NCBI GenBank assembly: GCA_003152095.1
Contig: PLZI01000013.1
Coordinates: 1 to 47,092 of the forward strand
Length of the DNA stretch: 47,092 bases
From: Acidobacteriota bacterium
GTDB lineage: Bacteria > Acidobacteriota > Thermoanaerobaculia > UBA5066
Direction: 5' to 3'
The notes under the pieces are model-generated. The model saw only the letters and a list, made by a program, of their open reading frames with translations. It made no database searches and was not told the DNA's origin. Within the stretch, counting starts at the first letter, position 1, and each line of letters starts with the position of its first letter. The translations under genes were made by a program, and so were the position numbers. Positions 1-47,092 of the stretch are shown here, piece by piece.

Positions 1-233
1 TCGAGGAACGCCGCGAAGTGCATCACGGCGAAGGCGCCCGTGCGTTTGAGCGCCGCCCGCACGGCGCCGGTGTCCGCGATGTCGCCCTCCACGAGCTCGC
101 CGTACCGGACGGCCTCGCGATGGCCGGCGACGAGATTGTCGAAGACGACCACCCGGTAGCCGGCGCGGCTCAGCGCTTTCGCCGCGTGGCTGCCGATATA
201 GCCGGCGCCGCCGGTCACCAGCACGGTGGTCAT
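1..233 (-). CDS. galE: UDP-glucose 4-epimerase, N-terminal part (cut by window edge)
   Basis: Only the first 77 codons lie in the window; the rest runs off the left edge. The protein opens with the NAD-binding Rossmann motif of extended short-chain dehydrogenases, [13 protein letters not shown], followed by FDNL at the end of the second strand, EGDI, and the HFAA motif typical of GalE. The family interconverts UDP-glucose and UDP-galactose in the cytoplasm and feeds polysaccharide synthesis. The start is the ATG at 233-231; I see no clear ribosome binding site before it. It lies 61 bp downstream of the aminotransferase on the same strand and may be co-transcribed with it. A closely related nucleotide-sugar epimerase is the main alternative, because the substrate-specific C-terminal half is not visible. 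Confidence 0.85.
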
Positions 234-294
234 CTGCAGCGGATCGGGGCGGCCCTCATTGGGCGCGAGTGTCTGGGGGACACGCCCCGGCTCG

Positions 295-1554
295 TCAAGC
301 CGCGTGCGCGGCCGAAGCCGGGTCGTTCGCATCCGCCGCCATTTCGCGGAGGATCCCGCCGAGGATCTCGAGGCCGCGCTCCGCGGCCTCTACGCTGGCA
401 TTGGAGAAGTTGAGCCGCAGGGCCGGCGAGGCGCCGGCCCGATCGGCCAGGAAGTGTTCGCCCGGCGTGAACAGCACCTTTTGCTGCATCGCCCGCGCCA
501 GCAGCGCCTGAGGCTCCAGGCCGGCCGCCAGCCGCACCCAGAAGAACAACCCGCCGGGCGGGACATCCCATTCCGCCAATCCGCCCAGATGCCGCTCCAG
601 CGCCTCGGCGAAGCGGTCGCGGCGCGTGCGATAGTGCTCGGCCAGGCGCCCGAGCCGCGCCGGGCGGCCCGGATCGTTCAGATAATGCAGCGCCGCCCAT
701 TGGCCGACGCGGCTGGTGTGCAGGTCCGCCGCCTGCTTCAGCCGCGACAGGGGCGTGAACAGGTCCTCCGACGCCGCCAGGAATCCGAGCCTCAGCCCCG
801 GCGCCAAATCCTTGGAGAACGAGCCCTGATAGACCCAGGAACCGCCGGTCATGAAACTGGCGATCGGCCGCCGCTCGCAATCCTCATAGGCCAGCTCGCG
901 ATAGGGGTCGTCCTCGAACAGCACCACATCCTGGGCCTGGCAGGCCGCGGCCAGAGCCATCCGCTCCTCAAGGCTCCAGCACCGTCCGGTGGGGTTCTGG
1001 AATGTCGGGGTGACATAGGCCAGGGCCGGCGCAGGCCCATCGCCCCAGCCGCCGGGGGGCATGGCCTGCAAATCCGCCCCGAAAAAGCGGAACACCTGCA
1101 GGGCGGCCAGGTAGGCCGGCGATTCCACTGCCACCGGTGTTCCGGCGTCGATACAGAGCTTGGCGACCAGGTCGATGCCTTGCTGGGAACCCGACAGCAC
1201 CATCACCCGCTCGGCCGGGCAGTCCAGGCCGATGGCGGCCAGCTCCTGGGCGATGGCCGCCCTGAGCTCCGGTTCGCCCTCGGTGGGGCCATATTGCAGC
1301 AGGCTTCTGGGCGGGACCGGCAGGGCGATGTCCTCGAAGGTCTCGGGCGCGGGCAGGCCGCCGGCGAAGGAGATGATGTCGGGATACTCCGTGAGCTTGA
1401 GGAGCTCGCGGATCATCGAGGCCGTGATGCGCTGCGTCCGCTGGGCAAAACGCTGGCTCCAAAGGGTTTCCGGGGCGGGAGCGGACGGGCGCGCGATGGT
1501 CCCGTCCGCGATCCGACTGCCGAGAGGATTTTCCCCGGCCGTGACGATCGACAT
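295..1554 (-). CDS. PLP-dependent aminotransferase, class I/II (2-aminoadipate/MocR-type fold)
   Basis: A 419-residue fold-type I aminotransferase. Visible motifs are [11 protein letters not shown] near residue 61, [11 protein letters not shown] near 88 (the usual YGxxxGxxxLR element), PTFQNPTG at 183-190 with Asn187, EDDPYRE at 214-220, and the PLP Schiff-base lysine in [15 protein letters not shown] (Lys248). This layout matches the LysN/2-aminoadipate aminotransferase group, which shares its catalytic domain with MocR regulators, but there is no N-terminal GntR helix-turn-helix. The amino-donor substrate cannot be read from the sequence. I chose the ATG at 1554 because the 16 extra residues of the longer frame (to 1602) are not family-like. 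Leucine is mostly CTG here, unlike the CTC/CTT-rich genes further right, which may signal a different origin. Confidence 0.85.
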
Positions 1555-1562
1555 GGGCACAC

Positions 1563-1588
1563 CCCTAGAGCAAGGGTCGCGCCTAGGG
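1563..1588. promoter_or_regulatory. inverted repeat before the aminotransferase
   Basis: CCCTAG (1563-1568) and CTAGGG (1583-1588) are exact inverted copies 14 bp apart, ending 9 bp upstream of the aminotransferase ATG. The position suits an operator or a leader hairpin. Function is inference only. Confidence 0.25.
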
Positions 1589-1670
1589 TGCCCGGCCGCC
1601 ATGATGCGGGCTGATCAGGGCGAAATGCGAACGTGGTGCAGCCTGGGGACGAGGGCATCGGCCGAGGTGA

Positions 1671-1697
1671 GAGTCTTATGAGAAGTCTGATAGACTC
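1671..1697 (+). promoter_or_regulatory. vapBC promoter/operator with nested inverted repeats
   Basis: A -10-like TAGACT lies at 1691-1696, seven bases before the vapB ATG, leaving no room for a Shine-Dalgarno sequence. The box is one arm of an inverted repeat, AGTCT-GAT-AGACT (1684-1696), and GAGTCT (1671-1676) pairs with AGACTC (1692-1697). Ribbon-helix-helix antitoxins usually bind such repeats over their own promoter, so this is a plausible autoregulatory operator. Confidence 0.5.
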
Positions 1698-1703
1698 ATC
1701 GAG

Positions 1704-1967
1704 ATGAGTAAGCGTCTTCAGGTCCTTCTCGACGAGCCGGAAATCCGCGAGATCCAGCGCGCCGCGCGTGCGAAGCGCATGACCGTCGCCGAGTGGGTGC
1801 GCGGCGCTCTTCGGGATGCGCGGCGCCGCGAGCCGCTTGGGGACGTCGCGGAGAAGATCGCCGCGATTCGAAGGGCTGCGCGACACTCCTTCCCGTCGGG
1901 CGACATCGAACAGATGCTCGCGGAGATCGAGAAGGGCTACGGGTCAGGGGGCCCCGAGGAACCTTGA
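1704..1967 (+). CDS. ribbon-helix-helix antitoxin, VapB-like
   Basis: An 87-residue protein. The N-terminus reads as a ribbon-helix-helix DNA-binding domain: a short strand ([10 protein letters not shown], residues 3-12) followed by two helices ([28 protein letters not shown]). The C-terminal acidic/amphipathic part (roughly residues 55-87) would wrap around the toxin. The next gene encodes a PIN-domain RNase and overlaps this stop codon by three bases, the usual antitoxin-toxin order and coupling. The complex probably represses its own promoter through the inverted repeats at 1671-1697. The ATG at 1704 follows a TAGACT -10 box by seven bases, so the mRNA may be leaderless. Confidence 0.75.
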
Positions 1968-2359
1968 TCTTCGTCGACTCCAACATCCCGATGTACCTGA
2001 TCGGGACGCCTCATCCGCGCAAAGTCGATACGCAGAGGCTTCTCGAGCAACTTTCTTCGGAGAGACGCCGCCTCGTCACGGACGCTGAGGTTTTTCAGGA
2101 GATCCTGCACCGTTACGCTGCCATCGATCGCAAGGAGGCGATCCAGCCGGCCTTTGACGCGCTGCTCGCCGTCGTCGACGACGTATTTTCCGTCCAACGG
2201 TCCTCGGTCGAACGAGCAAAGGCGATCGTCCTGGCTCGGCGAAGACTGTCGGCCCGCGATGCCTTGCATCTCGCGGTCATGGAGGAGCAGGGGGTGAGCG
2301 AGATTCTGACGTTCGACGCCGGGTTCGACGGGTATCCCGGAATCACGCGCCTCCGTTGA
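1964..2359 (+). CDS. PIN-domain toxin ribonuclease, VapC-like
   Basis: A 131-residue PIN-domain protein starting at TTG 1964, whose last two bases lie in the antitoxin stop codon (TTGA overlap); GAGGAA at 1956-1961 can serve as ribosome binding site. The protein starts directly with the first PIN strand, MIFVDSN, giving the metal-binding Asp5. Other conserved acids are Glu42 (DAEVFQEIL), Asp99 (ARDALHLAV) and Asp118/Asp122 (TFDAGFD). VapC toxins are Mg2+-dependent endoribonucleases that cut tRNA or rRNA and are neutralised by the cognate antitoxin. All catalytic acids are present, so the toxin looks intact. The actual target RNA cannot be read from the sequence. Confidence 0.85.
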
Positions 2360-2371
2360 GGTGGATGCCGA

Positions 2372-3670
2372 TTACTGCTGGCGGGCTGCCCGCGTTGACC
2401 GCATCACGAACCCGTCGTGCCACGACGTGTCATAGGGGTCGAGGAGTTCTTCCCAGTAGTCATTCGACCCCTCGACGCTGAAGGAGAGAAGTGCACGTTC
2501 ACCTTCGAAGACGACGACAACGAAGAAGCGGCTCTCATCTTCGGCCCAACCGAGCGCCTCGATGCTTCCTTCGAAGAACTCAGAGTGCCAGTCCTTGAGC
2601 GAGCGAATGCCGTCTCCCGTCCTGTCCAGAAGTGCGACCTCGTCCTTGCCATAGGACTGGTGGCTCTGCCGGATTCGGAACCTCTCGGTCGGCGAGTGCA
2701 ACTCGGCTTTATGCTCTGCGACCGCGGGTCCTTTCGGGTCGACACGCGCCCATGCGTTCGAACGGATCGGAAGAGAGAATGGGAACCTCGCCGAAGGAGC
2801 TCGGTCGATGCGTTCGCTCCGAACCGACGCCCTTGCCAGGAGACCCGTGGCCGGCTGAACCGTCCATCTCTCGACCCTGCGGATTTCCACGCGCTGTTCT
2901 CCTTCCCCGTCCTTGCAGGGGAGACCGAGCGGCGCTGTCGCGGCCTCGCCCTCAGTTCCGTCGTCGAGCCAAGCTCCGAAGAACGACCGGCGCCGGTAAA
3001 GCCAGTCGGTACGCGCTTGTCCGCGGACCATCGATGCGCAGCGGGAGTGCCACATGACTCCGTTGGCGCCTCCCGAGGAGATGAGGTCCGACCAGACGAG
3101 GTCGAAGTCGATGGCGCCGCCCTTGAGTCGGCGAGGTCGATAGATCACTTGCCGAAGGTATGAATTGTGTTCATGAGCGCCGGCGTCGTATCGGAAGGTG
3201 AACGACAGCCGCGAGTCTCCTTCGAAAAGGCTAAGAGTCTCGAGCTGGTGGCCCGAGTAACCTTCCGGCTTCAGTCGCCAGACAACGCGATGCCTTCCGG
3301 GGTCGAGGATGCCGACGACAGTGAACCCGCACTGCGTGCAGGCGCCCGTCGTGCCGTTCACGAGCACCAGCGCGAAGCGATCCTTGCCGAGGCCGAAGTC
3401 TGTGAGGAGGGACTCGGTTACGCGGGCGCGGGTTACGTTCCACTCAGGCTCCCCGTTGGGGTCCTCCGACCTCGGTGGCGGTTCGACGTATCCCGGCAAC
3501 AGGAGTCCGAGAATCTCTTGTTCCGATAGGCCGGGCATTTTGGCCAGTGGCGAGCTGGCTTGCCCAGCAGATAGGCGGGCAGAGACGACCATCAAAAAGG
3601 CCAGTATTTGAACGCTCGCGAAAGGCCGTCTGGTCATGAAACACCATTCAGCACGAAGCGTGCCGCTCAT
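2372..3670 (-). CDS. secreted protein of unknown function
   Basis: A 432-residue protein I cannot assign to a family. It begins with a signal-peptide-like segment: an arginine-containing N-region, a hydrophobic core (about residues 18-29, VQILAFLMVVSA) and a small-residue cleavage region (SAGQA). The ATG at 3670 is preferred because AGGA lies just upstream of it; an ATG at 3637 would also keep the signal peptide. The mature part is rich in beta-type and aromatic residues and has a CxxC (ACTQC) near residue 113 that could be a disulfide or metal site. The central part has many Trp/Arg residues, and a C-terminal stretch has several Phe/Val strands. It is convergent with vapC, ending 12 bp from its stop. 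No function is proposed. Confidence 0.6.
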   Translation of the reverse strand: MSGTLRAEWCFMTRRPFASVQILAFLMVVSARLSAGQASSPLAKMPGLSEQEILGLLLPGYVEPPPRSEDPNGEPEWNVTRARVTESLLTDFGLGKDRFALVLVNGTTGACTQCGFTVVGILDPGRHRVVWRLKPEGYSGHQLETLSLFEGDSRLSFTFRYDAGAHEHNSYLRQVIYRPRRLKGGAIDFDLVWSDLISSGGANGVMWHSRCASMVRGQARTDWLYRRRSFFGAWLDDGTEGEAATAPLGLPCKDGEGEQRVEIRRVERWTVQPATGLLARASVRSERIDRAPSARFPFSLPIRSNAWARVDPKGPAVAEHKAELHSPTERFRIRQSHQSYGKDEVALLDRTGDGIRSLKDWHSEFFEGSIEALGWAEDESRFFVVVVFEGERALLSFSVEGSNDYWEELLDPYDTSWHDGFVMRSTRAARQQ

Positions 3671-3745
3671 CTGTTCCTGAGGGCGATGTCAACGCGCAGA
3701 AGGAATGCCCCGCGATGGATTCCCGTGAGCCGAATCGGAGATGGT

Positions 3746-5836
3746 CTACTCCTCGACGACCTCCACCTTGCGGTGCTTGGCCCGCTCGGCGATGAGCTTC
3801 TCCTGGAGCGGACGCGGGACTTCCTCGTAGTGGCCCATCTCCATGTGGAACGAGCCCCGCCCCTGCGTGATGGCTCTGAGAATCGACCCGTACGAGATCA
3901 TCTCGGCGAGCGGGGCCTCGGCGCGGATGATCGAGTCCTCGCCTTCCTGTTCCATGCCCGCGGGCCGGCCCCGGCGTGACGTGAGGTCGCCCATGAGGTC
4001 GCCCATGTACTCCTGCGGAGCCCGGATCGCGATCTTCATGATCGGCTCGAGGATCGTCGGCTTCGCCCTCTCCATGGCATCCTTGTAGGCCAGCGAACCC
4101 GCGATCTTGAACGCCATCTCCGACGAGTCGACGTCATGGTACTGGCCGTCGTACAGCTCGACCCTGAAGTCCACCATCGGGAAACCGGCCAGAAATCCGC
4201 GCTTTCTCACGTCCTGAATGCCCTTTTCGACCGCGGGCACGTAGTTGCGCGGAATCGAGCCGCCGTAAAGGTCGTCGACGAACTGGAAGTCCTCGCCGCG
4301 CGCGAGGGGCTTGATGCGGATCTTGCAGTCGGCGAACTGGCCGTGGCCGCCCGTCTGCTTCTTGTGGCGGCCGTGCCCTTCGGCCGGACGCGTGATCGTC
4401 TCGCGGTACGGAACCTTCGGCGGGTGAAGGATGACCTCGACGCCGCTCTTTCTCTTCATGCGCGCGACCGCGATCTCGACGTGGAGCTGTCCCGCGCCCG
4501 CGAGGAGGAACTCGTGCGTGTCGGCGTCGCGCGAGAAGCGGAGGGACGGGTCCTCCTCGATCAGCTTGTGCAGCGCGACCGAGATCTTGTCCTCGTCGCC
4601 CTTGGATTTCGGCTCGATGGCGAAGGCGATCGCGGGCTCTGGAAACGCCGGAGGCGCGAAGATGAAGGGCTTCTCCTTCATGGAGAGGGAGTCGCCCGTA
4701 AGCGTCTCCTTGAGCTTCGCCACGCCGCCGATGTCGCCCGCGGGGATCTCGGCCACGTTCTGCATCGCCTTGCCGAGGGGCGAGAACACCTGACCGAAGC
4801 GCTCGGCCGTCTCACGCGCGGGGTTCCAATACGTGCCGTCGCTCTTGAATGTGCCCGAGACGACGCGGAACAGCGTCAAACGCCCCGCATAAGGGTCGGA
4901 GATCGTCTTGAAGACGAATGCGGCCGCGGGGCCGCTCGCGTCGGCGGCGAGGGCCTCGCTGGCACCGGCCTTGTTGCTGGCGACGGTCTGGAAGGAGTCG
5001 GCGGCGGGGAGCAGGTCGACGATCTCGTCGAGGAGTTTCTCGACTCCCGTCTCGTGGTCGCCGCTCGCCGCGAACAGGACCGGCGTGATCTTGCGATCGC
5101 GGATGGCCTTCGTGAGTGCGGGCTTCATCTGCTCCTCGGAGAGGTTCCCCTGCGCGAAGAACGTCTCCATGAGCTTGTCGTCGCCCTCGGCGACCATCTC
5201 GACAAGCGACTCGTGCAGCGTCGCGGTATCCTTCGCGAACTCGTCCGGGACGGGTCCCGGCACCGTTTTACCGGAGGCGTCGGTCAGGTAGCCCTGCATG
5301 GCCACGAGGTCGATGACGCCCCGAAAGGACTTCTCGCGCCCGATGGGAGCCTCGAGACAAATGCAGGATCGGCCGAACTTGCGGGAAAGCTGATCCATGA
5401 CACGGCCGCCGTCCGCGTTCTCGCGGTCCATGCGGTTGACCACCACGAGGCGTGGGAGGCCGAGCTCGTCGCAGAGCTTCCAGGCCTTCTCCGTCTGGAC
5501 CTCGACCCCCGCGACGGCGTCCACGACGAGAAGCGCCGCGTCCGCCGCTTTCAGGCCGCAGATCATTTCGGACACGAAGATCCCGTAGCCGGGCGTGTCG
5601 ATGAGGTTCACCTTTTTCTTCTTCCACTCGAGCGACGCGACCGCGAGCGAGATCGAGATTTTCCGTTCGATCTCTTCCGGGTCGAAGTCGGTCGGCGCGT
5701 TGCCATCCTCCACACGCCCGAAGCGCGGCGCCGCACCGGCCTCGTGCAGGAGAGCGGAAACGAGCGTCGTCTTGCCGACGCCGTTATGGCCGACGACGGC
5801 GACGTTGTGGATGGCGGAAGCGGGGTAAACCTTCAT
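3746..5836 (-). CDS. fusA2: elongation factor G paralogue, EF-G2 type
   Basis: A 696-residue translational GTPase with full EF-G domain order. The P-loop GHNGVGKTT is at residues 16-24, G3 is DTPGY at 80-84, and G4 is NRMD at 134-137 (NKMD is usual). ISISLAV replaces the canonical GITI switch region, as is usual in the EF-G2/spd-EFG2 group rather than the housekeeping FusA. A domain IV motif GGHGQFADC is present, as is the glycine-rich C-terminal part (YGSILRAITQGRG). Canonical EF-G moves tRNAs and mRNA through the ribosome; paralogues of this type have reduced or specialised roles. It stands alone, away from rpsL/rpsG/tuf, which also fits a paralogue. GGAGGG lies seven bases before the ATG. 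The C-terminal tail KHRKVEVVEE is charged. Confidence 0.88.
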   Translation of the reverse strand: MKVYPASAIHNVAVVGHNGVGKTTLVSALLHEAGAAPRFGRVEDGNAPTDFDPEEIERKISISLAVASLEWKKKKVNLIDTPGYGIFVSEMICGLKAADAALLVVDAVAGVEVQTEKAWKLCDELGLPRLVVVNRMDRENADGGRVMDQLSRKFGRSCICLEAPIGREKSFRGVIDLVAMQGYLTDASGKTVPGPVPDEFAKDTATLHESLVEMVAEGDDKLMETFFAQGNLSEEQMKPALTKAIRDRKITPVLFAASGDHETGVEKLLDEIVDLLPAADSFQTVASNKAGASEALAADASGPAAAFVFKTISDPYAGRLTLFRVVSGTFKSDGTYWNPARETAERFGQVFSPLGKAMQNVAEIPAGDIGGVAKLKETLTGDSLSMKEKPFIFAPPAFPEPAIAFAIEPKSKGDEDKISVALHKLIEEDPSLRFSRDADTHEFLLAGAGQLHVEIAVARMKRKSGVEVILHPPKVPYRETITRPAEGHGRHKKQTGGHGQFADCKIRIKPLARGEDFQFVDDLYGGSIPRNYVPAVEKGIQDVRKRGFLAGFPMVDFRVELYDGQYHDVDSSEMAFKIAGSLAYKDAMERAKPTILEPIMKIAIRAPQEYMGDLMGDLTSRRGRPAGMEQEGEDSIIRAEAPLAEMISYGSILRAITQGRGSFHMEMGHYEEVPRPLQEKLIAERAKHRKVEVVEE

Positions 5837-5843
5837 TCGGCGA

Positions 5844-5877
5844 CCCTCCGGATTTTCGTTTCGGGGCTGGAATTATA
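5844..5877 (-). promoter_or_regulatory. promoter -10 and ribosome binding site of fusA2
   Basis: On the minus strand a perfect TATAAT lies at 5877-5872 and the Shine-Dalgarno GGAGGG at 5849-5844, giving a short leader of about 30 nt before the ATG at 5836. I see no convincing -35 box. Confidence 0.5.
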
Positions 5878-5983
5878 GGGGGGCCCGTCCGGCTGCGGCA
5901 GGATCTTTTCATACCTGCGACACTGCGCAGGAAGAGCGCACAGGCGATGTGAGGACCGCGCACACGACTCGACGTGCGGCTGT

Positions 5984-5989
5984 TAGAAT
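5984..5989 (+). promoter_or_regulatory. possible -10 box upstream of the kinase gene
   Basis: TAGAAT matches TATAAT at five of six positions and would give a leader of about 80 nt for the kinase. No -35 element is evident. The first three bases are also the last stop codon before the kinase reading frame opens. Confidence 0.3.
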
Positions 5990-6073
5990 TTCGGTCCCCG
6001 GGGATCCGCCCGGTCGCCTGCGCGACCGCGCAGGCATGGAGGTTGTCTGCCGCTCGAACCGGGGTCGTCCCAT

Positions 6074-8593
6074 CTGCCCAGAAAATTCGCGCGTTACGAG
6101 GTAGAGCGCGAGCTTGGCAAAGGCGCGATGGGCGTCGTCTTCCTCGGACGCGACCCCGTCATCGGCCGCCGCGTCGCGCTGAAGACGATCCGGCCCAGCA
6201 TCGAGGACGACCCGGACGCGCGGGAGTTCGCGGAGCGCTTCCTTCGCGAGGCGCAGGCGGCGGGCACGCTGTCCCACCCGAACATCGTCACGATCCACGA
6301 CGTCGGCGAGGAAGTCGAGACCGGGACGTCCTTCATCGCGATGGAGTACGTGGAGGGAGAGAACCTCAAGCAGATCCTGAAGGACAAGGTCTCGTTGTCG
6401 TACGACCGGATCGCCGAGATCGTGAATGCCGTCGCAGACGCCCTCGACTACGCCCACCGCCGCGGCATCGTGCACCGCGACGTGAAGCCGGCCAACATCA
6501 TTCTCACGCCCGACGGCACGGTGAAGATCATGGACTTCGGGATCGCGAAGATGGAGAGCTCGAGTCTCACGGCCACCGGACAGTTCCTCGGCACGCCGAA
6601 TTACATGTCGCCCGAGCAGGTGACGGGCGAGGCCGTGGACGGGCGGAGCGACCTGTTCTCGCTTGGCGTGGTCCTGTACGAGCTCCTGACGAAGAAGAAA
6701 CCGTTCGCCGGCGACAACCTCACGTCGATCTCCTACAAGATCGTCCACGAGGAATTCCCGTCTCCGCAGACCTACGACGCGGCGATCCCGGCCGAGTTCA
6801 ACCCGATCCTCGCGCGCGCGCTCGCAAAGGACCCGGCGGACCGCTTTCAGAGCGGAAAAGACTTCGTGCGGGCCCTCTCCGAGTTTCGCGGCCGGCACGC
6901 CGAGATGGAAATGCTGAAGGATCTGGGCGAGATGGTCGCGCAGGCCGAGCGGCTCGGGCCGGTCTCTGCGGTCGAATCCAAGGAGATCTCCCCGGGGCCT
7001 GCGGCGACGAAGCCGTCACCTGCGGCGACGAGTCCCGCGCCTTTCGTGCCTCTCGCGCGTCCGGGAGCCTCGGGACCCCTCGGCGGAGGATCCACGTCCA
7101 TCGAGGACCTCGCCCGCCGGGGGCGAAGCGAGCTCGATCCGTCCCTGGCCGCGATGCCGCAGCACGCGCTAAGCGGTGGGTTTTCGGGTCCCGAATGGAG
7201 CCTGGACACGGACGCCTTGAGGCCAAATCCGGCGCCGAAAGGCCGCGAGAATGCTGCGCCGCGCGAGGTTGTGGCGTCCTCGCCGGGCACGCTCATTTCC
7301 GACGTGCAGCGAGGCATCAAGCCCGCGAGAGCCGGATCGCCTGTCTCGCCCGCCGTCCCCCCAGCGCCGACTTTTCCAAAGCCGCAATCGCCCGCTCCGC
7401 CAGTGGAGTCGAGGGGCGAGCCGCCTCGCGTCGCCAAGGCCGGCCGGGACATCACCGGGCCGATCCAGCCGGCGCGCCCGGCGGGTCCGGTGGGGCCACC
7501 CGCCCGGCCGCTCACGGGACGGCCCGCGAGCCCTCCCCGCGTTCCGGGCCGAGACATCACGGGACCTGTCGCGATGATCCCGCCTCGCGCCGGACCGCCG
7601 ACGTCAGGCAAAGTGAGCCTTGCTCCGGGCCCGCAGCTTCCCTTGGAAAAAGAGAGAGTGCCCAACATCCTCAAGCGCGACGTCAACCGCCGCTTCGTCG
7701 CTCTGATCGTCATCGGAGCCGTGCTTCTGGCGCTCGTGGTCGTCGGCGTTCTCGTGGAGCGGAGCCGCGCGATCGCGGGAAGGGCCGCCGACGAGGCGGC
7801 CGCGCGGGAAACGCTCGCGCGAAGGAAGCTTCTCGAGGACGGGTCCCGGATGCTGGCCGAGGGCCGACCGGCGGAGGCGCGCGCCGCTTTCCTCGAGCTG
7901 GTGCGGCAGGCTCCCGACTCGATGGCGGCCAAGGCGGCCCTCGAAAAGGCCGAGGCAGCGCTTGTGAAAAAGGACGAGGAGAGCCGCCGCCTCGCGGAGG
8001 TCGGCGCGCGTCTCGCGGTCGCTCGCGAGGCTCGCGACGCGAAGGACTTTCCCCGCGTGGTCGCCGAGGCGGATGTGGTCCTCGCGCTCGTCCCCGATTC
8101 CGCCGAGGCGACGGAGCTGAAGGCCGCCGCTCTGGAGGAAGTCGCCAAACAAGGGCGAGGGTCCCCAAAAAACGCCGTTCAGAAGACCCGCCAGACGAAA
8201 CCTTCTTCGAAAGTCCCTGCTGCCGTGCCGACGGCGGCGCCCGAGCCAATTGCCGTCGCGCCGAAGCCCGAACCTTCGCCCGCGCCGACGCCAACTCGCG
8301 TCCGGCTGCGCATTGCCGTGACCGTGCCGGCGCCGCAGGGATACGTCATGGTGCGCCGCAACGACGTCGAGGTCTTCCGGCGCACGTTCGATTTCGGCCG
8401 CAAGTCGGGTGGAGGGAGCCTCGACGGCGAGATCGACCTGCCGACCGGACCGGCCGAGTTCAAGGCCTGGGTCATCGCGACGGATCGCAGCGTCAACCAG
8501 TACAAGGTCGTCACGTTGACACTCGGCGGCGACGGCCGGACGCTGACGCTCGACGTGGATGCCGCAAAGAGCCTCACGGTCACGTTGCGTTAG
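6074..8593 (+). CDS. transmembrane Ser/Thr protein kinase (Hanks type), probable CTG start
   Basis: An 839-residue kinase if read from CTG 6074. The N-terminal catalytic domain (about 1-270) has the glycine loop LGKGAMGVVF (Gly15-Gly20), Lys37 in VALKTIR, HRDVKPAN (Asp136) and the DFG motif (Asp154), so it should be active. A long Pro/Ala-rich linker (about 290-520) carries GRDITGP twice. One membrane helix (about 541-563) follows, then a coiled/TPR-like region (about 575-700) and a beta-rich C-terminus. The predicted topology is an intracellular kinase with an extracytoplasmic sensor. The only ATG in this area (6128) would delete the first half of the glycine loop. Upstream codons back to the stop at 5984 include no ATG, GTG or TTG, so the start must be non-standard. 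The gamma-glutamyltransferase gene follows after 10 bp. Confidence 0.85.
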   Translation: MPRKFARYEVERELGKGAMGVVFLGRDPVIGRRVALKTIRPSIEDDPDAREFAERFLREAQAAGTLSHPNIVTIHDVGEEVETGTSFIAMEYVEGENLKQILKDKVSLSYDRIAEIVNAVADALDYAHRRGIVHRDVKPANIILTPDGTVKIMDFGIAKMESSSLTATGQFLGTPNYMSPEQVTGEAVDGRSDLFSLGVVLYELLTKKKPFAGDNLTSISYKIVHEEFPSPQTYDAAIPAEFNPILARALAKDPADRFQSGKDFVRALSEFRGRHAEMEMLKDLGEMVAQAERLGPVSAVESKEISPGPAATKPSPAATSPAPFVPLARPGASGPLGGGSTSIEDLARRGRSELDPSLAAMPQHALSGGFSGPEWSLDTDALRPNPAPKGRENAAPREVVASSPGTLISDVQRGIKPARAGSPVSPAVPPAPTFPKPQSPAPPVESRGEPPRVAKAGRDITGPIQPARPAGPVGPPARPLTGRPASPPRVPGRDITGPVAMIPPRAGPPTSGKVSLAPGPQLPLEKERVPNILKRDVNRRFVALIVIGAVLLALVVVGVLVERSRAIAGRAADEAAARETLARRKLLEDGSRMLAEGRPAEARAAFLELVRQAPDSMAAKAALEKAEAALVKKDEESRRLAEVGARLAVAREARDAKDFPRVVAEADVVLALVPDSAEATELKAAALEEVAKQGRGSPKNAVQKTRQTKPSSKVPAAVPTAAPEPIAVAPKPEPSPAPTPTRVRLRIAVTVPAPQGYVMVRRNDVEVFRRTFDFGRKSGGGSLDGEIDLPTGPAEFKAWVIATDRSVNQYKVVTLTLGGDGRTLTLDVDAAKSLTVTLR

Positions 8594-8603
8594 GTTTAGT
8601 CAC

Positions 8604-10334
8604 ATGCGCACGCGCCTCGGCGCCGGCCTCGTCATCGCCGTGTCCACCGTCGCACTCGCCGGCGGACCCGCGCCGCCGCCCTCCGCGCCCTTCGGCGAGG
8701 CGCGGACAGCGCGTTCAAGCCGCGGCATGATTTCGGCCGCGACTCCGGAGGGGGTCGAGGCGGGCGCCCGCGTCCTCGCGGCGGGAGGCGGCGCCGTCGA
8801 CGCCGCGATCGCAACCGCATTTGCCCTTGCCGTGACGTATCCGCAGGCCGGCAACCTCGCGGGCGGAGGCTTCGCGGTGGTGCGCACGAAGGACGGGAGA
8901 TTTTTTGCGCTGGATTTTCGCGAGGTGGCTCCGGCCGCCACCTGGCGAAACACGTACCTCGACGCGACCGGAACCCCTCGCCCGAACGCGTCGCGGTACG
9001 GCGGCCTCGCCGTGGCGACGCCCGGCACGGTGAGAGGCCTCGAAGCGCTGCACCGAAAGCTCGGCCGCCTCCCCTGGTCCAAGGTCGTCGCGCCGTCGGT
9101 CTCCCTCGCGCGGAAGGGATTTCGCGTGCCGGCGGGCCTCGCCCGGCAGCTGGCCGATTCCCGCCGGGAACTGACGCGCGACGCGGAGGCCCAGCGTCTC
9201 TTCTATCCGGGCGGCGAGCCGCTTGCGAAAGGAGCGCTTCTCGTGCAGCCGGACCTCGCGTCGACGCTCGAGGCGATCGCCGCGCGGGGAGCGGACGGAT
9301 TTCACCGGGGAGACGTGGCCCGCCGGATCGCGGCGTTCGTCGCCGCGACGGGAGGCGTTCTATCCGAGGCCGACCTCGCGGGTTACGCTCCCTCTTGGCG
9401 AGTGCCGTTCGCCTTCGACTACGGGCGTTTCCGCCTCGTCACGATGCCTCTTCCCTCGGCGGGAGGCTTCCTGCTCGCCTCCATCCTCGGGCAGCTCCGC
9501 TTCGTGCGCGGGGACACTTCCTCCCGCGACGCCGCCGAATCGATCCACCTGATCGCCGAGGCCGAGCGCCATGCGTACGCGGACCGCAACCGTTTTCTCG
9601 GGGACACCGACTGCGTGGACGTGTCGCTTGCGCGCCTTCTCGCGCCCGCGCGACTCGCCGCGCTCGGGTTTTCGATTGATCCGGCCCGGGCGACCTCCTC
9701 TTCCGCGATCGCCGGCGGAGACTGGCCCGGCGAACGCGACCAGACGACGCACGTTTCCACGGCAACGGCGGATGGAGAAGCGGTGGCGCTCACGTATACG
9801 CTGAACGACACGTTCGGAAATGGCTCGATGGTCCCGGGCGTCGGCGTTCTCCTCAACAACGAGATGGAGGACTTCTCGGCGGTCCCGGGAGCCGCGAACC
9901 TGTTCGGCCTCGTGCAAGGGGAGGCGAACGCCGTGCGCGCGGGCGGACGCCCGCTGTCCTCGATGGCGCCGACCATCGTCCTCGAGGATGGCCGGCCGCG
10001 CTTCGTCCTCGGCTCGCCGGGCGGTTCCACCATTCCGACGACGGTCCTTCAGGTTTTCCTCAACGCCGGCCCCCGCGGGCAGACGCTCGCGGAGGCCGTC
10101 GCCGCGCCACGCTTCCATCACCAGCACCTGCCCGACCGCATCGAGATGGAAACCGGGGCGTTTCCCGAAAGCGTGAAAGCGGCGCTCCGCGCAAAAGGCC
10201 ACGTCGTTTACGAGCGGCCCCCGAGGGTCACGCAAGGGACGATCGGGAGGGTCCACGCGATCGCCTTCGAGAAGGACGGAACGCTCACGGGCGTCGCGGA
10301 CCCGCGCGGCTATGGAGCCGCCGCCGGACCGTAG
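8604..10334 (+). CDS. ggt: gamma-glutamyltransferase (glutathione hydrolase)
   Basis: A 576-residue Ntn-hydrolase precursor. An N-terminal signal peptide (RTRLGAGLVIAVSTVALAGG) sends it to the periplasm. The family cuts gamma-glutamyl bonds such as that of glutathione. The proenzyme cleaves itself before a conserved threonine; here the motif is DQTTHVST with Thr381 as predicted nucleophile and N-terminus of the small subunit, followed by LTYTLNDTFGNGSMV and GVLLNNEMEDFS. The large-subunit motif GGGAVDAAIATAFALAV and the small-subunit loop RPLSSMAPTIV are also present. I chose ATG 8604 because it places the signal peptide correctly; an in-frame start at 8559 would add 15 residues that overlap the kinase. 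A TAGGTT (8591-8596), overlapping the kinase stop, sits seven bases before the start and could be a -10 box. Confidence 0.92.
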   Translation: MRTRLGAGLVIAVSTVALAGGPAPPPSAPFGEARTARSSRGMISAATPEGVEAGARVLAAGGGAVDAAIATAFALAVTYPQAGNLAGGGFAVVRTKDGRFFALDFREVAPAATWRNTYLDATGTPRPNASRYGGLAVATPGTVRGLEALHRKLGRLPWSKVVAPSVSLARKGFRVPAGLARQLADSRRELTRDAEAQRLFYPGGEPLAKGALLVQPDLASTLEAIAARGADGFHRGDVARRIAAFVAATGGVLSEADLAGYAPSWRVPFAFDYGRFRLVTMPLPSAGGFLLASILGQLRFVRGDTSSRDAAESIHLIAEAERHAYADRNRFLGDTDCVDVSLARLLAPARLAALGFSIDPARATSSSAIAGGDWPGERDQTTHVSTATADGEAVALTYTLNDTFGNGSMVPGVGVLLNNEMEDFSAVPGAANLFGLVQGEANAVRAGGRPLSSMAPTIVLEDGRPRFVLGSPGGSTIPTTVLQVFLNAGPRGQTLAEAVAAPRFHHQHLPDRIEMETGAFPESVKAALRAKGHVVYERPPRVTQGTIGRVHAIAFEKDGTLTGVADPRGYGAAAGP

Positions 10335-10359
10335 CCGATCGCGGAGCGTCAACCACCCG

Positions 10360-10390
10360 TTGGCGGCGAGGGTCGCCGGGATGGTATCGT
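10360..10390 (+). promoter_or_regulatory. possible tRNA-Pro promoter
   Basis: TTGGCG (10360-10365) and TATCGT (10385-10390) are separated by 19 bp, slightly long for a sigma-70 promoter. The second box ends ten bases before the mature tRNA 5' end. Confidence 0.35.
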
Positions 10391-10400
10391 CCGCGCTCCT

Positions 10401-10477
<77 letters not shown>

Positions 10478-10490
10478 TTTCCTCAGCATC

Positions 10491-10516
10491 GCCCCGCTTC
10501 CCGAGCGGGGCCTTTT
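10491..10516 (+). terminator. Rho-independent terminator after tRNA-Pro
   Basis: GCCCCGCT (10491-10498) pairs perfectly with AGCGGGGC (10504-10511) around a five-base loop and is followed by C and four T residues. Confidence 0.8.
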
Positions 10517-10537
10517 CGTTCCGGGAGTGCGAAGGCC

Positions 10538-10543
10538 TAAGAT
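10538..10543 (+). promoter_or_regulatory. -10 box, predicted leaderless start of the TetR gene
   Basis: TAAGAT lies eight bases before ATG 10552 and there is no Shine-Dalgarno sequence between them. The same hexamer with the same spacing precedes the AAA ATPase gene at 38921. Confidence 0.5.
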
Positions 10544-10551
10544 TCCGCGCC

Positions 10552-11208
10552 ATGGCTCGAAAGGAGGCCGCGGGGACGCGCGGCGGAGGCACGGCCCGGC
10601 GCCGGGCCCCTTCGGCGCATGTCGAGACGAAGCGCAAGGCCAAGCGCGCGCAGATTCTCGAGAGTGCCGTCCGCAGCTTCGCGGCGAAGGGGTTCTACGG
10701 CACCTCCATGGACGACATTGCCGAGGAGCTGCTCCTCACGCGGGGCAGCCTCTACTACTACTTCCGAGACAAGGAAGAGATTCTCGCCCTTTGCCACGAG
10801 ACGGCGCTCGAGGCGATGCTCGACGTGACCGAGCGCGTGCGTGCGTCCGCGTTGCCGCCCGATCAGGCGCTGCGCCGGATCGTCGTCGAGCACGCGCGCG
10901 TGATGGTGGATAAGTTCTACGGAACCGCCCTGGCGCTCCAGTTCGACGCGCTCGACGCGCGGCGGCGCGCCGGCGTCGTGGGCGTCCGCGATGCCTACGA
11001 AAGGAGTCTGCGCGACGTGATCGCCGAGGGCGTGGAGCGGAAGGTCTTCCGGCCGGTCGACCCGAAGCTGGCGGCCTTCGCGATCCTCGGCGCGATCAAT
11101 TGGATGGCCCGCTGGTACCGCGCGGGCGGGGGATCGTCCGCGGACGAGATCGGCGAAGAGTTCGCGGGGATCTTTCTCGAGGGCCTGCGCGCGACGGGCG
11201 GCGGATGA
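10552..11208 (+). CDS. TetR-family transcriptional regulator
   Basis: A 218-residue protein with a basic leader (residues 1-25) and a classic TetR helix-turn-helix at about 27-75: [19 protein letters not shown], then [21 protein letters not shown], then DKEEIL. The C-terminal helical half (80-210) is a ligand-binding and dimerisation domain of unknown specificity; it ends with a segment resembling regulators of fatty-acid or acyl-CoA metabolism, but I would not assign a ligand. It stands between tRNA-Pro and the convergent membrane-partner gene, so no obvious target neighbour exists. It probably binds its own promoter region. Confidence 0.88.
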
Positions 11209-11217
11209 TCGTCCCCT

Positions 11218-12045
11218 CTAGCGGTCGAGGATCTCGAGGACACCGAGCAGCGTCTCGGCTCGGTCCGGCACGCCCGGAGTCCTGAGAAGGGCCGCGTAGA
11301 CGCCCGTGGGCGGCACACCCGGCGGCAGGCGAAGCGACACGTCGCCCTCCTCGATTCCCTTCGACGGAAAAACGGCGGACTCCCACGCCACTCTCTTTCC
11401 ATCGGAGAGCGCCACGGTCCATGTCGCGTTTCCGCCGTCCAGCAGCGAACGTGGAAAGCAGAGGAGGAGCGCGCCCCCCGGGGCACGCCTGACGCGTGTG
11501 AGTGACGGGCCCGCCGGGCGGCTCTCTCCGAGGACGACCGTTTGCGCCAGCGGGACGACGCCCGCATGGGCGGCGGGATTGGCGGAGGGCGCGGGCCGCG
11601 CGGCCAACTCGAGACGCGCGCGCGTGAGATCGCTCTTGAGCCGCATCGCCGAGAGAAAGGCGGCCACGAGGAGGAGAGTCAGGAGAGAGAACGCCACGCC
11701 GACTCCGGTGCGGCCCGGGAAGAGCCGTGCGTCGCCGACAGGCGGGGCGGCGGCCTTCTGGAAGAGCCCCGGCAAGCCGACCTTCAGCTGGAGCCGGCTC
11801 GTGGTCTCGACCCGCTGCTTGTAATACGGCGTTCCGAGAAGCGAGTCCTCGAAGAGACGCTTTTCACCGTCGCTCAACCGGCCGAGGACGTAGTCGGAGA
11901 CGAGGGCATCCTCCTCGGCCTCGATCCGGTCCAGCAGGGTGTCGTCGCGAAAGTAGGCTTCCTCGAAGCGGCCTCGCGTCGTGTCGGCCATGCGGCGGAG
12001 CAGGTAATCGCGGATCTCCGCAGAGTCGGGGGACGACGCGCTCAC
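11218..12045 (-). CDS. membrane protein, probable regulator of the ECF sigma factor
   Basis: A 275-residue single-pass membrane protein translated from GTG 12045, which overlaps the sigma-factor stop in a GTGA motif, so the two proteins are likely made together. Residues 1-100 are cytoplasmic and acidic, with repeated YxLxRL-type stretches (DYLLRRMADTTRGRFEEAYF, DYVLGRLSDGEKRLFEDSLL). A membrane helix covers about 114-134. The rest (about 140-275) would be outside the membrane and is beta-rich. The gene order is that of a sigma/anti-sigma pair, but the zinc motif of classical ZAS anti-sigma domains (HxxxCxxC) is absent. The anti-sigma role is therefore inference from position. Confidence 0.65.
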   Translation of the reverse strand: MSASSPDSAEIRDYLLRRMADTTRGRFEEAYFRDDTLLDRIEAEEDALVSDYVLGRLSDGEKRLFEDSLLGTPYYKQRVETTSRLQLKVGLPGLFQKAAAPPVGDARLFPGRTGVGVAFSLLTLLLVAAFLSAMRLKSDLTRARLELAARPAPSANPAAHAGVVPLAQTVVLGESRPAGPSLTRVRRAPGGALLLCFPRSLLDGGNATWTVALSDGKRVAWESAVFPSKGIEEGDVSLRLPPGVPPTGVYAALLRTPGVPDRAETLLGVLEILDR

Positions 12046-12638
12046 GAAACGGAGTCCGAGCCCGGCGGTGGAGCCTCACCTCTCTGCGCCGCCTTTTCGC
12101 GGTCCATACGTTTTTTCAGCTCGCGCTTCGCGCGGTACACGCGCATGTCGATCGCGTCCGTCGAGATCCCCTCCTCCCGCGCGATCGTGCGCGACGGCAC
12201 CTCCTCCACGAACCGCTTCAGAAGGAGGCTCCTCATGCGCTCAGGCAGAAGCTCGAGCGCCTTGCGGAAGCGAAGGGCCTGGCTCGAGGCGAGCGCGTCC
12301 GTCAGGGGGTCCTCGCCTCCGGCGAGCTGCACGGCGCCGGACAGGCCGTCGTGGGCGTGGGATTTCGCCACGCGCCGACAGTATTCGAAGAAGACGTTCT
12401 TCGCGACGCCGAGCGAGAACGCCTCGGGCGAGTCCAGCAGCTCGCCTCGCGAGAGCCGCTGAAGCACGCGGAGGAGCGTCTCCTGCGCGAGATCCCGGGC
12501 GTCGTCCTCCGTACGCACGCCGCGCGACAGGAAGAAGCGCCTCAGCTTTTCCGGCAGCCGCCCGAGCTCGGTGTCGAACGGGTCGAAAAAGCGCGTCGGA
12601 ATCGTCACAGGCCCGGCCGGTGGGAGACGTCGCGCCAC
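12042..12638 (-). CDS. ECF-type RNA polymerase sigma factor
   Basis: A 198-residue sigma-70-family factor. Region 2 spans about residues 20-90, with EDDARDLAQETLLRVLQRL as the core-binding and -10-recognition part. Region 4 spans about 125-185: LELLPERMRSLLLKRFVEEV, then SRTIAREEGISTDAIDMRVYRAKRELKKRM as the -35-binding helix-turn-helix. The start is uncertain between GTG 12638 and GTG 12608. I chose 12638 because a TAGAAT -10 box lies exactly eight bases upstream, the spacing seen at other genes in this window. It is divergent from argR and coupled to the membrane partner by a four-base overlap. The target promoters are unknown. Confidence 0.85.
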   Translation of the reverse strand: MARRLPPAGPVTIPTRFFDPFDTELGRLPEKLRRFFLSRGVRTEDDARDLAQETLLRVLQRLSRGELLDSPEAFSLGVAKNVFFEYCRRVAKSHAHDGLSGAVQLAGGEDPLTDALASSQALRFRKALELLPERMRSLLLKRFVEEVPSRTIAREEGISTDAIDMRVYRAKRELKKRMDREKAAQRGEAPPPGSDSVS

Positions 12639-12646
12639 ATGCGTGA

Positions 12647-12652
12647 ATTCTA
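12647..12652 (-). promoter_or_regulatory. -10 box, predicted leaderless start of the sigma factor gene
   Basis: Minus-strand TAGAAT (12652-12647), eight bases before GTG 12638. There is no ribosome binding site between them. Confidence 0.45.
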
Positions 12653-12701
12653 GCCCCCAACGCCCCCGCCTCGCCGTGCCATGCTTCACGAAAGAAAATG
12701 C

Positions 12702-12752
12702 TTGACGTGCGGCCGGAATGAATGAATATTCGCATTGGTGAATAGTCATTCG
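12702..12752 (+). promoter_or_regulatory. argR promoter with two tandem ARG boxes
   Basis: Two copies of the ArgR half-site pair TGAAT-N4-ATTCG occur: TGAATGAATATTCG at 12719-12732 and TGAATAGTCATTCG at 12739-12752, with starts 20 bp apart. The classical ARG box is built on TGAAT-N4-ATTCA, and ArgR hexamers bind two boxes spaced about two helical turns apart. A -35-like TTGACG lies at 12702-12707, and a weak -10 (GAATAT, 12724-12729) is inside the first box. The second box covers the first codons of argR. This predicts arginine-dependent repression of the whole operon by its own first gene product. Confidence 0.75.
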
Positions 12753-13238
12753 ACCGCATTGCGGCGTCGCGACGAGATCCTGAAGCTCATCCGCGATGGC
12801 GCCGTGCATTCGCAGGAGGAGCTTCAGCATCGCCTCGCGCGCCGCGGGATCGACGTGGCACAGCCAACTCTGTCGCGGGATCTCAAGGACCTCGGCCTCG
12901 CGAAGACGGCCTCCGGCTACGTCGTGCCCGGAGCGGAAGCGTCGGCGACGGACGGTGAGCTGAAGGCCCGCCGGGAGGAGCGCCTCGAGCGCGCGCTGCG
13001 CGAGTGGGTCCTCGGCGTGGAGACGGCGGGGAATCTCGTCGTCCTCAAGACGCCTCCCGCCGCAGCCCACCCCGTGGCGCGCGCCATCGACGAGGCGGCG
13101 CTCGAAGACGTCGTCGGCACGATCGCGGGGGACGACACCATCTTCCTGGCGGCGGCGACGGACTCCGTCGCGCAGCGACTGGCCCGCCGGCTCGAGTCGG
13201 GCCTCACGCCGGGACGCCTGCGGCGGGGGCGCGTGTGA
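12738..13238 (+). CDS. argR: arginine repressor ArgR
   Basis: A 166-residue ArgR. The N-terminal winged helix-turn-helix covers about 1-70, with RRRDEILKLIRDGAVHSQEELQ and the recognition part AQPTLSRDLKDLGLAKTASGY. The C-terminal arginine-binding and hexamerisation domain covers about 85-160; its conserved core reads VLKTPPAAAHPVARAIDEA and VVGTIAGDDTIFLA, with the GDDT motif that contacts arginine. The first codons are TTG 12735 and GTG 12738; GTG suits a leaderless mRNA from the promoter overlapping the ARG boxes, and no Shine-Dalgarno is present for either. It is the first gene of the arginine operon and overlaps argC in a GTGA motif. Confidence 0.92.
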   Translation: MNSHSTALRRRDEILKLIRDGAVHSQEELQHRLARRGIDVAQPTLSRDLKDLGLAKTASGYVVPGAEASATDGELKARREERLERALREWVLGVETAGNLVVLKTPPAAAHPVARAIDEAALEDVVGTIAGDDTIFLAAATDSVAQRLARRLESGLTPGRLRRGRV

Positions 13239-14260
13239 CGCGAGCCGCGATCGTGGGGGCCACGGGGTACTCGGGGGCGGAGCTGTGCGCTCTTCTCGCG
13301 CGCCATCACCACGTCGAAATCGTCTCCCTGTTCTCTTCCGGAGGGAAGGACGCTCGCGCCGTGCGGTTCGCGCGGCTTCATCCGCTGCTGGGGGGCTCGA
13401 CCGGGCCGGACGCCGAGCCGTTCTCCCTCGAGCGCCTCAAGGCCACGCGGCCCGACGTCGTCTTCCTCGCCACGCCAAACGAGACCTCGGCCGAGCTCGC
13501 ACCGAAGATCCTCGAGTCGGGCGCGAAGGTCATCGACATCTCCGGGGCCTTCCGCCTCCGCGAGGCGGCCGCTTATCCGAAGTGGTACGGGTTCGAGCAC
13601 CCCGCTCCGTGGCTTCTCGCCGAAGCCGTGTACGGCCTCACGGAGTGGTGCGGCGGCGAGCTCTCGGGCGCGCGGCTCGTCGCGAACCCGGGCTGCTACT
13701 CGACATCAATCCTGCTCGCGCTGAAGCCCGTGCTCCCTCTCCTCGCCAAGGGCCAGGCCGTCATTTGCGACAGCGTGAGCGGCGTGTCGGGCGCCGGCAA
13801 GAAGAGCGATGTCGCGTACTCGTTCTCCGAGGTCGAGGGTAACTTCAAGGCCTACGGCGTCGGCGTTCACCGGCACGAGCCGGAGATGCGGCAGGACCTC
13901 GGCCTTTCCGCGGACGCACCGTTCGTCTTCGTGCCGCACCTTCTTCCGACGGTGCGCGGAATTCTCTCGACGCTTCACGTCTCGTTCGCGCAACCCCAGA
14001 CGCCCAATGTGCTGGCCGCCGCCTACGAGAAACCTTACGCGGCGACGCCGTTCGTGCGCGTGCGGGCGGCGGGGGAGCTTCCGGAGCTGCGCGATGTCGT
14101 CGGCACGCCGCGTGCGGAGATCGGTTTCGCCCTCCTGCCGGGCGGGAGGCGCGGTGTTCTCGTCTCGGTGATCGACAACCTCCTCAAAGGCGCGGCGTCT
14201 TCGGCCGTGCAGAACATGAACCGTGTGTTCGGCCATCCGGAAACGGAAGGTCTCGCGTGA
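13235..14260 (+). CDS. argC: N-acetyl-gamma-glutamyl-phosphate reductase
   Basis: A 341-residue enzyme for the third step of arginine synthesis, NADPH reduction of N-acetylglutamyl phosphate to the semialdehyde. The nucleotide-binding N-terminus is AAIVGATGYSGAEL. The catalytic cysteine is Cys154 in VANPGCYSTS, and the conserved His212 is in GVGVHRHEPEM. PHLLPTVRGIL and the C-terminal INNL-like motif (VIDNLLKGAASSAVQNMN) are present. Length and motifs are normal for the non-fused type. The start GTG 13235 overlaps the argR stop (GTGA), and the gene ends in another GTGA overlap with argB, so translation is coupled. Confidence 0.95.
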   Translation: MTRAAIVGATGYSGAELCALLARHHHVEIVSLFSSGGKDARAVRFARLHPLLGGSTGPDAEPFSLERLKATRPDVVFLATPNETSAELAPKILESGAKVIDISGAFRLREAAAYPKWYGFEHPAPWLLAEAVYGLTEWCGGELSGARLVANPGCYSTSILLALKPVLPLLAKGQAVICDSVSGVSGAGKKSDVAYSFSEVEGNFKAYGVGVHRHEPEMRQDLGLSADAPFVFVPHLLPTVRGILSTLHVSFAQPQTPNVLAAAYEKPYAATPFVRVRAAGELPELRDVVGTPRAEIGFALLPGGRRGVLVSVIDNLLKGAASSAVQNMNRVFGHPETEGLA

Positions 14261-15060
14261 GCGCCACCCGCACCGGACGCCCCGTCGTCGTCAAGCTGGG
14301 AGGGAGCCTCCTCGAGGAGCCCGCGCTTCGCGCACGCGCGCTCACCGTGATCGCGGCGCGTTGGACTGCGGGGCAGCGCATCGTGGTCGTGCACGGGGGC
14401 GGCAAGCGGATCGACGCCTCGCTGCAGGCGCTGAAGATTCCGAAGAAGACGTACCGCGGCCTGCGCATCACGGATCCCGAGACGCTCGACGTCGTCGTCT
14501 CGATTCTCTCGGGCCTCGTGAACAAGTCGCTCGTGGCCGAGTTTCGGTCGCTCGGCATCACGGCGGCGGGCCTTTCGGGCGCGGACGGCGAAACGCTGTG
14601 GGCCGAGTTCCATCCCCGCCTCGACGGCGTGGACTTCGGGTTCGTCGGGCGCGTCACGTTCTCCAATCCAAAGCTCATCAGCGCGATCCTCGGCGCCGAC
14701 CTGCTGCCCATCGTGGCATCCGTCGCGCTCGGGCGCGAGGGCACACTCCTCAACGTCAACGCCGACTCGGCCGCCTCGGCGCTCGCCGTGGCGCTCCGGG
14801 CCGAGAGGCTCGTCTTTCTCACCGACGTCGAGGGTCTCCTCGATGCCAAAGGGAAGCTCGTGCCGGACCTCGACCCCGATTCTGCCTGGGCGCTGCTGTC
14901 GTCCGGCGCCGTGGGCGGCGGGATGCGGCCGAAGCTCGTCGCCTGCCTCGAGGCCGTGAAGGCCGGCGTTTCCCAGGTCGTCATTGCTGGACCGAACGGT
15001 CACGCCTCGGCGCTGTCCGAGGGCATTGGAGGAACCCGCCTTGCGTCAGCCGCCGCCTGA
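14257..15060 (+). CDS. argB: acetylglutamate kinase
   Basis: A 267-residue amino acid kinase that phosphorylates N-acetylglutamate, the second step of the pathway. Motifs are VVVKLGGSLLEE (phosphate binding), VVVHGGGKRID (acetylglutamate loop) and NVNADSAASALAVAL followed by LTDVEGLLD (nucleotide binding); GGGMRPKL closes the site. The protein begins only about ten residues before the first strand, so it lacks the N-terminal helix that forms the arginine-sensitive hexamer in cyclic-pathway kinases. It therefore looks like the arginine-insensitive type, although argJ (cyclic pathway) lies in the same operon. It starts at GTG 14257 in a four-base overlap with argC. Confidence 0.93.
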   Translation: MSATRTGRPVVVKLGGSLLEEPALRARALTVIAARWTAGQRIVVVHGGGKRIDASLQALKIPKKTYRGLRITDPETLDVVVSILSGLVNKSLVAEFRSLGITAAGLSGADGETLWAEFHPRLDGVDFGFVGRVTFSNPKLISAILGADLLPIVASVALGREGTLLNVNADSAASALAVALRAERLVFLTDVEGLLDAKGKLVPDLDPDSAWALLSSGAVGGGMRPKLVACLEAVKAGVSQVVIAGPNGHASALSEGIGGTRLASAAA

Positions 15061-16255
15061 AGCCCCGTCTCTCGTCGAAAAACGCGACGCCGAGAACATC
15101 CTCGACACATACAAGCGCACATCGTTCCACCCGCGCGCGGGCAAGGGCGCGAAGCTCGTGGACGCGGACGGAAAGGTCTACTGGGACCTCCTCGCCGGCA
15201 TCGCCGTGAACGCGCTCGGCCACCGGCATCCACGTCTCGTGAAAGCTCTTCGGGAGGAGTCGAATCACCTTCTCCACGTCTCGAACCTCTTCTATCACCC
15301 GGCGCAGGGCCTTCTCGCCGAGCGCCTGACGCATCTCTCGGGAATGCCACGGGTCTTCTTCTGCAACAGCGGCACCGAGGCGATCGAGGCCGCGGTGAAG
15401 TTCACGCGCCTCGCCGCGCCCGGGCGAAGCCGGATGATCGCGCTCGAGGGCAGCTTTCATGGGCGCACGATGGGCGCGCTCGCGCTCACGGGAAACGAGG
15501 CGTACCGCAAGCCGTTCGAGCCGCTCGTCGGCGAGACGGTGTTTCTTCCCGCGAACGACATCGTGGCCCTCGAGCGCGCCGTGACGCCCGACACGGCTGG
15601 CATCTTCCTCGAGCCGATCCTCGGCGAGGGCGGGATCGTGCCCTTGACGCCGGAGTACGTGAAAGTCGCGCGCGCCGCGGCCGACCGCGTGGGCGCGGCC
15701 CTCGTCTTCGACGAGGTGCAATCGGGTCTCGGGCGGACCGGTTTCCTCTTCGTCTTCCAGGATCTGGGCGTCCAGCCCGACCTCGTGACGCTCGCCAAGC
15801 CCTTAGGCGGCGGGCTGCCGCTCGGAGCCGTCCTCGTGGGTCAGCGGATCGCGCCGCTCGTGAAGCCCGGACACCACGGCACGACGTTCGGCGGCAACCC
15901 GATCGCGTGCCGGCTCGGCCTCGAGACGCTCTCCGAGATCGTCGACGGCGGCCTTCTCGAGACGATCCGCGAGACGGGGGAGTGGTTCGGCAACAAGCTC
16001 CGGAGCGCGAAGAAGCGCAGCAAGGGTGCCATCGTGGACGTCCGCGGCCGCGGACTCATGTGGGGCGTCGAGCTGGATCGCGATGCCGTCGAGGTGCAGA
16101 AGGCGCTCCTCGACAAGGGCTTCGTCGTCGGGACATCCCGGACGAGAGTGCTGCGGCTCCTGCCTCCGTACGTCGTCCCCCGGCCGGCCCTGTCCGGATT
16201 CGTCAAGGCGCTCGAGGAGATCCTCCGCGGGGCGCCGAAGGAGAAAGTCCCGTGA
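15041..16255 (+). CDS. argD: acetylornithine aminotransferase
   Basis: A 404-residue class III PLP aminotransferase that converts N-acetylglutamate semialdehyde to N-acetylornithine. Visible motifs are FFCNSGTEAIEAA, LEGSFHGRTMGAL, FDEVQSGLGRTG and the PLP lysine Lys253 in LAKPLGGGLP; GTTFGGNP marks the phosphate contact from the neighbouring subunit. TTG 15041 is chosen as start because GGAGGA (15029-15034) lies six bases upstream and the family-like sequence begins soon after. This start overlaps the end of argB by 20 bp. Such enzymes often also act in lysine synthesis as DapC. The end overlaps argG (GTGA). Confidence 0.93.
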   Translation: MRQPPPEAPSLVEKRDAENILDTYKRTSFHPRAGKGAKLVDADGKVYWDLLAGIAVNALGHRHPRLVKALREESNHLLHVSNLFYHPAQGLLAERLTHLSGMPRVFFCNSGTEAIEAAVKFTRLAAPGRSRMIALEGSFHGRTMGALALTGNEAYRKPFEPLVGETVFLPANDIVALERAVTPDTAGIFLEPILGEGGIVPLTPEYVKVARAAADRVGAALVFDEVQSGLGRTGFLFVFQDLGVQPDLVTLAKPLGGGLPLGAVLVGQRIAPLVKPGHHGTTFGGNPIACRLGLETLSEIVDGGLLETIRETGEWFGNKLRSAKKRSKGAIVDVRGRGLMWGVELDRDAVEVQKALLDKGFVVGTSRTRVLRLLPPYVVPRPALSGFVKALEEILRGAPKEKVP

Positions 16256-17487
16256 AGCCGAAGATCAAGAAGGCCGCGCTCGCGTACTCGGGCGGGCTCG
16301 ATACGTCCGTCATCATTCCCTGGCTCAAGGAGAATTACGGCTGCGAGGTCGTGGCGGTGGCGGTCGACGTCGGCCAGGCCGAGGAAACGGCCGGCCTCGA
16401 GGAGAAGGCGAAGAAGACTGGGGCCTCGGAGTTTTTCCTCGTCGAGGCGAAGGACGAATTCGCGAAGGACTACCTCTTCCCGGTCTTGAAGGCCGGCGCG
16501 GCGTATGAGCACGACTATCTGCTCGGCACGGCCACCGCGCGTCCGCTCATCGCCAAGAAGCAGGTAGAGGTCGCGCTCGCCACGGGCTGTGACGCCCTTT
16601 CGCACGGCTGCACCGGAAAGGGAAACGACCAGGTCCGATTCGAGCTGGCGTACATGGCGCTCGCGCCGGAGCTCGCGATCATCGCGCCGTGGCGTGAGTG
16701 GGACATCGTCTCGCGCGAGGACGCGATCGACTACGCGGCGGCGCGAGGCATCGCCGTTCCTGTCACGAAGAAGGATCCTTACTCCAGGGATCGCAACCTC
16801 TGGCACATCTCGCACGAGGGCGGCCCCCTCGAAGAGCCCGGCTTCGAGCCCGAGCCGTCGATGTTCAAGCTCACGGTCGACCCCGAGAAGGCGCCCGACA
16901 CGCCCGAGCGCGTGACGATCTCGTTCGCGGCCGGCCTGCCGGTGGCCGTGAACGGGAAGAAGCTCGCCCCGGTGGCGCTCATCCAGACGCTCAACGCGCT
17001 CGGCGGCCGCCACGGCGTGGGCCGCGTGGACCTCGTCGAGAACCGCCTCATCGGGATCAAGTCGCGGGGCGTGTACGAGACGCCGGGCGGTACGCTGCTC
17101 GTCCAGGCGCTCCGGGCGCTCGAGACGCTCACGCTCGACCGCGACAGCGTGCACGAAAAGGAGAAGCTCGCCGCGCGCTACGCCGAGCTCGTCTATTTCG
17201 GGCAGTGGTTCTCCCCGCTGCGCGAGGCGCTCGACGCGTTCATGAACGCGCTCATGCCGACCGTGACGGGCGACGTCACGTTGAAGCTCTTCAAGGGGGC
17301 CTCGTCCGTGGTGGGACGCACGTCGCCGCACGCGCTCTACTCGGCGCACCTGGCCTCGTTCGACATGCGTGGCTACACGCCGGCGGACGCGGCCGGCTTC
17401 ATCCGCCTGTTCGGCCTGCCCACGAAGGGGCGCCTGCGCCTCAAGGCCGGGACGACCTACCAGGCCGTCGTGTCCGGGGAGGGGTGA
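16252..17487 (+). CDS. argG: argininosuccinate synthase
   Basis: A 411-residue cytoplasmic enzyme that joins citrulline and aspartate using ATP. The ATP pyrophosphatase loop AYSGGLDTS is at residues 11-19. Further conserved stretches are the substrate-binding CTGKGNDQVRFE and the loop DPYSRDRNLWHISHEGG; the latter carries an insertion-like start (TKKDPYSRDRN) as in type-I enzymes. VDLVENRLIGIKSRG near the C-terminal third is also diagnostic. The start is GTG 16252 in the GTGA overlap with argD, with AAGGAG about seven bases upstream. argH follows after four bases. Its substrate citrulline needs ornithine carbamoyltransferase, which is not encoded in this window. Confidence 0.95.
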   Translation: MKPKIKKAALAYSGGLDTSVIIPWLKENYGCEVVAVAVDVGQAEETAGLEEKAKKTGASEFFLVEAKDEFAKDYLFPVLKAGAAYEHDYLLGTATARPLIAKKQVEVALATGCDALSHGCTGKGNDQVRFELAYMALAPELAIIAPWREWDIVSREDAIDYAAARGIAVPVTKKDPYSRDRNLWHISHEGGPLEEPGFEPEPSMFKLTVDPEKAPDTPERVTISFAAGLPVAVNGKKLAPVALIQTLNALGGRHGVGRVDLVENRLIGIKSRGVYETPGGTLLVQALRALETLTLDRDSVHEKEKLAARYAELVYFGQWFSPLREALDAFMNALMPTVTGDVTLKLFKGASSVVGRTSPHALYSAHLASFDMRGYTPADAAGFIRLFGLPTKGRLRLKAGTTYQAVVSGEG

Positions 17488-17491
17488 GGCG

Positions 17492-18865
17492 TTGACCCGT
17501 CGCCAGCTCTGGGGAGGGCGGTTCTCCGAGCCCCCCGCGCAGGCCCTTCGGGCCTTCAACGACTCGTTCGGGTTCGATCGCGCGCTTCTCGCCGAGGACA
17601 TCCGCGGCTCGATCGCTTGGGCCGAAGCCCTCGGCGCGGCCGACGTGCTGTCGTCCCAAGACGTCAAGAAGCTCGTCACCGGCCTCCAGGAGATCGGGTC
17701 AGAGGTCGCGAAAACCGGGGTGCCTTCCGACGCGGACGACGAGGACGTGCACTCCTTCATCGAGGCGCGCCTCGCCGCGAAGCTGGGACCGCTCGCGGGC
17801 AAGCTCCACACGGGCCGGTCGCGCAACGACCAGGTCGCGACCGACTTTCGTCTTTACGTGAAGGACGCTCTCGCCGAGGGAGCGGCGGCCGCGCGCGGAC
17901 TCGCGCTCGCGCTCGCGCGGCGCGCGGAGGCCGAGGCCGCGACCCCGATGCCGGGCTACACGCACCTGAAGCGCGCCGAGCCGGTCACGTTCGGGCATTG
18001 GTGTCTTGCCTACGTGGAGATGCTGCGGCGCGACGCGGGCCGCTTCGACGACGCCGCCTCGCGCGCGGACGAATGCCCGCTCGGCTCCGGCGCGCTTTCG
18101 GGGACGCCGCTTCCGATCGATCGTGAGGCCCTCGCGCGGAGCCTGGGCTTCCTCAGGCCCACGGCGAACTCGCTCGACGCGGTGTCCGACCGCGACGCTG
18201 CCGCCGAATTCCTCTTCGCCGCGACGCTTCTCCTCGTCCACCTCTCGCGCCTCGGGGAGGACCTCATCGCCTTCACGTCCGACGAGTTCGGCTTCGCGGC
18301 GCTCCCCGACGCGCTCGCGACAGGCTCGTCGCGGATGCCGCAGAAGAAGAACCCCGACGTCCTCGAGCTTGCGCGCGGCCACGCCGGGCGCGCGATCGGC
18401 GAGCTGACCGGCCTGCTGGCGCTTCTGAAGGGGCTGCCGCTTGCCTACGACAAGGACCTCCAGCTCGACAAGGAGCCGGTTTTTCGCGTGCGCGGAGTCC
18501 TCGCCGCCGCTCTCCCGGCGCTCATCGGCCTTGTCGAGGGGCTTCATCTCGACCGCGAGCGGATGGCTCTGGCAGCCTCGGACGACCGCCTTCTCGCGAC
18601 CGAGCTCACGGACGCGCTCGCGAAGCGGGGAATGCCGTTCCGCGAGGCGCACGAAATCATCGGGCGCCGCATCGCGGAGGCCGAGGCGCGCGGCTCGACG
18701 CTCGCGGCTCTCGGGCCCACGAAGGAGATCACGTCCCAGGATCTTCAAGCGCTCGACGTCGGGCGCGCGCTCGGCAAGCGGGACATCACGGGCGGCGCCG
18801 CGCCCCGGCAGGTGGCGCGCGCCGCGAAGGCCGCCGTGCGGCGCCTCACCAGAGGCGCGGCATGA
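17492..18865 (+). CDS. argH: argininosuccinate lyase
   Basis: A 457-residue member of the fumarase/aspartase superfamily that splits argininosuccinate into arginine and fumarate. Key elements are LWGGRFSEP at the N-terminus, HTGRSRNDQVATDFRLY, PGYTHLKRAEPVTFGHW (catalytic His) and the superfamily signature GSSRMPQKKNPD with the catalytic Ser loop. The start is TTG 17492; a GGGGAGGGG stretch just upstream provides the ribosome binding site. The C-terminus is slightly extended and basic. It overlaps argJ in ATGA. Confidence 0.95.
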   Translation: MTRRQLWGGRFSEPPAQALRAFNDSFGFDRALLAEDIRGSIAWAEALGAADVLSSQDVKKLVTGLQEIGSEVAKTGVPSDADDEDVHSFIEARLAAKLGPLAGKLHTGRSRNDQVATDFRLYVKDALAEGAAAARGLALALARRAEAEAATPMPGYTHLKRAEPVTFGHWCLAYVEMLRRDAGRFDDAASRADECPLGSGALSGTPLPIDREALARSLGFLRPTANSLDAVSDRDAAAEFLFAATLLLVHLSRLGEDLIAFTSDEFGFAALPDALATGSSRMPQKKNPDVLELARGHAGRAIGELTGLLALLKGLPLAYDKDLQLDKEPVFRVRGVLAAALPALIGLVEGLHLDRERMALAASDDRLLATELTDALAKRGMPFREAHEIIGRRIAEAEARGSTLAALGPTKEITSQDLQALDVGRALGKRDITGGAAPRQVARAAKAAVRRLTRGAA

Positions 18866-20043
18866 GGCTCCCGAAGGGCTTTCTCGCCTCGGGGGTGCGC
18901 GCGGGCATCCGCAAGAAGCGTCCCGACCTCGCGCTCCTCGTCGCCGAGAAGGGCGCGAACGCCGCGGCCCTGTTCACGAAGAACCGCTTCCAGGCCGCGC
19001 CCGTCGTCCTCGGCAAGCGCGACCTCGCCCGGAGCCGGGGCCGCGTCCGCGCCGTCGTCGTGAACGCGGGCTGCGCGAACGCCGTGACGGGAAAGCCCGG
19101 TCTCGACGCCGCGCGCCGCGTGCGCGACGGCGCCGCGGCGCTCCTCGGGGTGCCGAAGGAAGAGGTGATCGTCTCCTCCACGGGCGTCATCGGCGTCGTC
19201 CTGCCGGACGCGAAGATCCGCGCGGCGCTGCCCGATGCGAAGTACCGCCTCTCGGCATCGGGGCTCGAGGCCGCTTCGCACGCGATCCTCACGACGGACG
19301 TCGGCCCGAAGATCGCGCACGCGGCCTTCACGTGGATGGGCCGCCGGGGCCGTGTCGTGGGATTCGCGAAGGGTGCGGGCATGATCCACCCAAACATGGC
19401 GACGATGCTGGCGTTCGTCATGACGGACGCGGAGGCGACGCCGGCGTTCCTGAAGTCCGCGCTGCGGGAGGCCGCTGACGCGAGCTTCCACGCGATCTCG
19501 GTGGACGGCGACACCTCGACGAACGACACCGTCCTCCTCATGGCGTCGGGCGCCCTCGGCGGCCCGGCGATGTCGGCCCCGGACGACGCGCCGGACTTCC
19601 GGCGCGCGCTGACCGAGGTCTGCCGGCAGCTCGCCTGGCTCATGGTTCGCGACGGCGAGGGCGCGACACGCGTCCTCGACGTGACGGTGACCGGCGCGCG
19701 CTCGAGGGCTGACGCGGAGCGGGCCGCTCACGCCGTCGCGACGTCGCCCCTCGTCAAGACGGCGCTCCACGGCGGCGACCCGAACTGGGGGCGCATCCTC
19801 GCGGCCGTGGGCCGGAGCGGAGCCCGATTCTCGGAGAAGCGCGTCTCGCTCCGCCTCGGGCCGCTGACCCTCGTGAAGAACGGCATTCCGGCGCCTTATC
19901 GCGAGAAGGACGCGGTGCGCATCTTTCGAAAGGAGCGGGTTCCCGTCGTCGTGGATCTCGGAGCCGGCGTGGCCACGGCCTCGAAGCTTTCCTCGGACCT
20001 CGGACACGACTATGTCTCGCTGAACGCGGATTACCGGAGCTGA
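18862..20043 (+). CDS. argJ: glutamate N-acetyltransferase / amino-acid acetyltransferase
   Basis: A 393-residue ArgJ that transfers the acetyl group from N-acetylornithine to glutamate, recycling it, and may also use acetyl-CoA. The precursor cleaves itself at the Ala-Thr bond in GMIHPNMATML; Thr181 would be the nucleophile and the start of the beta chain. Other family motifs are NAGCANAVTG, VSSTGVIG, SVDGDTSTNDTVLLMASG and GGDPNWGRILAAVGRSG. ATG 18862 lies in the argH stop (ATGA). It is the last gene of the operon and is followed by a strong hairpin. Its presence explains the absence of argA and argE here. Confidence 0.95.
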   Translation: MRLPKGFLASGVRAGIRKKRPDLALLVAEKGANAAALFTKNRFQAAPVVLGKRDLARSRGRVRAVVVNAGCANAVTGKPGLDAARRVRDGAAALLGVPKEEVIVSSTGVIGVVLPDAKIRAALPDAKYRLSASGLEAASHAILTTDVGPKIAHAAFTWMGRRGRVVGFAKGAGMIHPNMATMLAFVMTDAEATPAFLKSALREAADASFHAISVDGDTSTNDTVLLMASGALGGPAMSAPDDAPDFRRALTEVCRQLAWLMVRDGEGATRVLDVTVTGARSRADAERAAHAVATSPLVKTALHGGDPNWGRILAAVGRSGARFSEKRVSLRLGPLTLVKNGIPAPYREKDAVRIFRKERVPVVVDLGAGVATASKLSSDLGHDYVSLNADYRS

Positions 20044-20054
20044 GCGAAAAGAAC

Positions 20055-20088
20055 AAAAAACGAGGCCCGCGGTTTCCCGCGGGCCTCG
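20055..20088. terminator. terminator between argJ and the convergent lipoprotein gene
   Basis: CGAGGCCCGCGG (20061-20072) pairs with CCGCGGGCCTCG (20077-20088). AAAAAA at 20055-20060 becomes a U-run for minus-strand transcripts, so it is a good terminator for the lipoprotein gene; on the plus strand the U-run after the stem is weak. The stem could serve both directions. Confidence 0.8.
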
Positions 20089-20108
20089 TCGTTCCGGGAT
20101 TCGAGGGG

Positions 20109-20741
20109 TTAGTACTTCTTCGCCGCGGGAGCAGGAGCAGCGGTGGCGGCAGCGGCTGGATCAGGAGCGCCGGCTGTGAGGCCGAGAGCGCCCATCTCGT
20201 CAGCGGCTTTCGTCTTGACGGCGTTGCCCTTGGCGTTGGCGTCGATCAGGTTGCCCGACTTGAACGCCTCGGAAGCCTCGCCCCAGGAGTTCGTGATGTC
20301 GGCGAGGCTCGCCTTGGCGGCGTCGACCTTCGCGGCATCCATGTCTTTTGGGAGCTTCTTCATCGCGGCGAGGGCGTCGACCTTCGACTTGATCTGCTCG
20401 ACCATGCCCGGAACGGAGGCGGCGAGCGCGGTCCACGTCTTCGTGAGCTCGCCCTTCTTGGCGGTGACGGCCGCGGTGACGTCTTGGGCCTTGGCGGGAA
20501 CTCCCTGGGCGACTTCCATCGCGGCCTTGTAGTCGCCCTTGTTAAAGGCGTCCTGAGCGGTGGTGTAGGAGAGCATCAGGCCTTTCGTCTGTTCCGGAGC
20601 GTACTTGGCGCCTTCGGCCTTGACCTCGTTCATCGAGGTTTCGGCTGTCTTGAGAGCGGCTTCGGCAGGGCCCTTCTGGCTGCAGGCGACGAGCGCCAAG
20701 CAGCAGAGAGCCGCGCCCGTGATCTTAAGAGCGTTCTTCAT
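20109..20741 (-). CDS. helical lipoprotein of unknown function
   Basis: A 210-residue lipoprotein precursor. The signal peptide (KNALKITGAALCCLALVAC) ends in the lipobox LVAC with Cys20 as lipidation site, followed by Ser-Gln, so it may go to the outer membrane. The mature part is almost entirely helical and rich in Ala, Lys and Glu, resembling DUF4398-like or coiled lipoproteins, and ends in an Ala/Pro-rich tail (PAPAAKKY). The start at 20741 is supported by GGAGGAAT just upstream; the longer reading frame to 20906 is not needed. It lies downstream of the PH-like membrane gene on the same strand (82 bp gap, with a small hairpin GGAGA-TTT-TCTCC at 20778-20790). No function is proposed. Confidence 0.8.
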   Translation of the reverse strand: MKNALKITGAALCCLALVACSQKGPAEAALKTAETSMNEVKAEGAKYAPEQTKGLMLSYTTAQDAFNKGDYKAAMEVAQGVPAKAQDVTAAVTAKKGELTKTWTALAASVPGMVEQIKSKVDALAAMKKLPKDMDAAKVDAAKASLADITNSWGEASEAFKSGNLIDANAKGNAVKTKAADEMGALGLTAGAPDPAAAATAAPAPAAKKY

Positions 20742-20823
20742 TTCGATTCCTCCATATTTACTCCTGTTTCTCGGTCGGGAGATTTTCTCCAATAGAGCGG
20801 GGGTTTCAAATGGAGCACGTGCT

Positions 20824-21267
20824 TCATTTCGCGCGCTTCCGCCGGGAATCCTGCGCGGCGCCGATGAGCTGCCGCAGCCGCTCCGCGTCCTTTTTCCAGA
20901 GGCCATGGATCACGATCGGCGGCGAGCCGCCTGCGGTGTCGAGGACCACGTCCGCGAAGACGACGCCCGCCTGCACCTTCACGGACGCGATGAGATCGGT
21001 CGAGATCGAATCCTCGGTGTGGCCGAGGAAACGCGGCTTGTAGCGCGCGACACGTTCGGGAAAGACCGCGACTTGCACGGGGAAAAGCAGGTTGCCGAAG
21101 GTCAGGCGCGAGGCGCTGAGAGGCTCAGGGTTGGCGCTGAATGGCCGGTTGAAGAGGTAGAGGATGCCTGCGAAAATGAGGAACGCGGCGACGGCGACGG
21201 AGAGAGCCGTGCGCAGGATGCGGCCGCCAACGGGCTTCGCCAGCTTGCGGGCGTTTTCCTCGGACAC
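20824..21267 (-). CDS. small membrane protein with bacterial PH-like domain
   Basis: A 147-residue protein: a cytoplasmic N-terminus, one membrane helix (about residues 19-43) and a beta-rich C-terminal domain with a final amphipathic helix (WKKDAERLRQLIGAAQ). The strand pattern (RLTFGNLLFPVQVAVFPERV, then ISTDLIASVKV, then the end helix) resembles bacterial PH domains of the YdbT/DUF304 sort, but I only infer this from shape. It starts at GTG 21267; a TAGACT -10 box lies eight bases upstream and there is no Shine-Dalgarno. It is divergent from lexA, so its promoter shares the 159-bp region that also holds possible LexA sites. Confidence 0.6.
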   Translation of the reverse strand: MSEENARKLAKPVGGRILRTALSVAVAAFLIFAGILYLFNRPFSANPEPLSASRLTFGNLLFPVQVAVFPERVARYKPRFLGHTEDSISTDLIASVKVQAGVVFADVVLDTAGGSPPIVIHGLWKKDAERLRQLIGAAQDSRRKRAK

Positions 21268-21275
21268 GGCTCTGG

Positions 21276-21281
21276 AGTCTA
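21276..21281 (-). promoter_or_regulatory. -10 box, predicted leaderless start of the PH-like gene
   Basis: Minus-strand TAGACT (21281-21276), eight bases before GTG 21267. Confidence 0.45.
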
Positions 21282-21382
21282 GGGCATTTTTCCCTTGACG
21301 CTTCCACGATTTACGTCTATCTTACGCCTAATGCGTCGTATCGGGCCGCGTCGCAACATTTTTTGTACAACGTCGATGGTTC

Positions 21383-21413
21383 TTTCTAATAAAATTAGGC
21401 ATTTCTAATAGAA
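21383..21413. promoter_or_regulatory. repeat cluster upstream of lexA, possible LexA operator
   Basis: TTTCTAATA occurs twice exactly (21383-21391 and 21402-21410), 19 bp apart, and an ATTAG lies between. This creates two dyads: CTAAT-AAA-ATTAG (21386-21398) and TTAG-GCATTT-CTAA (21395-21408). LexA normally represses its own gene through a palindrome near the start; the TTAG...CTAA form recalls the site known in Xanthomonas. The -10 box of lexA probably lies in the same AT-rich stretch. Assignment to LexA is inference. Confidence 0.45.
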
Positions 21414-21426
21414 GGCCTTATTTCTT

Positions 21427-22035
21427 ATGGCACTTACGCTCACTCCGAAGCAAAAAGAAATCCTAGATTTCATCCGTGCGTACCGGCAGAAGAGGGGCCT
21501 TTCCCCCACCCAGCGTGAGATCTGCGAGGAGTTCGGCTACTCCTCGTTCGGCACGCTCCAGAAGCACATCAAGCTGCTGCTCGAGAAAGGCGTGCTCGTG
21601 CGCGATTGGAACAAACGGCGCTCGCTTGTCCTGGCCGAGGAGGACAAGGCAGCTGGGGCCGTGGAGCTCCCTCTCGCCGGTCGCATCGCAGCCGGGCAGC
21701 CCATCGAAGCCGAGCCTGAGGGCGAGACCGTCGCGGTTCCCGAGGTGCTCACGCGCAGGGGCCAGAACTACGTCTTGCGCGTGAACGGCAGCTCGATGAT
21801 CGACGACGGAATCCACGACGGCGACTTTGTCGTCGTGAACCGGCGCGAGAAGGCGGCCAACGGAGAAATGGTGGCCGCCCTCCTGAACGGTGAGGCCACG
21901 CTCAAGCGCTTCTACCGTGAGGCCGACGGCCGCATTCGCCTGCAGCCCGCGAACGAGCGCATGAAGCCGATCTGGGTGCATGAGGGTGATCTCAAGGTGC
22001 AGGGCGTCGTCGTCGGGTTGATGAGGAAGTATTAA
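21427..22035 (+). CDS. lexA: SOS repressor LexA
   Basis: A 202-residue LexA. The N-terminal winged helix (about 1-70) reads LTPKQKEILDFIRAYRQKRG and SPTQREICEEFGYSSFGTLQKHIKLL. The self-cleavage site is Ala89-Gly90 in GRIAAGQP. The catalytic dyad is Ser123 (NGSSMIDDGI) with Lys160 (EATLKRF). RecA filaments trigger cleavage after DNA damage and free the SOS genes. All residues for cleavage are present. GAAGG lies eleven bases before the ATG. Notably, the reading frame continues past the TAA at 22033-22035 straight into an alpha/beta hydrolase, and that downstream gene has no standard start codon. Confidence 0.95.
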   Translation: MALTLTPKQKEILDFIRAYRQKRGLSPTQREICEEFGYSSFGTLQKHIKLLLEKGVLVRDWNKRRSLVLAEEDKAAGAVELPLAGRIAAGQPIEAEPEGETVAVPEVLTRRGQNYVLRVNGSSMIDDGIHDGDFVVVNRREKAANGEMVAALLNGEATLKRFYREADGRIRLQPANERMKPIWVHEGDLKVQGVVVGLMRKY

Positions 22036-22860
22036 CTGAAGTTCCACCGTCTCCCGCTTCCGTCCGGTCTCCACGTCGGCTGCCTCGACGCGGGTTTTTC
22101 CCGCCCTTCGGGCGCGCCGCCGCTCGTCCTCCTGCACGGCATCGGCGCGGACCGCGGCGAATGGGCGCTGACGCTGCCGCTCTTCGCGCGGGGGAGGCGC
22201 GTCCTCGCGATGGATCTCCTCGGGCACGGCCGAAGCGACAAGCCCGCCGGCTCCGGCGTCACGTACCGCATCCGCCTGCTCGCGGACGCGGTTGTGGGCG
22301 CCGTCGAAGCGCTGCCGGACCGGCCGCGGCGCGTGGATCTTCTCGGCCACTCGCTCGGCGGCGCCGTGGCGCTCGACATCGTGCGCCGTTGCCCCCGCCT
22401 CGTGAGGCGGCTCGTCCTCGTCGATGCGGCGGGGCAGCCGGTCGAAGAGACGGTCGACGTTCTCGCGGCCTCGCTTCCCTTTGTCCCGCGCAGCTACGAA
22501 GACGCGCGGCGCCTGCTGTCCTCGAGCGTGAACTCGCGTCTCCTCGGACATCCGCTCGTCGCGCTCGCGGCTGCGCTATACAAGGGACGCCGGAAGAACC
22601 GGTCGCAGCTCATGAAGCTCGTCGCGTCGATGGCGGCGGGGGAGGACGCGGTCAAGCCCAGGGATCTCGCGAGGATCTCGAACGAGACGCTCGTTCTCTG
22701 GGGAGACCGCGATCGGATCTTCCCGCTCGCGGCCGGCCGCCGACTTGCGCGGAGCCTGCCGAACGCGCGCCTCGAGATCCTGCCGCGCTGCGGGCACGTG
22801 CCTCCCACGGAGCGGCCGGTCGCGTTCGCGCGGCGGGTCCTCGCGTTCCTCGACGCGTAG
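22036..22860 (+). CDS. alpha/beta-hydrolase, in frame directly after lexA, probable CTG start
   Basis: A 274-residue alpha/beta-hydrolase if read from CTG 22036. The oxyanion motif LLHGIGADRGEW is near residue 35, DLLGHGRSDKP near 60, the nucleophile elbow GHSLGG has Ser106, a downstream acid is in LWGDRDRIFPL and the catalytic His in RCGHVPP. The substrate is unknown; related enzymes cleave esters or C-C bonds. The first in-frame ATG (22210) would remove strands and the oxyanion motif, so translation must begin earlier. Between the lexA stop and 22210 there is no in-frame ATG, GTG or TTG. CTG 22036 directly follows the TAA, and AGGAAG (22024-22029) is six bases upstream, a good ribosome binding site. 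Readthrough of the lexA stop is the other possibility. Confidence 0.85.
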   Translation: MKFHRLPLPSGLHVGCLDAGFSRPSGAPPLVLLHGIGADRGEWALTLPLFARGRRVLAMDLLGHGRSDKPAGSGVTYRIRLLADAVVGAVEALPDRPRRVDLLGHSLGGAVALDIVRRCPRLVRRLVLVDAAGQPVEETVDVLAASLPFVPRSYEDARRLLSSSVNSRLLGHPLVALAAALYKGRRKNRSQLMKLVASMAAGEDAVKPRDLARISNETLVLWGDRDRIFPLAAGRRLARSLPNARLEILPRCGHVPPTERPVAFARRVLAFLDA

Positions 22861-22917
22861 CACGCGACGAGCGAGCCGGCGCGCGGCGCGTGAGGAAGCG
22901 CTGGCTTAGGGCGCGCG

Positions 22918-24375
22918 TCAGCGCTTGAAAAAGCCCGCCGAAGGCGTTGCGGCCGGCATGCTGGGCGTCGCGCCTGTTCCGAGAAGCTTCTGGTTCAAGT
23001 CGCGGATGCGCTCGTTGAGCTGGGACACCTTCGCGCCCATCTCCTGGCGCTGCCGCTCGGCGTCCGCGCGGGCCTTCTGGATCTCGCCTTCGGCGTCGGC
23101 ACCTTGCTGAGCCTTGGCCTGGATCATCCGATCCCGCTCGGCGACTTCGGCCTCGAGCGACGAAATGAGCTCGTCTTTCTCGACGAGGCGCTGGCGCCAC
23201 TTGTCTTCCTGCTCCTCGTAGAGGCGCTTTATGTCCATGAGCTCGGTGATGGCGGAGAAGTCGTTTGCAGATGGGGACATGATTCCTCCTCGGCCGCGCT
23301 CCTCGATCTTCGGGAAGAGCTTCCGGAGCTTGAGGGAAAGGTCTTCGGGATAGGTCGACAGCTTCATCGCGGCATTCACGTCGATCGCGCCGTTCACGAG
23401 CAGCGCGATGAGCGACTGGTTCATCGACTGCATCTTGAAATACGCGACGGAGCCCTCGACTTCATCGAGGATCTCTTTCGTCTCGCCGATCTCGATCTGC
23501 TTGGCGATCTTCGGCGAGTTGAGGAGAACCTCGACGACGGGCACGAGGCCCGTGCCGTCCACGCGATCGATGAGCTGCATGGAAACGATCGCCCGAAGGA
23601 CGAGCGCGAGCTGCCGGCGCACCTGGTTCTGCTGCGCCGGCGGGCACGAGTCCATGATGCGGTCGATCGTCTGCGCCGCGTTGTTCGTGTGGAGGGTCGA
23701 GAAGACGAGGTGGCCTGTCTCAGCGGCCGTGATGGCGGTCGCCATCGTCTCCCAGTCGCGCATCTCGCCGACCATGATGACGTCGGGGTCCTGCCGCATC
23801 ACGTTGCGGAGGGCCTCCGGGAAGGAAATCGTGTCGGTTCCCATCTCGCGCTGCGAGACGGAGGCCATGTTGTCCTGGAAGAGGTACTCGATCGGATCCT
23901 CGATCGTGACGATGTGAACGGGATGGCGTTCGGTGATGAGCTTGATCATCGCTGCGAGCGTCGTCGACTTGCCCGATCCGGTCGGGCCCGTCACGAGAAC
24001 GAGGCCCGCGGGCAGATCGGCGAACGTCTCGATCACCTCGGGAAGGTTCAAAGCCGAAATCTGCGGAATCTGGAAGGGAATACGGCGGAAGACGGCGGTC
24101 CACGTGCCGCGCTGCAGGAAGATGTTGCCGCGGAAGCGCGCGACGCCGGTGATGCCGTAGCCGATGTCGACGGCATAGTTCTGCTGCAGCTTGTCCCTCT
24201 GGTACGGCGTCAGGATGGGGAGGACCATGTCCTCGATTTCCTTCGGCGCGAGCGGATCGGTCTTCAGGGGGACGAGCCGACCGTTGACGCGCAGGAGCGG
24301 CGGACGGCCGGGCTTCAGATGGAGGTCCGAGGCCTCCTTCTTCGTGACGAATTTCAGAAGCTCGGTCAGATCCAT
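22918..24375 (-). CDS. pilT: PilT-type twitching motility ATPase with C-terminal coiled coil
   Basis: A 485-residue secretion-type ATPase. Residues 1-365 form a normal PilT: Walker A GPTGSGKST, the Asp box TIEDPIE, Walker B DVIMVGEMRD and the His box HLVFSTLHTNNA. PilT drives type IV pilus retraction from the inner-membrane base. Residues 366-485 are an extra coiled coil (KRLYEEQEDKWRQRLVEK, heptad-rich to about 465) with a Thr/Pro tail. PilT proteins usually end near residue 345-370. At residue 366 an ATG is preceded by AGGAGG, so the tail may also be made separately. No other pil gene is in the window. The start is ATG 24375, with only a weak AGAAG before it. Confidence 0.92.
   Translation of the reverse strand: MDLTELLKFVTKKEASDLHLKPGRPPLLRVNGRLVPLKTDPLAPKEIEDMVLPILTPYQRDKLQQNYAVDIGYGITGVARFRGNIFLQRGTWTAVFRRIPFQIPQISALNLPEVIETFADLPAGLVLVTGPTGSGKSTTLAAMIKLITERHPVHIVTIEDPIEYLFQDNMASVSQREMGTDTISFPEALRNVMRQDPDVIMVGEMRDWETMATAITAAETGHLVFSTLHTNNAAQTIDRIMDSCPPAQQNQVRRQLALVLRAIVSMQLIDRVDGTGLVPVVEVLLNSPKIAKQIEIGETKEILDEVEGSVAYFKMQSMNQSLIALLVNGAIDVNAAMKLSTYPEDLSLKLRKLFPKIEERGRGGIMSPSANDFSAITELMDIKRLYEEQEDKWRQRLVEKDELISSLEAEVAERDRMIQAKAQQGADAEGEIQKARADAERQRQEMGAKVSQLNERIRDLNQKLLGTGATPSMPAATPSAGFFKR
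23278..23290 (-). promoter_or_regulatory. internal ribosome binding site and start inside pilT
   Basis: On the minus strand AGGAGG (23290-23285) is followed by four bases and an in-frame ATG (23280-23278). Translation from here would give a 120-residue coiled-coil protein ending at 22918. The site coincides with the end of the conserved PilT domain. Confidence 0.5.
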
Positions 24376-24403
24376 CTTCTGTCGACTCGCGGGGCATTTT
24401 ACG

Positions 24404-25645
24404 TCAGCAGCGCGCGCGTGCGCTGCGAGGCGTCCGGAAGCGACGAAGCCATGCCCGCGCGCCGCGCGCGCTGCGCACTTCTCCTGCCGCGAGCGCGAGG
24501 TCGAACGCCTCGAGCGCCGCACCAAGCTCGGGGCCCTCCGGCAGGCCGAGAAGAGAGGAGATTTCTGCGAAGAGAAGAGGGCGAACCGGCTTCAGGATGC
24601 GGCGGAGCACGGCGGGCCGGCGGCGATAAGGCGAGAGAGCGCCGGCGAGGCGGCACGTTCCCTCATCGCCGGCCACAGAGAGGAAGAGGAGAGATTCTCT
24701 GAGAAAGGGAGAGAGACGCCGCAACCAGATCGCGATCTCGCGGCGCGTCGGAGGGCGCTTCGCGGCGCGTTCCTTCTGCCGCAAGGGCAGCGCAAGCAGA
24801 TGACTCGCCAACCTCTGCTCCTCCCGGCTGGTCTTCCATTCTCGAAGGATCGCCTCAGCTCTCTCTTTCCCGAGTGGCAGCAGGAGGAGAGCGCGCGCGA
24901 CGCGCGAGTCAGGCGAGGAAAGGCGGAAAGCGAGGGAGATTCCGCGCCGCGTGCGCGGCGCGGTGGTTCGAAGGAGGATGCGGAGGACGCCGAGGCGCTC
25001 GAGGAACCGCAGAGCGCGCGTCCTTCCGGCGGCCGGCGCGCCGAGAAGCTTGTCCCACTCGACGAGCCGCCTCTCCGCGGGCACGCTTCGAAGAAACCTC
25101 CCGGCCTCCCGCAGCTCCGCCATTGCCGGGCGCGCAACGCGAAATTCCGGCAGTTCCGCGAGGAAGCGCGCGGCGCGGAGGACCCGGAGCGGGTCTTCCA
25201 AGAAGACGCCCCGGCGAGGCGGAGCGAGCCGTTTCGCCCTTAGATCCGCGAGCGCGCCGGGCGCGCTCGCGAAGGTGCCGGCGGGCAGCGAGAAGGAAAG
25301 CGTATTCACGGTGAAGTCGCGCCGGAGGAGATCGGCCCCGCGATCTCCCGTTTCCTCCCAGACGTCGATCTCATGCGAGCGGAAAGGCACTTTGAGGATG
25401 CGCTTCGGCGGGGCGCCGAGCGGCACGACGCGCGTGCCGGCTCGTGCCGCCAGCTCTTTCGCGAACGCTTCGGCCCGGCCTTTGGGAGCGACGAGATCGA
25501 GGTCGCCCCCGCTTCTGCCGAGGAAGGCGTCGCGTACGGCTCCTCCCACGGCCCGGACGCGCTCGTCCGGCTGCGCGACGGCCGCGGCGAGGGCCGCGTC
25601 GGCGCGGCGCATTAGGACGCGGAAGGCTCGCTGGATCGCGCCCAA
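24404..25645 (-). CDS. CCA-adding enzyme / poly(A) polymerase family nucleotidyltransferase
   Basis: A 413-residue class II tRNA nucleotidyltransferase-family protein. The head domain shows AVGGAVRDAFLGR at 32-44 and the catalytic pair Asp48/Asp50 in GGDLDLV, then RRDFTVNTLSF and EDPLRVLRAARFLAEL, the signature of the CCA/poly(A) polymerase family. The C-terminal two thirds are helical and unusually Arg/Leu-rich and fit no HD domain. Whether it repairs tRNA CCA ends, adds only A, or polyadenylates RNA cannot be decided from sequence; the tRNA in this window has its CCA encoded. The start is TTG 25645, eight bases after a TACCGT box; ATG 25612 is an alternative. It is divergent from gatC. Confidence 0.82.
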   Translation of the reverse strand: MGAIQRAFRVLMRRADAALAAAVAQPDERVRAVGGAVRDAFLGRSGGDLDLVAPKGRAEAFAKELAARAGTRVVPLGAPPKRILKVPFRSHEIDVWEETGDRGADLLRRDFTVNTLSFSLPAGTFASAPGALADLRAKRLAPPRRGVFLEDPLRVLRAARFLAELPEFRVARPAMAELREAGRFLRSVPAERRLVEWDKLLGAPAAGRTRALRFLERLGVLRILLRTTAPRTRRGISLAFRLSSPDSRVARALLLLPLGKERAEAILREWKTSREEQRLASHLLALPLRQKERAAKRPPTRREIAIWLRRLSPFLRESLLFLSVAGDEGTCRLAGALSPYRRRPAVLRRILKPVRPLLFAEISSLLGLPEGPELGAALEAFDLALAAGEVRSARGARAWLRRFRTPRSARARC

Positions 25646-25653
25646 CGGCCCAG

Positions 25654-25659
25654 ACGGTA
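25654..25659 (-). promoter_or_regulatory. weak -10-like box before the nucleotidyltransferase gene
   Basis: Minus-strand TACCGT (25659-25654) lies eight bases before TTG 25645. It matches only the TAnnnT skeleton, so it is a weak call. Confidence 0.25.
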
Positions 25660-25691
25660 CGGGCGGGCCCGGCGGCCGTCAAGGGCGCCGC

Positions 25692-25697
25692 TATACT
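25692..25697 (+). promoter_or_regulatory. -10 box, predicted leaderless start of gatC
   Basis: TATACT lies six bases before ATG 25704, with no Shine-Dalgarno sequence between and no clear -35. Confidence 0.55.
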
Positions 25698-25703
25698 TTC
25701 GCG

Positions 25704-25991
25704 ATGAGGATCGACCCCGCGCTCGTCTCGAAGGTGGCCGTGCTCGCGGCTCTCGAGCTTTCCGACGCTGAGCGCGATGCGATGGCGGGCCAGCTCACGC
25801 GGATCGTCGAGCACTTCGAGGCGCTGAGGGAGCTTCCCGAGTCGCTGCTCGCGGGTGATTCGGCCGCGCTCCCGACCCCACTGCGGGCGGACGTCGCCCG
25901 CGACGGCTCGCCCGGCGCGCTTGTCGAGGCGAACGCGCCGGCCTTCGCGCACGGGCATTTCGTGGTGCCGCGCGTCGTCACGAGGGACTGA
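25704..25991 (+). CDS. gatC: Asp/Glu-tRNA amidotransferase subunit C
   Basis: A 95-residue GatC, the small subunit that holds GatA and GatB together in the enzyme that amidates Glu-tRNA(Gln) and Asp-tRNA(Asn). Typical features are the helical N-terminus with VAVLAALELSDAERDAM, LTRIVEHFEALRELP, and a C-terminal strand pair ending HGHFVVPRVV that inserts into GatA. gatA starts four bases after its stop. The upstream TATACT box suggests a leaderless mRNA. gatB must lie elsewhere. Confidence 0.9.
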   Translation: MRIDPALVSKVAVLAALELSDAERDAMAGQLTRIVEHFEALRELPESLLAGDSAALPTPLRADVARDGSPGALVEANAPAFAHGHFVVPRVVTRD

Positions 25992-25995
25992 AGGG

Positions 25996-27483
25996 GTGAC
26001 CGAAGCCTCTCCGGCCGAGCTTCTCGAAGGACCGTTCACCGCGCTCGCGGACGCCGTCAGCACCGGCCGCGTCACGGCGCGAGCGGTGGCGGAAGAGTCC
26101 CTTGCGCGTGCCCGGAAGGCGCAGGAAGCGTTCGGGGCCTTTCTGTCGACGAACGCCGAGGAGACGCTCCGCGAGGCCGATGGAGTCGACCGGCGCGTGC
26201 GCACGGGCGAGCGGCTGCCGCTCGCGGGCGTTCCGCTCGCCGTGAAGGACAACATCAACGTCGCGGGCCGCCCTTCGACCGCGGGCTCGAAAATCCTCGC
26301 GGGTTTCGTGTCGCCCGATCACGCGACGTGCGTCGCGCGCCTGGTGAACGCAGGCGCGGTCGTCGTCGGCAAGACCAACTGCGACGAGTTCGGCATGGGC
26401 TCCTCGAACGAGAACTCGGCCTACGGCCCGGTGCGGAACCCCTGGAATCCCGCTCGGGTGCCGGGCGGGTCGTCGGGAGGGTCCGCCGCGGCGGTCGCCG
26501 CGCGCGCCGTGCCCCTCGCGATCGGCACCGACACGGGCGGCTCCGTGCGGCAGCCGGCCTCCTTTTGCGGTCTCGTGGGCTGGAAGCCGACGTATGGGCG
26601 TGTCTCGCGCTACGGGCTCATCGCCTTCGCGTCTTCCTTCGACCAGGCGGGCGCCCTGACGCGCTCCGTGGACGAAGCGGCGCGCGCGTTCGCCGTCATG
26701 GCGGGCGCCGACCCGAAGGACTCGACGGCGCTCGCGACGCCGGTGCCGGATGTCCTCGCGGCGCTCCTCGCGGGCGCCGGAGGAAGGCGGATCGGCCTTC
26801 TCGCGGAGGCGTCGTCGGCCGAAGGCGGCCTCCATGCGGACGTGAAGGCCTCTTTCGAAGAGGCAGCCAAGACGCTCCGCGCCGCCGGCGCCGCCGTCAC
26901 GATGGTTTCCGTGCCGCGCGTGGCGCTTGCCGTTCCGGTCTACTACCTCACGGCCACGGCCGAGGCATCGTCGAATCTCGCCCGGTTCGACGGCGTGCGT
27001 TACGGCGCGCGGAAGGGCGATGTCTCGCTCGCCGCGCTTTACCGCGAGACGCGCTCTCAGGGGTTCGGGCCCGAGGTCAAACGGCGCATCCTGCTCGGCA
27101 CGTTCGCGCTCTCCGCCGGCTATCACGACGCTTACTATGGCCGCGCCCAGAAAGTCCGCGCGCTCCTCGCGAGGGACTTCACCGCCGCCTTTCGTGACGT
27201 GGATGCGATCCTTTGCCCGACCTCGCCCGAGCCCGCCTTCGCGCTCGGCGCGAAGACGGACGACCCGCTCGCGATGTATCTCGCGGACGTCTTTACCGTT
27301 CCCGCGAGCCTTGCCGGCATTCCCGCGGTCTCGGTGCCGTCGGGTTTCTCCCGTGACGGGCTTCCCATCGGGATGCAGTTCATCGGGCCAGGCGACTCGG
27401 AGCCGCTTCTCTTCGCGCTTGCGCGCGTTCTCGAGGACGCGTCCGGCGCCCTCGCGCGTCGCGCGCCGGGCGCGGTGAGTTGA
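25996..27483 (+). CDS. gatA: Asp/Glu-tRNA amidotransferase subunit A
   Basis: A 495-residue amidase-signature enzyme that releases ammonia from glutamine for tRNA amidation. The catalytic triad Lys84 (LAVKDNINV), cis-Ser159 (PGGSSGGSAAA) and Ser183 (DTGGSVRQPAS) is present. The motifs NCDEFGMGSSNENSAYG and WKPTYGRVSRYGL are characteristic of GatA rather than other amidases. GTG 25996 follows AAGGGG closely; the longer frame from 25855 overlaps gatC. The last base of the final sense codon and the stop form a TTGA overlap with the amidase gene, so translation may be coupled. Confidence 0.94.
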   Translation: MTEASPAELLEGPFTALADAVSTGRVTARAVAEESLARARKAQEAFGAFLSTNAEETLREADGVDRRVRTGERLPLAGVPLAVKDNINVAGRPSTAGSKILAGFVSPDHATCVARLVNAGAVVVGKTNCDEFGMGSSNENSAYGPVRNPWNPARVPGGSSGGSAAAVAARAVPLAIGTDTGGSVRQPASFCGLVGWKPTYGRVSRYGLIAFASSFDQAGALTRSVDEAARAFAVMAGADPKDSTALATPVPDVLAALLAGAGGRRIGLLAEASSAEGGLHADVKASFEEAAKTLRAAGAAVTMVSVPRVALAVPVYYLTATAEASSNLARFDGVRYGARKGDVSLAALYRETRSQGFGPEVKRRILLGTFALSAGYHDAYYGRAQKVRALLARDFTAAFRDVDAILCPTSPEPAFALGAKTDDPLAMYLADVFTVPASLAGIPAVSVPSGFSRDGLPIGMQFIGPGDSEPLLFALARVLEDASGALARRAPGAVS

Positions 27484-29255
27484 GCGGACACCGAGCGCTT
27501 GCCGCCGCGGCCTGCGCCGCCCTTTTCTTTCCGGCCGCCTCGTCGTCCCCGCCGGGCTCCGTCCGCCGCGTCGAGGTGTCGCGGGACTTCGCCGTCCAGC
27601 GCGCGGACGGCGCGATCACCGTCGAGGCGCGGCCTCTTGAAGGCGAGACGCCGGTCGAGTTCGCCCGCCGCATCTCGAAAGACGAGGCGACCGCGCAGAA
27701 GGTGCTCGCCGTGACCGGAGTCGTTTCCGGCGAACGGAGCGCCGTCCTCTCGTTCGGGGCGCTCTCCGACGAGTCGAAGCGCGCCGCGATCGAGGCGCTC
27801 TTTCCTTCCGACGTGCGAGCGACCTCGGGATGGCTCCACATCGCCGTCGAGGACGAACGCCTCGCCGACGTCGCCGAGTGGTTCACCGGCGCGAGCGGGA
27901 ACGCGCCCGCCCTCGCGAAGGAGAACGCGTTCGCCCTCGACGTCGTGCCGCCCGGCTCCATGGTCCGAATTCCCGCGGAGCTTCTCTTGCCTCCGTTCCG
28001 CGACGCGGAGCCGGTGCCCGACACGGCGCCGCCGAATCTCGTCTTCGACCGGGACGAGAAGGGCCGGTACGCCGTCTACCGTCTGCGCAAGGGCGAGGCG
28101 CTCTATTCGGCCGTCGTCGTGCGCTTCACGGGCCGTCTCTTCGCCGTCGACGTGAACGACCTCGCGATGACGATCGCCGCGCGCTCGCACATCGAGGACG
28201 TCCACGCGATTCCCGTGGGCTTTCCCGTGAAGATCCCGCTGGAGGTCCTGTCCGAGGAGTTCCTCCCGAAGGACGACCCGCGTTCTCTGGAGCGCGCTCG
28301 GGAAAAGGCCGAATCGGCGCAGTTCGCGCGTCCCGAGATCGCCCGCGGGCTCGCGGGCGTGCGCGTGATTCTCGACGCCGGCCATGGCGGCCGCGATACG
28401 GGGACGCTCCACGGGGGTGTCTGGGAGTCGACGTACGTCTATGACGTCGCCTGCCGCCTGCGAAGGATCCTCGCCGAAAAGACCCACGCCGAGGTCCTCA
28501 TGACGACGAGGGACGCCGTGCTCGGGTGGAAAGTGCCGGAGAGCGACCGTTTACGCGACACGCGCGCGCAAGTCCTCCTCACGGAGCCGGCGTACTCCCT
28601 CGTCGACCCAACGGTCGGCGTCAACCTGAGGTGGTATCTCGCGAACAGCCTGATCCGGAGGCCGGGGCCTGACGGGTCGAAGGTGCCTCCGGAGAGAACG
28701 GTGTTCGTCTCCCTTCACGCCGACTCGCTGCACCCCTCCGTGCGCGGCGCGATGGTGTACGTGCCCGGGGAGCGCTACTTGCGCGACCGCTACAGCAAGG
28801 CGGGACCGGTGTACGCGGCCTATCGCGAGGTGAAGGAACAGCCCGTCGTGTCCTTCAACCGCAAGGAGCGCGTGGCATCGGAAGGCGCCTCCACGGCGCT
28901 CGCGAACGGCATCGTCACCGCGCTGCGCGAGGCCGGCCTGCCCGTCCACCCTTTCTCACCGGTCAGGACACACGTGATACGCGCGGGCCGCGAGTGGGTG
29001 CCGGCCATTCTTCGGTACAACCGCGTGCCGAACCGCGTCCTCGTCGAGCTCGCGAACCTCGGCAACGAGGAGGACCGCGCGCTCATGAAGACGCGCGGCT
29101 TCCGCGGCGCACTCGCGGATTCGCTCGCGTCCGCGGTCGTGGCTTTCTTCGGCGGCCCGCCGCCGGGGCTGTACGGCCCCGTACCTTCGCCGGCATCGAA
29201 GGCCGCGCCGAAGCCGGTCAAGCCGCCGCCGAAGAAGTCGCGCAAGAAGAGCTGA
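27480..29255 (+). CDS. N-acetylmuramoyl-L-alanine amidase (amidase_3), exported
   Basis: A 591-residue exported peptidoglycan amidase. A signal peptide (about 1-24) precedes two divergent LysM-like segments (about 100-165 and 185-260, each ending in VRIP/VKIP), which would bind glycan. The zinc amidase domain (about 290-545) has His302 (LDAGHGGRD), Glu316 (VWEST) and His413 (SLHADS) as metal ligands and Glu523 (VELANL) as catalytic base. It cuts the stem peptide from muramic acid, probably at division or remodelling sites. The C-terminal tail is Pro/Lys-rich. Start TTG 27480 overlaps the gatA stop. The insertion after the second zinc ligand is longer than in AmiC. Confidence 0.88.
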   Translation: MSGHRALAAAACAALFFPAASSSPPGSVRRVEVSRDFAVQRADGAITVEARPLEGETPVEFARRISKDEATAQKVLAVTGVVSGERSAVLSFGALSDESKRAAIEALFPSDVRATSGWLHIAVEDERLADVAEWFTGASGNAPALAKENAFALDVVPPGSMVRIPAELLLPPFRDAEPVPDTAPPNLVFDRDEKGRYAVYRLRKGEALYSAVVVRFTGRLFAVDVNDLAMTIAARSHIEDVHAIPVGFPVKIPLEVLSEEFLPKDDPRSLERAREKAESAQFARPEIARGLAGVRVILDAGHGGRDTGTLHGGVWESTYVYDVACRLRRILAEKTHAEVLMTTRDAVLGWKVPESDRLRDTRAQVLLTEPAYSLVDPTVGVNLRWYLANSLIRRPGPDGSKVPPERTVFVSLHADSLHPSVRGAMVYVPGERYLRDRYSKAGPVYAAYREVKEQPVVSFNRKERVASEGASTALANGIVTALREAGLPVHPFSPVRTHVIRAGREWVPAILRYNRVPNRVLVELANLGNEEDRALMKTRGFRGALADSLASAVVAFFGGPPPGLYGPVPSPASKAAPKPVKPPPKKSRKKS

Positions 29256-29291
29256 CCTGCGCGGCGTGGTCCGGCAGGTCGAAGACGTCTC

Positions 29292-30275
29292 TCACGAGTG
29301 CCGGCAGCCCGAAGGGCAGGGAGGAAGAGGAAGATTTCTTTGAATGAGGTTCATTTTGCGGAGCCTGTTCACGCGAGCCGCAGCACAGCACGGTGGGGCG
29401 GCCAGCGCGTCGGCGTCCCAGAGGTCCGCGAGGACGAGGCCCGTCGCGGGGGCGCGCCCTTCTTCACCTTCAAAGAAGTCTTCCAGCGCCATTTCCAGAT
29501 CTCGAAGCGTCGGGGGCTGGAACTGACCTTGCCGCCGGAGCTCCTCGAGGGTTCCGTTGCCGAGGCGCGTCGGAATGAGAGAGACGGTTCCGGCGCCCGC
29601 TCGGAACGACGTCTCGACGCTTCGCCGGGTCGCCGCCGCCCATTCTTTTCTTGGAAGAAACGGGAGTCCGACGAGGACGAAGACCCGGAGAGAGATCCGG
29701 TTTCTGAGAAGGAAAGAGGCGGCGGTCCGAAAATCGGCGACGGTCATCCCCTTATTCAATCTTCTCAGAATCTCCTCGTTGGCGGTCTCGAGCCCCAGCG
29801 CGACCTCCAGACGCGGGCCTCCGAGGAGATCGCGAAACCTCAGACTCGAATCGTCGACGAGGGCGGGATGGCATTCCACGACCACGCGCTCGAAACCGCG
29901 CGCGAGGGAAGCGATCTCCTCGTGGTCCTCCCTCGGGATCGCCGCGCGGTCGAAAAAGCTGCCCGCGTTGTAGAGCTTCAGGGTGTCCGCCGGCGGGAGT
30001 CTTTCGAGCGCGAAGCGGATCTGCTGCGGGATCGCGCCCTTCGGCGTCGGCGCCTCGAGCGTGTTCTTCCAGAGGTCGCACATGAGGCAGTGCCACGGGC
30101 ACTCCCGGTTCGTCAGCAGAATCGTCGCGGCCCGGAGCGTGCCGCCGTCGCCGCGGGGTTCCTCCTCGACGAAAAAGCCATAGGGGCGCGAGGGATCGAC
30201 CGCGTCCCGAGCGGGCCGGAGGCCGAGGACGAACTCTTCGCGCGCCGCGCGGTCCGCGGCACCCAGCTCGATCAC
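29292..30275 (-). CDS. radical SAM protein, COG1244/RaSEA-like
   Basis: A 327-residue radical SAM enzyme. The cluster motif is ECPWHCLMCDLW with Cys59, Cys63 and Cys66 (CxxxCxxC), followed by the SAM-binding region, GLETANEEILRRLNKGMT, and SLIPTRLGNGTLEEL near residue 250. The last pattern resembles the COG1244 family, whose archaeal member RaSEA works in archaeosine synthesis; I recall similar bacterial proteins with no assigned role. The C-terminus holds a Cys pair (PPCCAAARV) and a final Cys that could bind another cluster. Start GTG 30275 overlaps the stop of the asparagine-synthase-like gene (GTGA). The substrate is unknown. Confidence 0.85.
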   Translation of the reverse strand: MIELGAADRAAREEFVLGLRPARDAVDPSRPYGFFVEEEPRGDGGTLRAATILLTNRECPWHCLMCDLWKNTLEAPTPKGAIPQQIRFALERLPPADTLKLYNAGSFFDRAAIPREDHEEIASLARGFERVVVECHPALVDDSSLRFRDLLGGPRLEVALGLETANEEILRRLNKGMTVADFRTAASFLLRNRISLRVFVLVGLPFLPRKEWAAATRRSVETSFRAGAGTVSLIPTRLGNGTLEELRRQGQFQPPTLRDLEMALEDFFEGEEGRAPATGLVLADLWDADALAAPPCCAAARVNRLRKMNLIQRNLPLPPCPSGCRHS

Positions 30276-31615
30276 GCCGCGCCGACGTATCGAGAGAGGA
30301 ACGCGGTGCGGTACTGCGCCTCGGAGAACGGGAAGCGCCGCGCGAAGACGTCCTCCCCGCCCGCACCGTGCTGAAACCGGCGCTTCGGGTAGACGGGCAT
30401 CTCGAGACCGGTGATTGCCTTGACCCCGCGCGCGACGATCTCGCCCTTCAGCGCGTAGAGCCTCTCGACGCTTCCCTCCGTGAGCGCGTCGAAGGGAATC
30501 CCCTCGGCTACGGCGATGACGCGCGGGCGCGTGAACGGGCTGAAGCCGGAGAAACCGTATGCGCGAAGCGGCGCGTAGGTGCGCGCGTACGAGCGGCTCT
30601 GGCCGCCGCTGTATGTGTCCGAATGTTTGAGTGAGCCGACACCCCATCCTTCCTGATAGAGCATCAGGTTGTTCACGACGCTCCTGATCGTCAGCTCGGG
30701 GTTCTCCTCGATCGGATAGTCCTTCAGATTCTCGTCGCCGCCGTCGCCGTCGAGGAGGAAGCGCCACTCGGGATGGCGCGCGCGGATGCCGCCCAGGAGC
30801 GCGAGCGCCATCGTGGCGGACTCCACGTCGCGCGGTTTGTAGTCCTCGATGACCCGCACGGCCTCTTTCGGGTCGAGAGACGCCGGATCGACCTCGATGT
30901 GTTCGAGAAAAAAGCCGAGGTCAAGCGCGCCGAGGAACTGCCGGGCTTGCGCGAGATCCGGGCCCGCAGGGCTCGGGCCGCTTCCGGCCGAGAGCGTGAA
31001 GGCCTTGAGACGCGCCGGGCTGATGCCGAGGCGCCGGAGGACGTGATGCGTCACGAGAAAGACGGCGCCGCTGTCGATCCCGCCCGAGAAGCAGACGCCG
31101 ATCGGCTCGGCCATCGGAACCGTTTCGATCCACTTCGCGATCTCGTCGGCGAGCGCGCCGACGTAGAGGCGTCCGATCTCGTCGAGATCTTTCGGCAAGA
31201 CGTTACGCGCCGGCGTAAACGTCCGCACGTAGCTCGGCGCGGGATCCGGACAGCCGACGAGGCGCAGCGTGACGATGTGGTGCGCCGGTACCATGCGCGT
31301 GTAGCTCGGGTGGAACTGATCGCCGTGCCCGTGTGTCGCGAGCCACTTTTCGAGCGTGTCGATCCGGTCCGCCACGACGAGGATGGGGCCGTCTTTTTCC
31401 TTCGCGAGGAAGTACCGGAGCGGGCGGTCAAGCGATCGTGCGAGCCGCACCGTGATGCCGTCCACGCCGACGAGTGCATAGGACCCGTCGAGGGCGGAGA
31501 CCGCTTCCGCATCGCCACGTGCGACGCGCGCGCGCGCCTCCTCGAGCGGGATACCGGAGAGGACGTTGAGGGCGGGATCGGTGAGATCGACGACGCGGGC
31601 GATGGATCGGTACAT
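30272..31615 (-). CDS. asparagine-synthase-like PP-loop protein with degenerate glutaminase domain
   Basis: A 447-residue protein. The C-terminal synthase domain has the ATP pyrophosphatase loop FSGGIDSG at 176-183 and the second site LLDGDGGDENLKDYP, so adenylation of a carboxylate is expected. The N-terminal 130 residues resemble the later half of an AsnB glutaminase domain (ALDGSYALVGVDGITVRLARS, ADRIDTLEKW, TRMVPAHHIVTL) but the catalytic Cys at position 2 and the region around it are missing; the protein starts with MYRS. It is therefore not a normal glutamine-dependent asparagine synthetase. Lasso-peptide cyclases and beta-lactam synthetases show the same loss. AGGAGGT precedes ATG 31615. 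It sits between an exporter and a radical SAM enzyme in one operon. Confidence 0.85.
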   Translation of the reverse strand: MYRSIARVVDLTDPALNVLSGIPLEEARARVARGDAEAVSALDGSYALVGVDGITVRLARSLDRPLRYFLAKEKDGPILVVADRIDTLEKWLATHGHGDQFHPSYTRMVPAHHIVTLRLVGCPDPAPSYVRTFTPARNVLPKDLDEIGRLYVGALADEIAKWIETVPMAEPIGVCFSGGIDSGAVFLVTHHVLRRLGISPARLKAFTLSAGSGPSPAGPDLAQARQFLGALDLGFFLEHIEVDPASLDPKEAVRVIEDYKPRDVESATMALALLGGIRARHPEWRFLLDGDGGDENLKDYPIEENPELTIRSVVNNLMLYQEGWGVGSLKHSDTYSGGQSRSYARTYAPLRAYGFSGFSPFTRPRVIAVAEGIPFDALTEGSVERLYALKGEIVARGVKAITGLEMPVYPKRRFQHGAGGEDVFARRFPFSEAQYRTAFLSRYVGAA

Positions 31616-31641
31616 CGGACCTCCTGAGATTCCAGAGGATC

Positions 31642-32550
31642 CTAACGCGCCGGGGCCGGGCTTGTCGGCCGGCGCGCGACGCGCGTCAGCGCCAGGCCGG
31701 CAAGGATGACGGCGGCGGAAGCGAGCTTCTGCGCATTGAAGCGCTCGCCCGTGAGGAGCGCCGACGCGACGCCGGCGAGAACCGGTATGAGGAAACCGAA
31801 GCTCGTCGCTTGCGCGACGCCGAGCGTGCGTACGGCCCCGAGCCAGAGGCGGAAGGCGACGACGAGGGGAAGGAACGTCGAGAGGACGGCGATCGCCCAC
31901 GTTGAGGGGCTCAGACGCCCGTAGTCCTGCCGGAGCATGTCGGGCAGGGTGTATGCGAGAACCAGGACGGTACCGCCTCCGAACGCCGCGAGCTGGGTGC
32001 CGAGAGGCGAGAGGAGCCGGCTGGCGCGGGCGGACGCCACGTTATAGACGGCCCAGGACGTGGCCGCTCCGAGGCACATGAGGTTTCCCGCCGTGCTACC
32101 GAAGTCAGGTCCGCTGGCCGAGCTGACGAAGAGCGCGACCCCGCCCCAGGCGACGAGAGAGCCCGCGCCGGCGAGAGGCGACATGCGCTCCCAGCCGAAG
32201 ACGACGACGAGAAGGATCGCGATGAGCGGCGAGACCGAGTTCAGGAGCGCCGCGGAGAAGCTGCTCGTCGAGGCGAGCCCGAGCGCGTAGAGCCACTGGT
32301 ACACGCCGACACCGGACAGGGCGAGAACGAGAGCGAGGCCCCGCGCGCCGGGCGGGGGCACGAGGCGCTCCCGCCGGACGAGCGCCTCGGCGATGAGAAA
32401 CGCGGCGGCGAGGACAATCCGCCATCCCGTGAACGCCAACGGGGAAAGCTCGCGATAGACGATCTTCGTGGCGGGGTAGTTCACGGCCCAGATCACGACG
32501 GACACGAGCGCGGCGAGGACGGCGAGGGGTCGCGATAAAGGCGCCGGCAC
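31642..32550 (-). CDS. EamA/DMT-family transporter
   Basis: A 302-residue membrane protein with about ten helices in two EamA repeats, each beginning with a conserved pattern (VIWAVNYPATKIVYRELSP and GAATSWAVYNVASARAS). The second repeat has the end SFGFLIPVLAGVASALLTGE, typical of the drug/metabolite transporter superfamily. Members export amino acids, nucleotides or other small metabolites. Start GTG 32550 is preceded by a GAGTGAGAAG purine stretch. Its stop is 26 bp from the ATG of the asparagine-synthase-like gene on the same strand, so it is probably the first gene of that operon and may export its product. Confidence 0.88.
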   Translation of the reverse strand: MPAPLSRPLAVLAALVSVVIWAVNYPATKIVYRELSPLAFTGWRIVLAAAFLIAEALVRRERLVPPPGARGLALVLALSGVGVYQWLYALGLASTSSFSAALLNSVSPLIAILLVVVFGWERMSPLAGAGSLVAWGGVALFVSSASGPDFGSTAGNLMCLGAATSWAVYNVASARASRLLSPLGTQLAAFGGGTVLVLAYTLPDMLRQDYGRLSPSTWAIAVLSTFLPLVVAFRLWLGAVRTLGVAQATSFGFLIPVLAGVASALLTGERFNAQKLASAAVILAGLALTRVARRPTSPAPAR

Positions 32551-32575
32551 CTTCTCACTCTCCCACAGGGCCTGC

Positions 32576-32643
32576 TATATTCCCACCGCTTCTGCGGCCC
32601 GCCGGCGCGCACGCGGCGTCCGAACGAGGCCCTACGCGGAGGT
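32576..32643 (+). promoter_or_regulatory. promoter -10 and ribosome binding site of the gld-like ABC operon
   Basis: TATATT at 32576-32581 is a possible -10 box, and GGAGGT at 32638-32643 is the ribosome binding site, eleven bases before ATG 32655. There is no clear -35. Confidence 0.4.
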
Positions 32644-32654
32644 CACCGAACGAG

Positions 32655-33662
32655 ATGCTCGAAGTACAAGGACTCTCAAAGTCGTTTTACGGAACGCCTG
32701 CGGTCACGGACGTGAGCTTCCGGGTCGAGAGCGGCGAGATCCTGGGTTTTCTCGGCCCGAACGGAGCCGGCAAGACCACCACGATGCGGATGATCACGGG
32801 ATTCCTCGCCCCGACCGCCGGCCGCGTCACACTCGCGGACGTGGACGTCGCCCGGAAGCCGCTCCTGGCGAAACGCGCGCTCGGCTATCTACCGGAGACG
32901 CTTGCCCTCTACCCGGAGATGCGGGTGAGGGAGTACGTCGCCTTTCGGGCCCAGCTCTGCGGCGTGCCGGGCCGCGACGTGAAAGCGCGCGTCGACGAGG
33001 CGCTCGGGAAGTGCTTCGTGGACGACGTCGCGTCGAAGCCCATCGGCAACCTTTCGAAGGGTTACCGTCAGCGCGTGGGTCTTGCGGGGGCGCTCGTCCA
33101 CAAGCCGAAGGTGCTCGTCCTCGACGAGCCGACGGTCGGCCTCGACCCGCAGCAGATCGTCAAGGTGCGCGCGCTGATCCGCGACCTCAGGAAGGACCAC
33201 ACGATTCTCCTCTCCACGCACATCCTCCCCGAGGTCGAGCTCGTCTGCGACCGCATCCTCATCATCGACAAGGGACGGATCGTCGCATCGGGCACGCCCG
33301 AGACGCTCCGCCACCAGATGTCGCAAACGCCCAGCGTGACGGTCGCCCTGAAGGGCGAGGTGCCCGAGGCCGATCTCGTCTTTCGCCAGCTGCCCGGCGT
33401 CGCCGCCGCGTCGCGTATCGGCGCGGGTGGCGAGACGCGCGTCACGCTCGACGGCGTGCCCGGGGCCGACCTGCGCGAGTCCATTTTCAAGGAGTCGGTC
33501 ACCCGCGGCTGGACCCTCCTCGAGCTCTCGCCCCGCGAGGCCTCGCTCGAGGACGTCTTCGTACGCCTCGTATCGCGCGACGCGGCCGCGGAGCCCGGCC
33601 TCGAGCCGGGCGTCGACCCGGACGCGCCGACGCCCGCCGCGGGCACGGGGGTGCCGTCGTGA
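32655..33662 (+). CDS. ABC transporter ATP-binding protein, GldA-like
   Basis: A 335-residue ABC ATPase. Walker A GPNGAGKTTT (Lys40), the Q-loop region PETLALYPEMRVREY, the signature LSKGYRQRVGLAG, Walker B VLVLDEPTVGLDP and the switch His in LLSTHILPEVE are intact. A C-terminal extension (about 230-335) is typical of ABC-2 exporters, here ending in a Pro/Ala/Asp-rich tail. It is the first gene of a four-gene operon with an ABC-2 permease, a GldG-like protein and a DUF4340 protein. In Bacteroidetes the gld homologues are needed for gliding; in other phyla the substrate is unknown. Confidence 0.93.
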   Translation: MLEVQGLSKSFYGTPAVTDVSFRVESGEILGFLGPNGAGKTTTMRMITGFLAPTAGRVTLADVDVARKPLLAKRALGYLPETLALYPEMRVREYVAFRAQLCGVPGRDVKARVDEALGKCFVDDVASKPIGNLSKGYRQRVGLAGALVHKPKVLVLDEPTVGLDPQQIVKVRALIRDLRKDHTILLSTHILPEVELVCDRILIIDKGRIVASGTPETLRHQMSQTPSVTVALKGEVPEADLVFRQLPGVAAASRIGAGGETRVTLDGVPGADLRESIFKESVTRGWTLLELSPREASLEDVFVRLVSRDAAAEPGLEPGVDPDAPTPAAGTGVPS

Positions 33663-34396
33663 GGGCCTTCGTCGCGATCCTCAGACGGGAGTTCTTCTCG
33701 TACTTCGTCTCGCCGCTCGGGTATCTCGTGCTCACCTCGTTCCTGCTCGTGAGCGGATGGGTGTTCATGGTGCTCGTCGGGGCGCTCAATTCGCCGGAGA
33801 CACCCCGGATGGCCCTCATGTCCACGTTCTTCACGAACGTGTTCCAGTGGATCTTCCTGATGCTCGTCTCGGCGATCATCGCGATGCGCCTTCTCACGGA
33901 GGAACGGAAGTCCGGTTCCATCGAGACGCTTCTCACGGCGCCCGTGTCCGAGGCGACCGTCGTCGCCGCGAAGTTCACGGGAGCGTGGTGCTTTTTCCTG
34001 TTTCTGTTCGTCCCGACCGCGATTTACCCGCTTCTACTCTCCCGCTTCGGGGGGCTCGACCTCGGGCCGGTTCTCTCGGGCTATCTCGGGATCGCGCTCA
34101 TCGGCGCGCTCTTCATCTCCGCGGGGACCTTCGCGTCCTCGCTGACGAAGAACCAGATCGTCGCCGCCATCCTCGCGTTCGTTCTCATCCTCGGCACCTT
34201 CATCATCGGCGTCGCGCGCGACTTCCTGCCGTTCCCCGAGGCGCGCGATGCGCTGTCGTATCTGAACATCCTCGAGCACATGGACGATTTCGCCCGGGGA
34301 ATCGTGGACACCCGGCGCATCCTCTACGTCGTCTCGACGGTCGTCTTCTTCCTCTTCCTCTCGACCCGCGCCCTCGAGGCGAACAAGGGACGCTGA
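33659..34396 (+). CDS. ABC-2 type permease, GldF-like
   Basis: A 245-residue integral membrane protein with six predicted helices, starting VRAFVAILRREFFSYFVSPLG, where the REFxxYFxSPxxY element is typical of this permease group. The cytoplasmic loop ERKSGSIETLLTAPVS is the conserved ABC-2 coupling region. GTG 33659 overlaps the ATPase stop (GTGA), so the subunits are made in step. The GldG-like gene begins one base after its stop. Confidence 0.9.
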   Translation: MRAFVAILRREFFSYFVSPLGYLVLTSFLLVSGWVFMVLVGALNSPETPRMALMSTFFTNVFQWIFLMLVSAIIAMRLLTEERKSGSIETLLTAPVSEATVVAAKFTGAWCFFLFLFVPTAIYPLLLSRFGGLDLGPVLSGYLGIALIGALFISAGTFASSLTKNQIVAAILAFVLILGTFIIGVARDFLPFPEARDALSYLNILEHMDDFARGIVDTRRILYVVSTVVFFLFLSTRALEANKGR

Positions 34397-34397
34397 G

Positions 34398-35912
34398 ATG
34401 GACGCCAACGTGAAAGACACCCCCTCCCGTTCCACCTATCGCGCGACGCTCGCGATCTCCGTCGTCCTCGGCCTCGGAATCCTCCTTCTCGTGAACTACA
34501 TCGGCTCGCGGCGTTATGCGCGCTTCGACTGGACGACGGCCGGCCGCTACTCGCTCTCGGACAAGACCGTCAACGTCCTCAAGGATCTCAAGACGCCCGT
34601 TCAGATCACCGTTTTCATGACGGCTGGCACGCCGCTCTACCCGGAGGTCGACGAGATCCTCAAGCGCTACAAGGCGAAGAGCCCCATGCTCACCGTCGAG
34701 ACGCTCGACCCGACGCGCAATCCCGCTCGCGCGAAGACGTTCGTCGAGGAGATGGGCCTGAGGAATCTCGCCGTCGTGTTCCGGGCCGGCGAGAAGAAAA
34801 AGATCGTCACCGAGGATCGCATCGTCGAGTACGACTACTCGCGCGCCCGGATCGGCGGGGAACCGTCGGTGAAGAGCTTCCGCGGCGAGCAGGAGTTCAC
34901 GTCGGCGATCCTCAGCGTCACGCAGGCCAAGGCTCCGAAGGTCCTCTTCACGTCCGGGCACGGTGAGCGCAAGTTCGACGCGGCCCGGAGTCGCGAAGGA
35001 TTCTCCGAGGTCGCCGAGTCGCTCAAGGCCGACAACTGCACCGTCGAGGAATGGGCCTCGCTCGGCGCCGCCGGAGTGCCGGAGGGCGCCGACCTCGTGG
35101 TCGTCGCGGGGCCGCGCACGCCCTTCACGGAACCCGAACGCGACGTGCTGAAAAAATATCTCGACGCCGGCGGCCGCGCCCTGTTCTTCCTCGACGTTGA
35201 ATTCCCGCCGGGGACGAGCAGCACGCTGTCCGACTTCGGGCTCGCACCGCTTCTCGCGTCCCTGGGCCTGAAGCTCGACAGCGACGTCGTCGTGGACCCG
35301 AAGAACACGCTTCCCGGAATGGGAGCCGAGACCGTCTTCGCGAAGTCTTTCCGGAGCCATCCCGTCACGAAGCTCCTCGCCGGATTGCCCGTCGTCTTCC
35401 CGCTCGCGCGCTCTGTGAGCGTGACTCAGGCGCCGGTCCCGGGCTGGAAAGTGACGCCCCTCGTCGAGACGTCGCCCGAGGGCTGGGGCGAGACGAACCT
35501 CAAGGACCTCGAGAAGTCGGGCCGTCCGAAAAAGGACGACAACGACGTCAAGGGTCCCGTCTCGCTCGCTGCAGCGGTTGAATCAGACGAGTCCCGCCCG
35601 AGCGTGCCAGATGGGAGCGCGAAGGCGGGAGAGGCGCCGAAGAAAAAAGCCCGCGTCGTCGTCTTTGGCGATGCCGACTGGGCGTCGAACGCGGGCATCG
35701 CGAACGCCGCGAACCGGCTTCTCCTGTCTTCCGCCGTGAACTGGGCGCTCGAGCGGGAGTCTCTCGTGGCGATCCCCCCGAAGAATGCCGATCAGGTCGC
35801 CGTGACGCTCACGCGGAGAGACATCGGCCAGGTCGCGTTCGTCGTCCTCCTTCTCATGCCGCTCGCGGCCGTCGCGATGGGCATCGCGATCTGGGCCCGC
35901 CGGCGCAAGTAG
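34398..35912 (+). CDS. GldG-like ABC transporter auxiliary protein
   Basis: A 504-residue protein with a membrane helix near each end (about 14-34 and 478-500). The large middle part would lie outside the cytoplasmic membrane and carries the GldG/ABC-transporter-auxiliary pattern: RFDWTTAGRYSLSDKTVNVL, PVQITVFMT, DPTRNPARAKTF and VLFTSGHGERKF. An Asp/Lys/Pro-rich insertion lies near 385-420. ATG 34398 follows the permease directly. It probably forms a complex with the ATPase and permease; the substrate is unknown. Confidence 0.88.
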   Translation: MDANVKDTPSRSTYRATLAISVVLGLGILLLVNYIGSRRYARFDWTTAGRYSLSDKTVNVLKDLKTPVQITVFMTAGTPLYPEVDEILKRYKAKSPMLTVETLDPTRNPARAKTFVEEMGLRNLAVVFRAGEKKKIVTEDRIVEYDYSRARIGGEPSVKSFRGEQEFTSAILSVTQAKAPKVLFTSGHGERKFDAARSREGFSEVAESLKADNCTVEEWASLGAAGVPEGADLVVVAGPRTPFTEPERDVLKKYLDAGGRALFFLDVEFPPGTSSTLSDFGLAPLLASLGLKLDSDVVVDPKNTLPGMGAETVFAKSFRSHPVTKLLAGLPVVFPLARSVSVTQAPVPGWKVTPLVETSPEGWGETNLKDLEKSGRPKKDDNDVKGPVSLAAAVESDESRPSVPDGSAKAGEAPKKKARVVVFGDADWASNAGIANAANRLLLSSAVNWALERESLVAIPPKNADQVAVTLTRRDIGQVAFVVLLLMPLAAVAMGIAIWARRRK

Positions 35913-35919
35913 TAGTCCC

Positions 35920-37365
35920 ATGTCCACGCGCAAGCTCCTCGTCCTGTCCGGCATCTTCCTCGCGCTCCTCGCGTTCGTGATCCTCTTCGAGCGCAAGCAG
36001 CCGACGTCCGAGGAGCGCGCGAAGTCCGCGAAGCGGCTGGCGGACGTGAACGTCGAGGACGTCGTCTCGGTCCTTCTCGAGCGCCCGGACCTTCCGAAGG
36101 TGGAGCTTTTCCGCCACGACAAGAACCGCTGGACGCTGAAGAGCGAGCCCGAGGGTCCGGCGGACGGATTCGCGGCGGAAAACCTCGTGAGCGACCTTGG
36201 GCGGCTCGACGTCGTCGGCGAGGTGCGCACTGACATCGACCCGAAGGAATTCGGCCTCGACGCGCCGAAGGCGAAGGCAACCCTCCATTTCAAAGACAAG
36301 TCCGTGAAGACGTTCGCGTTCGGGCAGGCCATTCCCGGAACGGACGCGACCGCGGCCGCCGAGGGAGCGCGCTTCGGGGCCGTGCGGGCGGCGCCGCTCG
36401 CGGCCCTCACGAAGCCGCTCGACGAGTACCGAAGCCGATCCCTTTTCGAAACGCCACCCGCCGAGATCACGCGTCTCACCCTCACGAAGGGCCCGAGCAC
36501 GGTCGTCGTCGCCCGCGAGGCGAAGCCCGACCGCGAGGCGGGCGTTTGGAAGATGGAGAAGCCCGTCGCGGATTTCGCCTCGGGCACATTCGTCGACCGC
36601 CTGCTCGGCGATCTCGCGAGCGAGCGAATCTCCGAGTTTCCGGCCATCCCCGCGACCGAGCTCGCCCGCGTCGGCCTGGCGCCGGCCTGGGCGACGGTGA
36701 AGGTGGAGAAGGGCGCGGAGATCGTCGCGACGATCTCGTTCGGTTCCGCGAAGGCGGACGCCGGAGGCAAGATCTACGCGAAGGCCGGGAATATCGTCGC
36801 CGTCGTCGACGATCGGGTGCGCGAGGACCTCGACACGGAGATGTCGGCCTGGCGGGAGGGGCGCGTCCTGTCCGTCGACCTGCCGGGCCTTCGCCGAGTC
36901 TCATTCGTGGCGGGCGAGCTTCGCGCGGGGGCCGAGAAGGTGGAAGGAGCCTGGCGCTCGGCGGGCCGCGAGATCCCCGCGAGCGTCGCCGAGGCCCTGG
37001 GCGGCAGCGTCGCGCGCGCTGAAGTGAAATCCTTCCTGCCGCGACGCACCGGAAAGGCCGCGAAGGACAAGCCCGTCGCGACGCTCGAGCTTCTGTCCGA
37101 AGGGGAGACGCCGCCGCGGGTCGTCTCGTTCTTCGAGGCGCCGTCCGGCGTCACGGGTGTGCTGGCCGAAGCCACGGGAAGGCCCGAGCCGATGCTCGTC
37201 GACAGGGCCGTCCTCGACGGTCTGCGCCGCGAGGCGGCGGCGCTCAGGGACGCGGCCACGGGCAAGCCGAAGGAATCCGGCAAGCCGAACGCAGGCGGGA
37301 CGCCCGAGCCCATTCCCACGCCGGGCGGTCTCCTGAAGACCGTCACGCCCGCGAAGAAGGTCTAA
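35920..37365 (+). CDS. DUF4340 domain protein
   Basis: A 481-residue protein with an N-terminal membrane anchor (about 5-23, KLLVLSGIFLALLAFVILFE) and an extracytoplasmic part built from repeats with the pattern WTLKSEPEGPADGFAAENLV followed by FGLDAPKAKATL, as in DUF4340 proteins. These commonly follow gldF/gldG genes, matching the context here. The C-terminus is Pro/Gly/Lys-rich and ends AKKV. It begins seven bases after the GldG-like stop, with no strong ribosome binding site. The last codons form one arm of a perfect inverted repeat shared with the convergent pentapeptide gene. Confidence 0.85.
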   Translation: MSTRKLLVLSGIFLALLAFVILFERKQPTSEERAKSAKRLADVNVEDVVSVLLERPDLPKVELFRHDKNRWTLKSEPEGPADGFAAENLVSDLGRLDVVGEVRTDIDPKEFGLDAPKAKATLHFKDKSVKTFAFGQAIPGTDATAAAEGARFGAVRAAPLAALTKPLDEYRSRSLFETPPAEITRLTLTKGPSTVVVAREAKPDREAGVWKMEKPVADFASGTFVDRLLGDLASERISEFPAIPATELARVGLAPAWATVKVEKGAEIVATISFGSAKADAGGKIYAKAGNIVAVVDDRVREDLDTEMSAWREGRVLSVDLPGLRRVSFVAGELRAGAEKVEGAWRSAGREIPASVAEALGGSVARAEVKSFLPRRTGKAAKDKPVATLELLSEGETPPRVVSFFEAPSGVTGVLAEATGRPEPMLVDRAVLDGLRREAAALRDAATGKPKESGKPNAGGTPEPIPTPGGLLKTVTPAKKV

Positions 37366-37382
37366 GCCGGTCAGACCTTCTT
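37354..37382. terminator. bidirectional hairpin formed by two convergent gene ends
   Basis: AAGAAGGTCT (37354-37363) and AGACCTTCTT (37373-37382) are perfect inverted copies around a nine-base loop. The arms encode the last residues (KKV) and the first two bases or more of the stop codon of the DUF4340 gene on one strand and of the pentapeptide gene on the other. There is no long U-run. Confidence 0.5.
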
Positions 37383-38882
37383 CAGCTTCCCCGCTGGCGC
37401 GCGGGTCGTCGTTTCCTTCTCTTTGTCCTTGGGCGCGTCGGCGTCGCGCCTGACTCCCATCGCGCGTGCACGCTCGTCCGCGCTTCGCTCGAGCGTGGCG
37501 AGCCGGGCGAGCCGCTCGACCTCATTCTGGCGCTCGGACTGTTCGCTCTTCTTCTTCGCCGAGCCGAGGAGTGAGCTCGCGGCGAGGACGAGCTTCAGGT
37601 GAAACTGTCCGGTGAACTTCGTGTTCTCGCCGAAAGCGCCCACGAAGGACGAGCCGCTGAGCCGGGCCTCCGAGAAATCCGCCCCTCCGATGTTCGCCTG
37701 CTTGAACGCGGCTCCGTCGAGCTTCGCGCCGACGAGCTGGGCGAAGCGCAGGTCGCTTGCCGAGAAATCGGCGTCCTCGGCCTCGACGCCGAAGAGGTTC
37801 GCGCCGGACAGGTTCGCCCCTACCGCGATCGCGCTCGAGAGGCGCGAGCGCTTCAGGTTAGCCCGCCGGAGGTTCGTCCGCGCGAGCTTGACCTTGGCCA
37901 TGATGCAGCCCTCGAGATTCGCCTCGGAGAGATCGGCGCCGGAGAGGTCGGCTTCGGTGAAGTTCGAGCCGCGCAGGTTCGCGCGCATGCCGTTCGCCTC
38001 GAGGAGGCGCGCGGCCGTGAAGTTCGGAAGCCGCATGCGGGGCGTTCTCAGGTCGATCTTGTCGAGCGTGGCGCCGGTGAAGTCGGTTTCCTCGAGTTGT
38101 GCCCCGAGGAAGACGGCACTCCTCATGTCCGCTCGATGAGCGCTCGTCTTGCGCAGGATCGCGTCCGAGAAGTTCGCGCCCTGGGCCACGAAGCGCTCGA
38201 GGTCGGCCTCGGAGAGGTCGGCTCCCGTGAAGTCGGCGAGGTTCGCCTCGGCGCCGCGGAAGACCGCGCGCTGGAGCTTCGCGCCCTTGAACGACGTGCC
38301 CGAGAGCTTCGCGTCGCGGAAGAACGCGAGGGTCAGGTTCGCCTTGTCGAAACGGCCTTTGCGATACGTCACGCCGTCGAACACGGCCTGCGTGAGGTCG
38401 GCTCCCTCGAAGACGGAAAGGTCGAGCTGGGAGCCGCGGAAGTTCGCGTAGAGCAGGCGGCTGAATGAGAAGTCCGTCGAGGTGAAATCGGTCCCGTCCA
38501 GCTTCGCGCCTGTCATGTCGACGGCCGTCATCACGGATTCGCGCACGCTGGCGCTGCGCAGGGTCGCGTTCCGGAAAATCGCTCCCACGAATGAAACGCG
38601 TTCGAAGAGAAGGTAGTCGAGGTCCGTTTCGGACAGGTCGACTCGGTCGAGCTTCGAGCCGTTGAACGAGGCCCCGGTGACATGGGCCCGCGCGAGGGAC
38701 GCCCCTGAGAGGTTGCAGCCCTCGAGCTTCGCCCGGGAAAGGTCGGCGCCGGAGAGATTCTTCCCCGAGAGGTCGACGCCCTGGAGGCGCACCTCGGTGA
38801 AATCGGGCGTGAGGGTGGGCCGTTCGGCGCGCCAGTCGTTCCAATCGGGGGCTTGTAGCCGTTCGAGGTGTTCTGGGTTCAC
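37371..38882 (-). CDS. pentapeptide-repeat protein
   Basis: A 503-residue protein in which residues of about 25-430 are continuous A(D/N)LxX pentapeptide repeats (for example LSGKNLSGADLSRAKLEGCNL), predicted to fold as a right-handed quadrilateral beta-helix roughly 20 coils long. A short N-terminal cap carries two Trp (APDWNDWRAE). The tail (430-503) is helical, strongly charged and ends KLKKV. Such proteins can mimic DNA and bind gyrase (MfpA, Qnr) or have other roles; nothing here decides between them. Start GTG 38882 is eight bases after TAAACT, with no Shine-Dalgarno. It is divergent from the AAA ATPase with only 38 bp between. Confidence 0.92.
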   Translation of the reverse strand: MNPEHLERLQAPDWNDWRAERPTLTPDFTEVRLQGVDLSGKNLSGADLSRAKLEGCNLSGASLARAHVTGASFNGSKLDRVDLSETDLDYLLFERVSFVGAIFRNATLRSASVRESVMTAVDMTGAKLDGTDFTSTDFSFSRLLYANFRGSQLDLSVFEGADLTQAVFDGVTYRKGRFDKANLTLAFFRDAKLSGTSFKGAKLQRAVFRGAEANLADFTGADLSEADLERFVAQGANFSDAILRKTSAHRADMRSAVFLGAQLEETDFTGATLDKIDLRTPRMRLPNFTAARLLEANGMRANLRGSNFTEADLSGADLSEANLEGCIMAKVKLARTNLRRANLKRSRLSSAIAVGANLSGANLFGVEAEDADFSASDLRFAQLVGAKLDGAAFKQANIGGADFSEARLSGSSFVGAFGENTKFTGQFHLKLVLAASSLLGSAKKKSEQSERQNEVERLARLATLERSADERARAMGVRRDADAPKDKEKETTTRAPAGKLKKV

Positions 38883-38890
38883 GGGGGCGT

Positions 38891-38896
38891 AGTTTA
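38891..38896 (-). promoter_or_regulatory. -10 box, predicted leaderless start of the pentapeptide gene
   Basis: Minus-strand TAAACT (38896-38891), eight bases before GTG 38882. Confidence 0.5.
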
Positions 38897-38906
38897 CCGA
38901 AGCTTG

Positions 38907-38912
38907 TAAGAT
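38907..38912 (+). promoter_or_regulatory. -10 box, predicted leaderless start of the AAA ATPase gene
   Basis: TAAGAT, eight bases before GTG 38921. It lies only ten bases from the opposite -10 box of the pentapeptide gene. Confidence 0.5.
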
Positions 38913-38920
38913 CCGCCAGA

Positions 38921-40408
38921 GTGATCGAAATCGCGGTCCGGGGACCCGAACGAATCCGGCGCGCCCTCCTTGGAGGTTACCCTCTCCTTTACATCGTTTC
39001 CTGGGAGGAGGGGCGCGTCGAGCGGGCCATCGCCGCGCTCGCCCAGAAGTTCTACGACAAGCCCGTGCCCTTCGCCGTCTGGAGCTGCGTGGACGGCGTC
39101 GTGGCGGGAACCGAGCGCTGGCCCGACACCGCCGACCCCCTCAAAGCCCTGGACGCGATCCTCGCGACGCCCGGCCCCGGCTTCTTCCTCATGAAGGACC
39201 TCACGGCCTTCCTCGCCAAACCCGAGGTGGTGAGGCGCCTGAGGGACGCCTACCGGGCGCTCAAAGGCAAGGGCCGGTTCGTCGTCCTCGTCTCTCCGCG
39301 CCTCATCATTCCGGAGGACCTGAAGAAAGAGATCCACATCCTCGACTACGACCTTCCGGACGAAAGCGAGATCCTGTTCCTCCTGGGCCATCTCGGGAAG
39401 CGCTACTTCGGCGAGAAGGGCCTGCCGGACGCGGACGCGAAACGCCTCGCCATGGCGCTCAGGGGCCTCACGCAGGACGAGGCGGAGCACGTCGTGTCGA
39501 GGGTCTTCTCGCGCCGGCCCATCTTCGACGACCAGGCCTACTTCGAGGTTCTCGCCGAGAAGCAGCAGGCGACCCGCAAGGACGGCGTCCTCGAGTTCGT
39601 GCCGCCGCGTTTCTCGCTCGCGGACGTGGGGGGCCTCGAAAACCTCAAGGAATGGCTCGTGAAGCGCCAGAAGCTCTTCACGAAGGAGGCTCTGGACGCC
39701 GGCCTGCCCGTGCCGAAGGGCATCCTGCTCATGGGCGTATCGGGCTGCGGAAAGTCGCTCTCGGTGAAGGCCATCTCCGCGCTCTGGAACCTCCCGCTCT
39801 TCCGCCTGGACATGAACCTCGTCTTCGGCACGGACAACCCAGAGCAGACGTTCCAGCGCGCGCTCCACACGGTGGAGTCGCTGTCACCCGCGCTCCTTTG
39901 GATCGACGAGATCGAGATGGCGATCACGGGCGGGCGCGAGGCGGGCGGCGGCGACCCCGCGCTCGGGCGCATCTTCTCGACGTTCCTCACCTGGATGCAG
40001 GAGAAGCAGGGGCTCGTCTTCGTGGCGGCGACGGCGAACCGCATCCACCTCCTGCCCGCCGAGATCATCCGCAAGGGCCGCTTCGACCAGGTGTTCTTCC
40101 TCGACCTGCCGAACGAGAACGAGCGCAAGGCCATTTTCAACGTCCATCTCAAGAAGGTCGGCGTCGACTCGAGTCTCTTCGACGTCGTCTTTCTGGCGAA
40201 GGCCACGAAGGGCTTCGTCGGGTCGGAGATCGAGGCGGCCGTTCAGGCCGCGGCGGTCGAGGCCTTCAACCAGGGCCGCAAGCTCAACGAGGACGACATG
40301 TCGAAGATGCTGACGGCCACCGTGCCCCTGTCGCGCACGATGGACGAGCAGATCAAGGCCATCAAGAGCTGGGCGCACGACCGCGCGATGCCGGCGTCCA
40401 AGGCCTAG
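38921..40408 (+). CDS. AAA ATPase, Ycf46-like
   Basis: A 495-residue protein. The N-terminal 225 residues form a degenerate ATPase-like domain (YPLLYIVSWEEGRVERAI, GFFLMKDLTAFL) without a P-loop. The C-terminal AAA domain has Walker A GVSGCGKS (272-279), Walker B LLWIDEIEMA (Asp329-Glu330), sensor FVAATANRIHLLPAEIIRKGRFDQ with the likely arginine fingers, and a C-terminal helical lid with GSEIEAAVQAAAVEA. This layout matches cyanobacterial and plastid Ycf46, an AAA protein of uncertain function in cyanobacteria linked to CO2 use. Here the role is unknown. Confidence 0.88.
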   Translation: MIEIAVRGPERIRRALLGGYPLLYIVSWEEGRVERAIAALAQKFYDKPVPFAVWSCVDGVVAGTERWPDTADPLKALDAILATPGPGFFLMKDLTAFLAKPEVVRRLRDAYRALKGKGRFVVLVSPRLIIPEDLKKEIHILDYDLPDESEILFLLGHLGKRYFGEKGLPDADAKRLAMALRGLTQDEAEHVVSRVFSRRPIFDDQAYFEVLAEKQQATRKDGVLEFVPPRFSLADVGGLENLKEWLVKRQKLFTKEALDAGLPVPKGILLMGVSGCGKSLSVKAISALWNLPLFRLDMNLVFGTDNPEQTFQRALHTVESLSPALLWIDEIEMAITGGREAGGGDPALGRIFSTFLTWMQEKQGLVFVAATANRIHLLPAEIIRKGRFDQVFFLDLPNENERKAIFNVHLKKVGVDSSLFDVVFLAKATKGFVGSEIEAAVQAAAVEAFNQGRKLNEDDMSKMLTATVPLSRTMDEQIKAIKSWAHDRAMPASKA

Positions 40409-40465
40409 GTGCCCCCGACACCGGCACGGATCGGCGGATCAGAACGGTTAGCTAGGAGACCGGCC

Positions 40466-41137
40466 TCAGTTCCAGCGCGGATCGATCCCGGACCGCCGGA
40501 ACGGCTCGAGGAAGTCGAGCCGCTTCTGCACGCCCGCGATGTGCTCGAGCGCCCAGTCGTACCGCTGCTCGAGCCGGTCCATCACGAGGACGCGATAGCC
40601 TTCCTCGGCATCCAGTCCGAGCCGAATGAGCGCCTCGTTCACGAACCCCTCGTCCGAGAGCTGCGACGGCAGGGAGCGCGCCTGCGATCGCCCGACGGAG
40701 TCCGCGAGCCGCTCCACGCTCTTCGCGAGAAGGCGCCGGAGGTCTCTTCGAGTTCGGCCCATGGGGGCGGCGCTCGGGAGGGGTTGGACGGTGAGGGGTG
40801 TGACTTCCGCCACACGGTAGAGAGCGGGCGTCTCGCGCTCGCCCGCGATCCGGTACCGGAACGTCCCCCGAAGGAGGATGTTCGAACGGCCGTCCTCGAG
40901 GGCTTCGTGTTCGACGATCTCGCCCGCACAGCCGATCTCGAATACGGCCGGCCGGCCCGCGCCGTCCGGGCGCGCCGCCGGGTTCAGGAGCTGGATGCCG
41001 ATGAGCCGGTCGCCGGAGAGCGCGTCGGAAAGCATCGCCTGGTATCGGGGCTCGAAAACGTGAAGCGGAAGCTTCGTCTCCGGCAGAAGGAGAACGTTTG
41101 GAAGCGGGAAAAGGGGGAGAAGGCGGTATACGGTCAT
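40466..41137 (-). CDS. LON substrate-binding domain protein
   Basis: A 223-residue protein made of the Lon N-terminal domain only: YRLLPLFPLPNVLLLPETKLPLHVFEPRYQAML at the start, then GCAGEIVEHEALEDGRSNILLRGTFRYRI, and a helical second half. There is no ATPase or protease domain, so it is not Lon itself. Stand-alone forms are common and their role is not settled. The start is ATG 41137; it is divergent from ferredoxin and convergent with the AAA gene (57 bp between the stops, where I see nothing else). Confidence 0.9.
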   Translation of the reverse strand: MTVYRLLPLFPLPNVLLLPETKLPLHVFEPRYQAMLSDALSGDRLIGIQLLNPAARPDGAGRPAVFEIGCAGEIVEHEALEDGRSNILLRGTFRYRIAGERETPALYRVAEVTPLTVQPLPSAAPMGRTRRDLRRLLAKSVERLADSVGRSQARSLPSQLSDEGFVNEALIRLGLDAEEGYRVLVMDRLEQRYDWALEHIAGVQKRLDFLEPFRRSGIDPRWN

Positions 41138-41185
41138 GGGCTCGAGAATGATGCAGGAGGATGAGTGCGTCCCGAATCCGGCATG

Positions 41186-41191
41186 TTATCT
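41186..41191 (+). promoter_or_regulatory. -10 box, predicted leaderless start of ferredoxin
   Basis: TTATCT lies six bases before GTG 41198 and nine before ATG 41201. No Shine-Dalgarno is present. Confidence 0.45.
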
Positions 41192-41200
41192 TTCCGCGTG

Positions 41201-41434
41201 ATGGCGAACAAAGGCGACCGCTACGCGGAAAACGTACCTGGGAAATTCTACGTCGATACGCAGTGCATCGACTGCGACGTCTGCCGCGTCACGGCGCCGG
41301 CGAACTTCACCCGCCAGGAAGACAAGGGCTTTTCGTACGTGATGAAGCAGGCTGCGACTCCCGAGGAAGAGGCGCAGTGCCAGGAAGCGATGGACTCCTG
41401 CCCGGTCGAGGCCATCGGCAACGACGGGGAATAG
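41201..41434 (+). CDS. ferredoxin, single [4Fe-4S] type
   Basis: A 77-residue ferredoxin with the cluster motif CIDCDVC (CxxCxxC) near residue 19-25 and the fourth ligand in SCPVEAIG near residue 68. This is the single-cluster [4Fe-4S] type, with the second cluster motif lost, as in monocluster ferredoxins of several phyla. It may supply electrons to radical SAM enzymes such as the neighbouring LipA; that is inference from position. GTG 41198 immediately before the ATG is an alternative start. Confidence 0.9.
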   Translation: MANKGDRYAENVPGKFYVDTQCIDCDVCRVTAPANFTRQEDKGFSYVMKQAATPEEEAQCQEAMDSCPVEAIGNDGE

Positions 41435-41452
41435 GGAGAAGAGAAGATTTTC

Positions 41453-42364
41453 TTAGAAGGTTGAAGAGGGAGAGAGAGCCCTTCTTGCGTGGTAGCTGGA
41501 CCTCACCAGCGGCCCTGACTCGACGAGGGCAAACCCCATCTCCTCGCCTTCCTCCCGGATCTCTTCGAACTCCTGAGGTGTGTAGTACCGCTCGATCGGG
41601 AGTCGGCGGGCGTGCGGCTGGAGATACTGGCCGACGGTCACGACGTCGACGCTGCACTCGCGAAGATCACGCAGCGTCGCCCGAAGCTCCTCACGCGTCT
41701 CGCCGAGCCCCACCATGACCCCGCTCTTCACTTTCATAGAAACCTTCTCTTCATTCTTTCGTGTCCCTGCCCGCCGCAGCAGCTCGAGCGACCGCGCATA
41801 GATCGCGTCCGGCCGCACGCGCCTGTAGAGGCGCTCGACGGTCTCCGTGTTGTGGTTCAGGACCTCGGGCCGCTCCGCCAGGACCGTGTCGAGCGCCGCC
41901 TCGCTGCCGAGAAAGTCCGGGATGAGAACCTCGATCGTCACGCTGGGTGTGAGCGCGCGAATCTCGCGGATCGTAGCGGCGAAGTGGGAGGCTCCGCCGT
42001 CCGGCAGCTCGTCGCGATTCACCGACGTGACGACGGCATGTTGGACGCCGAGCGTCTTCACGGCCTCGGCGACGTGGCGCGGCTCCTCGGGGTCGAGCGG
42101 CTTCCCGGCGCCCTGCGCCACCGCGCAGAAGCCGCAATGGCGCGTGCAGACGTCGCCCATGAGCATGAACGTGGCGGTCTTGTCGACGCCCCAGCACTCG
42201 AAGAGATTCGGGCAGCGTGCTTCCTGGCAGACGGTGTTGAGACGCTTGTCCGCAACGAGCTCCGCGATGCCGCGCGACGTCTCGTTGTCGTAGAGGCGTA
42301 CCTTCAGCCATTCGGGGCGGGGGGTGATTCGATAAAGAGGCCTGGAGGACGGAACCGCGCTCAC
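41453..42364 (-). CDS. lipA: lipoyl synthase
   Basis: A 303-residue radical SAM enzyme that inserts two sulfurs into protein-bound octanoyl groups. Both iron-sulfur sites are visible: the auxiliary cluster ligands in [12 protein letters not shown] (CxxxxCxxxxxC) and the SAM cluster [19 protein letters not shown] and the C-terminal RSSYHA serine ligand motif are also typical. GTG 42364 lies six bases after a TAGACT -10 box and no ribosome binding site is present. The target is probably the E2 protein encoded nearby. It is convergent with the ferredoxin gene. Confidence 0.96.
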
Positions 42365-42370
42365 GGCCCG

Positions 42371-42376
42371 AGTCTA
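42371..42376 (-). promoter_or_regulatory. -10 box, predicted leaderless start of lipA
   Basis: Minus-strand TAGACT (42376-42371), six bases before GTG 42364. Confidence 0.5.
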
Positions 42377-42415
42377 GCGGGTGTCATATGCTTCGCCCCA
42401 CGAAGCGGAGGACAC

Positions 42416-42976
42416 ATGGTCTCCATCGCATCTCTCTGGCTGCCCATCCTGCTTTCGGCCGTCGCCGTCTTCATCGCGAGCTCGGTCATTCACATGGTCC
42501 TGCCGTACCACAAGTCGGACTACAAGAAACTCCCGTCTGAGGACGGCGTCCTGGACGCCCTCCGGAAGTTCGACCTCCCCCCCGGCGACTACATGTTCCC
42601 GCTGCCGGCCAGTTCCAAGGAGCTGAAGGCCCCGGCCTTTCTGGAGAAGTGGAGCAAGGGGCCCGCCGGCTCGATGACGGTGCTGCCGAAAGGCCCGTGG
42701 TCGATGGGCCGGAACCTTTCGCTCTGGTTCCTGTATTGCGTCGTCGTCGGCATCACGGCGGCGTACATCGCCGGGCGCGCGCTGCCGGCGGGGGCGCACT
42801 ACCGCGCGGTGTTCCGCTTCGCGGGTGCGACCGCCTTCTACGGCTATGCGCTGGCGTTGTGGCAGAACACGATCTGGTACAAGAAGTCGTGGATGACGAC
42901 GCTGAAGTCGACGTTCGACGGCCTCATCTACGCGCTTCTGACCGCGGGCTTTTTCGGCTGGCTCTGGCCAAGGTGA
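42416..42976 (+). CDS. conserved membrane protein of unknown function
   Basis: A 186-residue protein with a first membrane helix at about 7-27 ([21 protein letters not shown]), a soluble loop (30-95) with [20 protein letters not shown], and three more helices (about 102-122, 134-152, 166-184). The middle contains [19 protein letters not shown] have seen similar proteins in other GC-rich bacteria, but no function is known to me. GGAGGA precedes ATG 42416; a TCATAT element lies about 26 bp upstream. It is divergent from lipA and convergent with the next gene. Confidence 0.7.
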
Positions 42977-42980
42977 GAGG

Positions 42981-43649
42981 CTAGCCGCGCCCCCTGATCC
43001 CTTCCCGCGCCGCCCACTGCCAGACGGGGTCCCACGCGTGGTAGACGCAGCGGACGCCTTCCACCTCTTCCTCCTCGATGGGAGCGGGGAAGCGGACCGC
43101 GACCGTGTGCTCGACGGCGGTGCGCGCGGCCTCGCGCACGACGAGCCATTCACGCACGTCCGCTGCATCTTCGGCGCCCTCGTGGTACGGGTCCACCCCG
43201 AGCGTCAGGAGCGTCGGAAGGTTCTTCGGGCTACATTCGACGTCGAGGATCCGCACGGCCTGCAGGCGGTTGCGGCCGTTGGGGTCCGTGAGGAACTCGC
43301 GCACGGCCACGTGGAGATCTTCGGGGTCGAAGTACGCGAAGGCCATGAGCGCGTCGCACCGCACGGCGGCCTCGACGTCGAGGAGGAGCTCGCGAACCTT
43401 TTTCGCGAGCGGCCGGAACGGCTCGAGACGTTCCGGAGTCTCGTCCTGGAGGCCCGCGAAAACGAAGAGCCCGGCGCGGCGGGTGTCGGAATCGGCGTCG
43501 ACGAGCGCCTGCGCGACGAGGCCAACGGTCTCGTCGTTCACCGGAGCGCGCACGATCCGGTCGAAGCGCAGCGTCTCGCCTTCTCCGGCGTATGGCGCGA
43601 TGCGCCCGGTCAGGAGCTCATAGATTCCCCGGTTCTCGTACTCCGTCAT
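42981..43649 (-). CDS. HEAT-like repeat protein of unknown function
   Basis: A 222-residue soluble protein. The middle shows helical repeats with the spacing of HEAT/armadillo units (VGLVAQALVDADSDTRRAGLF, RELLLDVEAAVRCDALMAFAY, VREFLTDPNGRNRLQAVRIL). The first third begins MTEYENRGIYELLTGRIAPY and the end is acidic and Trp-containing (HAWDPVWQWAAREG). ATG 43649 overlaps the lipB stop (ATGA), so it is translated with lipB. A role in lipoylation would be only a guess. Confidence 0.7.
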   Translation of the reverse strand: MTEYENRGIYELLTGRIAPYAGEGETLRFDRIVRAPVNDETVGLVAQALVDADSDTRRAGLFVFAGLQDETPERLEPFRPLAKKVRELLLDVEAAVRCDALMAFAYFDPEDLHVAVREFLTDPNGRNRLQAVRILDVECSPKNLPTLLTLGVDPYHEGAEDAADVREWLVVREAARTAVEHTVAVRFPAPIEEEEVEGVRCVYHAWDPVWQWAAREGIRGRG

Positions 43650-44323
43650 GGCGATTCACCCTTCTCCCTTTCGAAGACTTTCAGGAAGTGAGTCGCGAAG
43701 CATTGTGCGACCTCCGGCAGCGCCGGCGGCGGTTTATCCGGGTTTTCCCTCGAAAGGGACGTCACGCCGCCGTCGGTGATCCCGCACGGAATGAAGAGCG
43801 AAAACCTTGCCAGGTCGGTCGAGACATTCAGAGCGGCCCCGTGCGTCGTGACCCAGCGCGACAGATGGACGCCGATCGCGCCCAGCTTGCCGTTTCCGAC
43901 CCAAATCGAGGCCCACCGCGCGGGAACGGAGCTACGAGCCGCGGTCACGCCGAAGTCGCGGGCGGTACGAATAAGTGTCTCCTCGAGGTCGCGCACGTAC
44001 CGCCGCACGTCGCGCCGCCCGCGCGAGAGGTCGAGGACCGGGTATGCGACGAGCTGGCCGGGGCCGTGGAACGTGAGCTTGCCGCCCCGGTCGGCGATGC
44101 GAAGCTGGACACCGCGCTGCAAGAGGAAGTCCTCGGTGACGAGCATCTCGCCCAGGTCGGCGTTTCGGCCGGCCGTGATGACGTCGGTGTGCTCGAGGAG
44201 GAAGAGCGTCTCGCGCCCTCCCGCTTTCACGCGCGCTTCCGCTTCCTTCTGAAGCGCGAAGGCCGCGTCCCAGGAGACGCGGCCTTCTGAGAGGAGCGAG
44301 ACGATGTCGAGCGTCCGGTGCAT
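43646..44323 (-). CDS. lipB: octanoyltransferase
   Basis: A 225-residue LipB that moves octanoate from acyl carrier protein to the lipoyl domain lysine. The catalytic Cys lies in FIPCGITDGGVTSL and the conserved Lys in KLGAIGVHLSRW; the motifs GGKLTFHGPGQLVAYPV and LFLLEHTDVITAGRNA are standard. I chose ATG 44323 because a TAGAAT box is five bases upstream, and the N-terminal extension of the longer frame (to 44359) would overlap the end of the E2 gene. The -10 box shares its first bases with the E2 stop codon. Confidence 0.93.
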   Translation of the reverse strand: MHRTLDIVSLLSEGRVSWDAAFALQKEAEARVKAGGRETLFLLEHTDVITAGRNADLGEMLVTEDFLLQRGVQLRIADRGGKLTFHGPGQLVAYPVLDLSRGRRDVRRYVRDLEETLIRTARDFGVTAARSSVPARWASIWVGNGKLGAIGVHLSRWVTTHGAALNVSTDLARFSLFIPCGITDGGVTSLSRENPDKPPPALPEVAQCFATHFLKVFEREKGESP

Positions 44324-44328
44324 GGGAG

Positions 44329-44334
44329 ATTCTA
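44329..44334 (-). promoter_or_regulatory. -10 box, predicted leaderless start of lipB inside the E2 end
   Basis: Minus-strand TAGAAT (44334-44329), five bases before ATG 44323. Its TAG is the stop codon of the E2 gene. Confidence 0.45.
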
Positions 44335-45876
44335 GCCGAGGGCCTCCAACTCGCTCCACGTGCCGTTCTCGAGCGTCGCCTTGACGACGTTCACGAACGC
44401 GTCGCCCTCGGCCCCGTCGATGAGCCGGTGGTCGAACGTGAGCGCGACGTAGCCCATCGTCTTGATGGCGAGCGAGTCGGAGCCGTCCGGCATCTCGACG
44501 ACCTTCGCGCGCTTCTCGATCGCGCCGACGCCCATGATGGCGACCTGCGGCTGGTTGATGACGGGGGTCGCGAAGAGCGACCCGAACGAGCCGTGGTTCG
44601 TCACCGTGAACGTGCCACCGGCCACCTCGTCGGGCACGAGCTTCTTCGCGCGTGCTCGCGTCGCCAGGTCGTTCGCGGCCCGCGCGAGGCCCACGAGCGA
44701 GAGGTCGTCCGCGCGCCGGATGACCGGCACGATGAGGCCCCAGTCGAGCGCGACGGCGATGCCGAGGTTCACTTCGCGGTGGTGGACGATGTCGTCGCCT
44801 ACGATCGAGGCGTTCACGAGCGGACGTGCTTTGAGGGCCGCGACGGCCGCTTGGAGAATGAAAGGCAGATACGACAGTTTCGTTCCGTACTGCTGCTCAA
44901 ACCGGGTCTTCACCCGGTTTCTGAGCTTCGCGATGCTCGAGTAGTCGACCTCGAAGACCGTCGTCACGTGGGCCGAGGTCTGCTTCGACTCGACCATCCG
45001 CTGCGCGATCTTCTTGCGCATCGCGCTCATCGGCTCGACCGTGACGCTGCTCCCGGTCGGGAATGCGAGAGCCGTGGAGGAGGGCGCGGGAGCGCGCGCC
45101 GGGACGAGAGCGTCGGCGGGGCGCGCGGCGATGGCGACGGGGGCCGGGGTCGGCGCAGGAGACGGGGCGGGTGCCGGCGCGGGCGCGGCGGCGTGAGGCG
45201 CTGGGGGGGCAGCGGCAGCGGTGTTCGGCGCGCCGACGGCCAGAAAGCCTTCGATGTCGGCCTTCGTGACGCGGCCCGAGATGCCCGTGCCCTGAATCTG
45301 CGAGATGTCGACGCCCTTCTCCTCCGCGATCGCGCGGACGACGGGAGACGAGCGCCGCTTCAGCAGCTCTTCCTGGGATTCACTGGGTTGGGGGGGGCCG
45401 GAGGAAAGGGGAATTGAAGATTGCTTAGAAGGCGCGGGAACGGACGTAGCGACGGGGGCTGGCGTAGCCGCGGCGGTGGCCGGCTGCGCACCCTTCGAAG
45501 AATCTTCCGCCGGCGGAGCCGGCGGTGGCGCCGCCGCGGCCTGGGCCGCCATTCCCGCAGCGGTCGAGGTTCTCGCCTCGTCCGAAGAATCTTCTCTTCC
45601 TGCCGCCGGCGCAGCCGGCGGCGCAGAGACTTGCTCTCCCGCCTCCGCGAGGCGTGCGACGACCGTGTTGATCGGGACGGTCTGGCCCTCGGGGACGAGG
45701 ATCTCGAGGAGGGTGCCGGCGCCCGGCGAGGGGATCTCGGCGTCGACCTTGTCGGTGGAGATTTCGAAGAGGGGCTCGTCGCGCTTGACCGCGTCTCCGG
45801 CCTTCTTGAGCCACTTCGTGATCGTTCCCTCGGCGATCGACTCGCCCATCTGCGGCATGATGACGTTCGTCGGCAT
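44332..45876 (-). CDS. dihydrolipoamide acyltransferase (E2) of a 2-oxoacid dehydrogenase
   Basis: A 514-residue E2. The lipoyl domain (1-80) carries EISTDKVDAEIPSP with lipoylated Lys43. A long Ala/Pro/Ser linker follows (about 85-180), then the peripheral-subunit-binding domain (RRSSPVVRAIAEEKGVDI, GTGISGRVTKADIEGFL), another Pro/Ala linker (about 230-280), and the catalytic domain with the active-site motif FDHRLIDGAEG. Only one lipoyl domain is present. The acyl specificity is not clear; branched-chain or pyruvate-type is likely given the E1 genes downstream on the left strand. GGAG lies eight bases before ATG 45876. Two repeated palindromes sit in the linker coding region. Confidence 0.92.
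   Translation of the reverse strand: MPTNVIMPQMGESIAEGTITKWLKKAGDAVKRDEPLFEISTDKVDAEIPSPGAGTLLEILVPEGQTVPINTVVARLAEAGEQVSAPPAAPAAGREDSSDEARTSTAAGMAAQAAAAPPPAPPAEDSSKGAQPATAAATPAPVATSVPAPSKQSSIPLSSGPPQPSESQEELLKRRSSPVVRAIAEEKGVDISQIQGTGISGRVTKADIEGFLAVGAPNTAAAAPPAPHAAAPAPAPAPSPAPTPAPVAIAARPADALVPARAPAPSSTALAFPTGSSVTVEPMSAMRKKIAQRMVESKQTSAHVTTVFEVDYSSIAKLRNRVKTRFEQQYGTKLSYLPFILQAAVAALKARPLVNASIVGDDIVHHREVNLGIAVALDWGLIVPVIRRADDLSLVGLARAANDLATRARAKKLVPDEVAGGTFTVTNHGSFGSLFATPVINQPQVAIMGVGAIEKRAKVVEMPDGSDSLAIKTMGYVALTFDHRLIDGAEGDAFVNVVKATLENGTWSELEALG
45497..45525. repeat. palindrome pair in the E2 linker, copy 1
   Basis: The palindrome GAAGAATCTTC (45497-45507) is directly joined to the hairpin CCGCCGGC-GGA-GCCGGCGG (45507-45525). 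It encodes part of the APPAEDSSKG linker. A second copy lies 87 bp further right. Confidence 0.6.
45584..45621. repeat. palindrome pair in the E2 linker, copy 2
   Basis: The same palindrome GAAGAATCTTC (45584-45594), an eight-base spacer, then the hairpin CCGCCGGC-GCA-GCCGGCGG (45603-45621). It encodes the AAGREDSSDE part of the linker. Confidence 0.6.
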
Positions 45877-45893
45877 GGTCTTTTCTCCGGTCG

Positions 45894-46931
45894 CTAGTAC
45901 CGCACGAGCTTTCGCGCGGCGGCAAGCAGGGTCTTCACGTTCGGGAGGAACGCTTCCTCCAGAGGCGGAGAGTACGGCACCGGTGTGTCGGGCGCCGTCA
46001 CGCGCAGGATCGGGCCGTCCAGCCACTCAAACGCTTTCTCGGAAAGCGTCGCGGCGATCTCAGCGCCGAGCCCGCCCGTGCGCGTGTCCTCATGGAGGAT
46101 GAGGCACTTGCCGGTGCGCCGGACGGACGCGAGGATCGCCTCTTCGTCGAGCGGCAGAAGCGTCCGGAGGTCGAGCACCTCGGCCGACACGCCGTCTTTC
46201 GCGAGGATCTCCGCCGCCTCGAGAGCTGTCCAGAGCATGGCGCCGTAGGTCACGATCGTGAGGTCCGTGCCTATCCTTCGAACCGCGGCTTTCCCAATCG
46301 GTACGACGTAGTCCTCCTCCGGCACGCGGTCCTTCACCCGGCGGTACAGGAATTTGTGCTCGAGAAAGAGGACTGGGTCGTCGTCGCGAATCGCGGCCTT
46401 CAGAAGGCCTTTCGCGTCGTAGGCCGTCGCGGGGGCCACGACCTTGAGGCCCGGCGTCTTCACGAAGTACATCTCGGGGCTCTGCGAGTGATACGGCCCG
46501 CCGTGCACCCCAGCGCCCGACGGCCCGCGAACGACCATCGGCACGCCGACGCCCGTGCGGTAACGGTTCTTGGCCGCGAAGTTCGTGAGGAGGTCGAAGG
46601 CGCGCGAAATGAAGTCGATGAACTGCATCTCGGCGACGGGGCGCATTCCGCGCATCGCCGCGCCGATGGCGCCGCCCACGATCGCCTCCTCCGCGACAGG
46701 CGTGTCGAGGACGCGCTCCTTTCCGAATCTCTCCTGCAGTCCCTCGGTCACCTTGAAGGCACCGCCGTAAACGCCGACGTCCTGGCCGAGGACGAACACG
46801 CGCTCGTCGCGCTCCATCTCCTCGAAGAGGGCCTGGCGAATGGCCTCGAGGTAGAGAATCTCGACACCGGCGGTCTCGTCCGACGTGAGCGTGAGAGTGG
46901 CGCCGGCTCGCGCGACACGCGGGTCGGCCAT
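45894..46931 (-). CDS. 2-oxoacid dehydrogenase E1 component, beta subunit (BCKDH-like)
   Basis: A 345-residue E1-beta. Family motifs are VLGQDVGVYGGAFKVTEGL, DTPVAEEAIVGGAIGAAM, VVRGPSGAGVHGGPYHSQ and LFLEHKFLYR, closest in style to branched-chain 2-oxoacid dehydrogenase beta chains. With E1-alpha it decarboxylates the 2-oxo acid using thiamine diphosphate and passes the acyl group to the lipoyl arm of E2. ATG 46931 shares its A with the last base of the E1-alpha stop (TGATG), so the two are translated in step. The first 20 residues are an extra charged lead. Confidence 0.92.
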   Translation of the reverse strand: MADPRVARAGATLTLTSDETAGVEILYLEAIRQALFEEMERDERVFVLGQDVGVYGGAFKVTEGLQERFGKERVLDTPVAEEAIVGGAIGAAMRGMRPVAEMQFIDFISRAFDLLTNFAAKNRYRTGVGVPMVVRGPSGAGVHGGPYHSQSPEMYFVKTPGLKVVAPATAYDAKGLLKAAIRDDDPVLFLEHKFLYRRVKDRVPEEDYVVPIGKAAVRRIGTDLTIVTYGAMLWTALEAAEILAKDGVSAEVLDLRTLLPLDEEAILASVRRTGKCLILHEDTRTGGLGAEIAATLSEKAFEWLDGPILRVTAPDTPVPYSPPLEEAFLPNVKTLLAAARKLVRY

Positions 46932-47092
46932 CAGAGGCCTCCCGTGAAGACCCCGGCGCGGGCGCGTTCGAGGATGCTCTCGTCGGCGTAGACGCTGCGG
47001 AACGCGCGCGCCGGGTCGGGGAATGGCGAGGCTTCGGCGAACGCCACATCCGCGTCGAGCTGACTCTCCAACTCGTCGTGGACCCGGCGCCG
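46931..47092 (-). CDS. 2-oxoacid dehydrogenase E1 component, alpha subunit, C-terminal end (partial)
   Basis: Only the last 53 codons are in the window; the rest continues past the right edge. The sequence ends with ASPFPDPARAFRSVYAD and ESILERARAGVFTGGL, the pattern found at the end of E1-alpha chains (PxPDPxxxxxxVYAD). The TGA at 46933-46931 overlaps the E1-beta ATG by one base. This gene completes an alpha-beta-E2 order; an E3 gene is not visible. Confidence 0.8.
   Translation of the reverse strand, partial: RRRVHDELESQLDADVAFAEASPFPDPARAFRSVYADESILERARAGVFTGGL

Follow-up and report, generated by a model that had tools for sequence, protein, structure and literature searches.

What does an AsnB-like ligase do beside a radical SAM enzyme and an exporter, and do the three genes form one system? 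We addressed this question for a 47,092-nucleotide stretch of DNA from an Acidobacteriota bacterium (GCA_003152095.1, contig PLZI01000013.1; hereafter the window), in which an earlier note had proposed an undescribed biosynthetic or RNA-modifying system made of all three. The sequence confirms that the genes lie on one strand in the order EamA exporter, AsnB-like ligase, radical SAM enzyme, and that the four-base GTGA overlap described between the last two is real.

29270..29306, no strand: deletion junction, halogenase gene almost wholly gone compared with genome G051 (blastn flanks meet here)
29292..30275, minus strand: radical SAM enzyme, 327 aa, RaSEA/QueL-like (TIGR01210 below cut-off, QueL profile, model pLDDT 93)
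30078..30101, minus strand: CxxxCxxC, radical SAM C59, C63 and C66 (all Cys unchanged across 27 orthologues)
30272..30275, minus strand: GTGA overlap of AsnB-like stop and radical SAM start (sequence)
30272..31615, minus strand: AsnB-like ATP-dependent ligase (447 aa) that has no catalytic Cys and a shorter glutaminase-type domain (Pfam PF00733, fold, orthologues)
31070..31087, minus strand: PP-loop SGGIDS, ligase residues 177-182 (alignment of 33 orthologues and E. coli AsnB)
31642..32550, minus strand: EamA-family exporter (PF00892 (EamA), E 3.4e-38)

The ligase gene starts with ATG, with AGGAGGT just upstream, and the radical SAM gene with GTG; the -4 overlap between them is found in about ten related loci too, including L002, L003, L030, L034, L052, L054, L074 and L075. 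Further along the window (37371-38882, minus strand) the translation reads as a long pentapeptide-type repeat protein with an A(D/N)LxxA pattern.

Co-inheritance of the ligase and the radical SAM enzyme

To place the pair among its relatives, one genome per species was scanned, which gave more than 480 loci with ligase relatives, and the best 80 were kept. In these best 80 loci, ligase orthologues are 58-87% identical over their full length, and they come from Acidobacteriota, Verrucomicrobiota, Gemmatimonadota, planctomycetes, Bacteroidota and Neomarinimicrobiota; the adjacent pair occurs in the first five of these groups. A radical SAM gene directly follows the ligase gene in 56 of the 80, at short or negative spacing. 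Within the phylum of the window, 27 of 247 genomes (15 of 143 genera; 11% of the phylum) have both genes, and neither gene is present in the other 220. The probability of such agreement by chance is about 1e-36, or 1e-20 counted by genus, figures that are overstated because the genomes are related. The earlier proposal would have been undermined had the pair failed to co-occur elsewhere; the agreement is 27/27 and 220/220, and it includes unlinked cases, since the two genes are on separate contigs in 2 of the 27 genomes, and G226 and G071 are among the unlinked cases. Both genes are also under purifying selection (dN/dS 0.17 and 0.21, measured against G051, which retains the halogenase described below, so that the values span the time before and after its loss). 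Purifying selection together with perfect co-occurrence in 247 genomes argues that the pairing is not due to chance.

The exporter, on the other hand, does not belong to the set. Its gene is 26 bases upstream of the ligase gene, but among the 80 best loci an EamA orthologue stands beside the pair only in L003, a close relative, and we therefore reject it as a pathway member; it is probably a lineage-specific neighbour. Thus, of the three-gene system first proposed, the ligase and radical SAM pair is upheld and the exporter falls away. Other genes looked for around the set were not found. No short open reading frame within 5 kb of it is common to more than three loci, and a RiPP or lasso system was set aside as having no conserved precursor peptide near the maturases. 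Anti-phage defence and a phage origin were likewise discarded: there is no PADLOC or PHROGs match, and no relative in phage and plasmid collections or IMG/VR.

A putative flavin halogenase, deleted from the window genome

In 38 of the 80 best loci a flavoenzyme gene lies downstream of the radical SAM gene, again at short or negative spacing. Its profile matches over about 400 residues are to the phenolic halogenase PltM (E 6.5e-80) and the tetracycline 7-halogenase CtcP (E 6e-74), and Lys87, essential in PltM, corresponds to a Lys that is invariant in the orthologues. Where halogenases have WxWxIP, the flavoenzyme has WxWxL(R/Q), and it could instead be a monooxygenase; models of QhpG, LodB and GoxB also match it, PltM and CtcP being far closer. 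On these computed similarities, the third enzyme is a putative flavin halogenase of the phenolic (PltM/CtcP) type. It is present in 25 of the 27 genomes with the pair, and among the 247 genomes none without the pair has it.

The two exceptions, G000 and G156, are the window's genome and one member of its family. G051, of the same genus as the window genome, has the halogenase; a stretch of about 1.48 kb there (L104 2358-3841), with nearly all of that gene, corresponds to 37 bases in the window. No halogenase remnant was detected in the window by blastn against G051, and no halogenase orthologue, at ortholog level, in the window's genome; the gene is lost from this genome by deletion. The earlier reader, who saw neither a precursor peptide nor another pathway gene nearby, was right about the peptide, for the relatives as well, and missed the conserved third gene because it is deleted in this genome.

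The three enzymes stay together beyond the window's phylum and gene linkage. Verrucomicrobia genomes with a solitary ligase carry the radical SAM gene elsewhere in 21 of 24 cases and the halogenase in 19 of 24, and the three proteins are correlated in their pairwise distances (r 0.72-0.83; 0 of 2000 permutations, the species tree not corrected for). Our computations thus show shared inheritance and shared loss of the ligase, the radical SAM enzyme and the halogenase.

The ligase and the radical SAM enzyme compared with known families

The ligase scores 40.7 bits (E 3e-10) against PF00733 (Asn_synthase), exceeding the gathering score of 21, and 31.9 bits against TIGR01536 (glutamine-hydrolysing asparagine synthase), under the cut-off of 267.1; no characterised family is matched above its cut-off, so that membership in a family of known role, the other finding that would have spoken against novelty, was not observed. 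None of 33 orthologues has the N-terminal catalytic Cys (the window protein begins MYRS). In the PP-loop, S177, G179, D181 and S182 are invariant and G178 is found in at least 90% of the orthologues. In the alignment with E. coli AsnB this loop lies about 56 residues closer to the N-terminus, which reflects a shorter N-terminal region, and the C-terminal region did not align. Searches of the PDB by phmmer with single sequences gave no matches. The fold of the predicted model (pLDDT 84) corresponds to those of asparagine synthetase and beta-lactam synthetase, with E-values from 4e-13 to 1e-12 and the two scoring equally. These analyses show computationally that the ligase retains an adenylation site and is without glutaminase. 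The earlier description of an intact PP-loop with the Cys and part of the glutaminase domain missing is borne out, whereas the likeness drawn to beta-lactam synthetases does not extend to the shortened domain: those enzymes, although also without the Cys, have an N-terminal domain of full length, so the shortening is not common to both.

The ligase shares with asparagine synthetase B and the beta-lactam and carbapenam synthetases its overall fold and PP-loop adenylation site, and with the latter two the lack of glutaminase activity. It differs from the group in its shorter N-terminal domain, in its partners and in conserved blocks of its own (DGDGGDENLKDYPIEENPEL and KRRFQHG). Between phyla it is about 60% identical, and the block DGDGGDENLKDYPIEENPELTIRSV...GWGVG...TYSGG (residues 289-341) and the motif KRRFQHG (411-417) are near-invariant (alignment A1). 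Residues ~300-340 are the best conserved in sequence, yet are modelled with low confidence; the two blocks likely form the substrate site, which would become ordered upon binding.

The radical SAM enzyme has the invariant Cys of the CxxxCxxC motif and, in its model, the partial TIM barrel of its superfamily. Against TIGR01210 (RaSEA) it scores 94.6 bits (E 6.2e-27), far below the cut-off of 212, and its Draconibacterium orthologue 113 bits. By profile, the closest solved relative is the queuine lyase QueL (6p78), in a partial match (E 4.2e-6, profile 45-182); we know of no AsnB-like partner of QueL. Fold searches with the model (pLDDT 93) returned generic radical SAM matches. The enzyme appears to group with RaSEA and QueL, which cleave C-N bonds, and this cleavage is taken as an analogy, given the score below the RaSEA cut-off and the generic fold matches.

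A proposed route to a halogenated amide

The conserved halogenase points to a small-molecule pathway. That a glutaminase-free ligase has a RaSEA/QueL-like partner suggests for a carboxylate a route like that of ArcS and RaSEA, the closest precedent described: ArcS transfers lysine and must be bound to RaSEA to do so, after which RaSEA takes off the skeleton of the lysine (PMC11298593). We hypothesise a dedicated pathway in which ligase, radical SAM enzyme and PltM-type halogenase carry out the glutaminase-free amidation of an aromatic acid that is also halogenated, a tentative reading to which we give a probability of about 0.35. Beyond co-inheritance and enzyme type, we infer all of the mechanism. 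The ligase would adenylate an aromatic carboxylic acid and link it to an amino acid through the latter's amine; its radical SAM partner would then abstract a hydrogen next to the amide nitrogen and cut the N-C bond, leaving a primary amide. The nitrogen of the amino acid would thus stay behind and glutamine would be avoided as donor, as in ArcS/RaSEA chemistry but with ArcS replaced by an AsnB-type ligase. The halogenase could put Cl or Br on the ring, and the product would be a halogenated small molecule that probably works with secreted proteins of the CRTAC1/UnbV type.

We consider it probable that the product is halogenated. As a point against the proposal, the set survives without halogenase in G000 and G156; the window genome keeps the first two enzymes, and its product should be without halogen. 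No aromatic-acid biosynthesis gene was found linked to the set. The fuller claim, of a primary amide route free of glutamine and ammonia, built from an AsnB-type ligase and a radical SAM lyase, within a multi-phylum halogenated-compound pathway that involves CRTAC1/UnbV proteins, is in our opinion rather doubtful.

Alternative explanations

In an unlikely reading, to be weighed first, the three enzymes act on a secreted protein, most likely a CRTAC1/UnbV or TPR-CRTAC1 protein, and alter one of its residues before export. A model for this exists in the flavoenzymes QhpG, LodB and GoxB which, with the radical SAM enzyme QhpD, build cysteine tryptophylquinone, and the matches of the first three to the flavoenzyme of the set agree with it. 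So does the neighbourhood: secreted CRTAC1-type (FG-GAP/UnbV) genes occur in 31 of the 80 best ligase loci, in several independent arrangements and phyla, and are directly in line with the set in L005, L064, L075, L078, L118 and L120. In some Acidobacteriota the genes for ligase, radical SAM enzyme, halogenase and a TPR-CRTAC1 protein form one run, followed in L118 by UnbV and UnbU. All 27 genomes with the set encode a TPR-CRTAC1 protein (the window's genome on another contig, L135), versus 7 of 24 unselected genomes without the set (p 2e-8, phylogeny not corrected for). However, CRTAC1 proteins are also common where the set is absent, most loci have none nearby, and far closer relatives of the flavoenzyme are PltM and CtcP, whose substrates are free phenols and tetracycline. 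CRTAC1/UnbV proteins are recurrent, non-obligatory neighbours and may be partners of the set. UnbU was rejected as an obligatory part, a strong UnbU-like match being found in 8 of the 27 genomes.

Two further observations concern these proteins. In L078, L079 and L080 (Bacteroidota, Neomarinimicrobiota) the set is surrounded by several genes for CRTAC1 proteins and by others that appear to encode c-type cytochromes. The TPR-CRTAC1 protein of L118 (4724-8203, 1160 aa) and its homologues share a conserved C-terminal region of ~440 residues (720-1160) with no Pfam match.

The ligase could also be a ring-closing cyclase like beta-lactam synthetase or the lasso cyclases, with radical SAM enzyme and halogenase tailoring the ring. 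We think this a little less probable still: its glutaminase is dead as in those enzymes and one of its best fold matches is beta-lactam synthetase, but asparagine synthetase scores equally, there is no conserved short open reading frame, and genes of beta-lactam or peptide biosynthesis are not nearby.

That the pair performs a bacterial version of archaeosine or queuosine chemistry on tRNA seems improbable. RaSEA and QueL, relatives of the radical SAM enzyme, do act on 7-deazaguanines (PMC11298593). In a Verrucomicrobia clade (including L086, L088, L092 and L094-L099) the radical SAM gene lies directly downstream of rplC-rplD-rplW, at the expected position of rplB, and tgt is ~8-12 kb from the set in one family with two genera (G081, G089, G098, G132, G164, G202); each linkage, however, is confined to a single lineage. 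The set is present in merely 11% of the phylum and its third enzyme is a halogenase. Moreover, 14 of the 27 genomes with the set have no QueC, versus 15 of the 220 without the set (p 3e-8, phylogeny not corrected for), which argues against dependence on de novo preQ0. These 14 (G014, G218, G226 and 11 of family f7) all fall in one class; tgt is kept in 22 of 22 sampled genomes with the set, and the tgt and PTPS families do not discriminate between genomes with and without it. The loss of QueC is probably queuosine salvage in one lineage, and its replacement in those genomes is possible. The RNA-modifying half of the original proposal is thus left with weak hints. Finally, that these are unlinked housekeeping functions brought together by accident, as the resemblance of each protein alone to broad superfamilies might suggest, is hardly credible given the perfect phyletic agreement, even where the genes are unlinked.

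Relation to known systems and significance

The proposed amidation pathway resembles ArcS/RaSEA (PMC11298593) in pairing an amino-acid-adding enzyme with a TIGR01210-like radical SAM enzyme, in leaving nitrogen behind after C-N cleavage and in using no glutamine; in contrast, ArcS is related to TGT and has tRNA preQ0 as its substrate, whereas the set is bacterial and has an AsnB-like ligase and a halogenase. The putative halogenase keeps the catalytic Lys of PltM and CtcP but departs from them in its WxWxL motif, in having no pyoluteorin or polyketide genes around it and in its absence from the window genome. In the ammosamide pathway one aromatic acid is the substrate of both a flavin halogenase and an AsnB-like putative amidase (PMC12715798); unlike the set, that pathway has a scaffold peptide and PEARL enzymes, and no such radical SAM partner. 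Some relatives have beside the set a UnbV (FG-GAP and ASPIC) and an NqrB/RnfD-like membrane protein, as enediyne loci do with UnbV/UnbU, but the association is not universal, and a PKS-sized gene was not seen in the 20-kb regions (judged by ORF size). The literature searched holds no account of this gene combination, in agreement with the earlier view of the system as undescribed; subscription journals were thinly covered, so this is not proof. The enzymes come from known superfamilies and their combination is new to us.

Three enzymes that travel together through mostly uncultured soil and water bacteria of several phyla, with a ligase so conserved across them, imply a specific product under strong selection. 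If an amide is indeed installed by way of an amino acid, the logic of ArcS and RaSEA would be extended from tRNA to small molecules. The set has cultured carriers, Silvibacterium bohemicum, Acidipila rosea and Granulicella, in which the proposal can be tested directly.
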